Of a DNA stretch of 57,949 nt, positions 1 to 57,949 are shown piece after piece. The stretch comes from Bacilli bacterium (GTDB lineage Bacteria > Bacillota > Bacilli > Paenibacillales > KCTC-25726): NCBI GenBank assembly GCA_036381315.1, contig DASVDB010000140.1, positions 1 to 57,949 on the forward strand, written 5' to 3'. The translations under genes and the position numbers were made by a program. Below the pieces are notes generated by a model. The model was not told the origin of the DNA and did not search any database. It worked only from the letters and a program-made list of their open reading frames with translations. The number at the start of each line of letters is the position of its first letter. The stretch's first letter is position 1.

Positions 1-2
1 TG

Positions 3-707
3 GGAAAACCGGAGTACGGTTTGTCCATCCGGATCGCTTCGTCCATTCCGCCGGAGAGGGGAATGGGTTCAAGCGCGGCCGTCGCGGTGGCATTGGTGCG
101 CAGCCTGTTTGCTTTTTACGGGCGCAAAGCGGATCCTGCCGAATTGTTGGCTTTGGCGCATATTGCGGAAACCTTTGCGCATGGAACGCCAAGCGGAATC
201 GACGCGGCGGCCGTTTCTGCGGATTGCCCGCTGTGGTTTTGCAAAGGGGAGAAGCCGCAAACGCTGCCGCTCGGCGCGGCCCTGCATTTGGTTATAGCGG
301 ATTCCGGCCGCAAGAGCGACACGCGATCCGCCGTTCAGGCAGTGAAAGAACGTTTGCGGCAAGCGCGGGAGGAAACAAAAGAGCATGTCAATCGCCTGGA
401 AACAATGGCCGTAGAAGCAAGATCTGTGCTGTCCCGCGGAGATTGCGCCCGCTTGGGCGAACTGCTGGATTCGGCCCAAGATGCGCTTAATGCGCTCGGC
501 GTTAGCGACGATGGGCTCAATCGGCTGGTAAACGCTGCGCGCGACGCGGGCGCTTTGGGAGCAAAACTTACAGGCGGCGGGCGCGGCGGTTGTATGTTGG
601 CGCTGGCGCCGGACGGCGCGCATGCGGCCCGCGTATCGCGGGCGCTTAAGCGAGCGGGCGCGTCCAACACCTGGTATTTCGAGTTGGGTGAGAGGGTTGA
701 AAAATGA
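3..707 (+). CDS. mvk: Mevalonate kinase, 5'-truncated by window edge
   Basis: ATP-dependent phosphorylation of mevalonate to 5-phosphomevalonate, in the cytoplasm. The frame is open from base 3, so the true start lies left of the window; a TTG at 21 is internal. About 234 residues remain. Visible GHMP-kinase signs are the glycine-rich ATP loop PPERGMGSSAA, the mevalonate-kinase-like GTPSGID segment and the C-terminal GGGRGGC motif. The stop overlaps the next start as ATGA (704-707), so the three genes form a coupled operon. The TPSGID motif and the neighbours favour mevalonate kinase over other GHMP kinases. Confidence 0.9.
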   Translation, partial: GKPEYGLSIRIASSIPPERGMGSSAAVAVALVRSLFAFYGRKADPAELLALAHIAETFAHGTPSGIDAAAVSADCPLWFCKGEKPQTLPLGAALHLVIADSGRKSDTRSAVQAVKERLRQAREETKEHVNRLETMAVEARSVLSRGDCARLGELLDSAQDALNALGVSDDGLNRLVNAARDAGALGAKLTGGGRGGCMLALAPDGAHAARVSRALKRAGASNTWYFELGERVEK

Positions 708-1687
708 AAGCTACGGCACGTGCCCACACAAATATTGCCCTGGTCAAATATTGGGGCAAACGCGATGATGCGTTGGTTTTGCCATGCAACAACAGCATTT
801 CCCTGACGTTGGACGCGTTTTATACGACAACTTCAGTGGAATTTTGCGACCATTTGAACGATGATGTGATTTTACTGAACGGCCTGATTGTCGACGAGCG
901 GGAGCAGCATAAAATTTCCCGCTTTCTGGATATTGTGCGATCCGCTGCGGGGACAAGCGTGCACGCGGTCGTGAAATCCGTCAATCATGTGCCGACCGCC
1001 GCGGGGTTTGCTTCTTCCGCGTCGGGATTTGCGGCGCTTGCCGCCGCGGCGATGAAAGCTTTGGATTTGCCATTGGATGAGCAGGCAATGTCCCTTATGG
1101 CGCGGCGGGGCTCCGGTTCCGCATGCCGCTCTGTTTACGGCGGGTTTGTTGAATGGCTGAAAGGAGAGCGTAAAGACGGTTCGGATTCTTATGCTGTTCC
1201 CCTGGCGGCGCAAGATTATTGGGATTTGCGCGTCATGGCGGTCACGCTGTCTGCCGGGGTGAAAGAGGTATCCAGCCGGGAAGGCATGAAACGGACGGTG
1301 GATACGTCGCCTTTTTACAATGGTTGGTTGCAATCGGTAGAGCATGATTTGCGCAACGTAAGGCAGGCCATAGCGGAGCGCGATTTTGCCATGCTTGGCC
1401 GGACGGCGGAGGCAAATGCGCTGAAAATGCATGCGTCGATGTTTGCGGCGAATCCGCCGATTATTTATTGGCATAGCGCCACCGTGGATGTGATCAGGCG
1501 GGTTAAGGAATTGCGCACAGCCGGCATTCCCGCATACTTTACGATCGATGCCGGTCCAAACGTGAAAGTTTTATGCGAACCCAAAGACGAAATCGCGGTA
1601 CGTTCAGCTTTATTATCGGTCCCGGATGTGCTGGCGGTGACGGTGTGCCGTCCGGGACCGGGAGTGACATTTTTACAGGGAGCTTGA
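704..1687 (+). CDS. mvaD: Diphosphomevalonate decarboxylase
   Basis: ATP-dependent decarboxylation of mevalonate diphosphate to isopentenyl diphosphate, the last step of the classical mevalonate route. The 327-residue protein is normal length. It has the family signature NIALVKYWGK near residue 10 and the serine/glycine-rich loop PTAAGFASSASG around residues 100-111. It starts inside the stop of the mevalonate kinase gene (ATGA) and ends directly against the phosphomevalonate kinase gene, so the three are co-transcribed and probably translationally coupled. Confidence 0.95.
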   Translation: MKATARAHTNIALVKYWGKRDDALVLPCNNSISLTLDAFYTTTSVEFCDHLNDDVILLNGLIVDEREQHKISRFLDIVRSAAGTSVHAVVKSVNHVPTAAGFASSASGFAALAAAAMKALDLPLDEQAMSLMARRGSGSACRSVYGGFVEWLKGERKDGSDSYAVPLAAQDYWDLRVMAVTLSAGVKEVSSREGMKRTVDTSPFYNGWLQSVEHDLRNVRQAIAERDFAMLGRTAEANALKMHASMFAANPPIIYWHSATVDVIRRVKELRTAGIPAYFTIDAGPNVKVLCEPKDEIAVRSALLSVPDVLAVTVCRPGPGVTFLQGA

Positions 1688-2821
1688 GTGATGACTTGGG
1701 ATTGTTTGCAGATCAAGGCGCCGGGAAAGCTGTTTATTGCCGGCGAATACGCCGTGCTGGAACCTTATCAATCTTCGGTAGTAATTGCCGTGGATCGCTA
1801 CATTTTGGCGAAGATCGAAAAAAATGAGGAAAACAGTATAGCGCTGCCGGATTTGGGTGTGGGCCAAACAGCGTGGCGATACGCCGACGGAACCGCGGTA
1901 TTTTCGCCAAGCGATGAGCGTTTTCGTTTTGTCGGCAGCGCGATTGAAACATCGCTTCGTTATTTGCAGGAGCATCAGATCAATCTGAAAACCTTTCGTT
2001 TGACGATCACAAGCGAGCTTGATGATCCGTCCGGCCGCAAGTATGGCCTGGGGTCGAGCGCGGCGGTTGTAGTAGCGGTCGTATCCGCAATTTTGCATTT
2101 TCACGGTTCGGCGGTGAAGCTTTCCAGGAGTCTTCTGTTCAAGTTGGCGGCGATCGCCCATTTGCGCGCACAGGGCAACGGTTCGGGCGCGGATGTGGCG
2201 GCGGCGGTATTTGGCGGATGGATCAAGTACGCTTCGTTTCAGGCCGACTGGTTGTTGCGGCGTATTCGGCAAACCGAACATTTGACCACCATCATCGATG
2301 AACCGTGGCCTTTTTTGGCTGTGGACGAGCTTTATCCCATACCCGATTTGCATGTATGCGTCGGTTGGACCGGTCAACCGGCAAGCACATCCGGCTTGAT
2401 CAAACAGGTGCAGGCAATCCGTGAAACAAGCCCGGAAATGTATCAGGAATTTTTGCAAAGCAGCATGACGGCCGTAAAAGAATTGACCGCCGCGTTTGCC
2501 AAAAGCGAAGTTGCGCCGGCATTGGCGGGCATTGCCCGAAACCGCGCAGCCTTGAAAAAATTGGGCGATTTGGCTCAGGCAATGATCGAGACGCCCGAAT
2601 TAACTGAATTATGCCGCCTCGCGGAAAAATATAACGGCGCCGGCAAACCTTCCGGCGCGGGCGGCGGGGATTGCGGCATTGCCCTGATTGCGGGCGAGGC
2701 GAATGCGGAACGTTTGCGCGCAGCCTGGCGGCAAGCGGGGATTACCCCGTTGCGGCTGAATGTGGACTTTCAAGGGGTTGCCGTTTCCGAACAATCGGCT
2801 TTTGGCATGAAATTGGTGTAA
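1688..2821 (+). CDS. mvaK2: Phosphomevalonate kinase
   Basis: Phosphorylates 5-phosphomevalonate to the diphosphate. The 377-residue protein starts with the PGKLFIAGEYAVL motif of this GHMP-kinase family, has the ATP loop YGLGSSAAV near residue 118, and ends with a GAGGGDCGIA motif. The frame can begin at GTG 1688, directly after the previous stop, or at ATG 1691. Operon order is kinase, decarboxylase, kinase. HMG-CoA synthase, HMG-CoA reductase and isopentenyl diphosphate isomerase are not in the window. Confidence 0.93.
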   Translation: MMTWDCLQIKAPGKLFIAGEYAVLEPYQSSVVIAVDRYILAKIEKNEENSIALPDLGVGQTAWRYADGTAVFSPSDERFRFVGSAIETSLRYLQEHQINLKTFRLTITSELDDPSGRKYGLGSSAAVVVAVVSAILHFHGSAVKLSRSLLFKLAAIAHLRAQGNGSGADVAAAVFGGWIKYASFQADWLLRRIRQTEHLTTIIDEPWPFLAVDELYPIPDLHVCVGWTGQPASTSGLIKQVQAIRETSPEMYQEFLQSSMTAVKELTAAFAKSEVAPALAGIARNRAALKKLGDLAQAMIETPELTELCRLAEKYNGAGKPSGAGGGDCGIALIAGEANAERLRAAWRQAGITPLRLNVDFQGVAVSEQSAFGMKLV

Positions 2822-2917
2822 AAAGCAGTGTTGTCATCTCAATATGGATATGTTACTTTATTAGTATTATTTTATGATTGTGTCGAATCATAGTAGTTTT
2901 TGAGAGGGGAAAAAATC

Positions 2918-4252
2918 ATGTATTTGCACGGCACCAGCAAAATCAACCGATTGGGCCATTTGGAGATCGGCGGGTGCGATACCACACAACTGGTTGCGGA
3001 ATTCGGCACGCCTTTATATGTCATGGATGAGGCGTTGATTCGCAAGCGTGCGGCGGAATTCAAAGCGGCTTTTGCCGCATCCGGACTGAAATTTCAGGTC
3101 GCTTACGCCAGCAAAACATTTTGCGTTAAAGCCATGTGCCGTTTGGCGGACGAAGAGGGCTTGTCCCTTGACGTTGTTTCCGACGGCGAATTGTATACGG
3201 CGCTGCAAGCCGGTTTTCCCGCGGAGCGCATTCATTTCCACGGAAATAATAAAACGCCCGCCGAGATCGAAATGGCGCTTGAAGCCAGGATCGGCTGTTT
3301 TGTCGTCGATAATTTCACGGAACTGCATTTGCTAAACCGGATGGCTGCGGAAAGGGGACAAAACGTCAACGTCTTGTTCCGCATTACGCCAGGGGTTGAG
3401 GCTCATACGCACGAGTTTATCTCAACCGGTCAAACCGACTCGAAGTTCGGCTTCGACCTTGCGAGCGGCGCCGCCCTGCAGGCGGTAAAAGAAGCGTTGG
3501 CATTGCCCGCGCTGCGGGTGCTTGGCGTTCATTCCCATATCGGTTCGCAAATTTTCGAAACGGAAGGATTCAGATTGGCCGCGGAAAAAGTTGCCGGATT
3601 TGCCGCCCAGGTTCGCGATGAATTAAATGCGGTGTTCACCGTTATCAATTTGGGCGGCGGGTTTGGCATACGGTACACGGAAGCGGATGCGCCGCTGCCG
3701 ATCGCCCAATATGTGGAAGCAATTACCGATGCGATCAAAACGAGTTTTACGGCACACCACTATCCCTTGCCGGAAATTTGGGTCGAACCCGGCCGCAGCA
3801 TGGTCGGCGAGGCGGGCACGACGTTGTACACAGTGGGAACGTTCAAGGAAATTCCGGGAGTGCGCAAGTATTTGGCGGTCGACGGCGGCATGTCCGACAA
3901 TCCGCGCCCCGCGCTGTATGGCGCAAAGTATGAAGGCATGCTCGCCAACCGCGCCAACGATCCGGTTGAGGAAACGGTATCGGTCGCGGGAAAGGCATGT
4001 GAAAGCGGCGATATGCTGATTTGGGATTTGCCGCTGCCGAAAGCGGCAAGCGGCGATATATTGGCGGTATCCTGCACCGGCGCGTACAATTATGCGATGG
4101 CCAGCAACTATAACCGTATTCGCCGGCCGGCGGTCGTTTTCGTGAAGGACGGACATGCCGATCTGGTTGTCAAGCGGGAATCGCACGCTGATTTAACGGC
4201 CAATGATGTGATACCGGAGCGCATGAAGAAAGCATTGAGCAACTCGCGCTAG
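2918..4252 (+). CDS. lysA: Diaminopimelate decarboxylase
   Basis: PLP-dependent last step of lysine synthesis, converting meso-diaminopimelate to L-lysine. I chose ATG 2918 because GAGAGGGG at 2902-2909 is a good ribosome site; the frame also holds an upstream TTG. The protein has 444 residues. The PLP lysine lies in VAYASKTF (K66). Other family motifs are HGNNK, HSHIGSQ, the phosphate-binding [13 protein letters not shown], the active-site CESGD and the C-terminal [12 protein letters not shown]. It precedes ppiB, as in Bacillus subtilis. The upstream neighbour is unusual: mevalonate genes stand where I would expect spoVA genes. Confidence 0.96.
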
Positions 4253-4316
4253 GACGGCAATGGCCGGGCCCCGATCGCAATTGGCCGCAAATAAACGTAT
4301 ACAAGGAGCGTTTGCG

Positions 4317-4751
4317 ATGAAAAAAGGAAGCATCACGCTGGAAAACGGCGGCAAAGTATTGATTGAATTTTTTGCGGAACATGCGCCGAATACGGTGGCG
4401 AACTTTGAAAAACTCGCCAATTCCGGTTTTTATAACGGCTTGACTTTTCACCGCGTGATTCCCGGTTTTGTCGCGCAAGGCGGCTGCCCGCGCGGCAACG
4501 GCACCGGCGGCCCGGGCTACACCATTAAATGCGAAACGGCGGGAAATCCGCATAAACATGAGCGCGGCGCAATTGCCATGGCGCATGCGGGCAAGGATAC
4601 GGGCGGCAGCCAATTTTACATTGCATATGACGCTTTTCCGCATCTGGATGGCGTTCATACCGTATTCGGCAAAGTAACTGCGGGAATGGAACATGTTGAC
4701 GGCATTAAACAAGGCGATAAAATGACGGAAGTAAAAGTTTGGGAAGAATAA
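4317..4751 (+). CDS. ppiB: Cyclophilin-type peptidyl-prolyl isomerase
   Basis: Cytoplasmic prolyl cis-trans isomerase that helps protein folding. The start is ATG 4317 behind AAGGAGCG at 4303-4310, giving 144 residues, the usual compact cyclophilin size. The signature [13 protein letters not shown] is present, with GGSQFYIAY and the [11 protein letters not shown] strand towards the C-terminus. No signal peptide is visible. It sits between lysA and the riboflavin operon. Confidence 0.95.
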
Positions 4752-4805
4752 ACGGCAATTTTGCGCATTCCAGGCGGCGAAAATGTTGCAACTTGGCAAA
4801 ATGCG

Positions 4806-4834
4806 TGGACATATACCGGCAAAATCAGTATACT
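4806..4834 (+). promoter_or_regulatory. Probable sigma-A promoter of the riboflavin operon
   Basis: TGGACA at 4806-4811 and TATACT at 4829-4834 are separated by 17 bases; each matches the consensus at five of six positions. Transcription would start near 4841, immediately before the FMN riboswitch. Confidence 0.65.
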
Positions 4835-4843
4835 TGTACGTGT

Positions 4844-5000
4844 AATCCTTCGGGGCGGGGTGCAATTCCCCACCGACGGTGATTGAAGGCTCATGTTCCT
4901 TCATAAGCCCGTGACCCGGAGCATCCCGGCATTTCCGGATGCTTCGGCTGACCCGGCGCAAATCCGGGGCCGACAGTATAGTCTGGATGGGAGAAGGATT
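4844..5000 (+). ncRNA. FMN riboswitch (RFN element)
   Basis: The closing helix is visible as AATCCTT at 4844-4850 pairing with AAGGATT at 4994-5000. Inside are the conserved blocks CGGGGCGGGGTG, CCCACCGACGGTGATT, AAGCCCGTGACCCG and GACAGTATAGTCTGGATGG of this riboswitch class. It should sense FMN and reduce expression of ribD-ribE-ribBA-ribH. The expression platform is probably the intrinsic terminator at 5123-5155. Confidence 0.95.
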
Positions 5001-5122
5001 ATACGGCAGTCAACAAAACGGATCAGCCGCATTTGTTCGTTTTTTCACAAGGACAGTTTGTGTGCGAGCAAATTGCGACTTGATCTTAGTTATAGCTGCG
5101 TTGATATCGGAACGAATCCCCC

Positions 5123-5155
5123 AAAGCCCCTTGCCTATAAGCAATCGGGCTTTTT
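5123..5155 (+). terminator. Intrinsic terminator of the FMN riboswitch
   Basis: AAAGCCC pairs with GGGC/TTT across an inner TTGC/GCAA helix with loop CTATAA, followed by TTTTT at 5151-5155. It lies between the aptamer and ribD, as expected for FMN-induced premature termination. Confidence 0.8.
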
Positions 5156-5181
5156 CATTTTTCCGGATGAGAGGGGTGGTT

Positions 5182-6363
5182 ATGCTGCAGTTTCTTGATG
5201 ATGAGGAATATATGCGGCTGGCGCTAAAGATGGCGGAGCAATGTCAAGGACAAACGGGGATCAATCCGGCCGTCGGATGCGTGTTGGTCAAGGACGGGCG
5301 AATCGTTGGCCTGGGCGCTCATTTGGAGCGGGGCGGCCCGCATGCGGAAATTAACGCGCTCAATATGGCCGGGGAAAAGGCGGCGGGAAGCACGGTATAC
5401 GTCACCCTGGAACCGTGCAGCCACTTCGGCAAAACGCCGCCATGCGGCGAACGGCTAATACGGGAAAAGGTGAAGCGCGTTGTTATTGCCCGGCTGGACC
5501 CGAATCCGCTTGTTTCCGGGAAAGGTATCGCCTTGTTGCAAAAAGCGGGCGTGGAAGTAAAGACGGGCGTTTTGGAACAGGAAGCGAAATATTTGAACGA
5601 GGCGTTTGAAAAATATATTCGCACCAAAAAGCCGTTCGTCACGTTAAAGACCGCCAGCACATTGGACGGCAAAATTGCCAGTTCTACGGGAGACAGCAAA
5701 TGGATCAGCGGAGAACAAGCGCGCGAATATGTCCATGTGCTGCGGCATAAACATCAGGCGGTGATGGTCGGCATCAATACGGTTATTGCCGATAATCCGC
5801 GGCTTTCGACCCGGTTAACGGTGCCGGGATTGCAACCGATCCGGATTGTGGTCGATTCGGCCTTGAAAATTCCGGAAACGGCGGCGGTAATTTGCGAGCG
5901 AATCGCGAGGACGATTATTGTGACGACTTCGCTGGCCCCTGCGGAGAAGATGGAACGCTTAAAAGCGATGGGCGCCGAATTTGTCGTTTGCGGTGCGGGG
6001 CCGCACGTGGATTTGCCGCTCGCCATGGAACGGCTTGGCGAAATGGAGATTGGCTCGATCCTTTTGGAGGGCGGCGGCAAACTGAACGGATCGATGCTTG
6101 CGCAAGGTCTGGTCGATAAAATGGTGCTTTTTTTCGCGCCGAAACTGATTGGCGGCGCGCAATCTCCGCCGAATTTCGTTTTTCCCGGATTTGCCCGAAT
6201 GGACGAGGCAATTCGCCTGAAAAACATGAGAGTCGAAACGATTGGCGAAGATATTTGCATCACGGGTTATCCCGCGCTTCCGGGCGAACGGCGTAATAAG
6301 CGGGATGAGCGGCAGGTGCGGGATGAAAGGAGGGAAGCGGCCGATGTTTACCGGAATAATTGA
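5182..6363 (+). CDS. ribD: Riboflavin biosynthesis deaminase/reductase
   Basis: Bifunctional enzyme of steps two and three of riboflavin synthesis. The N-terminal deaminase has the zinc site HAE (H54, E56) and the cysteine pair in EPCSHFGKTPPCGE (C79, C88). The C-terminal pyrimidine reductase has TLKTASTLDGKIA and LLEGGGKLNG. I chose ATG 5182 because GAGGGG lies just upstream and the frame before it runs through the riboswitch. The protein has 393 residues; its last 20 bases overlap the ribE start. It is first in the operon. Confidence 0.95.
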   Translation: MLQFLDDEEYMRLALKMAEQCQGQTGINPAVGCVLVKDGRIVGLGAHLERGGPHAEINALNMAGEKAAGSTVYVTLEPCSHFGKTPPCGERLIREKVKRVVIARLDPNPLVSGKGIALLQKAGVEVKTGVLEQEAKYLNEAFEKYIRTKKPFVTLKTASTLDGKIASSTGDSKWISGEQAREYVHVLRHKHQAVMVGINTVIADNPRLSTRLTVPGLQPIRIVVDSALKIPETAAVICERIARTIIVTTSLAPAEKMERLKAMGAEFVVCGAGPHVDLPLAMERLGEMEIGSILLEGGGKLNGSMLAQGLVDKMVLFFAPKLIGGAQSPPNFVFPGFARMDEAIRLKNMRVETIGEDICITGYPALPGERRNKRDERQVRDERREAADVYRNN

Positions 6364-7000
6364 AGAAATGGGCACGTTAAAAGCAATTCAACGGCAAGGG
6401 GATACGCTTTATATCACCGTTGCCGCAAACAGCGTTTTGCATGATCTGCACATGGGCGACAGCATCGCGGTAAACGGCGTTTGCCTTACGGTCGTATCGT
6501 TCGATGCGCATGCGTTCAGCGCGGATGTGATGCCGGAAACGTTTCGCCGCACGAACCTGGCAAACTTGCGCCCGAAAGACCGGGTCAATTTGGAGCGGGC
6601 GCTATCGCCAAACGGCAGATTTGGCGGCCATATCGTGCAGGGGCATATCGACGGTGTGGGCGTGATCACGGAAAAACAGGCGGTTGGAAATGCGGTCATG
6701 TTCACTATCGTGCCGCAAGACGCCGCTCTTATGAAACATATCGTCGCAAAGGGCTCCATCGCGATTGACGGAATCAGTCTGACCGTCGTGTTCGCCGATG
6801 ATGAAAAGTTTGGCGTTTCCATCATCCCGCATACGCTCGCCCATACGGTGTTGCAGGATAAAGGCAAAGGCGCCACGGTGAACATTGAAACGGACATTTT
6901 GGGAAAATACATCGAGCGGCTGCTGCACTTTTCGTCCGCCAAATCCGCCGAATCCGGCGGTCTCAGTTTGGAATTTCTCGTTGAGCACGGTTTTGCCTGA
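6344..7000 (+). CDS. ribE: Riboflavin synthase alpha subunit
   Basis: Dismutates two 6,7-dimethyl-8-ribityllumazine molecules into riboflavin and a pyrimidine. The 218-residue protein shows the duplicated lumazine-binding fold: repeat one begins at the N-terminus with MFTGIIEE, and repeat two begins around [16 protein letters not shown]. The start ATG 6344 follows AAAGGAGGG and lies inside the end of ribD, so translation is probably coupled. Confidence 0.95.
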
Positions 7001-7029
7001 ATTCATCCACAACGGGAGGAGTATGCGAG

Positions 7030-8253
7030 ATGGAAGAGAAAATGAAACTGGACCCGATTGAAGAAGCCATTTACGACCTGATGCTGGGCAAAGTCGTGAT
7101 TGTGGTCGACGATGAGGATCGGGAGAACGAGGGAGATTTTATCGCTTTGGCGGATAAAGCGACGCCGGAAGTGATCAATTTCATGATCACCGAAGGAAGG
7201 GGCCTCGTCTGCGTGCCGATCACGCAGGAGCGGGCGGAACAATTGGAATTGCCGCCAATGGTGGCGAACAATACGGAATATTACGGTACAGCCTTTACCA
7301 TTTCGGTCGACCATAAGGACACGACCACCGGAATTTCCGCGTACGAGCGCGCCAGAACGATTCAAGCGCTGATCGATCCTGCCGCCAAGGCGCAGGATTT
7401 CCGGCGGCCGGGGCATATTTTTCCGCTGATCGCCAAAAAAGGCGGCGTGCTGCGCCGCACCGGACATACGGAAGCCGCCGTCGATTTGGCGAAAATGTGC
7501 GGGGCGACGCCCGCCGCCGTCATTTGCGAAATCATTAAAGCCGACGGGACGATGGCAAGACTGCCGGATTTGGTGAAAATCGCCAAAAAATATGAATTAA
7601 AGCTGATTTCCATTCACGATTTAATTCACTATCGCAATGAAAAAGAAAAGCTGGTCAAACGCGAAGTGGAGGTCAAACTGCCGACGGATTACGGCACATT
7701 TACGGCGATCGCCTACTCCAATGATGTCGACCGTAAAGAACATGTGGCCCTGGTCAAAGGCAAGATTGACGAAACGCAGCCGGTGCTTGTCAGGATGCAC
7801 TCGGAATGCCTGACAGGGGATGTGTTTCACTCCCACCGTTGCGATTGCGGCCCGCAGTTGCACGCCGCCTTGCGGCAAATCAGCGAAGCGGGCGCCGGCG
7901 TGCTTGTCTACTTGCGGCAGGAAGGCCGGGGCATCGGGCTTGTGAACAAATTGCGCGCCTACCGGCTGCAGGAGCAGGGATTGGATACGGTCGACGCGAA
8001 TATTAAACTTGGGTTTAAACCCGATTTGCGCGATTATGGAATCGGTGCGCAAATATTGAAGGATATCGGCGTCAGGAAAATTCGCCTGCTGACAAACAAC
8101 CCCCGGAAAATCATCGGTCTGGGCGGTTACGGCCTCGAGGTTGTCGAACGGGTCCCGATTCAGGTGAAGGAAAATGAAGACAACGAGTCATACTTGCGCA
8201 CGAAAAAGCTAAAAATGGGCCATCTGCTTGATTTTCACGAAGGGCTAAAGTAA
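7030..8253 (+). CDS. ribBA: 3,4-DHBP synthase / GTP cyclohydrolase II
   Basis: Fusion enzyme supplying both riboflavin precursors. The N-terminal half forms 3,4-dihydroxy-2-butanone 4-phosphate from ribulose 5-phosphate and carries the acidic [11 protein letters not shown] motif (residues 27-37). The C-terminal half opens GTP; its zinc cysteines lie in [15 protein letters not shown], and RQEGRGIGL is the GTP-binding/catalytic stretch. At 407 residues both domains are complete. ATG 7030 is preceded by GGGAGGA. Confidence 0.96.
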
Positions 8254-8269
8254 AAGGAGCGGACAAAAC

Positions 8270-8737
8270 ATGGCGGTTTACGAAGGACAGTTGGTTTCGA
8301 AAAATTTGAAGTACGGCATTGTGGTCGGGCGGTTCAACGAGTTTATTTCCGGCAAGCTGCTTTCCGGAGCGTTGGATGCGCTGAAGCGCCACGGCGTGAC
8401 CGACGATGAAATCGACATCGCGTGGGTGCCGGGATCGTTTGAAATTCCGTTGATCGCGAGAAAAATGGCCGACAGCAAAAAATATGACGCGATTATCACA
8501 TTGGGGGCGGTCATTCGCGGAGCGACGGCGCATTTTGATTATGTCGCCGGCGAAACGGCAAAAGGCGTCGCCCAGGTTGCCATGGCCACCGGTGTGCCGG
8601 TGATTTTCGGCGTGCTGACGACGGAGACGATCGAACAAGCAATCGAACGCGCGGGCACCAAAGCCGGCAATAAAGGTTGGGAAGCCGCCGTTTCGGCGAT
8701 TGAAATGGCCAACTTGACCAAGCATTTTGCGCCGTAA
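8270..8737 (+). CDS. ribH: 6,7-dimethyl-8-ribityllumazine synthase
   Basis: Condenses the butanone phosphate and pyrimidine precursors made by RibBA and RibD. The 155-residue protein has GRFNEFIS near the N-terminus, WVPGSFEIP, and the phosphate-binding [14 protein letters not shown]. An AAAGGAG ribosome site precedes ATG 8270. It is the last gene of the operon, and a hairpin with a T-run follows the stop codon. Confidence 0.96.
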
Positions 8738-8764
8738 GGCGGATTGCGCAGTTGCGCCTTTTTT
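8736..8764 (+). terminator. Probable terminator of the riboflavin operon
   Basis: AAGGCG at 8736-8741 pairs with CGCCTT at 8755-8760, with inner GCGC pairing possible, and is followed by a T-run to 8764. The T-run runs into the scpA ribosome site AGGAGG, so read-through into scpA is likely. Confidence 0.5.
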
Positions 8765-8777
8765 AGGAGGATGATGC

Positions 8778-9518
8778 ATGGGCGTCCTGTACAAGCTGCA
8801 AACGTTTGAAGGGCCGCTGGATCTGCTGCTGCATCTGATCGACAAGGCGGAAATCGATATTTACGATATCCCGATCAGTGAAATCACCGACCAGTATATG
8901 GAGTATGTCAGCACGATGCAGGAGCTTTCGCTTGATGTGGCGAGCGAGTTTCTGGTGATGGCGGCAACCCTGATGGCGATCAAGAGCAAAATGCTGCTTC
9001 CGAAGCCTCCGGTTATCGAACTTGACGGGGAACAATATGATCCCGATTACGACCCGCGCGCCGAACTGGTGCAAATGCTGCTTGAATACCGGAAATTCAA
9101 GGAAGCTGCCGAATATTTGCGGGATAAAGAACTGGCGCGCAGCTTGATCTATACAAGAGAGCCGGCCGATTTGACGCCCTATGCGAATCACGCGCCGGCA
9201 AATCCGGTGCGGGGGCTGCACATTGCCGATCTTGTCATTGCCTTGCACAAAGCCTTGAAGCGTGCGGCTTCGCGGAATCGGGTAGCCAAAATAGAGCGCG
9301 ATGAACTTTCCGTTAACGACCGGATCGTTGTCCTGGAAAGCTTGCTCAAGGCGCAGGGCAAAGTGAAATTTTCCGCGCTTCTGTACGACTGTGTGTCGCG
9401 CGAAGGGATTATCGTAACCTTCCTGGCGTTATTGGAATTGATGCGGCTAAAAAAAGTCAGCTGCTATCAACATCGCCTGTTTGACGATATGATCATCAGC
9501 TACAGAGAGGGGGCTTGA
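8778..9518 (+). CDS. scpA: Segregation and condensation protein A
   Basis: Kleisin subunit that bridges the SMC dimer in chromosome condensation and segregation. The 246-residue protein opens with the family signature FEGPLDLLLHLIDKAEIDIYDI (residues 9-30) and ends with a winged-helix-like region that binds the SMC head. It is followed after 4 bases by scpB, the usual partner. AGGAGG lies before ATG 8778. Confidence 0.95.
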   Translation: MGVLYKLQTFEGPLDLLLHLIDKAEIDIYDIPISEITDQYMEYVSTMQELSLDVASEFLVMAATLMAIKSKMLLPKPPVIELDGEQYDPDYDPRAELVQMLLEYRKFKEAAEYLRDKELARSLIYTREPADLTPYANHAPANPVRGLHIADLVIALHKALKRAASRNRVAKIERDELSVNDRIVVLESLLKAQGKVKFSALLYDCVSREGIIVTFLALLELMRLKKVSCYQHRLFDDMIISYREGA

Positions 9519-9522
9519 GCGC

Positions 9523-10140
9523 ATGGATTATCGGCAGCTGAAAGCGATTATTGAAGGATTGCTGTTCGTTTCCGGAGATGAGGGGCTTGACGCGCGGCAA
9601 ATCGCCGAAGTCGTTGAGCAGGATACCGCTCTTGTCATTGATTTGCTTAAGGACATGAAAAACGATTACGTCCGCGAGCACCGCGGCGTGCAACTTTTGG
9701 AACTTGCCGGCACTTACCAGTTGGCGACATTGCCGGCGCATGCGCCGTATTTCGAACGGCTGGCCGCTTCCCCCTCGCGTTCCACATTGTCGCAAGCCGC
9801 ATTGGAAACATTGGCGATCATCGCTTACAGGCAGCCGATCACGCGCGTGGAAATCGAGGAAATCCGCGGGGTGAAATCGGATCGCGCCATTCATACGCTG
9901 GCGGTGAAACAATTGATCTGCGAGGTGGGCCGCGCCGATGCGGTGGGCAAGCCCATTTTATACGGCACGTCAAAGGAGTTTCTCGATTATTTCGGTTTAA
10001 ACAGTTTGCGCGATTTGCCGGACTTTTCCGCGTTTGAAAACGGCGAAAATCTTGAGGAAGAAACGAGAATGCTGTTTGAAAAGCTTGACGAGCGCCAGCT
10101 GACGATCGATGATGTTGCCGCCGCCGCCGAAAAAACGTAA
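9523..10140 (+). CDS. scpB: Segregation and condensation protein B
   Basis: Accessory subunit of the SMC-ScpAB condensin. The 205-residue protein is built of winged-helix domains; the conserved segment ALETLAIIAYRQPITRVEIE lies near residues 90-110 and YGTSKEFLDYFGL near 145-157. It starts 4 bases after scpA, preceded by AGAGAGGGGG, so it is co-translated with scpA. Confidence 0.95.
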   Translation: MDYRQLKAIIEGLLFVSGDEGLDARQIAEVVEQDTALVIDLLKDMKNDYVREHRGVQLLELAGTYQLATLPAHAPYFERLAASPSRSTLSQAALETLAIIAYRQPITRVEIEEIRGVKSDRAIHTLAVKQLICEVGRADAVGKPILYGTSKEFLDYFGLNSLRDLPDFSAFENGENLEEETRMLFEKLDERQLTIDDVAAAAEKT

Positions 10141-10226
10141 CGGGCGCCCAAGCGCATGATATCAGGTTTGCTGAGCATAATAGGACTGCGGCTTCGTCGA
10201 ACTTATTTGCTAAAGGAACGTGAATC

Positions 10227-10910
10227 ATGTTCTGGCTATGGATCGTTGCGGCTGTTATCGCGCTTTTGGCGATGATTGTTTTTTTGGATCGGATCAAAAT
10301 CGAGCTAATGTTAAGCCGTGAGCACGATAATGACATAATGTTTGCCGATGTAAGGCTTTTGTTCGGAATCGTCCATATCCGCCGGAATATGCCGATGTTT
10401 GATTGGCTTGGCAAAGACAAGGGAATCGCGTTCAAGAGCGAAACGGTCAACCGCAACAACAACGAAACGACCGCTGAAAGCCGCGATTTGCTGAATCTTG
10501 ACGATCTGGAAAATCTTTGGCGCATAAGCAAAGCCATGAATGAATTAATCGCCGGGTTCGGCTCATGGTTTCTCCGCTTTTTGGCGCATGTCCGCTGCCA
10601 TTCGCTAACCTGGATGACCGAGATCGGTTTTGCCGACGCGGCGAAAACCGGCGTGGCGGTCGGTTTGGCCTGGAGTTTGAAATCTTCCGTCGCCGGTTTT
10701 ATCACGTCGCGCATTCGCATGCTCGCAAATCCGCGCATTACGGTAACGCCCAACTATGCGCATGCGCATTTCTCCACCAAAATGAGATGCCTGCTAACAG
10801 TGCGTCTTTTTTCTTTTCTTGTTGCCGGCATGTTGCTTCTCATCCGGGTGATGCGGGCGAAAAAGGGCGTGCGCAGGTTGCGGAAAATCGTAAAAACGCC
10901 CACGGGATGA
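10227..10910 (+). CDS. DUF2953 membrane protein (YtfI-like)
   Basis: Function unknown. The 227-residue protein has an N-terminal membrane segment (about residues 2-20), a soluble middle part and a second hydrophobic segment near 190-206 (LLTVRLFSFLVAGMLLLI) before a basic tail. The stretch AKTGVAVGLAWSLKSSV and the following PNPRI-like region are typical of DUF2953 proteins. In B. subtilis the relative ytfI precedes ytfJ (gerW), the same order as here, which suggests a role tied to sporulation. Confidence 0.8.
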   Translation: MFWLWIVAAVIALLAMIVFLDRIKIELMLSREHDNDIMFADVRLLFGIVHIRRNMPMFDWLGKDKGIAFKSETVNRNNNETTAESRDLLNLDDLENLWRISKAMNELIAGFGSWFLRFLAHVRCHSLTWMTEIGFADAAKTGVAVGLAWSLKSSVAGFITSRIRMLANPRITVTPNYAHAHFSTKMRCLLTVRLFSFLVAGMLLLIRVMRAKKGVRRLRKIVKTPTG

Positions 10911-10942
10911 CGTGTTGCCTTGCGTATAACCGAGGTCTGCAT

Positions 10943-10971
10943 ACATAAAAAGCTCCGGATTGGCCACACTA
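10943..10971 (+). promoter_or_regulatory. Possible forespore (sigma-F/G) promoter of gerW-sspH
   Basis: GGCCACACTA at 10962-10971 fits the GGNNANANTA form of forespore -10 elements at every fixed position. An ACATA at 10943-10947 (or GCATA at 10939-10943) could be the -35. Spacing is 14 or 18 bases, not ideal. Both downstream genes belong to forespore-expressed families. Confidence 0.4.
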
Positions 10972-11006
10972 ACCATGCGTATCTTACACCAGAGGAGGAA
11001 TAATGT

Positions 11007-11465
11007 ATGTCCGAACATCCGATACAAGGTCTTATGCAGACGGCAATGGAAAACATCAAGGAAATGGTCGACGTCAATACGATTGTCGGCGATCCGGTGG
11101 AGACGCCTGACGGCAGCGTTATTTTGCCGATTTCCCGGGTTGGTTTTGGGTTTGCCGCGGGCGGCAGCGATTTTGTCATTGAAAAAGGCGCGGAGAACGC
11201 GCAGCATCAAAACGATGCGCAAAACGCCAAGGTCGCGCTGCCCTTCGGCGGCGGCAGCGGCGGCGGCGTATCCATCAATCCGATCGCGTTTCTCGTGGTG
11301 AACAGTTCCGGCGTCAAGGTCGTGCCGTTGGACAATAACACCCACCTGGTGGAACGGATGATTGATCTGGCGCCGCAAGTGATGGAGAAAATCCAGGCGA
11401 TGGTCAAAGGGCAAAAAAATGCGAATTCCCAAGCATTGCAAACAAATTCCAATGTGGTCATGTAG
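11007..11465 (+). CDS. gerW: GerW family sporulation protein (YtfJ)
   Basis: Spore protein needed in B. subtilis for the germinant response; molecular role not established. The 152-residue protein has the family segments DVNTIVGDPVETPDG, PISRVGFGFAAGGSDF, a glycine-rich loop FGGGSGGGVSINPIAFLV and a C-terminal amphipathic helix. ATG 11007 follows GAGGAGG. It lies between the DUF2953 gene and sspH, with a forespore-like promoter upstream. Confidence 0.93.
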   Translation: MSEHPIQGLMQTAMENIKEMVDVNTIVGDPVETPDGSVILPISRVGFGFAAGGSDFVIEKGAENAQHQNDAQNAKVALPFGGGSGGGVSINPIAFLVVNSSGVKVVPLDNNTHLVERMIDLAPQVMEKIQAMVKGQKNANSQALQTNSNVVM

Positions 11466-11483
11466 CGGGAGGGCAATTAACTT

Positions 11484-11663
11484 ATGAACGTGCAACGAGC
11501 GAAGGAAATCGCGGCGTCTCCCGATATGAAGCATGTGACGTATAACGGTGAAGCGATTTATATCCAGCATGTGGATGAACAGAATGAAACGGCGAGAATT
11601 TATTCTTTAAACGATCGGCAGCATGAACAGGTTGTATCGGTGGACAGCCTGCAGGAACATTGA
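11484..11663 (+). CDS. sspH: Small acid-soluble spore protein, H type
   Basis: A 59-residue protein reading MNVQRAKEIAASPDMKHVTY... that matches the SspH family along its whole length (NVQRAKEI, SPDMK, YNGEAIYIQHVDE, ARIYSLND). SspH is a minor core protein of dormant spores. GGGAGGG lies upstream of ATG 11484. It follows gerW by 18 bases, so the two probably form one forespore transcript, which ends at the hairpin at 11682. Confidence 0.92.
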   Translation: MNVQRAKEIAASPDMKHVTYNGEAIYIQHVDEQNETARIYSLNDRQHEQVVSVDSLQEH

Positions 11664-11681
11664 GCGATCGCTTGTGTTTGG

Positions 11682-11704
11682 CGGTGGGGGACGAACCCCC
11701 ACCG
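11682..11704. terminator. Hairpin between convergent sspH and response-regulator genes
   Basis: CGGTGGGGG at 11682-11690 pairs perfectly with CCCCCACCG at 11696-11704 around ACGAA. It lies between converging genes and may end both, but neither side has a clear T-run. Confidence 0.5.
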
Positions 11705-11727
11705 TTGCTTATGCGCCTTTCCGATTA

Positions 11728-13344
11728 TCAGTTGCCTTTGCGGGAGGCCGCTCCCGCGGAGCCGTAACTTTTCACGCGGTATTCGGTTGGGGTGAGGCCG
11801 ATGATTTTTTTGAATACCTGGGTAAAATAGCGGGCGTCCTGATATCCCACCAAAGGTCCGATCTGGTACACTTTTACGTCGGGGTTGCGCAGGATTTCGC
11901 ACGCCTTTTCGATCCGGTATTTTGTCAAGTATTCCAAAAAAGTCAAGCCTGTTTCCTGTTTAAACAGCACGCAAAAATAGCTGCAGCTTAAACCCACGAA
12001 TTCGGCGGCTTCGTCGACGCTCATATCGTAGTAATACCGGCTGGCGATAAATTCGCGGGCTTTTTCAATCAATGCGCGGCTGCTTTCCTCGTTGCCTTTT
12101 TCGACATTTTGCGCGATCATGTTGCCGAAATATTCGGCAAATCGAAAGATCATCTCCGCGAGATTGTCCGCGGCGAAAATGATATCCATCACATAATTCG
12201 CGTTCGATTCCGAATGGATGCGCAGATTTTCCGCTTCCCGCTGCAAAACGACGACCATTTGCAACATGGTGTTTACGGCCTGCTCTTTCGAAAGCGCGTT
12301 TTGCCGCAGGTGTTCGTGCAGCTTTTCCGCCGTCTCGCGCAAACGCTGGGCGTTCATGGTGTGCAAAGCCTGGACCAGTTCGTTTTCGATCGCTTTCGGA
12401 TAATCGGTTGCGCCGTTTATCACAGGCACATCGGCGGTATAAATTTTTTTGCCCGGTTCGAAAAATTTTTGCAGCAATGCCGTTTGCGCATCCGCATAAC
12501 TGGCGCTTAATTGGTCAAGCCCGCGAAATTTGCCGCTGATGCCGACCGAGCAAAGCAGTTTCGTGAATTTATGAATGACCCCGATCAGTTCACGGCCGTA
12601 TTCGACCAATTCATCGCGCGTTTTATTTTGAAAAATCATGATCCATTCGCCCCGATGAAACGGAAACATCGTAAAGCAGTCTTTTTTCTCTCCGAATTCC
12701 GCCAAAATATTGCCGATCGCAAACAGCCACAATTTGACCTCGTCCTGATTCCAGCGTTTGGCGGCCAGATCGTCTTGATCAATGAGGATGATCATCGTAT
12801 GGTAAGGATGCTCCAGTTCCCAATTTTCCAGCCAATAGGAATGTTTGCTGTCCGCCGCCCTGCCTTCGATCAAATCGACAAACATGCGTTCGCGAACGAG
12901 CGTGGACAGCGATTGCATCGATTTTCGCAAAATTTCCGTCTCGCGCTTCTGCAAGCGGGTTTTGTCCAATTTCGCTTTCGCTTTCAGCAAAACTTTGTGC
13001 AATTCCTCGTGGTCAATCGGCTTGAGCAAATAGTCGAAGGCGCCGAACCGCATTGCTTCGCGGGCATAACTGAACTCCGAATATCCGCTCAGAAAAATAA
13101 AGATGACGCCGGGATATTCTTTCAGGATTTCCTTCATAAAAAAAATTCCGTCCATGGAGGGCATGCGGATGTCGCTTATGATGATGTCGGGCTTCAACTG
13201 CCTCGCCATCAACAGCGCTTCTTCGCCGTTTGCGGCATCGCCGACAATATCGATTTGCAATTGTTCCCAAGGCAGGGCGATTTTCAAACTGCGGAGAATG
13301 ATCGGTTCATCATCAACCAGCATAATCTGATATCTGTTTTCCAT
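11728..13344 (-). CDS. AraC-type response regulator (YesN-like)
   Basis: DNA-binding output of the neighbouring kinase. The 538-residue protein has an N-terminal receiver domain (LVDDEP at 9-14, phospho-acceptor D58 in ISDIRMPSMDG, conserved K in LLKPIDH), a long middle region of unknown fold, and a C-terminal AraC/XylS double helix-turn-helix (about the last 100 residues: MSVDEAAEFVGLSCSYFCVLFK and VYQIGPLVGYQDARYFTQVFKK). This layout is typical of YesN-type regulators paired with YesM kinases. It probably activates the sugar ABC operon of which it is the last gene. Confidence 0.93.
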   Translation of the reverse strand: MENRYQIMLVDDEPIILRSLKIALPWEQLQIDIVGDAANGEEALLMARQLKPDIIISDIRMPSMDGIFFMKEILKEYPGVIFIFLSGYSEFSYAREAMRFGAFDYLLKPIDHEELHKVLLKAKAKLDKTRLQKRETEILRKSMQSLSTLVRERMFVDLIEGRAADSKHSYWLENWELEHPYHTMIILIDQDDLAAKRWNQDEVKLWLFAIGNILAEFGEKKDCFTMFPFHRGEWIMIFQNKTRDELVEYGRELIGVIHKFTKLLCSVGISGKFRGLDQLSASYADAQTALLQKFFEPGKKIYTADVPVINGATDYPKAIENELVQALHTMNAQRLRETAEKLHEHLRQNALSKEQAVNTMLQMVVVLQREAENLRIHSESNANYVMDIIFAADNLAEMIFRFAEYFGNMIAQNVEKGNEESSRALIEKAREFIASRYYYDMSVDEAAEFVGLSCSYFCVLFKQETGLTFLEYLTKYRIEKACEILRNPDVKVYQIGPLVGYQDARYFTQVFKKIIGLTPTEYRVKSYGSAGAASRKGN

Positions 13345-13365
13345 TGGGCAATCATTCCTCCAAGG

Positions 13366-14712
13366 TTAATGTTTTCCGTCTTGCACCAGACTCCGGTAGA
13401 GTTCAAGGGACTCCTGCAATTTTGCCAAAACCGCCTCCGGAGTGGTTGTTTGGTCGATCAAATCTTTCACTACCTCAAGGAAGGTCTGCTTGACCTCGGG
13501 AGGCAAAATGTTGTCATATGGTATAAACGTATGTTTGGAGTGTTCGATCAAATCGATTACTTGCGGGAAGATCGGGCCGGTTTTGGCGGCGTCGAAAGAA
13601 ATGTTCATCGACGGGATGCGCATAGCCTCGTACACCAGCTCCCGTTGCACTTCTTCGGTATAAATCGCTTTTAACAATTCCTCGGCGGCTTTTAGCCTGG
13701 CTCCCTTCAGATTGGCTGACAGGCCGATGCCAAACGTATATCCGCCGGCCAGCGCTCCGGCGTCTTCTTTGCCGACGGGCGCAACGGGGAAATTGACGAC
13801 GCCGACCTCGTCGCGGAATAAAAGGTCCGCATTGTTGCCTTGAAACAGCCCGATATCCCAACTGCCGTTCAAATACATGGCCGCTTTGCGGCTTGTAAAC
13901 AAATTGACCGCGTATTCCTTGGTCAATTCGTTGGCGCCGTCCGGAAAAGCGCCCAGTTCGATCAGTTTGGCGAAGTCTTTTGTCGCCTGCAAATAATCGG
14001 CGTTTACAAAACTGCCGTCTTTCGTCAAAATATTTTCGATCCGTTCATTGCCGCCGTATCGCTGCAAAAAATAGTGATAGAAGATTGCGCCTGTCCAGCG
14101 GTCTTTGTTTTGCAAGGCAAACGGGATATAGCCGGCTTTCTTTAAAACGGGGATGGCTGCAAACAAATCATCTATCGTTTTGGGCGGGTTCAAGTGCAAT
14201 GAGGCAAAGATTTTTTTGTTGTAGTAAAGCGGTTCGGCGTTTCCTTCCATAGGCAGTCCGTAGACTTTATTGTGAAACGTCCACAAATCAAGATTTTTGA
14301 AAGCGGATTTTAACCCGTTTTGCTCGAGAAAATCCGTCAGGTCGACCAATCTTCCGGCGCGGACGTACGGTTCAATTTCGCCGCCTCCGAACAACGGAAT
14401 GATGTCCGGCGGATTGCCGGCTACCATTTCGCTTTTCAATTTTTGTTCCCGGTAGATGGTTTGGTTCATGCCTTCAAATTCTATTTTCACATGCGGATGC
14501 GTGGTTTCGAAATTGTTGATAACGGCTTCAATCGTGTTCGCCACTTTCAGATCGTGTTCGTCAACCCAGAAATGCCGAAAACTCAAGGTGATTTTTTCCT
14601 GTTGCGGCATATCGGCGCCGGATTGATCGGCGCAGCCGGAAACGGCAACGGAAGCGAGCAGGGAAAGGGCCAGCGCCGCTAGTTTGATTCGGATCAATGG
14701 TTTGCGTTGCAT
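13366..14712 (-). CDS. Second extracellular sugar-binding lipoprotein, within the two-component gene pair
   Basis: ABC-type carbohydrate-binding protein anchored in the membrane by lipid. From ATG 14712 it has 448 residues: signal peptide, lipobox VSGC (C27), then a family 1 solute-binding fold with LSFRHFWVDEHD, NNFETTHPHVKIEFEG, DIIPLFGGGE, YGLPMEGNAEPLYYNKKIF and MYLNGSWDIGLF. An ATG six bases upstream (14718) overlaps the kinase stop as ATGA, but GGAGG is spaced better for 14712. It lies between the kinase and regulator genes and differs from the binding protein at 18488. It may deliver ligand to the sensor rather than to the transporter. Confidence 0.88.
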   Translation of the reverse strand: MQRKPLIRIKLAALALSLLASVAVSGCADQSGADMPQQEKITLSFRHFWVDEHDLKVANTIEAVINNFETTHPHVKIEFEGMNQTIYREQKLKSEMVAGNPPDIIPLFGGGEIEPYVRAGRLVDLTDFLEQNGLKSAFKNLDLWTFHNKVYGLPMEGNAEPLYYNKKIFASLHLNPPKTIDDLFAAIPVLKKAGYIPFALQNKDRWTGAIFYHYFLQRYGGNERIENILTKDGSFVNADYLQATKDFAKLIELGAFPDGANELTKEYAVNLFTSRKAAMYLNGSWDIGLFQGNNADLLFRDEVGVVNFPVAPVGKEDAGALAGGYTFGIGLSANLKGARLKAAEELLKAIYTEEVQRELVYEAMRIPSMNISFDAAKTGPIFPQVIDLIEHSKHTFIPYDNILPPEVKQTFLEVVKDLIDQTTTPEAVLAKLQESLELYRSLVQDGKH

Positions 14713-14714
14713 GG

Positions 14715-16493
14715 TCATTCCTCCCGGGGAGTGGTTGGCGCCTGGCCGACATCGTCGATCGGCGATTCGATCAGCGGCAGGCGAATGCGAACGGTTGTGC
14801 CGTCGTGCGGCGACGAGCAAATCATGATGCCGTAAGGGCTCCCAAAGCGGATGCGGATGCGTTCATGCACATTTTTCAATCCGACGCCCTTATGGTAATA
14901 TTTTTTCGCTCCGGTCAGCGAATTTTCCGATAAGCTGCGCAGCGTTTCATTGTCGAAACCCAGGCCGTTGTCGATTACGTCAATCACGATGTTGGCGTGA
15001 TATCTCCTTGCGCGAATCAACAGTTTGCCGACGCCGTGCATCGGCTCGATTCCGTGGTAGAGCGCGTTTTCCACGATCGGCTGGACAAACAGCTTTTGCG
15101 TCAATACGTTGCCGAGTTCCTCCGGCAAATCAATTTCGTATTCGAATTTGTCTTCAAATCGGAACTTCTGGATCGCAAGATAGTGCTTGACGTGTTCCAT
15201 TTCCATGGACAGCGGAATCAACTCCGGACTGTCGCTGATGCTGATGCGCAGCAACCGGCCCAGGGACACGACCATTTTGCTGATTTCTTTGTTGCCGTGA
15301 ATAATCGCCAACGAGTTGATCGACTCTAATGAATTGTAGATAAAATGAGGGTTGATTTGCGCCACCAGCGCCTGCATTTCCGCTTCCTTCTTGCGTTGTT
15401 GCTCCTGTTCGACGGTGCTGATCAATTCCTTGATTTGCCCGCTCATGCGATTGAATCCGTCAACCAGCATCGTGCTTTCGTCTTTCCCCAGTTTGATGTC
15501 GGATTTAACCGGGATGACCGGGTTGAAGATCCCTTGCTCGACCCGTTTCATGCCTTTTACCACGCGGCTGATCGCCTTTACCAGTTTCGATATGAACAAG
15601 AGGTCGAAGGCGAGGGCGGTTAAGAGGGAGAATGCCAACAGCGCCAGCGTGATATTGCGAATTTTCGCCGATTCGGAGCGCAGCGCGCGAAACGAGGTTT
15701 CCGCCACCAAATACCAATTCTCGTTAAAAGAAGGCACGACCGTAATAAAAGATTTTTCGCCTTGATACGTTTCGATATACGAGTTTTTCGCGTTTTGGCC
15801 GAAATGCAGCGGCAACCGGTCTTTGCCTCCAAAGTAACGGCCGGATTTGCTGAAAATAATATCTCCGTTTTTATTTACGAGCAAAATGTCCCCTTGTTTC
15901 AAAATGGAAGCTTCCCAAAACACTTGTTCCAAAATGTCGGGTTTGACAGTCAAAACCAGCATGCCGATATCTTCCAGCGAATAATAATCTTTCACGGTGC
16001 GGGCGAACGTGAGATAGCGCGGCTCGGCCAACGCGTCATTTTCATACGGGCCCAGCCACAGCGGTTTGCCGTTCAAATTTTTCATCTCTTTGTACCAGGG
16101 CTGCTTGACAATCACGCTGAAACTGCTTGTCAGCGCAGGATTGGTTGTGTACAGCAGGCGAGTTTTCGAATACAGCGAAAGCGAAATAATCCGGGGATGA
16201 GAAAGGAACAGGTTGTTTAATTCCTGTTCCTCGCTGTCGGAGATGGCGGAAATATCTCGTTTTAACATTTTTTGCACGACCGGCTGCACGATCCCGACAT
16301 CGGTCACCGAGTTGATTTGATTTAAGGCGTAATTCAGTTTCCGGTCGGTTTCCTGAAGCGAAACTTTGTAAAAATCGCTCGTTTTCTTTTCGATCGTTTC
16401 GGAGAAGGTCAGGTAGGAAATGACCCCCAGCGCAATTACGGGAGCAAAGACTAGCATAATAATGGCGATCATGAATTTGCCTCTGAGCGTCAT
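14715..16493 (-). CDS. YesM-type sensor histidine kinase
   Basis: Membrane sensor kinase. It starts with a membrane helix (about residues 8-30), followed by an extracytoplasmic region of roughly 250 residues resembling a double-Cache sensor, a second helix (about 280-302), a HAMP linker, then a His_kinase domain with the phospho-acceptor in QINPHFIYNSLES (H383) and a HATPase with NALYHGI and DNGLGF. I chose ATG 16493; a GTG three codons upstream (16502) is also possible, with GGAGG close to both. The stop overlaps the start of the second binding-protein gene. Confidence 0.92.
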   Translation of the reverse strand: MTLRGKFMIAIIMLVFAPVIALGVISYLTFSETIEKKTSDFYKVSLQETDRKLNYALNQINSVTDVGIVQPVVQKMLKRDISAISDSEEQELNNLFLSHPRIISLSLYSKTRLLYTTNPALTSSFSVIVKQPWYKEMKNLNGKPLWLGPYENDALAEPRYLTFARTVKDYYSLEDIGMLVLTVKPDILEQVFWEASILKQGDILLVNKNGDIIFSKSGRYFGGKDRLPLHFGQNAKNSYIETYQGEKSFITVVPSFNENWYLVAETSFRALRSESAKIRNITLALLAFSLLTALAFDLLFISKLVKAISRVVKGMKRVEQGIFNPVIPVKSDIKLGKDESTMLVDGFNRMSGQIKELISTVEQEQQRKKEAEMQALVAQINPHFIYNSLESINSLAIIHGNKEISKMVVSLGRLLRISISDSPELIPLSMEMEHVKHYLAIQKFRFEDKFEYEIDLPEELGNVLTQKLFVQPIVENALYHGIEPMHGVGKLLIRARRYHANIVIDVIDNGLGFDNETLRSLSENSLTGAKKYYHKGVGLKNVHERIRIRFGSPYGIMICSSPHDGTTVRIRLPLIESPIDDVGQAPTTPREE

Positions 16494-16574
16494 CGATCCC
16501 ACATCCTCCGAATGCTTTCATCCAATTACAATTATTCGTTAAATTGTGACCTTTTTCAATACAAATCTCACAAT

Positions 16575-17426
16575 TTACGCTTTTACAGCCCCGGAAGTCA
16601 GACCCGAAATGAACCAGCGGTTGAACAGCAAAAAGACGAGCAAAAGCGGAAGCGTAGCCGTAAACGTGGCCGCCATCACCATCCCGTAGTCGACGCCGTC
16701 GCGGTTGTACAACAACTGCCTGAGCGTCATTTGCAGCGTGAAATGCTCTTGCGATTTCAAAACGACAAGCGGCCACATAAAATCGTTCCAGACATACATA
16801 AAGGTGAAAATGCCAAGTGTGGACAATGCCGGAGTGATAATCGGCAAAATGATCCGCCAAAAGATGCGAAAATGGCTGCAGCCGTCGATGCGCCCTGCTT
16901 CGATCAGATCATTGCTCACCGCCGCTTCGATATATTGGCGCATCCAAAAGATGCCGAACGCGTTCACCATGCCGGGCACGATAATGGCTTTGAAATCGTC
17001 GATCCAATGCAGTTTGGCCATGATGATATAGTTGGGCAGCAAACTGAGCTGCTGCGGCACAAACAGTGTTCCGAGCACCAGAATGAACAAGCTTCGCTTC
17101 AGCGGAAATTCGTATTTGGCAAAGGCAAACCCCGCCAATGCGCAAAAGAACAAGACAAACACCGTCTCCAAAGAAGCGAGGATAAAGGAATTATACATTG
17201 AACGGAAAAATAAAATGCGCTCGATTACTTTTTCCATGTTGGTGAGCAACAGATTGCCCCACACAAGTTTTGGCGGAATATGGAACACGGCGCTGCGATC
17301 GTTCGTTCCGACGACAAACATCCAATAGAAAGGAAATGCCGACATAATGGCGCCCAGCCATAAGATCAAATACAAAATCGTTTTTTGTAAAAATCCCGGC
17401 TTTTCGCCGACTGCTACAGTATTCAT
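16575..17426 (-). CDS. Carbohydrate ABC transporter permease (MalG-like)
   Basis: One half of the sugar transporter membrane pore. The 283-residue protein has about six membrane segments; the cytoplasmic EAA loop reads EAGRIDGCSHFRIFWRIILP and docks the ATPase. The start overlaps the stop of the partner permease gene (ATGA at 17423-17426). No ATPase gene lies in the cluster, so a shared MsmX-type ATPase encoded elsewhere is likely. Confidence 0.95.
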   Translation of the reverse strand: MNTVAVGEKPGFLQKTILYLILWLGAIMSAFPFYWMFVVGTNDRSAVFHIPPKLVWGNLLLTNMEKVIERILFFRSMYNSFILASLETVFVLFFCALAGFAFAKYEFPLKRSLFILVLGTLFVPQQLSLLPNYIIMAKLHWIDDFKAIIVPGMVNAFGIFWMRQYIEAAVSNDLIEAGRIDGCSHFRIFWRIILPIITPALSTLGIFTFMYVWNDFMWPLVVLKSQEHFTLQMTLRQLLYNRDGVDYGMVMAATFTATLPLLLVFLLFNRWFISGLTSGAVKA

Positions 17427-18388
17427 TTCGCACCTCCCAAAGACGACCCGGAAGAGCCCAGTCTGTTCGTAATCATCAGGTTGATCAGCGAAAATATGAT
17501 CGTAAACAGGAACAATACGACGGCGGTCGCGGCAGCCGTCCCGAAGTATGAATTGGTAAAGGCTTCGCGATACAGGTAGATGACCATCGTAATCCCTTCC
17601 GGCCGCGTCGCGCCCGTACCCGATGTTCCGAGAAAGACGAACGGCTCGGTAAACAACTGCAAGCTGCCGATCGTGGACGTCAAAATGGTAAACAGAATAA
17701 ACGGTTTTAACAGCGGGATCGTGATTTTGAACAACGCGTCGCGCGAGTTTGCGCCGTCGATTTTGGCCGCTTCGTAAAGTTCCGGGGAAATGCTTTGCAA
17801 TCCGGCCAGGTAAATGATGGCGTTATATCCGGTCCAGCGCCAAAAAATCATGACGGCAATCGCGATTTTGACCCCCCACCAGCCGGAGTTCCACGCCACG
17901 TCCGTCGTTACGCCCAACCAGTCAAGCAGCATGTTGGCCATGCCCTGATTGCTGAAAATGACGCTGAAAACCAGCGTTACCGCGACAATGGACGTAATAT
18001 TCGGCAAAAAGTAGACGATCCTGAAAAAGTTCTTGAAGCGCACAATCGCCGAATTCAGCGCAACGGCGAGCAAAAGCGCGACAATCAGCTGCGGGACCGT
18101 GCCCATGATGCCCATGAGGATGGTGTTCATAAGCGATACCCAGAAGGTCGGGTCTTCAAAAATCAGGGCAAAGTTCTGGAACCCCACATATTTCATTGGC
18201 GAGATCGCGTTCCACTTGAAAAAGGACAAATAAAACGTGAAAAAAATCGGGTATACGCCAAAAATTAAAAACAGTATAAAGAAAGGCGAAATATATAAAT
18301 AGGCTGTTGAAGCGGTGCGTCTGCGCTCGGTCCAAAACGGGCGCTTGGGCGGTTTGCCAACGTTAGCTGCCACTATAGTCTGACTCAT
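17423..18388 (-). CDS. Carbohydrate ABC transporter permease (MalF-like)
   Basis: Partner pore subunit. The 321-residue protein has an N-terminal cytoplasmic tail, then about six membrane segments. The EAA loop is EAAKIDGANSRDALFKITIP. GGAGGTGG precedes ATG 18388. The order binding protein, MalF-like, MalG-like is standard for family 1 sugar importers. The sugar cannot be read from the sequence. Confidence 0.95.
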   Translation of the reverse strand: MSQTIVAANVGKPPKRPFWTERRRTASTAYLYISPFFILFLIFGVYPIFFTFYLSFFKWNAISPMKYVGFQNFALIFEDPTFWVSLMNTILMGIMGTVPQLIVALLLAVALNSAIVRFKNFFRIVYFLPNITSIVAVTLVFSVIFSNQGMANMLLDWLGVTTDVAWNSGWWGVKIAIAVMIFWRWTGYNAIIYLAGLQSISPELYEAAKIDGANSRDALFKITIPLLKPFILFTILTSTIGSLQLFTEPFVFLGTSGTGATRPEGITMVIYLYREAFTNSYFGTAAATAVVLFLFTIIFSLINLMITNRLGSSGSSLGGAK

Positions 18389-18421
18389 GGTCCACCTCCG
18401 TAATACCTTGCAATGTAAAGG

Positions 18422-18445
18422 GCACGGCGGGTTTCCCCGCCGTGC
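18422..18445 (-). promoter_or_regulatory. Intercistronic hairpin between binding protein and permeases
   Basis: GCACGGCGGG at 18422-18431 and CCCGCCGTGC at 18436-18445 form a perfect 10-bp stem with a 4-base loop. A 12-bp palindrome CGCAAGCTTGCG lies at 18473-18484, just after the binding-protein stop. No T-run follows on the minus strand. Such hairpins commonly protect binding-protein mRNA and lower permease expression. Confidence 0.6.
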
Positions 18446-18487
18446 ATGTGAGCTGTGTCATTCCATAAGCTGCGCAAGCTTGCGGAA

Positions 18488-19834
18488 TCAGCCGCCGCGT
18501 TTGACAATCTCTTTCGCTTGCTTGACCGCTTCGTCCCATTCCTTCGCCGGTTCGGCCTTCTTTTCTAGGACATTGCGCAAAGCGTTCTTGAAGATCGCGT
18601 CGATGGCGTCATGTTGCGGGCCGTAGTACATCGGTTTCACTTTTTGCGCCGCTGCCGCAAATTCCTGGGCAATCTTTTGATCGCCGTAGAAGCCGCTCGG
18701 ATCTACGAAATCTTTGAATTCCTGTTCGTCGTAGATGGCCGGGATGGACGGGAACAACTGGTTCGTTTTGAAAGATTCCATCTGGTTTTCTTTGCTTACC
18801 ATCCAGGAGATAAATGCAAACGCTTCTTTTGGATGTTTCGACTGTTTCGGAATTGTCAGGAACGATCCGCCCCAGTTGCCGGCGCCTTCAGGAAGCTGCG
18901 TAATCCGCCATTTGCCGGCAGTGTCGGGCGCGTTTCCTTTGATGACGCCGGACATCCAGGCGGGGGCGGGCATGACGGCGAAATCGCCGTTGTTTGTCGC
19001 TTGGCCCCATTCCGGAGACCACATCGGAGACGGGTTCACCCATCCTTCCTGAATGGCTTTAACCGTGTAATCAAACGCTTTTTTCACTTGCGGATTCGTA
19101 TCGCCGATAAACGAGCCGTCGGCTTTGCTCAGGTAAATTTCTCCGTCGGATTGATCGCGCAGCGCGTTGTGCAACAAATCGGTTGTATCAACGAAATATT
19201 TGCCGGTTTTTTCGTGGTATTGTTTGGCGGCTGCCGCGAATTTATCCCAGGTGTCGAGAGCCGCCGCCAATCCTGCCGGATCGGCGGGAAGTCCCGCCGC
19301 CTGGACCAAATCCTGGCGGTAGTACAAAACGGTCGGTCCGATATCGGTCGGCAGGCCAAGCTGGAAGCTGCCGTCTTTGGAAGACGCTTGCTGCCATTTC
19401 CAGTCCAGATAGTTTCCTTTCAGATCTTGCGCGCCCAAATCATTCAGGTTGTAGAAGTTGTCTGTCGCAGCCAGAAATTTTTCCATGAAGCCGATTTCCA
19501 GCATGAAGATGTCCGGAGCGCCGGAACCGGCGGAAATGGCTGTCAGCATATTGTTGTGGTGAGCCGTTTGGTCGCCGGTATTTTGCACTTTCACTTGAAT
19601 GTCGGGATGATCCGCATTCCATTTGTCAACCAGTGTTTCATACCCGTTGTTGCCCAATGTCCAGAACGTAAGTTCAATTTTCTCCTTGGGCGCATCCGTT
19701 TGCGCCGCGCCTTGCGTCGATTGCGGGGAATTGTCGTTTGCTTCTGTCCCCCCTTTCTTTCCGCTGCAAGCCGCCAGTGCGAAAACAAGCGCGACCGACA
19801 GCAGCAAGAACAAACTCTTGCGAAATGTTGCCAT
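18488..19834 (-). CDS. Extracellular sugar-binding lipoprotein of the ABC importer
   Basis: Captures the sugar substrate outside the cell. The 448-residue protein has a signal peptide with lipobox ALAAC (C23), a low-complexity SGKKGGTEANDNS linker, then a family 1 binding fold with LTFWTLGNNGYETLVDKWNA, PDIFMLEIGFMEKF and YYRQDLVQAAGLPADP. It ends with a lysine-rich helix. GAAAGGGG precedes ATG 19834. As the first gene of the operon it is presumably made in excess over the permeases, helped by the hairpin behind it. Confidence 0.94.
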   Translation of the reverse strand: MATFRKSLFLLLSVALVFALAACSGKKGGTEANDNSPQSTQGAAQTDAPKEKIELTFWTLGNNGYETLVDKWNADHPDIQVKVQNTGDQTAHHNNMLTAISAGSGAPDIFMLEIGFMEKFLAATDNFYNLNDLGAQDLKGNYLDWKWQQASSKDGSFQLGLPTDIGPTVLYYRQDLVQAAGLPADPAGLAAALDTWDKFAAAAKQYHEKTGKYFVDTTDLLHNALRDQSDGEIYLSKADGSFIGDTNPQVKKAFDYTVKAIQEGWVNPSPMWSPEWGQATNNGDFAVMPAPAWMSGVIKGNAPDTAGKWRITQLPEGAGNWGGSFLTIPKQSKHPKEAFAFISWMVSKENQMESFKTNQLFPSIPAIYDEQEFKDFVDPSGFYGDQKIAQEFAAAAQKVKPMYYGPQHDAIDAIFKNALRNVLEKKAEPAKEWDEAVKQAKEIVKRGG

Positions 19835-19981
19835 GTGCGAAACCCCTTTCGTATCAATGGATTTTTGATTGCGTGCATGATCATCTTAAAAGATTCGGTC
19901 TGAAAAATAGAGGCGGCGATTCTATTTTTTGCGGTTGAAATTTTTATTCCCGCCATCTCAAAACATAACCGCAAAGGCCAA

Positions 19982-20012
19982 GCATATGTATAGTTACGGG
20001 ACGAAATACAAG
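19982..20012 (+). promoter_or_regulatory. Possible sigma-E promoter of dacB-spmA-spmB
   Basis: GCATATGT at 19982-19989 and AATACAAG at 20005-20012, 15 bases apart, resemble mother-cell sigma-E -35 and -10 elements. In B. subtilis the dacB operon is sigma-E dependent. The -10 lacks the first C of CATACA. Confidence 0.4.
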
Positions 20013-20044
20013 CAGCATTCCCTGCTGAAATTCGGGAGGAACAA

Positions 20045-21193
20045 ATGATAAGAGCACTATCCGTACCGATCATTGCCGTATTGGCAGCCGCATCTGTCAT
20101 GTTGCCGCATCCGGCCGCCGCCGCGCCCCAAAAACCGGTCGTCCACGCCGAGGCGGCGGCGCTGATCGATGTCACTTCGGGCAGATTGCTCTACAGCCTG
20201 AACGGGGAAAAACAAATGCGCATCGCGTCGCTAACGAAAATCATGACAGCCATTGTGGCGATTGAAGCGGGCGATTTGGCGGATAAGGTAAAAGTGGGGG
20301 CGAAAGCTTACGGCGTCGAGGGCTCTTCCGTCTATTTAAAGCGCGGCGAGGAAATCAGTCTGGAAAATTTGCTGTACGGCTTGATGCTGCGTTCGGGAAA
20401 CGATGCGGCTGTCGCGATTGCCGAGCATGTCGGCGGGTCGGTTGACGGATTCGTGAAAATGATGAACGACAAGGCGCAAGAGATCGGGATGCGGCATACC
20501 CATTTTGCCAATCCGCACGGATTGGACGCGCCCGATCATTATTCCACCGCCGCCGATTTGGCCAGACTGGCCGCGTATGCGCTCCATAACGCGACCTTTC
20601 GCAACATTGTGAAGACGAAGTTGAAAACCGTTCCGGATCCGGGGCAGCCTTGGGACCGCACCTGGATCAACAAAAACAAAATGCTGTCGCTCTATGAAGG
20701 AGCGGATGGCGTGAAAACGGGCTACACGAAAAAAGCGGGGCGTTGCCTCGTATCATCCGCGACCAGGGGAGGGCAGCAACTGGCCGTCGTCACGCTCAAC
20801 GATCCGGTCGATTGGGCGGACCATCGCATATTGCTGGATTACGGGTTGGCCAACTATCCGTTGCGGGAAATCGTCGCGGCGGGGCAGCCGGTCAAAAACA
20901 CCGGCTACATAGCGGCAAAATCGTTTCGGTATCCGCTGCGCCACGATGAAGAAGGCGCCTTGTCTTACCGGATTAACCGGCATGCGGCCCAATCGTTATC
21001 CTATAGGCTGGGATGGCGCGGAAATGTGGAGATCAGGTTGCACGGCGAAACGATCGGGATTGTGCCGCTTATACCCGCCGCCGACACGTCCGCCGCCGAA
21101 GCAAATGCGGCGCGCGCATCGGTTAGCGGACGCGCTTTGTCCGCATATATGCGCGCGCTCAGGATGCTGATCACGTTTCAGGAAAGCGAATAA
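20045..21193 (+). CDS. dacB: D-alanyl-D-alanine carboxypeptidase, sporulation type
   Basis: Low-molecular-weight penicillin-binding protein that trims peptidoglycan peptides, here probably the spore cortex enzyme (PBP5*). The 382-residue protein has a signal peptide ending in PAAAA, the active-site SLTK (S62, K65), SGN (117-119) and KTG (224-226) of peptidase family S11, and a C-terminal beta domain. GGGAGGA precedes ATG 20045. The order dacB-spmA-spmB matches B. subtilis, where the operon controls spore cortex cross-linking and dehydration. Confidence 0.94.
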   Translation: MIRALSVPIIAVLAAASVMLPHPAAAAPQKPVVHAEAAALIDVTSGRLLYSLNGEKQMRIASLTKIMTAIVAIEAGDLADKVKVGAKAYGVEGSSVYLKRGEEISLENLLYGLMLRSGNDAAVAIAEHVGGSVDGFVKMMNDKAQEIGMRHTHFANPHGLDAPDHYSTAADLARLAAYALHNATFRNIVKTKLKTVPDPGQPWDRTWINKNKMLSLYEGADGVKTGYTKKAGRCLVSSATRGGQQLAVVTLNDPVDWADHRILLDYGLANYPLREIVAAGQPVKNTGYIAAKSFRYPLRHDEEGALSYRINRHAAQSLSYRLGWRGNVEIRLHGETIGIVPLIPAADTSAAEANAARASVSGRALSAYMRALRMLITFQESE

Positions 21194-21221
21194 TCAGGAT
21201 CAAGCGAAAGGGGAGGCATGC

Positions 21222-21821
21222 ATGGTCAACGTCATTTGGCTGTTGTTTATCGTGATCGGCATCGTGTTTGCCGCCGCCAAAGGTGACATCAGTCTGGCGA
21301 CAAACGCCGTTTTCGAAGGCGCGAAGACGGGTGTTACGGTGAGCTTCGGCTTGATCAGCATTTTGGTGTTTTGGCTCGGGATGATGAAAATCGCCGAAGA
21401 TGCCGGACTGTTGGCCGTTATCGGCAAAATGCTGAGCCCCTTCATCCGCCTCTTGTTCCCCGGCGTTCCCGCAAACCATCCGGCGTTGGGCTATATTTTG
21501 TCGAATATGAGCGCGAATATTCTGGGGCTGGGCAACGCCGCCACGCCGATGGGCATCAAGGCGATGCAGGAGTTGCAAAAACTGAATCCGCAAAAAGACA
21601 CGGCAAGCCCCGACATGTGCACGCTTTTGGCGATCAATACGGCGAGCATTACGCTGATTCCGACAACGCTCATCGCGATTCGCCTGAATTTTCATTCGGC
21701 GAATCCGACGGAGATTGTCGGCACCACGCTTGCGGCCACATTCCTGTCCACGACGGCGGCGATTTTGCTCGACAGGTGGTACAGGCGTGTGCACGGAGCG
21801 CCGCAAACACCGAAGGGGTGA
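21222..21821 (+). CDS. spmA: Spore maturation protein A
   Basis: Membrane protein needed with SpmB for proper dehydration of the spore core. The 199-residue protein has several hydrophobic segments and two family stretches: VSFGLISILVFWLGMMKIAE and the nucleoside-recognition-like NMSANILGLGNAATPMGIKAM. GGGGAGG lies before ATG 21222. Its stop overlaps a possible GTG start of spmB. Confidence 0.95.
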   Translation: MVNVIWLLFIVIGIVFAAAKGDISLATNAVFEGAKTGVTVSFGLISILVFWLGMMKIAEDAGLLAVIGKMLSPFIRLLFPGVPANHPALGYILSNMSANILGLGNAATPMGIKAMQELQKLNPQKDTASPDMCTLLAINTASITLIPTTLIAIRLNFHSANPTEIVGTTLAATFLSTTAAILLDRWYRRVHGAPQTPKG

Positions 21822-21826
21822 TTGCC

Positions 21827-22360
21827 TTGCTGTCCGTCATTACGGCGATTTCGGCATGGGCAATTCCGGTTGTTTTGGTGTTTATTCCTTTATATGCGGC
21901 CGCGAAAAAAGTACCCGTTTACGAGTCGTTTGTCGACGGCGCCAAAGACGGTTTCGACACGGCCGTCCGCATTATCCCGCATTTGGTCGGCATGATGGTC
22001 GCAATCAGCGTGTTCCGCGCTTCCGGCGCCATGGAATGGCTGATCGGGCTGTTCCGGCCGTTTCTGGAAAATTGGGGCGTGCCCGGGGAAGTGCTGCCGC
22101 TTGCCGTGCTTCGCCCGATCACCGGCGCGGGCAGTTTGGCGTTCACCGCCGATTTGATCAAACAATTCGGGCCGGACTCCATGATCGGGCGCATGGCCTC
22201 GACAATCCAGGGAAGCACGGACACAACCCTCTATGTGCTGACGGTTTATTTTGGCGCCGTCGGCATCCGCAAAACCCGCTACGCTTTGAAAGTCGGCCTC
22301 CTCTCCGATCTGGTCGGCTTTATCTCCGCTGTCGCCGTATGCCTGCTCGCGTTCTCCTGA
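21827..22360 (+). CDS. spmB: Spore maturation protein B
   Basis: Partner of SpmA, a membrane protein of the nucleoside-recognition family. I chose TTG 21827, which follows AAGGGG at good distance and gives 177 residues, close to the B. subtilis length; GTG 21818 overlapping the spmA stop is an alternative. Typical stretches are YESFVDGAKDGFDTAVRIIPHLVGMMVAI, LRPITGAGSLA and IQGSTDTTLYVLTVYFGAVGI. Confidence 0.94.
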   Translation: MLSVITAISAWAIPVVLVFIPLYAAAKKVPVYESFVDGAKDGFDTAVRIIPHLVGMMVAISVFRASGAMEWLIGLFRPFLENWGVPGEVLPLAVLRPITGAGSLAFTADLIKQFGPDSMIGRMASTIQGSTDTTLYVLTVYFGAVGIRKTRYALKVGLLSDLVGFISAVAVCLLAFS

Positions 22361-22390
22361 TTCTGCGCCATTTTTTCCCGGTTGATGAAC

Positions 22391-22419
22391 TTGTGATTTC
22401 TCCTGTTGATGGCTATCAT
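22391..22419 (+). promoter_or_regulatory. Probable sigma-A promoter of rluB
   Basis: TTGTGA at 22391-22396 and TATCAT at 22414-22419 are 17 bases apart, 46 bases before the rluB start. Confidence 0.55.
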
Positions 22420-22464
22420 GAAAGTGTAATCGAAAATTTGCGTTGAGGAGAACATGCACGATCA

Positions 22465-23196
22465 ATGGAACGATTGCAAAAAGTGATGGCGCAAGCGGGG
22501 ATCGCCTCCCGCCGCAAGTGCGAGGAAATGATCACAGCCGGCAGGGTTACGGTAAACGGCGAAACGGTCACGGCGCTTGGCAGCAAAGTCGATCCGGCCG
22601 CGGATGAAATCAGGGTCGACGGCAGGCTGCTCGATAAAGAAAAATTTGTATACTACATGTTTCACAAGCCCAAAGGCGTGATCACCAGCATGTCCGACCC
22701 GCAAGGGCGAAAAACCGTATCCGACTATATCCGGGGCGTGAAGGAACGGGTGTTTCCCGTCGGGCGGCTCGATTACGACACCGAGGGCCTGTTGCTTTTG
22801 ACGAACGATGGCGAATTGGCGAACCGCCTGTTGCACCCGAGCCGTCACGTCAAAAAAACATATATCGCGACGGTCGAGGGCATTCCCCACGGGGACAAGC
22901 TGGAGAAATTGGCGAACGGCATCAAGTTGCAGGACGGCATGACCAAGCCCGCCGAAGTTGAATATCGCGACGTAAATCTGGAAAAAAACCAAGCGACGAT
23001 CATCATCTCCATAACGGAAGGGCGCAATCGCCAGGTACGGCGCATGTTTGAAGCGATCGGACACCCGGTCAGGCTGTTGAAGCGCGTCGGATTCGGGCCG
23101 CTGCTATTGGAAGGCGTGCCGCGCGGCAAATACCGGAAACTCACGCCGGAAGAAATAGCCGGCTTGCAGCAAGCGGAAGATTCCCTGTTGCCCTGA
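22465..23196 (+). CDS. rluB: 23S rRNA pseudouridine synthase B
   Basis: RsuA/RluB-type enzyme that isomerises a uridine in 23S rRNA. The 243-residue protein has an N-terminal S4 RNA-binding domain (MERLQKVMAQAGIASRRKCEEMI), then the catalytic domain with the aspartate motif FPVGRLDYDTEGLLLLTNDG and the C-terminal EGRNRQVRRMFEAIGHPV. GAGGAG lies upstream of ATG 22465. It stands between spmB and resA, as in B. subtilis. Confidence 0.95.
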   Translation: MERLQKVMAQAGIASRRKCEEMITAGRVTVNGETVTALGSKVDPAADEIRVDGRLLDKEKFVYYMFHKPKGVITSMSDPQGRKTVSDYIRGVKERVFPVGRLDYDTEGLLLLTNDGELANRLLHPSRHVKKTYIATVEGIPHGDKLEKLANGIKLQDGMTKPAEVEYRDVNLEKNQATIIISITEGRNRQVRRMFEAIGHPVRLLKRVGFGPLLLEGVPRGKYRKLTPEEIAGLQQAEDSLLP

Positions 23197-23218
23197 CACA
23201 AACATTTCACAAACTTGG

Positions 23219-23247
23219 TTGGGAGTAAAAAAATTTTTCGCTATAAT
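23219..23247 (+). promoter_or_regulatory. Probable sigma-A promoter of resABC(DE)
   Basis: TTGGGA at 23219-23224 and TATAAT at 23242-23247 are 17 bases apart. A start near 23254 leaves a leader of about 60 bases before resA. Confidence 0.65.
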
Positions 23248-23312
23248 GAAGGTAGTTGTGAATATTTAATATTGTTCTAAAAGGAAATACACCGAAGCGG
23301 GTGATGCGGGTC

Positions 23313-23834
23313 ATGAATCGGAACAAGGCGGTGCAAATCATCATATTGCTCGCGGTTTTGGCGGTAGGCGGGATCACGATCGCAAGCGGCGCGTTTTCCG
23401 CCAACAGTTCGGTTCCGAAAGCGGGCGATATGGCGCCCGAGTTCACGTTGGCGGGTCTGGACGGAGCGGATCACAGCCTCTCCGATTACCGCGGCAAAGC
23501 GGTCATGATCAATTTTTGGGGAAGCTTTTGCCCACCGTGCGTAAGAGAAATGCCGGCCATTCAAAAACAATATGAAAAAACAGCCGGCGCCGATTTTACG
23601 GTGTTGGGCATCAACCTGGATGAAAGCGTCGTTACGGTGAAGAGCTTTATCAATCAGCACGGCGTCACGTTTCCGATCTTGCTCGATAAAGATACCGTGC
23701 GCGAGCGGTATGGCGTCACCGCGTTCCCGACGACATTTTTCCTTGACAAAAAAGGCAAAATTATGGTCCGCCATGAGGGTGAAATGAGCGAGGATTTTAT
23801 CAAAGCCACGTTGGCGAAATTATTGGCGGACTAA
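23313..23834 (+). CDS. resA: Thiol-disulfide oxidoreductase ResA
   Basis: Membrane-anchored thioredoxin-like protein that reduces the haem-binding cysteines of apocytochrome c outside the membrane. The start is uncertain between GTG 23301, ATG 23304 and ATG 23313; I use the last, which gives 173 residues and an immediate signal anchor (about residues 6-28). The active site is FWGSFCPPCVREMPA (C73, C76) and the cis-proline lies in TAFPTTFF. It is first in resABCDE. Confidence 0.94.
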   Translation: MNRNKAVQIIILLAVLAVGGITIASGAFSANSSVPKAGDMAPEFTLAGLDGADHSLSDYRGKAVMINFWGSFCPPCVREMPAIQKQYEKTAGADFTVLGINLDESVVTVKSFINQHGVTFPILLDKDTVRERYGVTAFPTTFFLDKKGKIMVRHEGEMSEDFIKATLAKLLAD

Positions 23835-23876
23835 TTGCCCGTACAGTCTGGCGACAGAAGGGAGTTTGGCCGGCGC

Positions 23877-25544
23877 GTGGTCTTCGAAAATACTAAATGC
23901 GAATGCGGGCATCAAAATCCTGCGGGAACCGTGCTTTGCGAAAGTTGCGGCAAACCGTTGCAGGAGCATGCCGGGCAAAAACTGCTGGAAATGCGTTATG
24001 ACGGAGTGGCGCGCCGTTCGCAAAAAGCGAATCCGAACATCATCGACCGTATCTGGAATTTCTTTTCATCGGTTCGAAACGCCGTCATCATCATTGTCAT
24101 TACGCTGGTCGGCGCTTCGCTGGGGACGGTTTATCCGCAGGAAAACACATTTATTCATTTTGATCCGTCCGTTTACTACAAAGAAACATATGGCACGCTT
24201 GGCGAAATCTATTATTTGCTCGGACTTTCGCACACGTATACTTCCTGGTGGTTCAAGACGCTCTTGGTGATGCTCGGAGCGTCGCTTGTAATTTGCAGCC
24301 TCGATCGCGTGGTGCCTTTGTACCGCGCGCTCAACAAGCAAAAAATCCGGAAGCATCGTGAATTTATCCAGCGGCAGCGCGTGACGTATATGGGGCCGAT
24401 TCCCGCCGGGGTGAGCGACCGGGCCTGGGTGGAAAAGTTCGCGGAAATATTGCGGAAAAAGCGTTTCCGCGTGCGCATGGACGGCTCCGCGCTGTTGGCC
24501 GAAAAAAACCGGTTCAGCCGTTGGGGGCCGTACATCAACCATTGCGGGCTGATCATCTTTTTGCTCGCGGTATTGCTGCGCGGCGTGCCCGGCTGGTACA
24601 TGGATGAGTACGTCAATGTGTTGGAAGGCGATACCGTTCCGATTCCGGGAACGCCTTATTTTGTGCAAAACAAGCAGTTTACGGCAGAATATTATTCCGC
24701 TGCGGAACTGCCCGAGAAATTCCGCGATGAACAGCGCTATGTGCCGAAGTTGTTTCGCACGGAGGCGGTGTTGTACAAATGTACGGCAAACTGCGGCGAT
24801 CCGGCAAAGAAACCGGTGCTGACCAAAGTCAAAGAAGGCGATATCGAGGTTAACCACCCGTTGAGCTATAAAGGGATGAAGCTGTACCAGATTGATTTCA
24901 GCCAAACGCCGCAAATTGTCAGCATCGATACTTTTTTAACCGACCAAACGACCGGGAAATCGTACGGCCCGTTTACGCTTTCGATGAAAAATCCGCAGGA
25001 AAGCTACGATGTCGGGCCCTATCATTTGGAACTGAAAAGTTATTTTCCCGATTTCGCGATAAACGAACAAAAAAAGCCCTATACGAAGTCGAACAATCCG
25101 AATGCTCCGGCGTTTGTGTTTCTGGTGACCGGACCCGGCATCGCGCAAACGGGCGAAATCTATATTTATTTTCCGTTGCCGCAAGATCAAGAGCGCTTCA
25201 GCCAGGACAAGCTGAACGGCGATTTCGGCAAAAAAATCGCCATAGACGCCAAATCGATGGACGATGTGCGGATCGCGTTGTACACGAGTTTGCTAAACGC
25301 GCATGTGGAACGGGCGATTCCTTACATTTTTAGCGGCGCGATCATTTTCATAATCGGCGTGGCGATGGGAGTATATTGGCAGCACAGACGCGTCTGGCTT
25401 ACCGTAGAAGACGGCGCTTTGCTGCTCGGGGCACATACGAATAAAAACTGGATCGGGTTAAGAAGAGAGGTTGCCGCGATGCTCGGCAAATCGGGCATCG
25501 CCGTGAAGCCGAAACAGTTGGAAAACGGAGGCGAACAACGTTGA
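23877..25544 (+). CDS. resB: Cytochrome c biogenesis protein ResB with N-terminal zinc-ribbon-like tail
   Basis: Core subunit of the system II cytochrome c synthase, in complex with ResC. I chose GTG 23877, behind AGAAGGGAG; TTG 23835 directly after resA is possible. The 555-residue protein begins with two cysteine pairs (C8, C10, C21, C24) that look like a small zinc ribbon. Membrane helices follow near residues 60-80, 125-145 and 225-245, then a large extracytoplasmic region and a last helix near 500. The family segment RNAVIIIVITLVGASLGTVYPQ is present. Its stop overlaps the resC start. Confidence 0.93.
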   Translation: MVFENTKCECGHQNPAGTVLCESCGKPLQEHAGQKLLEMRYDGVARRSQKANPNIIDRIWNFFSSVRNAVIIIVITLVGASLGTVYPQENTFIHFDPSVYYKETYGTLGEIYYLLGLSHTYTSWWFKTLLVMLGASLVICSLDRVVPLYRALNKQKIRKHREFIQRQRVTYMGPIPAGVSDRAWVEKFAEILRKKRFRVRMDGSALLAEKNRFSRWGPYINHCGLIIFLLAVLLRGVPGWYMDEYVNVLEGDTVPIPGTPYFVQNKQFTAEYYSAAELPEKFRDEQRYVPKLFRTEAVLYKCTANCGDPAKKPVLTKVKEGDIEVNHPLSYKGMKLYQIDFSQTPQIVSIDTFLTDQTTGKSYGPFTLSMKNPQESYDVGPYHLELKSYFPDFAINEQKKPYTKSNNPNAPAFVFLVTGPGIAQTGEIYIYFPLPQDQERFSQDKLNGDFGKKIAIDAKSMDDVRIALYTSLLNAHVERAIPYIFSGAIIFIIGVAMGVYWQHRRVWLTVEDGALLLGAHTNKNWIGLRREVAAMLGKSGIAVKPKQLENGGEQR

Positions 25545-26800
25545 ATTGGTTGGCATTTAGCAGCCAGGCGCTGCTCATCGCATTTGTAATGTATTGTCTG
25601 GCATTCATTTCGTTTGTCATTGCCATTGCCGGAAGCCGCTTCAACAACCGCGAGCCGGAAAAACACCGCAAGCGTTGGGGGAATTTCGCATTTTTTCTTA
25701 TTGTTGTCGGTTTTGCGGCGCAGGTCGTTTATTTCTTCGCCCGTTGGGCAGGCGGGGGACACGTGCCGACCAGCAACATGTTTGAGTTTATGACTTTTCT
25801 TGGCATGATGATTATGGCGGCGTTTATTGTCATTTACCTGTTTTACCGCGCGCCGTTGTTGGGAGTGTTTGCGGCGCCGGTCGGCATCATCATTTTGGCT
25901 TACGCGGCGGTATTTCCGAAAGAAGTGCAGCCGCTTATTCCCGCTCTGCAAAGCTATTGGCTCTATATTCATGTGACGACCGCCGCGTTGGGAGAAGCTT
26001 TTTTCGCCGTCGGTTTCGCCGCCGGCCTGATGTATTTGCTGTGCACGGTCAATTATCGGGACAGCGGCAAAATTGCGCGCCGCGAGCGCTTTTGGTTGGA
26101 AATGTCGTTGTTTGTCATCCTTATCGTGGTCGGCTTTATCGCAGATATTTTCGGTTTTCGGGCCGCCGGCTACGAAGCGGAATTCGTGCAGCAAGTGGTT
26201 ACGGTTGACCAGAACGGACAACCCCAAACGGTCGAGCAAAAAGTCGAATATACACTGCCTGCGCTCGTCAAGCCGTATAACAGCGAAAAAACGCACATGG
26301 ACGCCTTCCTGGGGATGAATGACGCGCTGTTTGCCGCGCCGGGCTGGATGAAAGGCGTCAATGCCGGACGCAAACTGAATACGATTCTGTGGGCAATCAT
26401 CACCGGAGCGCTTTTGTACGCCTTGCTTCGCCTTGTTTTGCGCAAGCCGGTCGGAGCGTCGTTTGGCGGCATCATGAACGGGATCGACCCCGATGACCTC
26501 GATGAAATCTGCTATCGGGCGATCGCCATCGGCTTTCCCATTTATACGTTGGGCGCGCTGGTCTTTGCCATGATATGGGCGCAAGAAGCGTGGGGCAGGT
26601 TTTGGGGCTTTGATCCGAAAGAAACATGGGCGCTTATCACCTGGTTGTTTTACACGTTGTTTTTGCATTTGCGCCTGTCCCGCGGGTGGCAGGGAAAAAA
26701 ATCATCCTGGCTTGCGGTCATCGGGTTTATTGTCGTCATGTTTACGCTGATTGGCGTTAATCTGATTATCGCCGGACTTCATTCGTATGCCGGTGTGTAA
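25541..26800 (+). CDS. resC: Cytochrome c biogenesis protein ResC (CcsA/CcsB)
   Basis: Haem-handling subunit of the system II cytochrome c synthase. The 419-residue polytopic protein carries the tryptophan-rich haem-binding motif WAQEAWGRFWGFDPKETWAL near its C-terminal third, and conserved histidines in YWLYIHVTTA and LHSYAGV. It starts at TTG 25541 inside the resB stop (TTGA), with GGAGG upstream, so it is coupled to resB. Confidence 0.95.
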   Translation: MNWLAFSSQALLIAFVMYCLAFISFVIAIAGSRFNNREPEKHRKRWGNFAFFLIVVGFAAQVVYFFARWAGGGHVPTSNMFEFMTFLGMMIMAAFIVIYLFYRAPLLGVFAAPVGIIILAYAAVFPKEVQPLIPALQSYWLYIHVTTAALGEAFFAVGFAAGLMYLLCTVNYRDSGKIARRERFWLEMSLFVILIVVGFIADIFGFRAAGYEAEFVQQVVTVDQNGQPQTVEQKVEYTLPALVKPYNSEKTHMDAFLGMNDALFAAPGWMKGVNAGRKLNTILWAIITGALLYALLRLVLRKPVGASFGGIMNGIDPDDLDEICYRAIAIGFPIYTLGALVFAMIWAQEAWGRFWGFDPKETWALITWLFYTLFLHLRLSRGWQGKKSSWLAVIGFIVVMFTLIGVNLIIAGLHSYAGV

Positions 26801-26868
26801 AGCTCCGGCTGTGCTATGTCCGGCGGCCTCATGTAGGGCAACCCATTCCAAGAACGGGAGTTGAGGAG

Positions 26869-27585
26869 ATGGACGAAAAATTGAAGCGCATTCTGGTTGT
26901 GGACGATGAAGAAAGGATTCGCCGTTTGCTGCGCATGTATCTGGAGAAGGAAGGGTTCCAGATCGATGAAGCGGAAGACGGCGAAACGGCGCTGCGCAAG
27001 GCGATAGCCGAGGATTTTGCGTTGATTTTGCTTGATTTGATGTTGCCGGGTATGGACGGCATGGAAGTATGCACAAGGCTGCGCCAGGTCAAAGCAACGC
27101 CGGTCATCATGTTGACCGCAAAAGGGGAAGAAGCAAACCGGGTGCATGGCTTTGAAGCGGGCACCGACGATTACGTTGTCAAGCCGTTCAGCCCGCGGGA
27201 AGTCATATACCGGGTCAAGGCGATTTTGCGCCGGTCCTCGGCTACGGCTTTTCTTTCCCGCCAGGATGGTTCGAGCAACGTGATCGTATTTCCGCACCTG
27301 ACGATTGAACATGATGCGCACCGGGTTACGGTCGCGGGACAGGAAGTCAGCCTGACGCCGAAAGAATATGAATTGTTGCATTACCTGGCTTCCTCGCCCG
27401 ATAAAGTGTTTTCCCGGGAAGATTTGCTGAAGGACGTATGGAATTATGAATTTTTCGGCGATTTGCGCACTGTGGACACGCATGTGAAGCGGTTGCGCGA
27501 AAAGTTGAATAAAGTTTCCGCCGAGGCCGCGGCGATGATCACGACTGTATGGGGCGTCGGCTACAAGCTCGAGGTGCCGAAATAA
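26869..27585 (+). CDS. resD: Response regulator ResD
   Basis: OmpR/PhoB-type transcription factor controlling aerobic and anaerobic respiration genes in Bacillus. The 238-residue protein has the receiver pocket VVDDEE (residues 10-15), phospho-acceptor D56 and LTAKGEE, and a C-terminal winged helix with SLTPKEYELLHYLAS and TVDTHVKRLREKL. It lies 68 bases after resC and directly before resE. Confidence 0.95.
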   Translation: MDEKLKRILVVDDEERIRRLLRMYLEKEGFQIDEAEDGETALRKAIAEDFALILLDLMLPGMDGMEVCTRLRQVKATPVIMLTAKGEEANRVHGFEAGTDDYVVKPFSPREVIYRVKAILRRSSATAFLSRQDGSSNVIVFPHLTIEHDAHRVTVAGQEVSLTPKEYELLHYLASSPDKVFSREDLLKDVWNYEFFGDLRTVDTHVKRLREKLNKVSAEAAAMITTVWGVGYKLEVPK

Positions 27586-29025
27586 GTGGCGATCTGGCGA
27601 AGTGTTGTAGGCAAACTGTGGCTGACGATCATTGCGCTGGTGGCGCTGGTTTTGATCATATTGGGCAGCTTTCTGTTGGAATACATCGATATGACGTTTT
27701 CCAACGCGGACCAAATCAAAAGGCTGTTTATTTATGTGGGGATTATCGGTTTTTTTCTGACTACCTTTTTTGCCTTTTTTTTATCAACCCGCATCACGCG
27801 TCCGCTTGTGCAAATGAAAGAAGCGGCGGATATGATCTCAATGGGGCGATATGGCATTCGGGTGCCGGTTTCCTCGCAGGATGAAATCGGCGAATTGGCC
27901 AAGACGCTGAACCATATGGCCACGAAACTGCAGGCCACCGTCCATGACCTCAGCATGGAAAAAGAACATTTGGCCGGGATTTTGCGCAGCATGACGGACG
28001 CCGTCATTACATTCAGCGTCGAGGGAAACGTGATTTTGGCCAACCCGCAGGGACAAAAAATACTGCGCGATTGGCATTCGCTGTTATGGGAGCAGGAGGC
28101 GTCGCCGGATGAGCAGTTGGGACAAGTGCCGGCGCCGTTAAGAGTTCCGTTCGAGACGGCGGTTACACACTCGCGGGATACAATAAGCAAGGTCAATGTG
28201 CTGAACGGCGTTTGGTCGGTGGCCATGACGCCGCTATACTCCGGCGGTCCGATTCACGGCGCCGTCGCGGTGTTGCGGGATGTCACCGAAGAGCATCGGT
28301 TGGAGAAACTGCGCAAAGATTTTGTGGCCAACGTTTCGCACGAACTGCGCACGCCGATTTCCATGCTGCAGGGATACAGCGAAGCGCTGCTTGACGATAT
28401 TGCCGCCACTCCCGAGGAACGCAACGAACTGGTTCAAGTCATTTACGACGAGTCTTTGCGCATGGGGCGTCTGGTCAAGGATTTGCTGGACCTGGCGCGC
28501 ATGGAAGCCGGGCATCTGGAACTAAATTTCGGCAAGGTGGATTTGCGCGTCCTCTTGTCCCGCGTGAACCGGAAATTCAGCGTGATGTGCAAAGAGAAAG
28601 GAATCCGTTTGGAGCTTGCCGTAGCGGACGGCGAATTCGTTTGCCAGCATGCCGATGAAGACAGGCTGGAGCAAGTTTTGACCAATCTGCTGGATAATGC
28701 CGTGCGCCATACGCCGTCCGGCAAGGCGATCACGATCCGCTTGAAGCCGGATACGCTCCATCACGCGGAAGCGATCTTGCTGGAAATTGCCGATGAAGGG
28801 CAGGGCATTCCCGCACAGGATGTGCCTTACGTGTTTGAGCGGTTCTATAAAGCGGACAAAGCGCGGACGCGGGGGAATTCGTCCGGAGGCACCGGATTGG
28901 GGCTTGCGATCGTCAAAAATATTGTGGAAGCGCATCAAGGGCAAGTAAGCGTAACGAGTACGGAACATGTCGGAACGACCTTTTCGGTCAAAATTCCGGT
29001 CAAAGAGCAGCGCAAGGGCAAATAG
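27586..29025 (+). CDS. resE: Sensor histidine kinase ResE, short extracytoplasmic loop
   Basis: Kinase partner of ResD. The 479-residue protein starts at GTG 27586 right after the resD stop. Two membrane helices (about 10-31 and 47-68) enclose only some 15 residues outside. HAMP follows (69-121), then a PAS-like domain (about 130-225), the HisKA domain with H252 in FVANVSHELRTPISM, and a HATPase with NLLDNAVRHT, DEGQGIP and GGTGLGLAIV. As I recall, B. subtilis ResE has a much larger outer domain. A bidirectional terminator follows. Confidence 0.94.
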   Translation: MAIWRSVVGKLWLTIIALVALVLIILGSFLLEYIDMTFSNADQIKRLFIYVGIIGFFLTTFFAFFLSTRITRPLVQMKEAADMISMGRYGIRVPVSSQDEIGELAKTLNHMATKLQATVHDLSMEKEHLAGILRSMTDAVITFSVEGNVILANPQGQKILRDWHSLLWEQEASPDEQLGQVPAPLRVPFETAVTHSRDTISKVNVLNGVWSVAMTPLYSGGPIHGAVAVLRDVTEEHRLEKLRKDFVANVSHELRTPISMLQGYSEALLDDIAATPEERNELVQVIYDESLRMGRLVKDLLDLARMEAGHLELNFGKVDLRVLLSRVNRKFSVMCKEKGIRLELAVADGEFVCQHADEDRLEQVLTNLLDNAVRHTPSGKAITIRLKPDTLHHAEAILLEIADEGQGIPAQDVPYVFERFYKADKARTRGNSSGGTGLGLAIVKNIVEAHQGQVSVTSTEHVGTTFSVKIPVKEQRKGK

Positions 29026-29111
29026 GCGCAAATATGGGTGGGCTGCGGATTTTGGCAAATCATGCCGCTTGCTGTGGAATGGTCGCGTTTAATCTTGTTG
29101 CCCGTGAAACA

Positions 29112-29143
29112 AAAACCGTCCGGTCAAATGGCCGGACGGTTTT
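29112..29143. terminator. Bidirectional terminator between resE and serA
   Basis: AAAACCGTCCGG at 29112-29123 pairs perfectly with CCGGACGGTTTT at 29132-29143 around an 8-base loop. T-rich ends on both strands suit the two converging genes. Confidence 0.85.
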
Positions 29144-29155
29144 CGTGTGCCAACA

Positions 29156-30745
29156 TTACAGCGCGACTTGCTTGATTTTGACAATTTCCGCCGCCGATTG
29201 GGCAAGGTTGCGCAGCAGCTCCAGGGGAGCGGCCTTGTCAATCGTCAGCACCATGACGGCGGCGCCGCCGACAATTTTCCGGCCAACTTGCATCGTCGCA
29301 ATATTGACGTCGTTGTTGCCCAGCGCCGTTCCGATTTTGCCGACGATACCGGGCTTGTCGTGATGGGATACGAGCAGCAGGTTGCCTTCCGGCACAACAT
29401 CGACGGGGTATTGGTCGATTTGCACGATGCGCGCGCCGTAGCCGTTCAACAGCGTGCCGGAAACGGAGCGCTCCTCTTTGTTCGTTTTTACCGAGACGGT
29501 AATCAGATTGGTAAAGCCTTTGGAAGACGAAGTCTTTTGCTCGACAATGCGGACATCGCGGGATTTAGCCAGATGCATGGCGCTCACAATATTGACTTCC
29601 GAGCCGTAGGCCGGCGACAAAACGCCTTTGACCACATATCGGGTGAGCGGCGCAACGTCCGTATCCGCCAACTCGCCGGAAGTGCTGATATGCACCTCCT
29701 GCACGGGGCCGTCGATAACTTGCGCCAGCAACGCGCCCATTTTCTCGGCAAGCGTAAAATACGGCTGCAGCTTTTTCAATACGTTCGGCGCCACGGGCGG
29801 AATGTTCACCGCGTTTTTAAACGGCTCATCCCGCAAAATATGCAGCACTTCTTCGGAAACGTCGACGGCGACGTTTTCCTGCGCCTCCACCGTGGAAGCG
29901 CCCAAATGGGGCGTGACGATGATCTTGGGATGGTGCAAAAACGGATGGTCCGCTGCCGGCGGTTCCTGCTCAAATACGTCAAAAGCGGCGCCGGCCACAA
30001 TGCCCGCGTCGATTGCTTCCACGAGCGACTTTTCGTTGACGAGGCCGCCTCTTGCGCAGTTGATAATCCGCACGCCTTTTTTCATGATGGCAAATTGCGG
30101 CTTGTCGATCATGTTGCGGGTTTCATTCGTTAAAGGCGTATGCAGGGTAATGAAATCCGCCTTGGCGCAAATTTCGTCGACGGAACTCAGTTTGACGCCC
30201 AGCTTTTCGGCGCGTTCCTCGCTCAAATACGGGTCAAACCCGATTACATCCATCCCGAACGCTTTGGCGCGTTTGGCCACCTCGCTGCCGATTCGTCCCA
30301 TGCCGATAATGCCCAGCGTTTTGTTGCGCAGCTCCACGCCCACGAACGATTTGCGGTCCCACACGCCTTCGCACGTCTTGCGGTAAGCTTGCGGAATATG
30401 GCGGGATACGGCCATCAACATCGCGAAAGCGTGCTCGCAAGTCGAAACCGTATTGCCGTCAGGCGCATTGATGACGATGATGCCTTTTTCCGTGGCGGCC
30501 TGCAGGTCGATATTGTCGACGCCGACGCCGGCGCGGCCGATTACTTTCAGCTTGGCGGCGGCATCCATAATTTTTGCGGTTACTTTTGTTTGGCTGCGGA
30601 CAAGCAGCGCGTCGTAATCGCCGATAATCTCGATCAACTGCTCTTCGGACAAGCCGGTCTTTTTCTCTACCGTAACATCCGGCGCGTCGGTCAACTGCTG
30701 GATCCCCATGTCGCTGATCGGGTCCGATACAAGAACTTTGAACAT
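29156..30745 (-). CDS. serA: D-3-phosphoglycerate dehydrogenase
   Basis: First step of serine synthesis, NAD-dependent oxidation of 3-phosphoglycerate. The start is ATG 30745, with AGGAGG upstream; the longer open frame runs back through the T-box. The 529-residue protein has the substrate domain ([18 protein letters not shown]), the Rossmann motif [23 protein letters not shown], the catalytic HLGAST, an intervening domain and a C-terminal ACT domain ([20 protein letters not shown]) that may bind serine. Transcription is controlled by the serine T-box in front. Confidence 0.96.
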
Positions 30746-30775
30746 AAAATGGTTCCTCCTAATCCTTTTTGTCAA

Positions 30776-31075
30776 CAAAAAAACTCTCAACCTCACACGT
30801 CTGGCGTATGAAGGGACGAGAGTTGTTTCGTGGTGCCACCCTTTTTCGCAATCCGTTCGCACGAACTGCCTTAGCCGGTCAAATGACCGCAACGTTAACG
30901 GGGTTACCGTTCGCACCTATTTCCTTGACAACCATAGTTGCCATAAGCTTGTTTCAGTGCGACAACTCAGGAATGCTCCGCATGCCTGCACCACCGGTTT
31001 GCACCGACCACCGGCTCTCTGGAAGGCTTTTTCGCATGCTTGGTTCCGTCATCGTTATTTTCGCGATGTATGCTT
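30776..31075 (-). ncRNA. T-box leader (probably serine, AGC) of serA
   Basis: On the minus strand the T-box sequence AGGGTGGCACCACG lies at 30842-30829, followed by a terminator helix (AACTCTC paired with GAGAGTT) and a T-run ending near 30778. Stem I closes by CGAUGAC (31054-31048) with GUUGUCG (30966-30960). Next come a GGAA/UUCC helix next to UGA, then an internal loop GGAGCA and a GCAUGC/GCAUGC helix. In the usual specifier position the loop reads AGC (30977-30975), a serine codon, fitting serA. Uncharged tRNA-Ser would turn on transcription. Confidence 0.88.
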
Positions 31076-31086
31076 GTTTTTTCATA

Positions 31087-31116
31087 ATGGTACACTGCGA
31101 AAGCCCGCAATGTCAA
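31087..31116 (-). promoter_or_regulatory. Promoter of the serA T-box transcript
   Basis: Minus strand TTGACA at 31116-31111 (perfect -35) and TACCAT at 31092-31087, 18 bases apart. It lies just after the ppa stop codon, so serA has its own promoter although ppa is upstream on the same strand. Confidence 0.65.
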
Positions 31117-31133
31117 TAGCAAAAAGCTTGCTG

Positions 31134-31634
31134 TTAACGATTGTTAACCGTATCGTTATAGCGCTTTACGCAATCGTCATAAAGCTGTTGCGCGAACGCC
31201 GCGTCTTTCCAGCCTTCGATGATCGTCTTCTTGTTTTCAAGATCTTTATAGACCTGGAAAAAGTGGGCGATCTCTTTCAGCTTGTGCTGCGGGATGTCTT
31301 TTAGGGAATTGACTTCCCGCCAACGCGGATCATGCACCGGCACCGCCAGCAGCTTCTCGTCCTGGCCTTTATCGTCGGACATGATCAGCACGCCGATCAC
31401 GCGGGATTCGATCACGCAGCCCGGGAACGTCGGGAAGGTGGTCAGCACCAGAATGTCAAGCGGGTCGCCGTCCAGCGCCAGCGTATTTTCCAGATATCCA
31501 TATTCCGTCGGATAATGCATCGGCGAATACAGGACACGGTCAAGCACAAACGCTTTTTTCTCTTTATCGAATTCGTATTTGTTTTGGCTGCCTGTCGGAA
31601 TTTCGATAAAAGCGTCAACTATCAGGTTGGACAT
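31134..31634 (-). CDS. ppa: Inorganic pyrophosphatase, family I
   Basis: Soluble enzyme that hydrolyses pyrophosphate and so pulls biosynthetic reactions forward. The 166-residue protein carries the family I signature DGDPLDILVL and the preceding YPTEYGYLENTLALDGDP, with metal-binding aspartates. AGGAGG precedes ATG 31634. Most B. subtilis relatives use the unrelated family II manganese enzyme, so family I is a point of difference. Confidence 0.95.
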   Translation of the reverse strand: MSNLIVDAFIEIPTGSQNKYEFDKEKKAFVLDRVLYSPMHYPTEYGYLENTLALDGDPLDILVLTTFPTFPGCVIESRVIGVLIMSDDKGQDEKLLAVPVHDPRWREVNSLKDIPQHKLKEIAHFFQVYKDLENKKTIIEGWKDAAFAQQLYDDCVKRYNDTVNNR

Positions 31635-31701
31635 GAACGTTGCCTCCTATTAATTCTAAGTAAACCACGGGGAATTCATGTTCATAATCAACATTTTATA
31701 T

Positions 31702-31729
31702 TTTATAGCAGCGCGGGGGACAATTGCAA
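31702..31729 (-). promoter_or_regulatory. Probable promoter of ppa
   Basis: Minus strand TTGCAA at 31729-31724 and TATAAA at 31707-31702, 16 bases apart, about 70 bases before the ppa start. Confidence 0.5.
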
Positions 31730-31741
31730 CAGTTTTCCGCC

Positions 31742-32653
31742 TCAATCGATGAAAAAGGGCAATTGCGGCAGGCGTTCGTTCCGGTAATATTTCGCCTTGC
31801 CGTTGTTGAAATCGCCGGCGCGCACCCCGGCGGAATTCACCAACGTTGCCGCGATGTCATCGACCGTCGACAGGCGCATTTTTTTCGCGTTGCCTTTCGC
31901 GATCATATCATCGATGTCGATGGCCAAATCTTGCGGGTAAAAGTTGGCAAACACCATGTTTTCCGAAAGCCATGCGGCGAGATAACGGTTTTTTTCGTTC
32001 AGATTCAACTTTTCCCAAAGGTTCAGGGACAGGCCCGACTTCGCATCTACCGGCGTGAGCGTCGGATCGACCGTTTCGTTCCACAGCACAATCGCGTCGT
32101 AAAATTGCAGTTGCGAGTGCAAAGCGAACCGTTTCGCTTCCGTGATATAGGAATCATTGCGGACGGCGTCGGCCCATTTTATCCCGTCGTCGGCCTGCTT
32201 TTCCAGCAACCGGTCCGCTCCGCTCGCGAACAAACGCAAGCTTTTCATATAGCCCGTTTGCGCGTCGAGCAACAGAGGCGAATTTTGCGGCAGGGTGATA
32301 TGTTGTATCGCGCTGTATTTCTCGTTGGCCAGCCGTTGCAACCCTTTAAGCAACGATTTGACATCGGTGGTGGCATCCGGCGCCGCAATCGCCTCCATGT
32401 CCGCGGACCACTTATTTTGAAATTCCCGGAACGGCGAATAAATGGTATGATAAAATGAGACCAGGACCTGCTGCTCGTAAGCGGACGGTTGTTTTTTTAC
32501 GGCGTCATCACCGGGGTGCAGTTTTGCGTATTGCGTCTGCATTTCATGCCTGCCGATTTGCACGCCGTAGAAAAATGCGCCGACAGCTGCGACCAGCATG
32601 AAAATAAACACAAAAATAAACAGATAATCGGAGCGGGTAAGTCTTTTTTCCAT
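31742..32653 (-). CDS. Unknown membrane-anchored protein
   Basis: I do not recognise the family. From ATG 32653 (AAAGAGG upstream) it has 303 residues: a short basic tail, one membrane helix (about residues 11-33: LFIFVFIFMLVAAVGAFFYGV), then an extracytoplasmic, mostly helical, glutamine- and charge-rich region without cysteines. There is no lipobox and no catalytic motif that I can name. It stands alone between ppa and a divergent CPBP gene. Confidence 0.8.
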   Translation of the reverse strand: MEKRLTRSDYLFIFVFIFMLVAAVGAFFYGVQIGRHEMQTQYAKLHPGDDAVKKQPSAYEQQVLVSFYHTIYSPFREFQNKWSADMEAIAAPDATTDVKSLLKGLQRLANEKYSAIQHITLPQNSPLLLDAQTGYMKSLRLFASGADRLLEKQADDGIKWADAVRNDSYITEAKRFALHSQLQFYDAIVLWNETVDPTLTPVDAKSGLSLNLWEKLNLNEKNRYLAAWLSENMVFANFYPQDLAIDIDDMIAKGNAKKMRLSTVDDIAATLVNSAGVRAGDFNNGKAKYYRNERLPQLPFFID

Positions 32654-32761
32654 ACCGAGACCTCTTTCGGATTGTATATATGATTGGCTTCCAACTATTT
32701 GCATTCAGTATAGGGGAAAATGTCGGAAAAGGGAAGATAATCTGAAAGCGGGAGAAGCCGG

Positions 32762-33355
32762 ATGAAAAAATGGAATTGGCGAAAATGGCGAATTCGCAGG
32801 ATCAAGATCGAGGAAATTGACGAACGGCTGCTCCTGATCAATCTCTATGCGACGCAGGCGCTTTCCTTTTGCCTGGGGATTGTCGTCATTTGGCTGCAAA
32901 GAAACAACGATCTTCATTTGTGGGCGTTTGACCGCCTTGAGCAAGCTTTCATCTGGGGCGGATTGTTGGCCGCGGTCGTTATCGCCGGAGATTTGCTGTT
33001 GAACCGGTTTGTTCCCGAGGAAGTGACCGATGACGGCGGGATGAACGAGAAAATATTCCGGAATCGCCCGCTGTGGCACGTGGCTTTCATTTGCCTTGTC
33101 GTGTCGATCAGCGAGGAAATGTTGTTTCGCGGCGCGATACAGCATGCGCTTGGCGCCTATTGGACCAGCATTGTTTTTGCCACCCTGCATTTCCGCTATC
33201 TTCGCCATTGGCTCATGACGGGAATGGTTTTTTCCGTCAGTTACGGGCTTGGTTGGATTTATGCGCAAACAGGCACCTTATTGACACCGATATTCGCCCA
33301 TTTTATGATAGATTTTGTGATGGGCAGTATGATTCGGTGGCGGAGGGAATTATGA
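32762..33355 (+). CDS. CPBP/CAAX-type membrane protease homologue
   Basis: Integral membrane protein of the CPBP glutamic-protease family (YpbD-like, by position near serA). The 197-residue protein has the conserved motif SEEMLFRGAIQ (E118, E119, R123), a second-motif H in FATLHFRYLRHW and the third-motif HFMIDF near the C-terminus. About four membrane segments are visible. Substrate unknown. Its stop overlaps the start of the small downstream gene as ATGA (33352-33355). Confidence 0.88.
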   Translation: MKKWNWRKWRIRRIKIEEIDERLLLINLYATQALSFCLGIVVIWLQRNNDLHLWAFDRLEQAFIWGGLLAAVVIAGDLLLNRFVPEEVTDDGGMNEKIFRNRPLWHVAFICLVVSISEEMLFRGAIQHALGAYWTSIVFATLHFRYLRHWLMTGMVFSVSYGLGWIYAQTGTLLTPIFAHFMIDFVMGSMIRWRREL

Positions 33356-33528
33356 CCAAAGAAACGCATGAAGAAACGGAACAGTCGCCATTTCCCCCCA
33401 GGAGAGTGTTGCATCCGTCCAACAAGGCGAAAATGGCGAAAATATTTTACGGGTCGTTATTTGTGCTTTTTTTATCATTGGTGGTCGGCCTGATCGTCTG
33501 GGGCATTCGGCTGAAATCCGGCGTTTGA
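33352..33528 (+). CDS. Small single-span membrane protein
   Basis: A 58-residue frame starting MTKETHEETEQSPF with one clear membrane helix (about residues 30-51: KIFYGSLFVLFLSLVVGLIVWGI) and a short basic end. ATG 33352 overlaps the stop of the protease homologue and GGAGGG lies upstream, so the two are coupled. I do not recognise a family. It could be a small partner of the protease homologue. Confidence 0.75.
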   Translation: MTKETHEETEQSPFPPRRVLHPSNKAKMAKIFYGSLFVLFLSLVVGLIVWGIRLKSGV

Positions 33529-33529
33529 G

Positions 33530-34378
33530 CTAATTCGCGGTTTCCGGCGGGTGCAAGTCGATCGTTCGCGGGTCGACGAAAGAGTAGCCTTTTTCTTCAA
33601 GTGTTGTCAACAGCTCATCCAGCGCGGCGACGGTCCACGGCAATTCATGCATCAAAATGTTGCTGCCGGGATGCAGTTGCTGCAGCACGGATTGGATCAC
33701 CCCGTCGGGTTTGTGCTGGTTGTCCGCCCAGTCGAGCGAGCCGTTGGACCACGTCATATACAAGAGATTGTTTTTCGCGCAAACCTCTTTCACAAAACCT
33801 TTTCCGGCGCCATAAGGCGGGCGGAAAAACACAGGCGTATAGCCGGTCGTATCTTTGACGATTTGCTGCACGTCGCCGATCTGTTGTTCGACTTTCTCCT
33901 TGTTTTCTTTGGACAGATCGATATGATCCCATGAATGATTGCCGATTGTTTGTCCGCGTTCATAAATTTCCTTCAGCAGATCGGGATTTTGCTTGACCCG
34001 ATACCCGTTTACGAAAAATATCGCCTTGGCATGGTGTTTATCCAACGTATCGAGCAAGCCGCCCAACGTTTCTTCCGCTTTCGGGCCGTCGTCAAAAGTC
34101 AGCAAGACAACTTTATTGTTTCCGTTTTTGTCAAGCGGCTTGACGAAATAGGCGGAGGAAATGTAATACTCCGGCTTGACCGGTGTTGGCGTCGGAGTTG
34201 GCGTTGCCGTTGCGGTTGGCGTTGGCGTCGGAGTTGGCGTCGCCGATTGTTCAATAGCGGCGGAAGGAGCGGTCCCGGCTTCGGCCGTTTCGCCGTTATT
34301 TGCCTGCGGCAGCGTTTTTTGGCCGCATCCGCTTAACACAAGCGACATAATGGCAAGCAACATGATGAATCTTCTCAT
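33530..34378 (-). CDS. Polysaccharide deacetylase lipoprotein (CE4)
   Basis: Surface-bound deacetylase of N-acetylated sugars, probably in peptidoglycan or another wall polymer. The 282-residue protein has a signal peptide with lipobox VLSGC (C18), a Pro-Thr/Ala-Thr repeat linker (about residues 46-67) and the NodB fold with TFDDGP (94-99), metal-binding HSWDH, RPPYGAG and ILMHELPW. The repeat linker gives low-complexity DNA near 34170-34245. Confidence 0.92.
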   Translation of the reverse strand: MRRFIMLLAIMSLVLSGCGQKTLPQANNGETAEAGTAPSAAIEQSATPTPTPTPTATATPTPTPTPVKPEYYISSAYFVKPLDKNGNNKVVLLTFDDGPKAEETLGGLLDTLDKHHAKAIFFVNGYRVKQNPDLLKEIYERGQTIGNHSWDHIDLSKENKEKVEQQIGDVQQIVKDTTGYTPVFFRPPYGAGKGFVKEVCAKNNLLYMTWSNGSLDWADNQHKPDGVIQSVLQQLHPGSNILMHELPWTVAALDELLTTLEEKGYSFVDPRTIDLHPPETAN

Positions 34379-34518
34379 GGCGGTTTCTCTCCCGAAATAT
34401 TGTCGAATTGGTACTATCGTATCACAGATTTTCCGCTTTGTTGCGGATTTTTTTCGACCATTTTCAACATGCGTTTCCTTAATTTATAAAGAATGTGCAA
34501 TCAGACAACGGGGAAACT

Positions 34519-34845
34519 ATGGAGCGAAATAAATCATCTGGTTGTGAAAAGGAGATGCCTTGGCATATGCGAATGTTCTCGTTTTTAATCGGAGGCGTCT
34601 GCGGCGCCGCGGCCGCGTTATGGATGACCCGCAACAACAGGCCGTTCATGTCGGCAATGGGCGAGGCGGCTTCACGATGGTTTGGCGCGAACCAGTTCGC
34701 CAACCGTTCAAACGAGCCCCAAAAAGCTGCCGGGTCAAACGCCGCGGGCAACGGTCAGTTGCGGGACATGATCAAATCCGATTCCCAAGTGAAACAATCG
34801 GTCAACGAGATACTTGCGGAAAACGGCGGAAATACAATGCAATAG
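34519..34845 (+). CDS. Small membrane protein, YtxH-like
   Basis: Up to 108 residues from ATG 34519; alternative starts are ATG 34555, 34567 and 34573, near an AAAAGGAG at 34546-34553. One membrane helix is visible (MFSFLIGGVCGAAAALWM), followed by a hydrophilic, asparagine-rich tail. The glycine/alanine-rich helix plus short soluble tail resembles YtxH-type proteins, but the match is loose. It ends before a strong terminator. Confidence 0.7.
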   Translation: MERNKSSGCEKEMPWHMRMFSFLIGGVCGAAAALWMTRNNRPFMSAMGEAASRWFGANQFANRSNEPQKAAGSNAAGNGQLRDMIKSDSQVKQSVNEILAENGGNTMQ

Positions 34846-34866
34846 GCCTTTTGGGGAAACGAACGC

Positions 34867-34903
34867 GAACCATTTTCGCATTGTCCGAAAATGGTTCTTT
34901 TTT
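34867..34903 (+). terminator. Intrinsic terminator
   Basis: GAACCATTTTCG at 34867-34878 pairs perfectly with CGAAAATGGTTC at 34886-34897 and is followed by TTTTTT. It separates the small membrane gene from the mecA-family gene. Confidence 0.9.
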
Positions 34904-35028
34904 CGTTATGAATGGGTAGTGCATTCGCCGGCGTTTAATGATAACATATGCTTAAGAATCTATGATTTCACCAATCGCAGTTTGCAGCCATAATTTGTTA
35001 AGACAGCGGTGTAAGGGAGGATCCTGCG

Positions 35029-35625
35029 TTGAAAATTGAGCGTTTAAGTCAGGATAAGATTAGGATTTTCCTTACGTTCGATGATTTGCAGGAGCGCGGC
35101 ATCCAAAAGGAAGATATGTGGCGCGAAATACCGAAAGTGCATGACCTTTTCAGCGAAATGATGGATCAGGCGTATAACGAATTAGGTTTTGACGCTTCCG
35201 GACCGTTGGCGGTGGAGGTGTTTGCGCTTCCCGCGCAAGGAATGGTTGTCATCGTTACAAGAGGAAAAATGGAGTCCGCGCGTACCGAAGATGAGGAAAC
35301 GGAAGAGGACATTTACGAAATGGAGGTTACGTTAGAGCAGAGCGACGTTATCTCCTACGCTTTTCACGACTTTGAGATGCTGTTGTCGGCGGTAAAAGCG
35401 CTCAGGCATCATCTTATTGCCGACGGAAGTTTATATTCTTACAAGGGAAAATGGATCTTGCAGCTTGAGCCGATTTCCGATGACGAGCGGCGTTATCAAG
35501 CGGTGATCGCCATTTTGTCCGAATACGGCGAAGCGACTTCCTTAACAAGCGCGGTACTGGCAGAGTATGGGAAGTTAATTGTCCCGGAAAACGCCGTTTA
35601 CGAACTTTCCGAACGTTTCAAATAG
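35029..35625 (+). CDS. mecA: MecA-family adaptor protein
   Basis: Adaptor that delivers substrate proteins to the ClpCP protease; the related MecA and YpbH act in competence and sporulation in B. subtilis. The 198-residue protein has the N-terminal substrate-binding part (MKIERLSQDKIRIFLTFDDLQERGI), an acidic linker (ARTEDEETEEDIYE) and the C-terminal ClpC-binding domain (YAFHDFEMLLSAVKAL, YSYKGKWILQLEP). TTG 35029 follows AAGGGAGG. It lies 8 bases before prsW. Length fits YpbH as well as MecA. Confidence 0.9.
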   Translation: MKIERLSQDKIRIFLTFDDLQERGIQKEDMWREIPKVHDLFSEMMDQAYNELGFDASGPLAVEVFALPAQGMVVIVTRGKMESARTEDEETEEDIYEMEVTLEQSDVISYAFHDFEMLLSAVKALRHHLIADGSLYSYKGKWILQLEPISDDERRYQAVIAILSEYGEATSLTSAVLAEYGKLIVPENAVYELSERFK

Positions 35626-35633
35626 GAGATACA

Positions 35634-36338
35634 ATGGAACTGATCTCGTTGTTGGCCGCCGCGATTGCGCCCGGGGCGTCGTTGCTCGCCTATTTCTACT
35701 TAAAGGACAAGTACGAATCCGAGCCTATTAAACTCGTAGGCAAACTGTTTGTTTTCGGCATTTTGCTCGTATTTCCCACGATGATTTTTCAGCGCGGCCT
35801 TGAACTGGCCGGCGGGGATAATCCGGTCATGTTTTCATTTGTCGTGTCGGCAAGCGTTGAGGAATTTTTCAAATGGTTTGTGCTTTACTTCGTGATTTTC
35901 AGCCATAAAGAATTTGACGAGCCGTATGACGGCATCGTCTATGCGGTTTCATTGTCGCTAGGGTTTGCGACCATGGAAAATTTGCTCTATGCCTTCCTGA
36001 ATGAAATGTCGTTTTCCTCCTTGCTGATGCGCGCGTTGTTGCCGGTTTCCGGACATGCTTTATTCGGCGTGATGATGGGCTATTATTTGGGCAAGGCCAA
36101 ATTCGTCCCTGCCCATGCGCGGCGCAAATGGCTGATCTATTCGTTGCTGTTGCCGATCATTTGGCATGGCCTGTTTGATTACATCATCCTTGTGTTCAAA
36201 CACTTTACCTGGGTCATTGTTCCGTTTATGGCATTATTGTGGGCCGGATGCATTTGGCGGGTGAAGCGGGCCAACCTGCGATCGCCATACCGAAGCCTGC
36301 AGCGGGATCCGGATGTCAAAGGGATTAATTTTCCGTAA
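35634..36338 (+). CDS. prsW: Intramembrane protease PrsW
   Basis: Site-1 glutamic protease that in B. subtilis cuts the anti-sigma factor RsiW. The 234-residue protein has several membrane helices and the family motifs SASVEEFFKW (E76, E77), MENLLYA (E115), the histidine in PVSGHALFGVMMGYY and IIWHGLFDY. It starts 8 bases after the mecA-family gene. No sigW or rsiW is in the window. Confidence 0.93.
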   Translation: MELISLLAAAIAPGASLLAYFYLKDKYESEPIKLVGKLFVFGILLVFPTMIFQRGLELAGGDNPVMFSFVVSASVEEFFKWFVLYFVIFSHKEFDEPYDGIVYAVSLSLGFATMENLLYAFLNEMSFSSLLMRALLPVSGHALFGVMMGYYLGKAKFVPAHARRKWLIYSLLLPIIWHGLFDYIILVFKHFTWVIVPFMALLWAGCIWRVKRANLRSPYRSLQRDPDVKGINFP

Positions 36339-36388
36339 ATTCGCCCATAATGAAACATATTCTGAACTTGATGCGGAGGGATTTTCGG

Positions 36389-36541
36389 TTGGTTAGGCGC
36401 GTAAAGGTTACGATCCGCTGCCGCCGCTGCGGTGAACGCTTTATTTTGCGGGGCAGAAAAGATCGCGGCAAGCTCGATACGGGCTTTCGGCGATGCCTGT
36501 GTGACAACGAATCGGATTTTGACATTCAGGAAGAACAATAG
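36389..36541 (+). CDS. Small cysteine-rich, zinc-finger-like protein
   Basis: From TTG 36389, spaced 7 bases after CGGAGGGA, the frame gives 50 residues: a basic start, IRCRRCGERF, then RRCLCDNESDFD. The CxxC and CxC pairs about 24 residues apart could bind one zinc. ATG 36350 or 36371 would lengthen it without a ribosome site. I cannot name a family. It sits where sleB is found in B. subtilis, but is not related to SleB. Confidence 0.6.
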   Translation: MVRRVKVTIRCRRCGERFILRGRKDRGKLDTGFRRCLCDNESDFDIQEEQ

Positions 36542-36556
36542 CGCACATGCATAAAC

Positions 36557-36607
36557 CTCCTTTTTTCAACGAACAATACGATTGGAAATTGTCGTTGCGG
36601 AAAGGAG
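36557..36607 (+). promoter_or_regulatory. Leader structures before ypeB
   Basis: CAACGAACAAT at 36567-36577 can pair with ATTGTCGTTG at 36588-36597. CTCCTTT at 36557-36563 is complementary to the ypeB ribosome site AAAGGAG at 36601-36607. The two could form competing structures. Function is inferred only. Confidence 0.35.
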
Positions 36608-36616
36608 TTTTAATTT

Positions 36617-37957
36617 ATGTACACACGATTGAGCGCCGTGATGTTCCCGATTCTGGCCATCGCTCTGGCGGCCGTAGGAATTTGGGGCTATCAGGAGCAC
36701 CAGGATAAAAACGCGGTGCTGATTAAAGCGGAAAACCAGTACCAGCGATCGTTTCATGATTTGAGTTTTCATATCGCCAGTTTACATAAAGAACTGGGCC
36801 ATGCGCTGGCTGTTAACGCCGGTTCGCACGCTTTTTTGCGCAAAAGCATGGCGAATGTGTGGCGCTTGACCAGTCAGGCGCAAGGCGAGATCAACCAATT
36901 GCCGCTCTCGCTGTTGCCGTTTCATAAAACGGAGGAATTTTTGGCGAATATCAGCAATTTCGCCTATCGCACTTCCTTGCGGGATTTGCGAAGCGAGCCG
37001 CTTTCGGACGGCGAATTGAAAACTTTGCAGGCGTTGTATGAACGCTCGCATGAAATCTCGAACGAATTGAAAAACGTGCAGGCCAAAGTCATCCGGCATC
37101 ATTTGCGCTGGATGGATGTGGAAATGGCGCTCGCGACACAGCATGAACAGATGGACAACACCATTATTGACGGATTTAAAACGGTCGACAACAAAGTGGG
37201 CGCATATCCAGAATTGGATTGGGGAGCCGCCGCGGCGGCCATGCACCAGGACCGCTCAACGCGGATGCTATCGGGGAGCGCGGTTACGCCGCAAGATATC
37301 AAACGCAAAGCCGCCGGCTTTTTGCATTGGCCAAGCGGGAAGGCCGCGCAACTGAAAGTCGTGGAAAACGGGAAAGGCACGGAATACTCCTCTTACAGCG
37401 TATCGGCAAAGATGGGGGATCGCGAATACCAGCTGGATTATAGCAAAAAAGGCGGCCGTTTGCTGTGGTATATGGCGGACCGCCCGATCAAAAGCAAAAA
37501 GTTGTCGCCGGACCAGGCTGTGGCATACGCCCGAAAATTTTTAAAGGCGCACGGTTTCCCGGATGCGGAGCCGGTGAATTACACGGCTTCTGACAACTCC
37601 GCAGGCATCGTGATGGTGCCGGTGCACAACGATGTATTGATTTATCCGCGGCAAATCGGCGTCAACGTTGCCTTGGACAACGGCGAGGTAATCGGATTGA
37701 ACGTGGTCGACTATGCGTACGAATCGGATACAAAAGCGCTGACGCCGCCGAAAATGAGGCCGGATGAAGCGCGGAAATTCCTGAACAAAAATTTTCAGGT
37801 GCAAGGTGAAAAACTGGCGTTAATCCGCAACGATATGAACCGGGACGTTCTATGCTACGAATTTACCGGGCGAATTAACGGCGGCACGTACCGGATTTTC
37901 ATCAACGCAACGGACGGCGCGGAAGAAAAAGTTGAGACGATCGACGGTGTCGTTTGA
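36617..37957 (+). CDS. ypeB: Germination protein YpeB
   Basis: Spore protein that in Bacillus stabilises and localises the cortex-lytic enzyme SleB. The 446-residue protein has an N-terminal signal anchor (about residues 5-24) and a long helical region, then PepSY-like repeats towards the C-terminus (LSPDQAVAYARKFLKAHG and MRPDEARKFLNKNF). AAAGGAG precedes ATG 36617. The normal partner gene sleB is not upstream. Confidence 0.92.
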   Translation: MYTRLSAVMFPILAIALAAVGIWGYQEHQDKNAVLIKAENQYQRSFHDLSFHIASLHKELGHALAVNAGSHAFLRKSMANVWRLTSQAQGEINQLPLSLLPFHKTEEFLANISNFAYRTSLRDLRSEPLSDGELKTLQALYERSHEISNELKNVQAKVIRHHLRWMDVEMALATQHEQMDNTIIDGFKTVDNKVGAYPELDWGAAAAAMHQDRSTRMLSGSAVTPQDIKRKAAGFLHWPSGKAAQLKVVENGKGTEYSSYSVSAKMGDREYQLDYSKKGGRLLWYMADRPIKSKKLSPDQAVAYARKFLKAHGFPDAEPVNYTASDNSAGIVMVPVHNDVLIYPRQIGVNVALDNGEVIGLNVVDYAYESDTKALTPPKMRPDEARKFLNKNFQVQGEKLALIRNDMNRDVLCYEFTGRINGGTYRIFINATDGAEEKVETIDGVV

Positions 37958-38026
37958 TTCTTCCCGCCCTTCCCGCATCATGTTATAATGGAATAAAGAA
38001 ACATGGTGCGGGAAAGGTTGAAGCCG

Positions 38027-38677
38027 ATGCAGCCAAGGATCAACCAACAATTGTTTATCCAACTTTTATCGGGCGACCGTAATGAAATGGACCAGGAATA
38101 CAAATCGCGGATAGCGGATTTGCGGGAAAATTTGATTTACATGGAAGTCCCGCTCAACATCAGGACCGGAAGGCTGCGAAAGCTTAACACGGGCGATTTG
38201 CTGTCCATTTATTACGTGGATCAGGATGGCATAAAATATAAATTTACGTCGGAAGTGGTCGGGTTCGGCAGAAATGTGATTCCCCAGGTGATCATTCAAC
38301 AACCGGATCCCAGCCGCATTGCCAGGGAACAGCGCAGACGGTTTCTCAGGGTGCCGGCGGAGCTTGAGATCTCGGTCAAAATTCCGGAACAAGGCTGGCT
38401 GCTGGGGCTTACCGAAAATATAAGCGGGGGCGGCCTTTCCGCCATTTTCGACGGTGTCGTTCCGTTGGAAGCGAACATGAGGCTGACAAGTTGGTTGCAT
38501 GTGCCGTTTAAAAACGGCATGATCGAGTTTGTGCAGTTTGTGGGGGAAGTTTTGCGGGTCAACAAACTTGAAACAGGCAGGCAATTGGTCATGTTCAAAT
38601 TTGTCGAGATCGCTCCCTCGGATGAGCAGAAAATCATCCGTTTCTGTTTTGAAAGGCAATTGTTAAATAAGAAGTGA
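38027..38677 (+). CDS. ypfA: PilZ-domain c-di-GMP receptor (YpfA/MotI-like)
   Basis: Probable c-di-GMP-binding protein; the B. subtilis relative brakes the flagellar motor. From ATG 38027 it has 216 residues, the family length; ATG 38003 upstream is less likely because GAAAGG is spaced for 38027. The N-terminal YcgR-like domain is followed by a PilZ domain with RRRFLRV (the RxxxR motif) and NISGGGL. TGTTATAAT at 37981-37989 is a likely extended -10 promoter. Confidence 0.9.
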   Translation: MQPRINQQLFIQLLSGDRNEMDQEYKSRIADLRENLIYMEVPLNIRTGRLRKLNTGDLLSIYYVDQDGIKYKFTSEVVGFGRNVIPQVIIQQPDPSRIAREQRRRFLRVPAELEISVKIPEQGWLLGLTENISGGGLSAIFDGVVPLEANMRLTSWLHVPFKNGMIEFVQFVGEVLRVNKLETGRQLVMFKFVEIAPSDEQKIIRFCFERQLLNKK

Positions 38678-38692
38678 AAGGCAATAATAAAC

Positions 38693-38827
38693 ATGAAGGA
38701 TTATCGCCACGAGCGTTTTCAAACGCTGTACATCCTCTTTTCCGCCCAAATCGAAAAATGGCTGCTTTGCTCCATTGCCGTACTGTTCGCGCTGCTTGTT
38801 GCCGTACAACTGCTTTTTTCTTTGTGA
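38693..38827 (+). CDS. Small membrane protein YpfB-like (DUF5359)
   Basis: A 44-residue frame reading MKDYRHERFQTLYIL..., with a basic N-terminus and one membrane helix (about residues 24-43, rich in Leu, Val and Ala). GAAAGG lies upstream of ATG 38693. The position between ypfA and cmk matches ypfB in B. subtilis. Function unknown. Confidence 0.75.
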   Translation: MKDYRHERFQTLYILFSAQIEKWLLCSIAVLFALLVAVQLLFSL

Positions 38828-38836
38828 ACGGAAGTT

Positions 38837-38866
38837 TTGCAATCTCCCTCATTCTTATGGTATAAT
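38837..38866 (+). promoter_or_regulatory. Probable sigma-A promoter of cmk
   Basis: TTGCAA at 38837-38842 and a perfect TATAAT at 38861-38866, 18 bases apart. The predicted start (about 38873) lies just before the hairpin at 38877. Confidence 0.6.
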
Positions 38867-38876
38867 TTTTTCGTTC

Positions 38877-38897
38877 GCAGGCAGTGCCTGCTTTTTT
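38877..38897 (+). terminator. Short hairpin with T-run before cmk
   Basis: GCAGGC at 38877-38882 pairs with GCCTGC at 38886-38891 around AGT, followed by TTTTTT. It probably ends the ypfA-ypfB transcript while sitting at the very 5' end of the cmk transcript. Confidence 0.6.
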
Positions 38898-38931
38898 GTT
38901 GAAGCATCGGCAAATGGAAAGAGGCGATTGA

Positions 38932-39618
38932 TTGAACGGCGAACGTTTCAATGTGGCGATAGACGGACCCGCCGGCGCCGGGAAAAGCACCGTTGCGCGA
39001 CTTGTCGCCCAAAAACTGCGCTTTATTTATGTTGATACGGGAGCCATGTACCGGGCAATCACCTGGGAGGCGCTGAAGGCCAAAATTGCGGCGGACGACG
39101 CCAGGAAAATCGCGGAGTTGGCGAAATCTTTGGAAATCAGGCTGCATCCGACGGAGCACAGCCAGCAAGTATGGGTCAACGGCGTGGATGTCACCGCTAA
39201 TCTCCGGTCTGCCGCGGTGAACGAGCGGGTATCGCAAATTGCGCAAATTCCCGCGGTCCGGGAATTGTTGACCGCAATGCAAAAACAGATGGCTTCAGGC
39301 CAAGGCGTCGTCATGGACGGCCGCGATATCGGCACGCATGTGCTGCCGGATGCGAAAGTCAAAATCTTTTTGACCGCGTCGGTGGAGGAACGCGCGATGC
39401 GGCGCTATAAAGAATTGGTGGATTCCGGACAAGTCGTCGATTTTGCCCAACTGAAACGGGAATTGACCGCCCGCGATCAGATGGACGAAGGGCGCGCGGT
39501 TTCCCCTTTAACGAAGGCGCCGGATGCCGTATATGTGGATTCGACCGGCATGTCCATACATGAAGTGGTGGAATATATTTTAAAATTGTGCCATGCAGCG
39601 AAGCCGACGAGCAAGTGA
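38932..39618 (+). CDS. cmk: Cytidylate kinase
   Basis: Phosphorylates CMP and dCMP. TTG 38932 follows GAAAGAGG at good spacing. The 228-residue protein has the P-loop DGPAGAGKST (residues 11-20), YVDTGAMYRAITW, the CMP-binding GRDIGTHVLPDA and RRYKEL, and the DSTGMSIHEVVE end. It lies before the S1-domain gene, a widespread bacterial pairing. Confidence 0.95.
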   Translation: MNGERFNVAIDGPAGAGKSTVARLVAQKLRFIYVDTGAMYRAITWEALKAKIAADDARKIAELAKSLEIRLHPTEHSQQVWVNGVDVTANLRSAAVNERVSQIAQIPAVRELLTAMQKQMASGQGVVMDGRDIGTHVLPDAKVKIFLTASVEERAMRRYKELVDSGQVVDFAQLKRELTARDQMDEGRAVSPLTKAPDAVYVDSTGMSIHEVVEYILKLCHAAKPTSK

Positions 39619-39784
39619 CGTATGTATGCGATCGGCAGCCGGTTACCATAATACGTAATATCGGACCCGTTTATAATTCCCGCATGAAATTCCTGCGGAA
39701 TACAATAAATTATAAGAATTTTATCTTGCCCGCATCATGTCGATATCCATGCGGCTTGGGGTTGGAACTGAGGAGGAAGAACAG

Positions 39785-41059
39785 ATGACGGAAGAAATGA
39801 AAGTTGAAGCAAACGAATTGGCGGATGACACCGCGGCTGAAGGGACTGAAAAGCAAACGGAACAGCCGGAAAACGAAGCGGCAGGCGCCGGATTGGCCGA
39901 GCAATTTGACCAGATCAAGTCGTTGAAAAAAGGTGACATCGTCTCGGGAAAGATCGTCAAGGTTGAAGACAATCAGGCTTTGGTCGATATCGGCTACAAA
40001 TACGATGGCGTGCTTCCTGTTCGCGAGATGTCGTCCGTACACGTCGAACATGCTGCGGAAGCCGTATCCGTCGGGCAAGCGGTAACGTGCAAAGTCATCT
40101 CCATCAATGATGAGAAAGAAGTCCTGACGCTATCCAAGCGTGCGGTCGACGCGGAAAAAGCCTGGCAGGATGTGCAAGCCAAGTTTGCGTCCGGAGAAAT
40201 CATCGAAGCAACCGTTGCCGAAGTTGTCAAAGGCGGATTGGTAGTGGATATCGGCTTGCGCGGATTTATTCCGGCTTCGCTTGTCGAACGCCATTTTGTC
40301 GAAGATTTCAGCGATTACAAAGGTCGTAAGTTGAGGCTGAAAGTCAAGGAAATCGACCGGGAAAAAAATAAAGTGATCCTTTCGCAAAAAGACGTTTTGG
40401 ATGAAGAATACGAAATGAAAAAGCAGCAAATATTCGCCAGCCTGCAGGTCGGGCAAGAACTGACGGGCGTCGTGCAGCGCATTACCCCGTTTGGCGTGTT
40501 TGTGGACATCGGCGGCATTGACGGATTGGTCCACATTTCCGAGATGGCCTGGCATCATGTTGAGCATCCGTCGGAAGTTGTGCAAGTAGGCCAGGAAGTG
40601 CAAGTGAAAGTCCTGAAACTGGATCCGCAAAACGATCGCATCAGCTTGAGCATGAAGGCCGCCATGCCCGGTCCGTGGGAACTGGCCCGCGATCAGATAA
40701 AAGCCGGGGAGATCGTCACCGGAACCGTGAAGCGGCTCGTTTCCTTTGGCGCATTTGTCGAAATTGCTCCGGGTGTCGAAGGGCTGGTGCACATTTCGCA
40801 AATTTCCCGCAAGCATATCGGCACGCCGCATGAAGTGCTGCAAGAAGGCCAGCAGGTAAAAGTTAAAATTCTGGAGTTTCTTCCCGCGGAAAAAAGAGCT
40901 TCGCTCAGCATCAAGGAGACGGAGGAGCCGCTTGCCGAGCAGCCGAAGCGCAAGGAGCACCACGAAGCCGTAAATAACGAAAACGTATCGCTGAACAACC
41001 AGGGGATGACGACGACTTTGGGCGAACGGCTCGGCGATAAGTTAAACAAGCTGAAATAA
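39785..41059 (+). CDS. ypfD: S1 RNA-binding domain protein (RpsA homologue)
   Basis: Ribosomal protein S1-like RNA-binding protein. The start is ATG 39785 after GAGGAGGAAG, giving 424 residues. An acidic N-terminus precedes four S1 domains, beginning near residues 46 (KKGDIVSGKIVKVEDNQALVDIG), 133, 217 (QELTGVVQRITPFGVFVDIG) and 304 (EIVTGTVKRLVSFGAFVEI). Gram-negative S1 has six domains. A strong hairpin follows the gene. Confidence 0.94.
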   Translation: MTEEMKVEANELADDTAAEGTEKQTEQPENEAAGAGLAEQFDQIKSLKKGDIVSGKIVKVEDNQALVDIGYKYDGVLPVREMSSVHVEHAAEAVSVGQAVTCKVISINDEKEVLTLSKRAVDAEKAWQDVQAKFASGEIIEATVAEVVKGGLVVDIGLRGFIPASLVERHFVEDFSDYKGRKLRLKVKEIDREKNKVILSQKDVLDEEYEMKKQQIFASLQVGQELTGVVQRITPFGVFVDIGGIDGLVHISEMAWHHVEHPSEVVQVGQEVQVKVLKLDPQNDRISLSMKAAMPGPWELARDQIKAGEIVTGTVKRLVSFGAFVEIAPGVEGLVHISQISRKHIGTPHEVLQEGQQVKVKILEFLPAEKRASLSIKETEEPLAEQPKRKEHHEAVNNENVSLNNQGMTTTLGERLGDKLNKLK

Positions 41060-41088
41060 TGCCCGAATTCGTGTACAAACTGCCCTCC

Positions 41089-41122
41089 GCAAAACAGCAG
41101 CCGGCAACGGCTGCTGTTTTGC
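41089..41122 (+). terminator. Strong hairpin after the S1-domain gene
   Basis: GCAAAACAGCAGCC at 41089-41102 pairs perfectly with GGCTGCTGTTTTGC at 41109-41122 around GGCAAC. The T-run lies within the stem, so it may work as a terminator in both directions or as an mRNA end. Confidence 0.75.
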
Positions 41123-41189
41123 GTGTTGGCCGGGATTATTTTGCTTGATCCAAACAAACACTACATAAAAACGTTTGCGGGTGAGCGGA

Positions 41190-41819
41190 TTGAATCCCGG
41201 GGTGCTTGCATGGTTAATTGCGGTAGCGGCAATCATTCTTTTGGTAAGCGGCTGGAAGCGGGAAATGATCGGCGCGATGTCCGGCCGGGATTTTGTTGTT
41301 TTTGCGGCAGGCTGGATGTTGCTCAATCGGGTACGGCTCCCGATCGGTCATCGGCTCGCCGTTTCGGCGGCCTTTTTCTTCAGCATTGTTTTTGCGTTGT
41401 ATTTGATGTATAAGCATGCGGCTATCTTTCGCCCGTTCGGCAATGCCTGCATGCTCATGGCGGCGGTTTTCGCCATTTCGGTATGCATGCGGCAGCTGGC
41501 GGCCTTAGCCCCTTTGCTGGGCCTTAACCACCCGGAATGGCTTCTTTCGTTTGCGCTCGGATTTGTTCTGCTGTTGATGGCCAAACAACCGATCGGGCAG
41601 TTCGTCGTCTTAACCCTCGGTTTGGCGGCTTCGCGCATGGCCGACCCGTTATTTTCGACATCCGATGTTGCGGCGCCGCCCGGCGAAGCCAGCTATTGGG
41701 ACGAGTGGTGGCTTACGCTGTTGTTGGCCCGGTTGTTTGCGGAAGTTTCGCTATTATTGTCATTATTGTCGCATTGGGTCAAAAATGCGGGGCTTTTGTT
41801 GCGTAGAGAGCGAAAATAG
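41190..41819 (+). CDS. Polytopic membrane protein, YphA-like
   Basis: About 209 residues from TTG 41190; TTG 41175 or GTG 41181 are possible. Five or six hydrophobic segments cover most of the protein, with no catalytic motif visible. The place between the S1 gene and der matches yphA in B. subtilis. Function unknown. Confidence 0.75.
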
Positions 41820-41881
41820 CCAAACAGCTTAATTTTTGCTATCATGATAACCATGAGTGTGAAAGAGGTGCTTTGTTCAGC

Positions 41882-43207
41882 ATGGCAAAACCAGTCGTCG
41901 CGATCGTCGGACGTCCCAATGTGGGAAAATCAACCATTTTCAACCGGATTATCGGCGATCGTCTGGCAATTGTGGAAGACAAGCCCGGCATTACGCGCGA
42001 CCGCATTTACGGAACCGGCGAATGGAACAAGCGGAAATTCCATGTGATCGATACAGGCGGAATCGAAATAGGCGGCGAAGATCACATCATCCGGTCCATC
42101 CGCGCCCAGGCCGAATTGGCCATTGCCGAAGCGGACGTCATCATCTTTATGGTGGATGGCAAAGCGGGGCTTACGCCCGCTGACGAAGAAGTGGCGCAAA
42201 TGCTGTACCGCGCAAAGAAGCCGGTGATTGTTGCCGTCAATAAAATCGACAACCCGGCGCGCATGAACAATATTTACGATTTTTACAGCCTCGGCTTTGC
42301 CCCGCCGATCGCAATTTCCGGCGCGCATGGGCTTGGTTTGGGCGATTTGCTGGATGAAGTCGTGAAACGTCTGCCTGCCGAGCAGGATGAAGATGAATAC
42401 GGGGAAGACGTGATCAAGGTTTGCCTGATCGGGCGGCCCAATGTCGGCAAATCGTCGCTGGTCAACGCCATCCTGGGGGAAGAACGGGTAATTGTCAGCG
42501 ATATCGCCGGCACGACGCGCGACGCGATCGATACGCCGTTTTCCCGCGATGGGCAAAAATATGTGCTGATTGATACGGCGGGCATGCGCAAACGGGGCAA
42601 AGTGTATGAAACAACGGAAAAATACAGCGTCATGCGGGCGATGAAAGCGATCGAACGCGCGGATGTCGCGTTGATCGTGCTGAACGGCGAAGAGGGAATA
42701 ATCGAGCAGGATAAACATATTGCGGGCTACGCCCACGAAAATGGCAAAGCCGCCGTTTTTGTCGTCAACAAGTGGGATGCCGTGGAAAAGGATAGCAAGA
42801 CGATGCAGCGGTTTACGCAGCAAATCCGCGATCATTTTCTGTTTATGGCCTATGCGCCGGTCGTTTTTGTCTCCGCAAAAACAAAACAGAAAATATCGAA
42901 TATTTTGCCGCGGGTGAATCAGGTGGCGGAACAGCATGCCATGCGCGTGCAAACATCGGTTTTAAACGATGTTATCGCCGATGCCGTGGCGATTACGCCA
43001 CCGCCTGCCGACAAAGGGCAGCGTCTTAGAATCAGCTATGCGACGCAAGTCGCGGTAAAGCCTCCGGTGTTTGTTATGTTTGTGAACCACCCGCAATTGA
43101 TGCATTTTTCCTACGAACGTTATTTGGAAAACCGCATCAGGGCAGCCTTTTCTTTTGAAGGCACGCCCATACGCATAGTTGCGCGGAAAAAATCCGAAAA
43201 CGAATAG
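41882..43207 (+). CDS. der: GTPase Der (EngA)
   Basis: Essential ribosome-assembly GTPase acting on the 50S subunit. ATG 41882 gives 441 residues; TTG 41873 is closer to AGAGGTG and possible. There are two G domains: first with [17 protein letters not shown] and NKID; second with [21 protein letters not shown] and NKWD. A KH-like RNA-binding domain ends the protein ([28 protein letters not shown]). Confidence 0.96.
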
Positions 43208-43219
43208 GGGAGAAGCGCA

Positions 43220-43837
43220 TTGGCAGCAGTGACCGTTCTCGTATGTGTTATCATCTGTTATTTGCTAGGATCGGTCATCTTTAGCATTGTGATCGGGAAG
43301 TTATGGAAGGGCGTAGATATCCGCAAACATGGGAGCGGCAATGCCGGCGCGACCAACGCGCTGCGGGTGATGGGAAAGGTGCCGGCGCTCTTGATTTTTG
43401 CGCTTGACATCGCGAAAGGCGTATTGGGCGTCTGGATCGGCACATGGGTTGCTCCCGACGATTATTATGTGCGGGTCATTTGCGGCCTGGCGGTTATTAT
43501 CGGGCATAATTGGCCGGTATTTTTCCGTTTTAAAGGCGGCAAAGGCATCGCCACCACGATCGGCATTGTGGCGACGTTAAGTTTTTGGCCGGGTTTCGCC
43601 GCAGGTATAATCGGTATTTTGGCCATTATTTTAACGAGATATGTCTCGCTCGGCTCCTTGTTGTTTACGGGCTTGTTTCCGATAACCGCATGGGTGATGG
43701 GAGCGCGCCATGAAATCGTTCTGGCCAGCCTGGCGATTATGGTGTTGGCGTTTTGGCGGCATAAAAGCAACATCCGCAAATTGCTGTCCGGCAAGGAAAA
43801 TAAATTGGGCGCGAAACGGACGGTGGATCATTCATGA
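43220..43837 (+). CDS. plsY: Acyl-phosphate:glycerol-3-phosphate acyltransferase
   Basis: Membrane enzyme that makes lysophosphatidic acid, first step of phospholipid synthesis. The 205-residue protein has five membrane segments and the conserved loops GSGNAGATNALR, GHNWPVFFRFKGGKGIATT and the third motif near SLGSLL. TTG 43220 follows GGGGAG. Its stop overlaps the gpsA start (ATGA), and the two enzymes act in consecutive steps. Confidence 0.95.
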   Translation: MAAVTVLVCVIICYLLGSVIFSIVIGKLWKGVDIRKHGSGNAGATNALRVMGKVPALLIFALDIAKGVLGVWIGTWVAPDDYYVRVICGLAVIIGHNWPVFFRFKGGKGIATTIGIVATLSFWPGFAAGIIGILAIILTRYVSLGSLLFTGLFPITAWVMGARHEIVLASLAIMVLAFWRHKSNIRKLLSGKENKLGAKRTVDHS

Positions 43838-44880
43838 CCAAAAAACATGCCGCGGTCCTGGTGGCGGGGAGTTGGGGCACGGCGCTCGCCCAGGTGCTGG
43901 CCGACAACGAAAATGAAGTCAAGCTTTGGACGCGCAACGAGGCGCAAAAAAACGAGATCAACAACCACCATACCAACGAAAAATATTTGCCGAATGTCAG
44001 ACTTTCTTCCGGCATAACCGCCACATGCGACATCGCCGAAGCGGTTTCCGGCGCCGGCGCCGTCTTGCTGGTCCCGCCATCATCAGCCATGCGCGAAGTG
44101 GCCACGGCGATCAGGCCCCATTTGGCGAAAGGGACGCTTTTGCTCCATGCCACCAAAGGGCTGGAGACCGGTTCTCTCAAGCGGATGAGTGAAGTGATCG
44201 CCGAGTCGCTGCCGCACATCGATTCTTCCGAAATTGTCGTTTTGTCCGGTCCAAGCCACGCGGAAGAAGTGATTATGCGCAGCCCGACGGCGGTCGTAGT
44301 CGCGGCTAAAAACGCGGAAGCGGCGGAAAAAGCGCAGGATCTGTTTATTAATTGCTACTTTCGCGTATATACAAATCCCGATGTTCTGGGAGTGGAAATG
44401 AGCGGCGCACTGAAAAATATTATTGCGCTCGGCGCCGGCATGTCGGACGGCCTGGGCTTTGGCGACAATGCCAAAGCCGCGCTCGTGACAAGGGGGCTTG
44501 CCGAGATTGCCCGGTTGGGCGCGGAGATCGGCGCCAATCCCCTTACATTTGCGGGACTTGCCGGCATCGGCGATTTGGTCGTGACCAGTACGAGCAAACA
44601 TAGCCGCAACTGGCGGGCGGGTTACATGCTGGCGCAAGGCAAATCGTTGCAACAGGTACTGGCGGAAATGGGCATGGTGGTGGAAGGCATTCGCACAACG
44701 GAGGCGGTTCATCAGCTTGCGGCCGGTAAAAATGTGTCGATGCCGATAACGGCGGCGCTTTATCAGGTGTTGTTTGCGGGCAAAGATCCGCGCTCGGCAG
44801 TCGAAGAGTTGATGGGACGCGGCAAAACCCGCGAAATCGAAGAAATCGCCCGCAAGGCCAAATTGAATTGGTTGTTGTAA
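43834..44880 (+). CDS. gpsA: Glycerol-3-phosphate dehydrogenase, unusual nucleotide-binding loop
   Basis: Reduces dihydroxyacetone phosphate to sn-glycerol 3-phosphate, the substrate of PlsY. The 348-residue protein is complete: TKGLE, SGPSHAEEV, the catalytic lysine in SGALKNIIALGAG, NAKAALVTRGL, GLAGIGDLVVT and VEGIRTTEAV. The N-terminal Rossmann loop reads LVAGSWGTA instead of the expected LGAGSWGTA: residue 10 is Val (GTG) where the family has Gly. ATG overlaps the plsY stop. Confidence 0.95.
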   Translation: MTKKHAAVLVAGSWGTALAQVLADNENEVKLWTRNEAQKNEINNHHTNEKYLPNVRLSSGITATCDIAEAVSGAGAVLLVPPSSAMREVATAIRPHLAKGTLLLHATKGLETGSLKRMSEVIAESLPHIDSSEIVVLSGPSHAEEVIMRSPTAVVVAAKNAEAAEKAQDLFINCYFRVYTNPDVLGVEMSGALKNIIALGAGMSDGLGFGDNAKAALVTRGLAEIARLGAEIGANPLTFAGLAGIGDLVVTSTSKHSRNWRAGYMLAQGKSLQQVLAEMGMVVEGIRTTEAVHQLAAGKNVSMPITAALYQVLFAGKDPRSAVEELMGRGKTREIEEIARKAKLNWLL

Positions 44881-44911
44881 TAACGGTGTGTTGCCTATAC
44901 AAAAAAGAAAA

Positions 44912-44952
44912 GCCCCTCATAGCATGAAGTAAACTACGCGATAGGGAGGGGC
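44912..44952 (+). promoter_or_regulatory. Hairpin covering the spoVIF ribosome site
   Basis: GCCCCTC at 44912-44918 is perfectly complementary to GAGGGGC at 44946-44952, which is the ribosome site 3 bases before ATG 44956. The stem would hide the site. It has no T-run, so it is not a clear terminator of gpsA. Confidence 0.45.
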
Positions 44953-44955
44953 AAA

Positions 44956-45237
44956 ATGAGTTCGAAAAATCTTTCCAAAGATGTGTTGGACGTCGTCAAG
45001 AAGAAAACCGGCAAAACCGTTACGGAAAAAGATATCAAAAAGCTGGCAGGCACCGTCACTCCGAAAACCATTCAAAGCGAACAGCAACTTCGGCAACTCA
45101 TACACAATGTCGCCAGAATGGTGAATGCGCAAGTGTCCGAGTCGACGGTGAAAGAAATTGTCAACGCGGTGAAAAAAAGCGGCGTCAATCCGGCCAATAT
45201 GGAGGAATTGATGAAGATGATGCTCGGCAAAAAATAA
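44956..45237 (+). CDS. spoVIF: Stage VI sporulation protein F family
   Basis: Small late-sporulation protein; the B. subtilis relative is needed for coat assembly. The 93-residue protein is highly charged and helical (LSKDVLDVVKKKTGK, EKDIKKLAGTV, STVKEIVNAVKKSG) and ends MEELMKMMLGKK. No membrane segment. A GGAGGGG ribosome site sits in a hairpin. I assign the family from the overall pattern and the position after gpsA. Confidence 0.8.
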   Translation: MSSKNLSKDVLDVVKKKTGKTVTEKDIKKLAGTVTPKTIQSEQQLRQLIHNVARMVNAQVSESTVKEIVNAVKKSGVNPANMEELMKMMLGKK

Positions 45238-45363
45238 CGCATTTGCGCTCGATGGACCGTTCGGCGTGCAGGTTTCCGGACGGTTTTTATTTGCGCTCTT
45301 TGCCCGCTCACGGTATGATGATAGAGAAGTGATCCTGCGAAAAGCAAAAACAGGAGTTGGACG

Positions 45364-45540
45364 ATGGGCAGTGAGAAGGAAATCATCTCATTTTGGGCAT
45401 TGGGGCTGATGATTGCAGCGGCGCTCTTGGTTACCTTTGCGCGCAAGAAGACAAAAGGGGCAATCCGCTTTGTTTTGTCGGCGATCGCCTTTTTGTTGCT
45501 GCTTTTATCCGTTCCATTGATTCTGATTGTCATTTCATAA
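45364..45540 (+). CDS. DUF2768 small membrane protein (YphE-like)
   Basis: A 58-residue frame starting MGSEKEIISFWALGLM, with two membrane helices (about 8-24 and 34-57) separated by a basic turn FARKKTKG. CAGGAG precedes ATG 45364. The position before yphF matches yphE of B. subtilis, a DUF2768 protein of unknown role. Confidence 0.75.
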   Translation: MGSEKEIISFWALGLMIAAALLVTFARKKTKGAIRFVLSAIAFLLLLLSVPLILIVIS

Positions 45541-45577
45541 TGATGCCGGAGAACGAAATAAAGGATGGGATCAGCCC

Positions 45578-46315
45578 GTGTTTTTGCAGTTTGCCAAATC
45601 TTCCGGTTTTGTCAAGGTATGCATGGGATTTGCCATGGTAGCACTGCTAACGACAGGATGCCTGTATCCAAACGAATTGCGCAAGGAAAATCAGGTGCCT
45701 CCCGGCGAATATATTTCGCTCGTACAACATGCTGTCGATGAGTTTCAGGCGAAAACGGGCGTTCTTCCGATAAAAAACAGCGAATTGGACACGCCCATTT
45801 ATGAAAAATACGTGATCGATTTTCGCAGATTGCAGGAGCGCAATTTCCTCAGCCTGATACCGGCGAACGCCTATGAAAAAGGCGGACGATTCTACTATGT
45901 GCTCGTTAATCCGGAGAATCATCCGCAAGTGAAATTGATGGATCTTGTCGCATTTCGCAAGGCCGCCGACACGGAAAAAACGGTGCGCGATTACATTGGG
46001 CGGCATGGCGGGCTGCCCGCCGCGGGACAAGCATATGACGGGCTGTTCTGGATCGATTATACCGAACTGGGGATCAAGCGCGCACAGGTGGAAAGCGTAT
46101 TTACGCGCGCGTTCCTGAATTTGATGATGGACGACGCCGGGCATGTTTATATCGATTATGCGCCGGATATCGTAGCATTGCGGCAAAAAGCAGGCGGCAA
46201 CGCCGCCGGTTCGGATGCGGATTTGCGCGCGATTCTGGTGCAAAACTCCTATTTTGTGCCGGTACGCTCGCTGCCTTACCGGTTGGTGAACGGCGATCCG
46301 TACGCTGTGAAGTAA
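45578..46315 (+). CDS. yphF: Lipoprotein YphF-like
   Basis: Predicted lipoprotein of unknown function. From GTG 45578 (AAAGGA upstream) it has 245 residues, with lipobox LLTTGC (C28) and an extracytoplasmic domain containing YISLVQHAVDEFQAKTGVLPIKN and a C-terminal SYFVPVRSLPYRLVNGDPY. The order yphE-yphF-spoIVA is as in B. subtilis, but here a relic-rich stretch of about 880 bases separates it from spoIVA. Confidence 0.85.
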   Translation: MFLQFAKSSGFVKVCMGFAMVALLTTGCLYPNELRKENQVPPGEYISLVQHAVDEFQAKTGVLPIKNSELDTPIYEKYVIDFRRLQERNFLSLIPANAYEKGGRFYYVLVNPENHPQVKLMDLVAFRKAADTEKTVRDYIGRHGGLPAAGQAYDGLFWIDYTELGIKRAQVESVFTRAFLNLMMDDAGHVYIDYAPDIVALRQKAGGNAAGSDADLRAILVQNSYFVPVRSLPYRLVNGDPYAVK

Positions 46316-46356
46316 ACCGCAAAAACGGGGGTTCTGCTTATTGCCGGACCTTTGCG

Positions 46357-46495
46357 ACGCAATGGAAACTTTCTGTTCCCGCGGGTTCCAATCGACTTTT
46401 GCGCCTGATTGTTCGCTGAAGAACCATAACGGCAAGTAAGGAGTGTTGGTGTTGAGAAAAGGTTCATTTTGCAGCGTGATTTGTTCGCCTTTCAT
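46357..46495 (-). pseudogene. Relic of a copper-amine-oxidase-like (stalk) domain
   Basis: The minus-strand frame from ATG 46495 begins MKGEQITLQNEPF and continues PYLPLWFFSEQSGAKVDW, then NPREQKVSI. This matches the usual domain pattern (VPLRFVSEALGAKVDWD...KVTI) found in many Paenibacillaceae surface proteins. No ribosome site or signal peptide precedes it, and after about 46 residues the frame runs on into yphF antisense without family character. It is probably the remnant of a lost gene. Confidence 0.55.
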
Positions 46496-46532
46496 AGCCG
46501 CTTCGCGGTTTTAAAACCACCTCGCCCTACGC

Positions 46533-46555
46533 TAACGGACGCAGCAGAGGCTATT
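46533..46555 (+). repeat. 23-bp intergenic repeat, copy 1
   Basis: TAACGGACGC, two variable bases (AG), then CAGAGGCTATT. Copies 2 and 3 share every base except positions 11-12 and one A/C at position 16. Confidence 0.85.
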
Positions 46556-46582
46556 TGCCGAAAAAAGGCTGGGCAAAAATTT

Positions 46583-46605
46583 TAACGGACGCCACAGCGG
46601 CTATT
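46583..46605 (+). repeat. 23-bp intergenic repeat, copy 2
   Basis: TAACGGACGC, CA, then CAGCGGCTATT, in the same direction as copy 1 and exactly 50 bases after it. Confidence 0.85.
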
Positions 46606-46692
46606 CGCCTTATTTTTACCTGAATGCCGCACAAAGTGCTAAAATAAGCGCGCCTACGACCGTTAAACTTAAAAACCGGGCGTAAAACCCCC

Positions 46693-46715
46693 AATAGCCT
46701 CTGTCGCGTCCGTTA
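46693..46715 (-). repeat. 23-bp intergenic repeat, copy 3 (inverted)
   Basis: On the minus strand it reads TAACGGACGC, GA, then CAGAGGCTATT. A transcript could pair copy 3 with copy 1 or copy 2, enclosing the hairpin at 46609-46648. Confidence 0.85.
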
Positions 46716-46787
46716 GATCGGAAAGCGCCCTGCCATGACCGTAAAAGTCGCAACTCGGCGAACCGACCGAGTTTCCGTAGGCAAGCT

Positions 46788-46985
46788 TTATGCGGCTTTA
46801 GCCACAGATTGCCCTTCCGCAGGCTTTAACCCGAACAGTCGGCTTAGCCATTGCCAAACTGAACCGCTTTGCCGTTTAAAAAGACGGCAATTAGTATCCC
46901 GCATGATCGGTTTTAAGCCTGCCATTTTTGTTGGTATGTTCCCTGCCGCTTTTTCATCGTCCGTTTGTGCCTGCTTGTAATCTAA
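46788..46985 (-). pseudogene. Possible broken small gene with lost start codon
   Basis: A minus-strand frame of 65 codons reads DYKQAQTDDEKAAGN near its beginning and KRQSGSVWQWLSRLFGLKP in the middle, ending at TAA 46790-46788. A strong ribosome site AAAGGAGGG lies at 46998-46990, followed after 4 bases by TTA where a TTG would be expected. The first usable ATG is at 46925 and would give 45 residues. I do not recognise it; it could also be chance. Confidence 0.3.
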
Positions 46986-47056
46986 AGGTCCCTCCTTTCA
47001 TCGGAAAAAGCCGGATCGCGTAAAGAAAGTTGCATGCTAATCGCGCTAATAAAGGA

Positions 47057-47085
47057 GTCATAATCTTTCCGCCATTTCATATATT
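47057..47085 (+). promoter_or_regulatory. Possible sigma-E promoter of spoIVA
   Basis: GTCATAAT at 47057-47064 and CATATATT at 47078-47085, 13 bases apart, resemble sigma-E elements. spoIVA is a sigma-E gene in B. subtilis. Confidence 0.5.
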
Positions 47086-47199
47086 TTTAGCAGTCCAAAT
47101 GAAAGTACGAGTACCGTCGCTGCACGTGTCCTTTTGTTCCGTTTTGGTTTAGTACGGCGAAAAGCGGTATCATTTACTACCTTTTGGGAGGGATCTTGG

Positions 47200-48678
47200 T
47201 TGGAAAAAGTAGATATTTTCAAGGACATCGCTGAACGCACCGGAGGGGACATCTACCTGGGGGTCGTTGGCGCGGTCCGTACTGGGAAATCCACTTTTAT
47301 CAAACGTTTTATGGAAACGGTTGTCCTGCCCCATATCCGAAGCGAGTCGGAACGGATGCGGGCGACCGATGAGCTTCCGCAAAGCGCGGCTGGCAGGACG
47401 ATCATGACCACGGAGCCGAAATTTGTGCCGAATAACGCAGTGCGAATCAACGTCGCCGAAGGCCTCGATGTAAACGTGCGGCTGGTCGACTGCGTAGGAT
47501 ATGCCGTAGAAGGGGCAAAAGGCTACGAGGATGAAAACGGCCCGCGCATGGTTTCCACGCCATGGTTCGACGAGTCGATCCCGTTTCAGGAAGCCGCCGA
47601 GATCGGCACCCGGAAAGTGATCCAGGAGCATTCCACACTGGGCGTTGTCGTCACGACGGACGGCACGATCGCCGAAATTCCGCGCGAGGCCTATATTGAC
47701 GCGGAGGAACGTGTCATTTCCGAATTGAAGGAAGTCGGCAAACCGTTTGTGCTGGTGATCAACTCGACGCATCCGAACAGCGAAGCAACCCGCGAGTTGC
47801 GCAATGAATTGACGGCAAAATACGATATTCCGGTTATGGCGGCGAGCGTTGCGCATATGGGTGAAGGCGATTTTATGCGTGTTTTGAAAGAAGTCCTGTA
47901 TGAATTCCCGGTTCATGAAGTCAATGTCAATCTGCCCAGTTGGGTCATGGTGTTGAACGATAAACACTGGCTGCGCAGCCAGTTTGAAAGTTCGGTGCGG
48001 GAAACGGTCAAAGGCATTCGCCGGCTGCGCGATGTGGATCGCGTGGTGGAGCAATTTGCCCAGTACGACTTTATTGATCGCGCCGGGCTGGCGGGTATGA
48101 ACATGGGCCAAGGCATTGCCGAAATCGATTTGTACGCGCCCGATGAATTGTATGACAAGATCTTGATGGAGGTCGTCGGCACGGAAATCCGCGGCAAGGA
48201 CCATTTGCTGCAAATCATGCAGGACTTCAGCCACGCGAAGCGGGAATACGACCGGTATGCGGAAGCGATGGAGATGGTCCGTACGACCGGCTATGGCATT
48301 GCCGCGCCTTCGCTGGAGGAGATGACTCTGGACGAACCGGAATTGATCCGGCAGGGCTCGCGTTTTGGCGTGCGCCTGAAAGCTACGGCGCCATCCGTAC
48401 ATATGATAAGGGTGGATGTCGAGTCGGAATTCGCCCCGATCATCGGCACGGAAAAGCAAAGCGAGGAATTGGTCCGCTATTTGATGCAAGACTTTGAAGA
48501 AAATCCGACGAAAATTTGGGAATCCGATATTTTTGGCAGATCCCTGCATTCCATTGTGCGCGAAGGGATTCAGGGAAAACTCGCCATGATGCCGGACAAT
48601 GCCCGCTATAAATTGCAGGAAACTTTGGGCCGTATCATCAATGAAGGTTCCGGCGGATTGATCGCCATCATTTTGTAA
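47200..48678 (+). CDS. spoIVA: Spore coat morphogenetic ATPase SpoIVA
   Basis: Polymerises around the forespore, using ATP, as the base layer of the coat. I chose TTG 47200 behind GGGAGGG; this gives exactly 492 residues, the B. subtilis length. The N-terminal ATPase part has the Walker A motif GVVGAVRTGKSTF (G24-K30), DCVGYAVEGAKGYEDENGPRMV and the Walker-B/sensor-like FVLVINSTHPNSEAT. The C-terminal end GGLIAIIL is the membrane-targeting region that contacts SpoVM. Confidence 0.97.
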   Translation: MEKVDIFKDIAERTGGDIYLGVVGAVRTGKSTFIKRFMETVVLPHIRSESERMRATDELPQSAAGRTIMTTEPKFVPNNAVRINVAEGLDVNVRLVDCVGYAVEGAKGYEDENGPRMVSTPWFDESIPFQEAAEIGTRKVIQEHSTLGVVVTTDGTIAEIPREAYIDAEERVISELKEVGKPFVLVINSTHPNSEATRELRNELTAKYDIPVMAASVAHMGEGDFMRVLKEVLYEFPVHEVNVNLPSWVMVLNDKHWLRSQFESSVRETVKGIRRLRDVDRVVEQFAQYDFIDRAGLAGMNMGQGIAEIDLYAPDELYDKILMEVVGTEIRGKDHLLQIMQDFSHAKREYDRYAEAMEMVRTTGYGIAAPSLEEMTLDEPELIRQGSRFGVRLKATAPSVHMIRVDVESEFAPIIGTEKQSEELVRYLMQDFEENPTKIWESDIFGRSLHSIVREGIQGKLAMMPDNARYKLQETLGRIINEGSGGLIAIIL

Positions 48679-48746
48679 AAGAAAGAAGCGTTCGCGAATG
48701 CGGATGGCGGGTTATCCGATGCAAAGTTCCGACGCCCGGCTTGACG

Positions 48747-48790
48747 GCGGGTTCAGGATCAGGTAAAAATGGATATGCCCGCTTTTTATT
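48747..48790 (+). terminator. Weak terminator candidate after spoIVA
   Basis: GCGGG near 48747-48751 can pair with CCCGC near 48779-48783, followed by TTTTT. The loop is long (about 27 bases), so support is modest. Confidence 0.35.
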
Positions 48791-48885
48791 TATGCAAACT
48801 TTTTTGCCGGGCTATGTATAATCTTTCGCAAAACGGTTAACACATGGTAATAAACGATGTGTCACGCCACGGGAGGTGAAATGGA

Positions 48886-49161
48886 TTGAACAAATCCGAT
48901 TTGATCACGCGCGTTGCCGAATCGGCGGAGCTTTCGAAAAAAGACGCGACCAAAGCGGTCGAAGCTACATTTGCGGCGATCTCGGAAGCGCTGCAAAACG
49001 GAGACAAAGTGCAGCTGGTCGGTTTTGGCAATTTTGAAATCAGGGAACGTTCCGCAAGGAAAGGAAGAAACCCGCAAACAGGCGAGGAAATCGATATTCC
49101 GGCAAGCAAGGTGCCGGCATTCAAACCGGGCAAAGCGCTCCGGGATGCTTGCGACAAATAG
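48886..49161 (+). CDS. hbs: DNA-binding protein HU
   Basis: Small histone-like dimer that bends and compacts DNA. The start is TTG 48886, with GGGAGG upstream, giving 91 residues. The DNA-binding arm carries the signature [21 protein letters not shown]. It is followed by a terminator and a tRNA. In B. subtilis hbs is followed by mtrA and mtrB. Confidence 0.96.
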
Positions 49162-49211
49162 CCGGAAATCGGGCCAGAACTTTTTGCATTACATAATCGA
49201 TCGTCTCGGGC

Positions 49212-49256
49212 AATGCCTTTTTCCCGATATTTACGGGATAAAGGCATCATTTTTTT
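49212..49256 (+). terminator. Intrinsic terminator of hbs
   Basis: ATGCCTTT with CCCG pairs with CGGG and AAAGGCAT around ATATTTA, followed by a run of seven T. Confidence 0.85.
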
Positions 49257-49321
49257 AGCGCCTGCAACATTTTTTTCGTTTGACATTTCCCGCGATATGC
49301 TTTAGAATCATCAATTGTCGG

Positions 49322-49398
49322 CGGGGTATAGCGCAGCCTGGTAGCGCGCACCCTTGGGGTGGGTGAGGTCGCAGGTTCAAATCCTGTTACTCCGACCA
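49322..49398 (+). tRNA. tRNA-Pro (anticodon GGG)
   Basis: A full cloverleaf can be drawn. Acceptor CGGGGTA pairs with TACTCCG, the D arm includes GCGCAGCCTGGTAGCGC, and the anticodon stem CACCC/GGGTG holds the loop TTGGGGT with anticodon GGG. The T arm has GGTTCAAATCC and the CCA end is encoded (49396-49398). It lies between hbs and mtrB. The hairpin right after it (49400-49436) lacks a T-run. Confidence 0.95.
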
Positions 49399-49595
49399 TG
49401 GGGAAAGTATCGTTAACATACCGGTACTTTTCCCGTTTCATCCATGAAGCGAATGGGAGCCGCTTTCCGGATAAAAACGGGGGCGGCGTTTTGCTGCGCA
49501 ATATCACAAAATTGTCGGAGCAACTGGTTGACTTCGCCGCTCATTTCGCGCATCATGAAAGAAACGTGGAAACTTGCGGAAGGATGGCATGTTCG

Positions 49596-49817
49596 ATGGA
49601 AACGCATGAGAGCGATTATTTCGTAGTCAAGGCCAAAGAAAACGGCGTGCATGTGATCGGATTGACAAGAGGACAGGATACCCGGTTTCACCACACGGAG
49701 AAATTGGATAAAGGCGAAGTCATGATCGCCCAGTTTACCGAGCATACCTCAGCGGTGAAAATTCGCGGCAAAGCGATTATTTTGACGAAGTACGGAAAAG
49801 TGGACACTGAAGAATAA
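49596..49817 (+). CDS. mtrB: Tryptophan RNA-binding attenuation protein (TRAP)
   Basis: Forms an 11-subunit ring that binds tryptophan and then GAG/UAG repeats in trp leader RNA, blocking tryptophan gene expression. From ATG 49596 it has 73 residues and matches the family throughout: [22 protein letters not shown] and [15 protein letters not shown]. The RNA-contact residues corresponding to K37, K56 and R58 are present (K36, K55, R57 here). The frame is open far upstream, past the tRNA, but nothing there resembles the family. mtrA (folE) is missing from its usual place. Confidence 0.95.
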
Positions 49818-49850
49818 GGCGAACAAGGATAAGAGATGGATATCAGTCTG

Positions 49851-49875
49851 AATGCAGGCATAGCCTGCATTTTTT
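49851..49875 (+). terminator. Intrinsic terminator after mtrB
   Basis: AATGCAGGC at 49851-49859 pairs with GCCTGCATT at 49863-49871 around ATA, followed by a T-run. Confidence 0.85.
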
Positions 49876-49918
49876 CTTTGTACAATGTTGTAAAGGGAAG
49901 TCGTGGGAGGCGATTGGC

Positions 49919-50464
49919 GTGAGGTGGCTTCTGCGTTTTTTCCTGACGGCATTGTTCGCCTGCGGGCTCGCTGTTGCGCTTTCGTTGTTGCCCCGGCAGG
50001 GCGTTTCCGGCACAGGTTTTAGCGTGTTTAACCATACGGAAAAAATAATCGCAAACAACGGCAATATTGTTGACTTTATGCAGCAATTGCCGCTTCTGTT
50101 GAAAATCCGCAAGGTGGATTTAAGCCAATCGGTGCTCATGGTTGATCTTACCGTTGAAAAAGGGGATTCTGCGTCGGCTGTTTTCCGCGATTTTTATGTA
50201 TTGTCGGTTGCGGGCTTGCGGGATACGGAAAACATCGATCGTGTACTGGTCAGAGCGGTTGCCGCGCCAAGCATGAAGGTCGGCGCCGGAGCGCTGCTCG
50301 CCGCCATGGACGCCCGCAAGAGCAGGCTTGAGGCGGAAGCGGCTGTTTTTCCCGTCAAAGACGCCGTTTCGGCTGAAGATTTTGTCCGCGACCGATTCGA
50401 TCTGACCTTTACCACGTTATGGAAAACGGTATTTCAAAATTCGGCAAATGACAGGCCAGCGTAA
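49919..50464 (+). CDS. Unknown protein with N-terminal signal anchor
   Basis: I do not recognise the family. GTG 49919 follows GGGAGG. The 181-residue protein has one N-terminal hydrophobic segment (about residues 4-24) and an otherwise soluble, extracytoplasmic-looking domain with no cysteine after residue 15 and no catalytic motif. It lies between mtrB and hepS, where B. subtilis has no gene. Confidence 0.75.
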   Translation: MRWLLRFFLTALFACGLAVALSLLPRQGVSGTGFSVFNHTEKIIANNGNIVDFMQQLPLLLKIRKVDLSQSVLMVDLTVEKGDSASAVFRDFYVLSVAGLRDTENIDRVLVRAVAAPSMKVGAGALLAAMDARKSRLEAEAAVFPVKDAVSAEDFVRDRFDLTFTTLWKTVFQNSANDRPA

Positions 50465-50630
50465 CGCGATCGATTGCGAAGCGCGCTCTGCGGGTGTAGT
50501 TGGAAACCACGTTCGTGACCGTGCAGGAATTGGGACAACCCCTCCTTAACATTTTGGTGTGATGAGACCGCGCCCACTTTCGTAACTTTTCAACTAAGTG
50601 ATCGCGTCGGATGCGATTTCTCGAAGCGTA

Positions 50631-50639
50631 TGTTATAAT
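50631..50639 (+). promoter_or_regulatory. Extended -10 promoter of hepS-menG-hepT
   Basis: TGTTATAAT at 50631-50639 is a perfect extended -10; no good -35 stands 17 bases upstream. It lies 36 bases before the hepS start. The same TGTTATAATG string precedes ypfA. Confidence 0.5.
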
Positions 50640-50675
50640 GTACTGAATGATTTTTTGATGCTCGGGGGCCACTTC

Positions 50676-51518
50676 ATGGACAACTTTCGAATCGCGGAAA
50701 TGGCGCGGAAATATACGGAATATGATATGATCCAGGCCTTTACAAAGCTTCCGGACTATCCTGATGCCAAAACAAGATTGTTGATGCTGTTCCTAAACGG
50801 CGGCAAAGCCGCGTCGCATATGAACGAAATATTCGCCCTTGTAGCCTCGTTGGTGCAGATGGGGCTCGATACCCATGAACTGATCGCCAACCGGGAAGAA
50901 GCGATGGCAAAACATGAACCGTTTCGCTCCATTCAATTAAAAGTGCTCGCCGGCGATTATTTCAGCAGCCGCTTCTATCAATTGCTCGCCCAGGCGGGCC
51001 GCATCGATCTGATCGGCCAAATCTCGACGGCAATTTGCGAAGTCAACCAATTAAAAATGCGGTTTTATGAAAAAACGAAAGCATTTGCCATTTCAGCGGA
51101 AGAGTATTTGCAAACAAAAGTAAGAATCAATACGGAAATCTACCTGTCGCTCGGTAGCATCATGGAAGGCGCGTATCGCAAGCATTGGCCGGAAGTGCTG
51201 CGCGGGCTGGCCAGCTGCGAATTGTTGGCGGAAGAGATTGCCGTTGCCAAGGACGGCGAGCGGTTCTCCGGCAGCTTGGGTTTTTGGCACCTGCTCGACG
51301 AAGTTCCTGAAAACGTGCATAATAAAATTTGCTCGGGAGAACTGATCGGTGCGAGCATTTCCAATCTGATTGCGGAATATCAAGTGCCGACGGCATTGCA
51401 GCGCAGGTTGGAACTGCAGATTGCCCAGTTGTATGAATGTTGCGGAAAAATAAATGTGGTCAATGTGCATGCCGAATTGGAAAGGCTTCTGCGGCCTTTT
51501 CACGAGATAGCGGTTTGA
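50676..51518 (+). CDS. hepS: Heptaprenyl diphosphate synthase component I
   Basis: Small, non-catalytic subunit that with HepT makes the C35 side chain of menaquinone-7. From ATG 50676 (GGGGG upstream at good spacing) it has 280 residues, largely helical. Recognition rests on its position before menG-hepT and on stretches such as KVLAGDYFSSRFYQLLAQAG and YLSLGSIMEGAYR. It uses the isoprenoid precursors that the mevalonate genes at the left edge supply. Confidence 0.88.
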   Translation: MDNFRIAEMARKYTEYDMIQAFTKLPDYPDAKTRLLMLFLNGGKAASHMNEIFALVASLVQMGLDTHELIANREEAMAKHEPFRSIQLKVLAGDYFSSRFYQLLAQAGRIDLIGQISTAICEVNQLKMRFYEKTKAFAISAEEYLQTKVRINTEIYLSLGSIMEGAYRKHWPEVLRGLASCELLAEEIAVAKDGERFSGSLGFWHLLDEVPENVHNKICSGELIGASISNLIAEYQVPTALQRRLELQIAQLYECCGKINVVNVHAELERLLRPFHEIAV

Positions 51519-51552
51519 ACAACTGTCTGCGGGGAAATTTGAGGTGCGCTTA

Positions 51553-52266
51553 ATGGAGGCAAAATCGAAAGAACAATATGTCCATTCCGTATTTGAAAGC
51601 ATTGCCGGAAAATACGATTTGATGAACGATGTTATCAGCTTTCGCCGGCATAAGGCATGGCGCAAGTTTGCGATGAAACGCATGAATGTGCTGCCGGGCC
51701 AAAGCGCGATTGATGTTTGCTGCGGCACTTGCGATTGGACGATCAGTTTGGCCAAGGCCAGCGGGAACGGTCAAATTGTCGGCCTGGATTTTAGCGAAAA
51801 TATGCTGAACGTGGGCAGAAGAAAAATCGCGGAAAGCGGTCTAAATACCCGGATTGAGCTTGTAAACGGCAATGCGATGGCGCTTCCGTTTCCCGACGAT
51901 TCGTTTGATTTTGCCACAATCGGTTTCGGACTGCGCAATACGCCCGATATCGTCCGGACATTGCGGGAAATGGCAAGGGTCGTGAAGCCGGGGGGCAAAG
52001 TGGTCTGCCTTGAATTGTCCAAGCCGACCATGCAGCCGTTCAAGGCGGTTTATTATTTGTATTTCCGCCATTTGCTGCCGCTTCTTGGCAAACTGGTGGC
52101 GAAGCGGTACGAGCAGTACAAGTGGCTGCCGCAATCTCTGCTTGATTTTCCCGACTATCGCAAATTGGCGGAAATGTTCCGCACCGAAGCCGGATTGACG
52201 AATGTCGAAGTTTATCCGCTCTATTTAGGAATAGCTGCGGTGCATATCGGAACAAAAAAAGAATAA
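51553..52266 (+). CDS. menG: Demethylmenaquinone methyltransferase
   Basis: SAM-dependent last step of menaquinone synthesis. ATG 51553 follows GAGGTG, giving 237 residues; GTG 51544 is less likely. The UbiE/MenG family is clear from VFESIAGKYDLMNDVISFRRHKAW, the SAM loop DVCCGTCDW, GLDFSENMLNVGR, and the C-terminal signatures GFGLRNTPD and PGGKVVCLELSKPT. It is flanked by hepS and hepT, as in Bacillus. Confidence 0.96.
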   Translation: MEAKSKEQYVHSVFESIAGKYDLMNDVISFRRHKAWRKFAMKRMNVLPGQSAIDVCCGTCDWTISLAKASGNGQIVGLDFSENMLNVGRRKIAESGLNTRIELVNGNAMALPFPDDSFDFATIGFGLRNTPDIVRTLREMARVVKPGGKVVCLELSKPTMQPFKAVYYLYFRHLLPLLGKLVAKRYEQYKWLPQSLLDFPDYRKLAEMFRTEAGLTNVEVYPLYLGIAAVHIGTKKE

Positions 52267-52294
52267 CATTATAAACAAAAAATTGGGTGTAGGA

Positions 52295-53269
52295 ATGAAA
52301 CTGTTAGATATTTTTGCCCAGTGCAAGCATGAGGTGCAAGCGGTAGAACGCGAATTGGAGAAAAGCATTGTTTCCGACAACGCTTTATTGACGGAAACTT
52401 CGTTGCATTTACTGAAGGCGGGCGGAAAGCGCATCCGTCCGATCGTCGTGCTCCTGTCCGGCGGGTTTGGGGATGGCAAGCCGGAGGTTTTGCGGCAGGT
52501 AGCCGTTTCGCTGGAATTGATCCATATGGCTTCGCTCGTCCATGACGATGTGATCGATGATGCCGAGACGCGGCGGGGCCAGCCGACGGTCAAAGCGAAG
52601 TGGGATAATAAAATAGCCATGTACACGGGCGACTATATTTTCGCCAGGGCGCTCGGCGTCATTTCGCGTTTGGAAAACGCGCAGATCCATCAAAAGTTTT
52701 CCAAAGCGATTGTGCAAATGTGCATTGGCGAAATGGAGCAAATCCGTTTATTCTTTGATACGCGGCAAACGATTCGCGATTATTTGCTCCGTATCCGGCG
52801 CAAAACAGCGTTGCTGATCGCAATCAGCTGCCAGCTGGGAGCCTTGTCGGCAAACGCCTCTTCCGATGCGGTCAGAAGGTTGTACGATTACGGGTACAAC
52901 TGCGGAATGGCGTTTCAAATCAGGGATGACATCCTTGATTTGACCGGAACGAAACGGCAGCTTGGCAAGCCGCCCGGAAGCGACGTCAAACAGGGAAATA
53001 TTACGCTTCCCGTGATTTATGCGCTGCGCGACAAAACATATGGCGGCCAGGTGTTGAAATTGATCACTGAAGTGCAATCGACCGGAGCCGCGGAAACGTT
53101 GGCAAAGCTGGTTGAACTTATCCGCATGACTGACGGCATTCAACACGCGGAACTGTTGGCGCGCCGGTATATCGAAAAAGCGATAAACGCGCTCGCGCCG
53201 CTTCCGGATATTAATGAAAAGCGCAGCCTGATCGAGATCGCCCATTTTATCGGCAGCCGCAGCAGTTAA
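52295..53269 (+). CDS. hepT: Heptaprenyl diphosphate synthase component II
   Basis: Catalytic trans-prenyltransferase subunit. ATG 52295 gives 324 residues; TTG 52283 in the same frame lacks a ribosome site. The two aspartate-rich metal sites are visible: [15 protein letters not shown] and FQIRDDILD, with GGKRIRP binding the pyrophosphate. It acts with HepS and is the last of the three menaquinone genes before ndk. Confidence 0.95.
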
Positions 53270-53328
53270 ATTCAACAAAAAAGTTTTTTTATTACACATC
53301 TATACATCAAAGCAAAGGAGATCAAGCC

Positions 53329-53781
53329 ATGGAAAAAACATTTCTCATGATCAAACCGGATGGCGTACAGCGGGGGTTGATCGGCGACATCGTCAAAAGA
53401 TTCGAACAGAAAGGCTTTCAGCTCGTTGCCTGCAAGTTGATGCGGTTATCCCGCGAAAAAGCGGAAAAACATTATGCGGAGCATATTGACAAACCGTTTT
53501 TTGCCGACCTTGTGCAGTTTATTACTTCCGGCCCGGTATTCGCCATGGTGTGGCAAGGTAACGGCGTTATCGCAGCGGCGCGGACCATGATGGGCAAGAC
53601 AAATCCGGCCGAAGCGGCGCCGGGAACCATTCGCGGCGATTTCGCGGTACAAACGAGCAGAAACATTATTCACGGTTCCGACTCACCCGAAAGCGCCGCG
53701 CGCGAGATCGCGAATTTCTTTGCGCCGGACGAACTGATCCCATATGAATTGGCTATCGATATGTGGGTAAATCCGCAATAA
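53329..53781 (+). CDS. ndk: Nucleoside diphosphate kinase
   Basis: Transfers phosphate between nucleoside tri- and diphosphates through a phosphohistidine. The 150-residue protein has the catalytic histidine in [12 protein letters not shown] (H115), plus [13 protein letters not shown] and [21 protein letters not shown] precedes ATG 53329. The place between hepT and cheR matches B. subtilis. Confidence 0.96.
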
Positions 53782-53864
53782 ATAAGATAGGCTTGCAGGA
53801 AAAAAGGCGCCGCCATGGAATAATTACTAATTGAACATGCAGTCGAAAAATGGTGGGATGCCTG

Positions 53865-54647
53865 GTGGAACATGTAGATTTGGACTTTGCCGAATTTGTC
53901 AAAAAAGTAAAAGCAGCCACTTCCATCGATTTGTCGCTTTATAAAGAAGCGCAAATGAAACGCAGATTGACCGCATTCCGTCTGAAAAAAGGCTTCGACA
54001 CATTTTCCGCTTTTTTTGCGGCGCTCGTGAAAGACGACCAATTGCTGTATGAGTTTTTTGACAGAATGACGATCAACGTTTCCGAGTTTTGGCGCAACTC
54101 CAATCGCTGGACGGTATTGGCGGAGAAGATTTTGCCGCAACTGCTGAAAAAAAATCCGCGGCTGAAATGCTGGAGCGCCGCTTGCTCCACGGGCGAAGAG
54201 CCTTATACGCTGGCGATGATCATGGCGGAAAAGAATGCGCTTTTAGGCGCGAAAATTATCGCTTCGGACATCGATGCCGGCGTACTGGAACGGGCTAGGG
54301 CGGGCATTTACGGCGAACGTTCCCTGAAGGAAATGCCGGATTATTATGTGCGGAAATATTTTTCCGCGGAAAACGGCATGTTTCGCGTACACGACACATT
54401 GCGGCGCGCGGTTGACTTTCGCAAAGGCAATTTGCTGAATGACCGGTTTGAAAACGATTTCGACCTGATTATTTGCCGCAATGTTGTCATTTATTTTACC
54501 GAAGAAGCCAAGCACCTGCTTTATCAGAAATTTTCCAACGCCTTAAAACGCGGCGGGATTTTGTTTGTCGGCAGCACCGAACAAATCTTTCAACCGGGTA
54601 AATACGGCCTGGAAGTTGCGGAGTCGTTTTTTTACCGAAAGATCTAA
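53865..54647 (+). CDS. cheR: Chemotaxis protein methyltransferase CheR
   Basis: Methylates glutamates of chemoreceptors, using SAM, in adaptation. I chose GTG 53865, behind GTGGGA, giving 260 residues; ATG 53850 and GTG 53853 are alternatives. The N-terminal part has the family stretch LSLYKEAQMKRRL; the SAM-binding part has WSAACSTGEEPYTLAM and LIICRNVVIYF. Other chemotaxis genes are not in the window, but it implies motility. Confidence 0.95.
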   Translation: MEHVDLDFAEFVKKVKAATSIDLSLYKEAQMKRRLTAFRLKKGFDTFSAFFAALVKDDQLLYEFFDRMTINVSEFWRNSNRWTVLAEKILPQLLKKNPRLKCWSAACSTGEEPYTLAMIMAEKNALLGAKIIASDIDAGVLERARAGIYGERSLKEMPDYYVRKYFSAENGMFRVHDTLRRAVDFRKGNLLNDRFENDFDLIICRNVVIYFTEEAKHLLYQKFSNALKRGGILFVGSTEQIFQPGKYGLEVAESFFYRKI

Positions 54648-54717
54648 GCAGTGTATAACCGCGGCTTTGCTGTTCCATACTAGGAATACCCAAGTTTTGG
54701 AGGGCGAAGCTTAAGCC

Positions 54718-54885
54718 ATGGACAAACGAAAGGTTATCGACGCCTATCGCAGAGGGTTTATTACGATGCAGGAGTGTGCGCAAATATTGGGCGTTGATTT
54801 CGCGCAAATCACAAGCATCGTGAGCGATCCGCAGTACAAGGAGCATCCCCGCCTGCGCGTGGAGAAAAAACCGGTCAACGAATGA
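54718..54885 (+). CDS. Small helix-turn-helix-like protein
   Basis: A 55-residue frame beginning MDKRKVIDAYRRGFI. The segment IDAYRRGFITMQECAQILG then VDFAQITSIV has the spacing of a helix-turn-helix, and the protein is basic towards its end. GGAGGG lies upstream at a rather long distance. It sits between cheR and aroC. I do not know a described family; it could regulate neighbouring genes or be a small sporulation-type protein. Confidence 0.6.
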   Translation: MDKRKVIDAYRRGFITMQECAQILGVDFAQITSIVSDPQYKEHPRLRVEKKPVNE

Positions 54886-54973
54886 TCGGCGCAAATGACT
54901 GGCGCAAATGCATAATAATCTACCGGCACGCTGCAGATACAGGGATGCGGCGTGTTTTTCTGCTGTTTCTTTC

Positions 54974-55003
54974 TTGTCAAAATGGCATTTTATATAATAT
55001 AAT
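54974..55003 (+). promoter_or_regulatory. Probable sigma-A promoter of aroC-aroB-aroH
   Basis: TTGTCA at 54974-54979 and TATAAT at 54998-55003, 18 bases apart; a second TATAAT overlaps at 54993-54998. The leader to aroC is about 120 bases. Confidence 0.65.
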
Positions 55004-55131
55004 GGGCACAAGATATTTTACGCTTAAAAGCGCTAAAGCGGTAACGTACGCTGTTTCGGGCTAATCTGGAAGTGCGCTTGGGAATCGATTATGATTAGAT
55101 CAGGTTTTTACTGTCGGAGGGGGAACCGTAC

Positions 55132-56295
55132 ATGCGATATTTGACTGCGGGTGAAACGCACGGTCCGCAGCTAACTGCGATTATTGAAGGATTGCCAAGC
55201 AATTTGCAGATTTCGATTGAAGAATTGAATTTTCAGTTGCGGCGCCGCCAGAAAGGCTATGGACGGGGCAGACGCATGCAGATTGAGCAGGATACCGCCA
55301 AAATTGTCGGCGGCGTTCGGCATGGCAGCACAACGGGCGCTCCCGTCGCCATCGTCGTCGAAAATAAAGATTGGCAGCATTGGACAAAAGTGATGAATAT
55401 CGAGCCGATAGAAGGAGAGGACGAGGACAAGCGCAGGGTGCACCGTCCCCGTCCGGGACATGCCGATTTGAACGGCGGGTTGAAATACAACTTGCATGAC
55501 CTGCGCAACGTTTTGGAACGCTCGAGCGCGCGGGAAACCGCGGCGCGCGTCGCATGCGGGGCGATTGCCCGCCAGCTGTTGGCCGCGTTCGGCATCAAGG
55601 TGGCAGGCCAGGTTATCCGCATCGGCGACGTTGAGGCGAAACGAATCGACCTTCCGCTCGATGAATTGATCCGCATCACGGAACAATCGCCTGTCCGCGT
55701 AGTGGACAGCGAAGCGGAAGCCAAAATGATCGCATGCATTGAGCGAATCAAAAAAGAAGGCGACTCCATCGGCGGCATCGTCGAATGCGTCATTGAAGGC
55801 GTTCCGCCCGGCCTGGGTTCGCATGTGCAGTGGGACCGCAAGCTGGACGGGCGTATCGCGCAAGCGGTCGTTTCCATCAACGCCTTTAAAGGTTGCGAAT
55901 TTGGGATTGGCTTCGCAGCGGGGGAACTTCCCGGCTCAAAGGTGCATGATGAGATCATGTACAGCAAGGAGAGGGGCTTTTACCGCGCTTCGAACCGTTT
56001 GGGCGGATTTGAAGGCGGCATGACAAACGGGATGCCGATCATCGTGCGCGGCGTCATGAAGCCGATTCCGACATTATACAAACCGCTGCAAAGTGTCGAT
56101 ATCGATACGAAAGAACCGTTTACCGCCCAGGTGGAACGATCGGACGCCTGCGCGGTTCCGGCGGCGAGCGTCGTCATGGAGCATGTTGTGGCATGGGAAG
56201 TGGCCGTAGCTTTCATGGAAAAATTCGGCGGCGACTCGATGGAAGAAATTCGCGCAAATTATGAAAACTACATGAAGCAATTGGAGCGGTATTAA
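55132..56295 (+). CDS. aroC: Chorismate synthase
   Basis: Last shikimate-pathway step, making chorismate from EPSP with reduced FMN. The 387-residue protein has the signatures GETHGPQL (residues 7-14), [13 protein letters not shown], the [13 protein letters not shown] stretch, [12 protein letters not shown] and the C-terminal [19 protein letters not shown] precedes ATG 55132. It is first in an aro operon that leads towards trp genes in Bacillus (where it is called aroF). Confidence 0.96.
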
Positions 56296-56297
56296 AT

Positions 56298-57395
56298 ATG
56301 ATGAAAGAATTGTTGGTAGATTTACAAGAGCGTTCATACCCGATATATATCGGCGACGGATTGCTTAACGATGCCGCTTCGTATTTGCAAAAGCATGGGG
56401 TAAGCAAACAATCTCCCGTTATGGTGGTTACCGATACGAATGTAGCCCCGCTATACCTGGATCGGCTTGGCGGATTGCTGCAATCAGCCGGGTATACGGT
56501 CGTGCCGGCAATCGTTTCCGCCGGTGAAACGGCAAAGTCGTTGGATATGCTCGAAGAATTGGTCACCAAGGCGTTATCGGGCGGGCTTGATCGCAAATCG
56601 ACGATCATTGCGTTGGGCGGCGGGGTTGTCGGCGATTTGGCGGGATTTGCCGCCGCCAGTTACATGCGCGGCATTTCGTTTGTCCAGATGCCCACGACGA
56701 TATTGGCGCACGACAGCAGCGTTGGCGGCAAGGTCGGCGTCAATCACCGCTTGGCGAAAAATATTATCGGCGCATTTCACCAACCGAAATTTGTGCTGTA
56801 CGATACGTCAACGCTGCGCTCGTTGCCGTTGCGGCATATTCGCGCCGGATTAGCCGAAGTGATCAAGCACGGGTTCATCCGCGATGCGGAATTTGCCGCG
56901 TGGTGCGAAGAACATGCCGACGCGCTCTTGCGGTTGGATCCGCACGCTTTGCAGCACGCGCTTTACGAAGGTTGCAAGATCAAAGCGCAAGTGGTCGCGC
57001 AGGATGAAAAAGAAGCGGGCCTGCGCGCGATATTGAATTTGGGGCATACGATCGGGCACGCGCTCGAGGCGGTGGCCGGTTACGGCGAACTGTTGCATGG
57101 CGAAGCGATTTCGATCGGGATGATCGGCGCCGCCAAACTGGCGGTCCGCCTGGGACGGCCGGAAGCAATTTATCGGGACATGAAACGCGTCCTGCAGCGC
57201 TTCGGTTTGCCGACTGCGCTTTCGCCGCATTATCAAATTGAGGCGATCATGTCGGCCATGATGCACGACAAAAAATTCAAAGAAGGCGTCATCACTTTTA
57301 TCGTTCCGGTGCGAATCGGTGAAGTGGAGATCAATAAGCATATTTCGGCACAAACGATTCGCGAAATCGTCGCCGAATTGCAACGGGAGGATTAA
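56298..57395 (+). CDS. aroB: 3-dehydroquinate synthase
   Basis: Second shikimate-pathway step, NAD- and metal-dependent cyclisation of DAHP. The 365-residue protein has the NAD-binding GGGVVGDLAGFAAA, PTTILAHDSSVGGKVGVN, the metal-binding glutamate and histidines in GLAEVIKHG and NLGHTIGHALE, and LHGEAISIGM. It starts 2 bases after aroC at ATG 56298; ATG 56301 is also possible. Confidence 0.96.
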   Translation: MMKELLVDLQERSYPIYIGDGLLNDAASYLQKHGVSKQSPVMVVTDTNVAPLYLDRLGGLLQSAGYTVVPAIVSAGETAKSLDMLEELVTKALSGGLDRKSTIIALGGGVVGDLAGFAAASYMRGISFVQMPTTILAHDSSVGGKVGVNHRLAKNIIGAFHQPKFVLYDTSTLRSLPLRHIRAGLAEVIKHGFIRDAEFAAWCEEHADALLRLDPHALQHALYEGCKIKAQVVAQDEKEAGLRAILNLGHTIGHALEAVAGYGELLHGEAISIGMIGAAKLAVRLGRPEAIYRDMKRVLQRFGLPTALSPHYQIEAIMSAMMHDKKFKEGVITFIVPVRIGEVEINKHISAQTIREIVAELQRED

Positions 57396-57396
57396 C

Positions 57397-57762
57397 ATGT
57401 ACGTACGGGGAATTCGCGGTGCCACGACAGTCGATGCAAACAATGAAGAGGAAATTTTAAGCGCCACAGCGCAGTTGCTTAAGCGAATTGTGCAAGAAAA
57501 CAAAATTTCGCCGGAAGATATCGGGAGCGTATTCATTACGGTGACGCAGGATCTGAACGCCACGTTTCCGGCCAGAGCGATCAGGCAAATGAACGGGTGG
57601 GAGTTGGTTCCCCTGATGTGCGCGTTGGAAATCCCCGTTCCGGGCGGATTGCCCAAATGCATCCGGCTGATGGTCCATGTGAACACAGACAAACAGCAAA
57701 GCGAAATGGTGCATGTATACTTGAACAAAGCGCAATCATTGCGTCCGGATTTGAAACTGTAG
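57397..57762 (+). CDS. aroH: Chorismate mutase, AroH type
   Basis: Converts chorismate to prephenate, directing it to phenylalanine and tyrosine. The start is ATG 57397 behind GGGAGG, one base after the aroB stop, giving 121 residues. The trimeric AroH fold is recognised from YVRGIRGATTV, VTQDLNATFPARAIRQM and the C-terminal IRLMVHVNT. In B. subtilis trpE follows directly; here an insertion-sequence end begins 48 bases after the stop. Confidence 0.95.
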   Translation: MYVRGIRGATTVDANNEEEILSATAQLLKRIVQENKISPEDIGSVFITVTQDLNATFPARAIRQMNGWELVPLMCALEIPVPGGLPKCIRLMVHVNTDKQQSEMVHVYLNKAQSLRPDLKL

Positions 57763-57809
57763 GCGATCGCAAACACTCATCGCAATCACGCAAAGGCAAA
57801 CAAATGGGA

Positions 57810-57949
57810 GATAGTGTCCCGTCAAGTGGTGTAAATTCGATTTCTACCCTATGACTCAAATTTGTTTAATAGAAAAAATCACTTGCATCAAGTTGTCTTG
57901 TCAAGCCGCTCCAAAGGCATCCTTGACGCTGAACCTCTGGCGGATATGA
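57810..57949 (-). mobile_element. End of an IS256-family insertion sequence (partial)
   Basis: From GATAGTGTCCCG at 57810 the sequence continues TCAAGTGGTGTAAATT. This resembles, from memory, the terminal inverted repeat of IS256 (GATA...GTCC...GTGTAAAA). The following bases are more AT-rich than the neighbourhood and contain what looks like the 3' end of a minus-strand gene. The other end and the target duplication lie outside the window, so family and integrity are unproven. Confidence 0.5.
57901..57949 (-). CDS. C-terminal tail of a putative transposase (partial)
   Basis: Minus-strand codons from 57948 read HIRQRFSVKDAFGAA and then stop at 57903-57901. The gene would enter from beyond the right window edge, with its stop about 90 bases from the presumed inverted repeat, as in IS256-type elements. 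Only 15 residues are visible, too few to identify the enzyme. Confidence 0.3.
   Translation of the reverse strand, partial: HIRQRFSVKDAFGAA

Follow-up and report, generated by a model that had tools for sequence, protein, structure and literature searches.

Contig C140 breaks off in what is probably an ordinary insertion-sequence end, and the corresponding empty site occurs on another contig of the same assembly. The reading that we favor, and consider likely, is that an element with IS256-family termini is inserted polymorphically 47 bp after the aroH stop codon, C140 being the occupied version and contig C167 the empty one, and that control of the trp genes is kept. The window, meaning the whole stretch of DNA that was analyzed, is the entire contig C140 (57949 bp), and its right edge at 57949 lies inside the mobile element. 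The assembly from which it comes is 2.78 Mb in 183 contigs, with a completeness of 98.91% and a listed contamination of 0.22%. The left 300 bases of the window gave no other match in this assembly (E up to 0.001). The features of the window that bear on the argument are given below.

49322..49398, plus strand: tRNA-Pro (anticodon ggg) found by ARAGORN, upstream of mtrB
49596..49817, plus strand: mtrB (TRAP), intact; PF02081, E 1.4e-40; start codon chosen by us
55132..56295, plus strand: chorismate synthase; open reading frame, PF01264, E 2.8e-120
56298..57395, plus strand: aroB, 3-dehydroquinate synthase; open reading frame, PF24621 and PF01761
57397..57762, plus strand: aroH, chorismate mutase type I, 121 aa; PF07736 (CM_1), E 1.1e-49, and translation
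57665..57809: 145 bp in common with the start of C167, exact up to 57781 (117 bases), with mismatches at 57782 and 57803
57787..57809, plus strand: dispersed intergenic repeat, left edge (CACGCAAAGGCAAACAAATGGGA), interrupted by the element; similar left edges in loci L089, L103, L106, L090 and L093, the remainder being on C167
57810..57869, minus strand: IS256-family terminal sequence, corresponding in full relatives to the end 3' of the transposase stop
57810..57897: 88 bp identical (100%) to C67:1-88, where the outer flank is different
57905..57949: 45 bp at the contig edge, 93% identical to one hairpin arm in a repeated element of genome G029; not transposase-like

The gene at 55132..56295 is presumably aroF by Bacillus naming. 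When the whole genome was searched, the mtrB match spanned 49608-49811. The original statement that mtrB is intact was borne out by the PF02081 match. Upstream of these genes, window positions 46529-46690 are a copy of another dispersed repeat of ∼170 bp, with further copies at the start of C22, at the start of C29 and at C67 2748-2913 (∼91-94% identity among the copies compared).

The aroH stop codon at 57762 is followed by 47 bp and then, from 57810, by the element end GATAGTGTCCCGTCAAGTGGTGTAAA. In an alignment with five related ends, the clear likeness to the right-hand termini of complete IS256-family (Transposase_mut) elements extends over ∼60 bp (57810-57869). Searching 99 genomes with the border returned matches in seven, the genome of the window included. 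Those in G015, G044 and G054 begin at the equivalent of terminal base 57810 or no more than three bases inside it; those in G029, G067 and G086 fall on other parts of the query. Within a margin of three bases, the terminal boundary is common to G015, G044, L038 and L039. Scanning genome contigs with the element end gave three records, two from named Paenibacillus and one from a Paenibacillaceae MAG, in a collection that may leave out the record of the window itself. The end at 57810 was assigned to the IS256 family because the open reading frame adjoining the matching end is Transposase_mut in both L026 (E 8.7e-139) and L039 (E 2.9e-96). L038, by our reading, contains both ends of such an element and an 8-bp duplicated flank (ATCCGAAG), and this flank repeat sets the same boundary.

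The visible part of the element is 140 bp. Insertion sequences of the IS256 family in Paenibacillaceae (L038, from Paenibacillus senegalensis JC66; L039, from Paenibacillaceae bacterium ZCTH02-B3; and G015) resemble the window in the first ∼60 bp, in GATAGTGTCCCGTCAAGTGGTGTAAA (with one or two changes in some) and in the boundary. They differ in having the transposase C-terminus beside this end, whereas at 57870-57949 it is unrecognizable: none of the three minus-strand frames there reads as the usual transposase C-terminus (...ESMAKIVNGEQLPLASTTLLQK*). The initial description of an IS256-like repeat followed by a transposase tail after aroH is confirmed for the terminal sequence but not for the tail. 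PF00872 found no match in the window's own assembly, and the conserved core of the other element end was absent from the assembly with up to two mismatches allowed. Possibly the interior of the element failed to assemble, a common outcome with repeats; alternatively, this copy may be shortened or divergent. The contig probably stops at 57949 because the element is repeated. With one flank of the element inside the window, neither a second inverted repeat nor an 8-9 bp target duplication is visible. No inverted or direct repeats were found inside 57700-57949, and a search for the C67 flank without the element (an empty counterpart) found none. The border and the G029 hairpin gave no match in plasmid and phage collections, nor did four exact patterns in viral contigs.

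The 45-bp tail of the window leaves some room for a different view of the element itself, which we regard as unlikely: a short non-autonomous element combining IS256 ends with a structured hairpin (one arm being 57905-57949) that occurs also within the IS3-like element of G029 and, in G489, close to a CRISPR-like repeat, so that a small DNA or RNA cargo would be common to different mobile elements. Compared with loci L135-L137, this tail matched over 23-26 bases. Matches in L138 and L012 fall in gene-like sequence, which we take to be a phosphoglycerate kinase gene and a phosphatase-type gene, respectively, and were set aside as chance. The G029 hairpin (L024 2269-2430; MFE z −3.5) lies inside a repeated element read as IS3-like. 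A related hairpin in G489 (L134 1421-1540) adjoins two copies of GTTTCAATCCCTCATAGTTAAGATAAAAAC, which by our reading are CRISPR-repeat-like. On the minus strand of L024, 4222-4344, near the IS3-like element in G029, an EGFOA RNA scored 79.5 bits, above the gathering score. In Rfam searches of L024, L005 (C167) and L001 (E up to 1), the one match at the leader or the hairpin was a sub-threshold snoRNA at L005:673-700.

C167 (18235 bp) belongs to the same assembly and begins with the aroH tail. The two contigs diverge precisely at the terminal base of the element (57810), and C167 then continues through the dispersed repeat, a terminator-like hairpin, a promoter-like site and a TRAP-like leader into trpE, as follows.

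C167 about 141-345: dispersed repeat, by sequence comparison
C167:348-376: terminator-like hairpin, by scan
C167:619-648: promoter-like site TTGACG-18-TATAGT, by scan
C167:679-719: TRAP-like leader triplets, by triplet search
C167:792-813: terminator, by scan
C167:846-2411: trpE, by open reading frame and Pfam

The distance from the aroH stop to the trpE start on C167 is 747 bp. From their positions and translations, we take the open reading frames after trpE to be trpD, trpC, trpF, trpB, trpA, hisC and tyrA; the Pfam check of this trp region covered trpE and tyrA only.

A TRAP binding site is expected to consist of (G/U)AG triplets with 2-3 nt spacers, and the gene order of the B. subtilis supraoperon is aroB-aroH-trpE. 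The arrangement here resembles the B. subtilis aro-trp supraoperon in that order, in the trp genes that follow trpE, in the presence of mtrB, and in AG triplets placed before a terminator upstream of trpE. It is unlike B. subtilis in the length of the aroH-trpE interval on C167 and in the dispersed repeat within it. The C167 leader has nine closely spaced triplets (seven GAG and two AAG) in steps of 4-5 nt: AAG at 679, GAG at 684, 689 and 694, AAG at 698, and GAG at 703, 708, 713 and 717. For B. subtilis, published accounts describe an aro-trp supraoperon with TRAP attenuation (PMC4027176, PMC3913778) and 11 (G/U)AG repeats (PMC4027176), against the nine counted on C167.

When (G/T)AG is strictly required every 5-6 nt, C167 reaches a chain of three at most, the same length as on the window minus strand and no better than chance there. 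Under a loose rule (steps of 4-9) the C167 chain is seven, versus four and three on the strands of the window; of 826 control tiles taken from the relatives' loci, their own leaders among them, 8 contain loose chains of at least seven. The structure predicted for the leader base-pairs the GAG region with the 5' side of the terminator, after a separate 5' hairpin, and so contains both the terminator (C167:792-813) and a competing antiterminator. The leader folds moderately better than its shuffles (z −1.87, with 8 of 200 shuffles as good). Terminator-like sites on the C167 scan numbered four, versus 1.3 from shuffles. Promoter-like sites in C167:1-900 numbered two, versus 1.4 expected from shuffles; because the promoter scan is no better than shuffles, the promoter call rests on position. 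From its sequence and predicted fold, the C167 leader has the layout of a putative TRAP attenuator.

TRAP was found in 292 of the 296 genomes of the order, and 14 relatives were picked by us from the 292 with mtrB. All 14 have mtrB, aroB, aroH and trpE in that order. The IS256-type end at 57810 lies between aroH and the site at which trpE is expected, and C167 also has trpE after aroH. The aroH and trpE matches stand 252-552 bp apart in 13 of the 14 and 3549 bp apart in G006. There (L124 10595-14111), a 668-aa open reading frame, which by reading we presume to be chemoreceptor-like (methyl-accepting), separates the two genes. Within the 600 nt that precede trpE, the best triplet chain ranges from 4 to 12 across the 14; in two of them (G060 and G029) it begins 40 and 34 nt, respectively, upstream of trpE and is possibly not the TRAP site.

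The presence of two versions of the sequence after aroH can be explained in several ways. An assembly chimera, in which the end of aroH was linked to an element end that belongs elsewhere and the real continuation is C167, would fit the agreement between the C167 continuation and that of the relatives, as well as the position of the window edge in repeated sequence. A misjoin driven by a repeat should, however, fall inside the shared repeat, whereas the switch occurs exactly at the terminal base, where C67 and the relatives have their boundary too. The two differences between the window and C167 just before the border also look as if they came from a separate haplotype, and we judge a chimera to be quite improbable. 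Two haplotypes would account for these mismatches and for the exact overlap of 117 bases, as would an imperfect duplication. One chromosome might carry both joints, fixed, either through an imperfectly duplicated aroH tail (at least 145 bp) that flanks the element or through a tandem duplication of the aro-trp region. Both joints do occur in one assembly, at similar GC contents (52.1% for C140 and 51.8% for C167), and the aroH tail is where C167 begins. Against this, 145 bp is unlike the 8-bp duplication read in L038 for this type of element, and the 47 bp after aroH match only C140 and C167 in the assembly (E up to 0.001; aroH itself was not among the queries). Such a duplication seems to us improbable to much the same degree, and we infer polymorphism instead.

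Least probable by far is a fixed insertion that cuts trp off from both aro transcription and TRAP control. The border it would need is genuine, but an uninterrupted aroH-trpE joint stands on C167 in the same assembly, so fixation is not supported, and on that contig the TRAP-like leader is found past the insertion point, beside trpE. The original prediction that trp would be separated from TRAP control accordingly found no support. Of the trpE with GAG/UAG repeats to which it pointed, C167 has trpE and, ∼0.5 kb beyond the insertion point, GAG and AAG triplets but no UAG.

Contig ends were also compared with one another (105 of 366 ends). Besides C140-C167, one near-identical end overlap was found, between the ends of C8 and C19 (141 bp, 99.3%), and three more were 91-95% identical. 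By this count a genome-wide mixture of strains is not obvious, with most partner ends lying outside the sample. An attempt to derive the word size of the assembler from end overlaps was dropped, as the exact prefixes (117, 88, 45, 24, 4 and 2 bases) have no common value.

Under the polymorphic insertion that we favor, an element with IS256 ends would have jumped into the left edge of the dispersed repeat between aroH and the trp genes in part of the population, and the assembler would have written out both versions, the occupied one as C140 and the empty one as C167. In the C167 version, the insertion point is ∼470 bp from the promoter-like site and ∼530 bp from the first triplet, the whole promoter-leader region lying ∼470-570 bp beyond it. 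Because they lie beyond the insertion point, the promoter-like site and TRAP-like leader would remain joined to trpE, and at most the insertion could interrupt transcripts that run on from aro. If the sequence to the right of the element is as on C167, the occupied version would have the element ahead of both the promoter and the leader of trp; TRAP attenuation of trp would persist, and a loss of aro-to-trp read-through would be the only possible effect. Such read-through may be limited already by the terminator-like hairpin at C167:348-376.

A tempting regulatory story is therefore probably an ordinary one: another contig carries the empty joint, and an insertion here would leave TRAP control in place. 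When a gene appears to be followed by an insertion sequence at a contig edge, the other contigs of the assembly should be compared first. If the polymorphism is true, the two versions would be a natural test of the share that aro read-through has in trp expression in this order.

The repeat in whose left edge the element sits at 57810 is ∼200 bp long and is present in 11 copies in this genome: C167 141-345 and one each on C38, C9, C85, C109, C106, C56, C1, C174, C52 and C81. The other ten copies are 76-82% identical to the C167 copy, and shorter matches occur on C58, C66, C102, C134 and C166. Each copy contains about four TATGTGATTTTTCACATATA-like palindromic units at a spacing of ∼51 nt.
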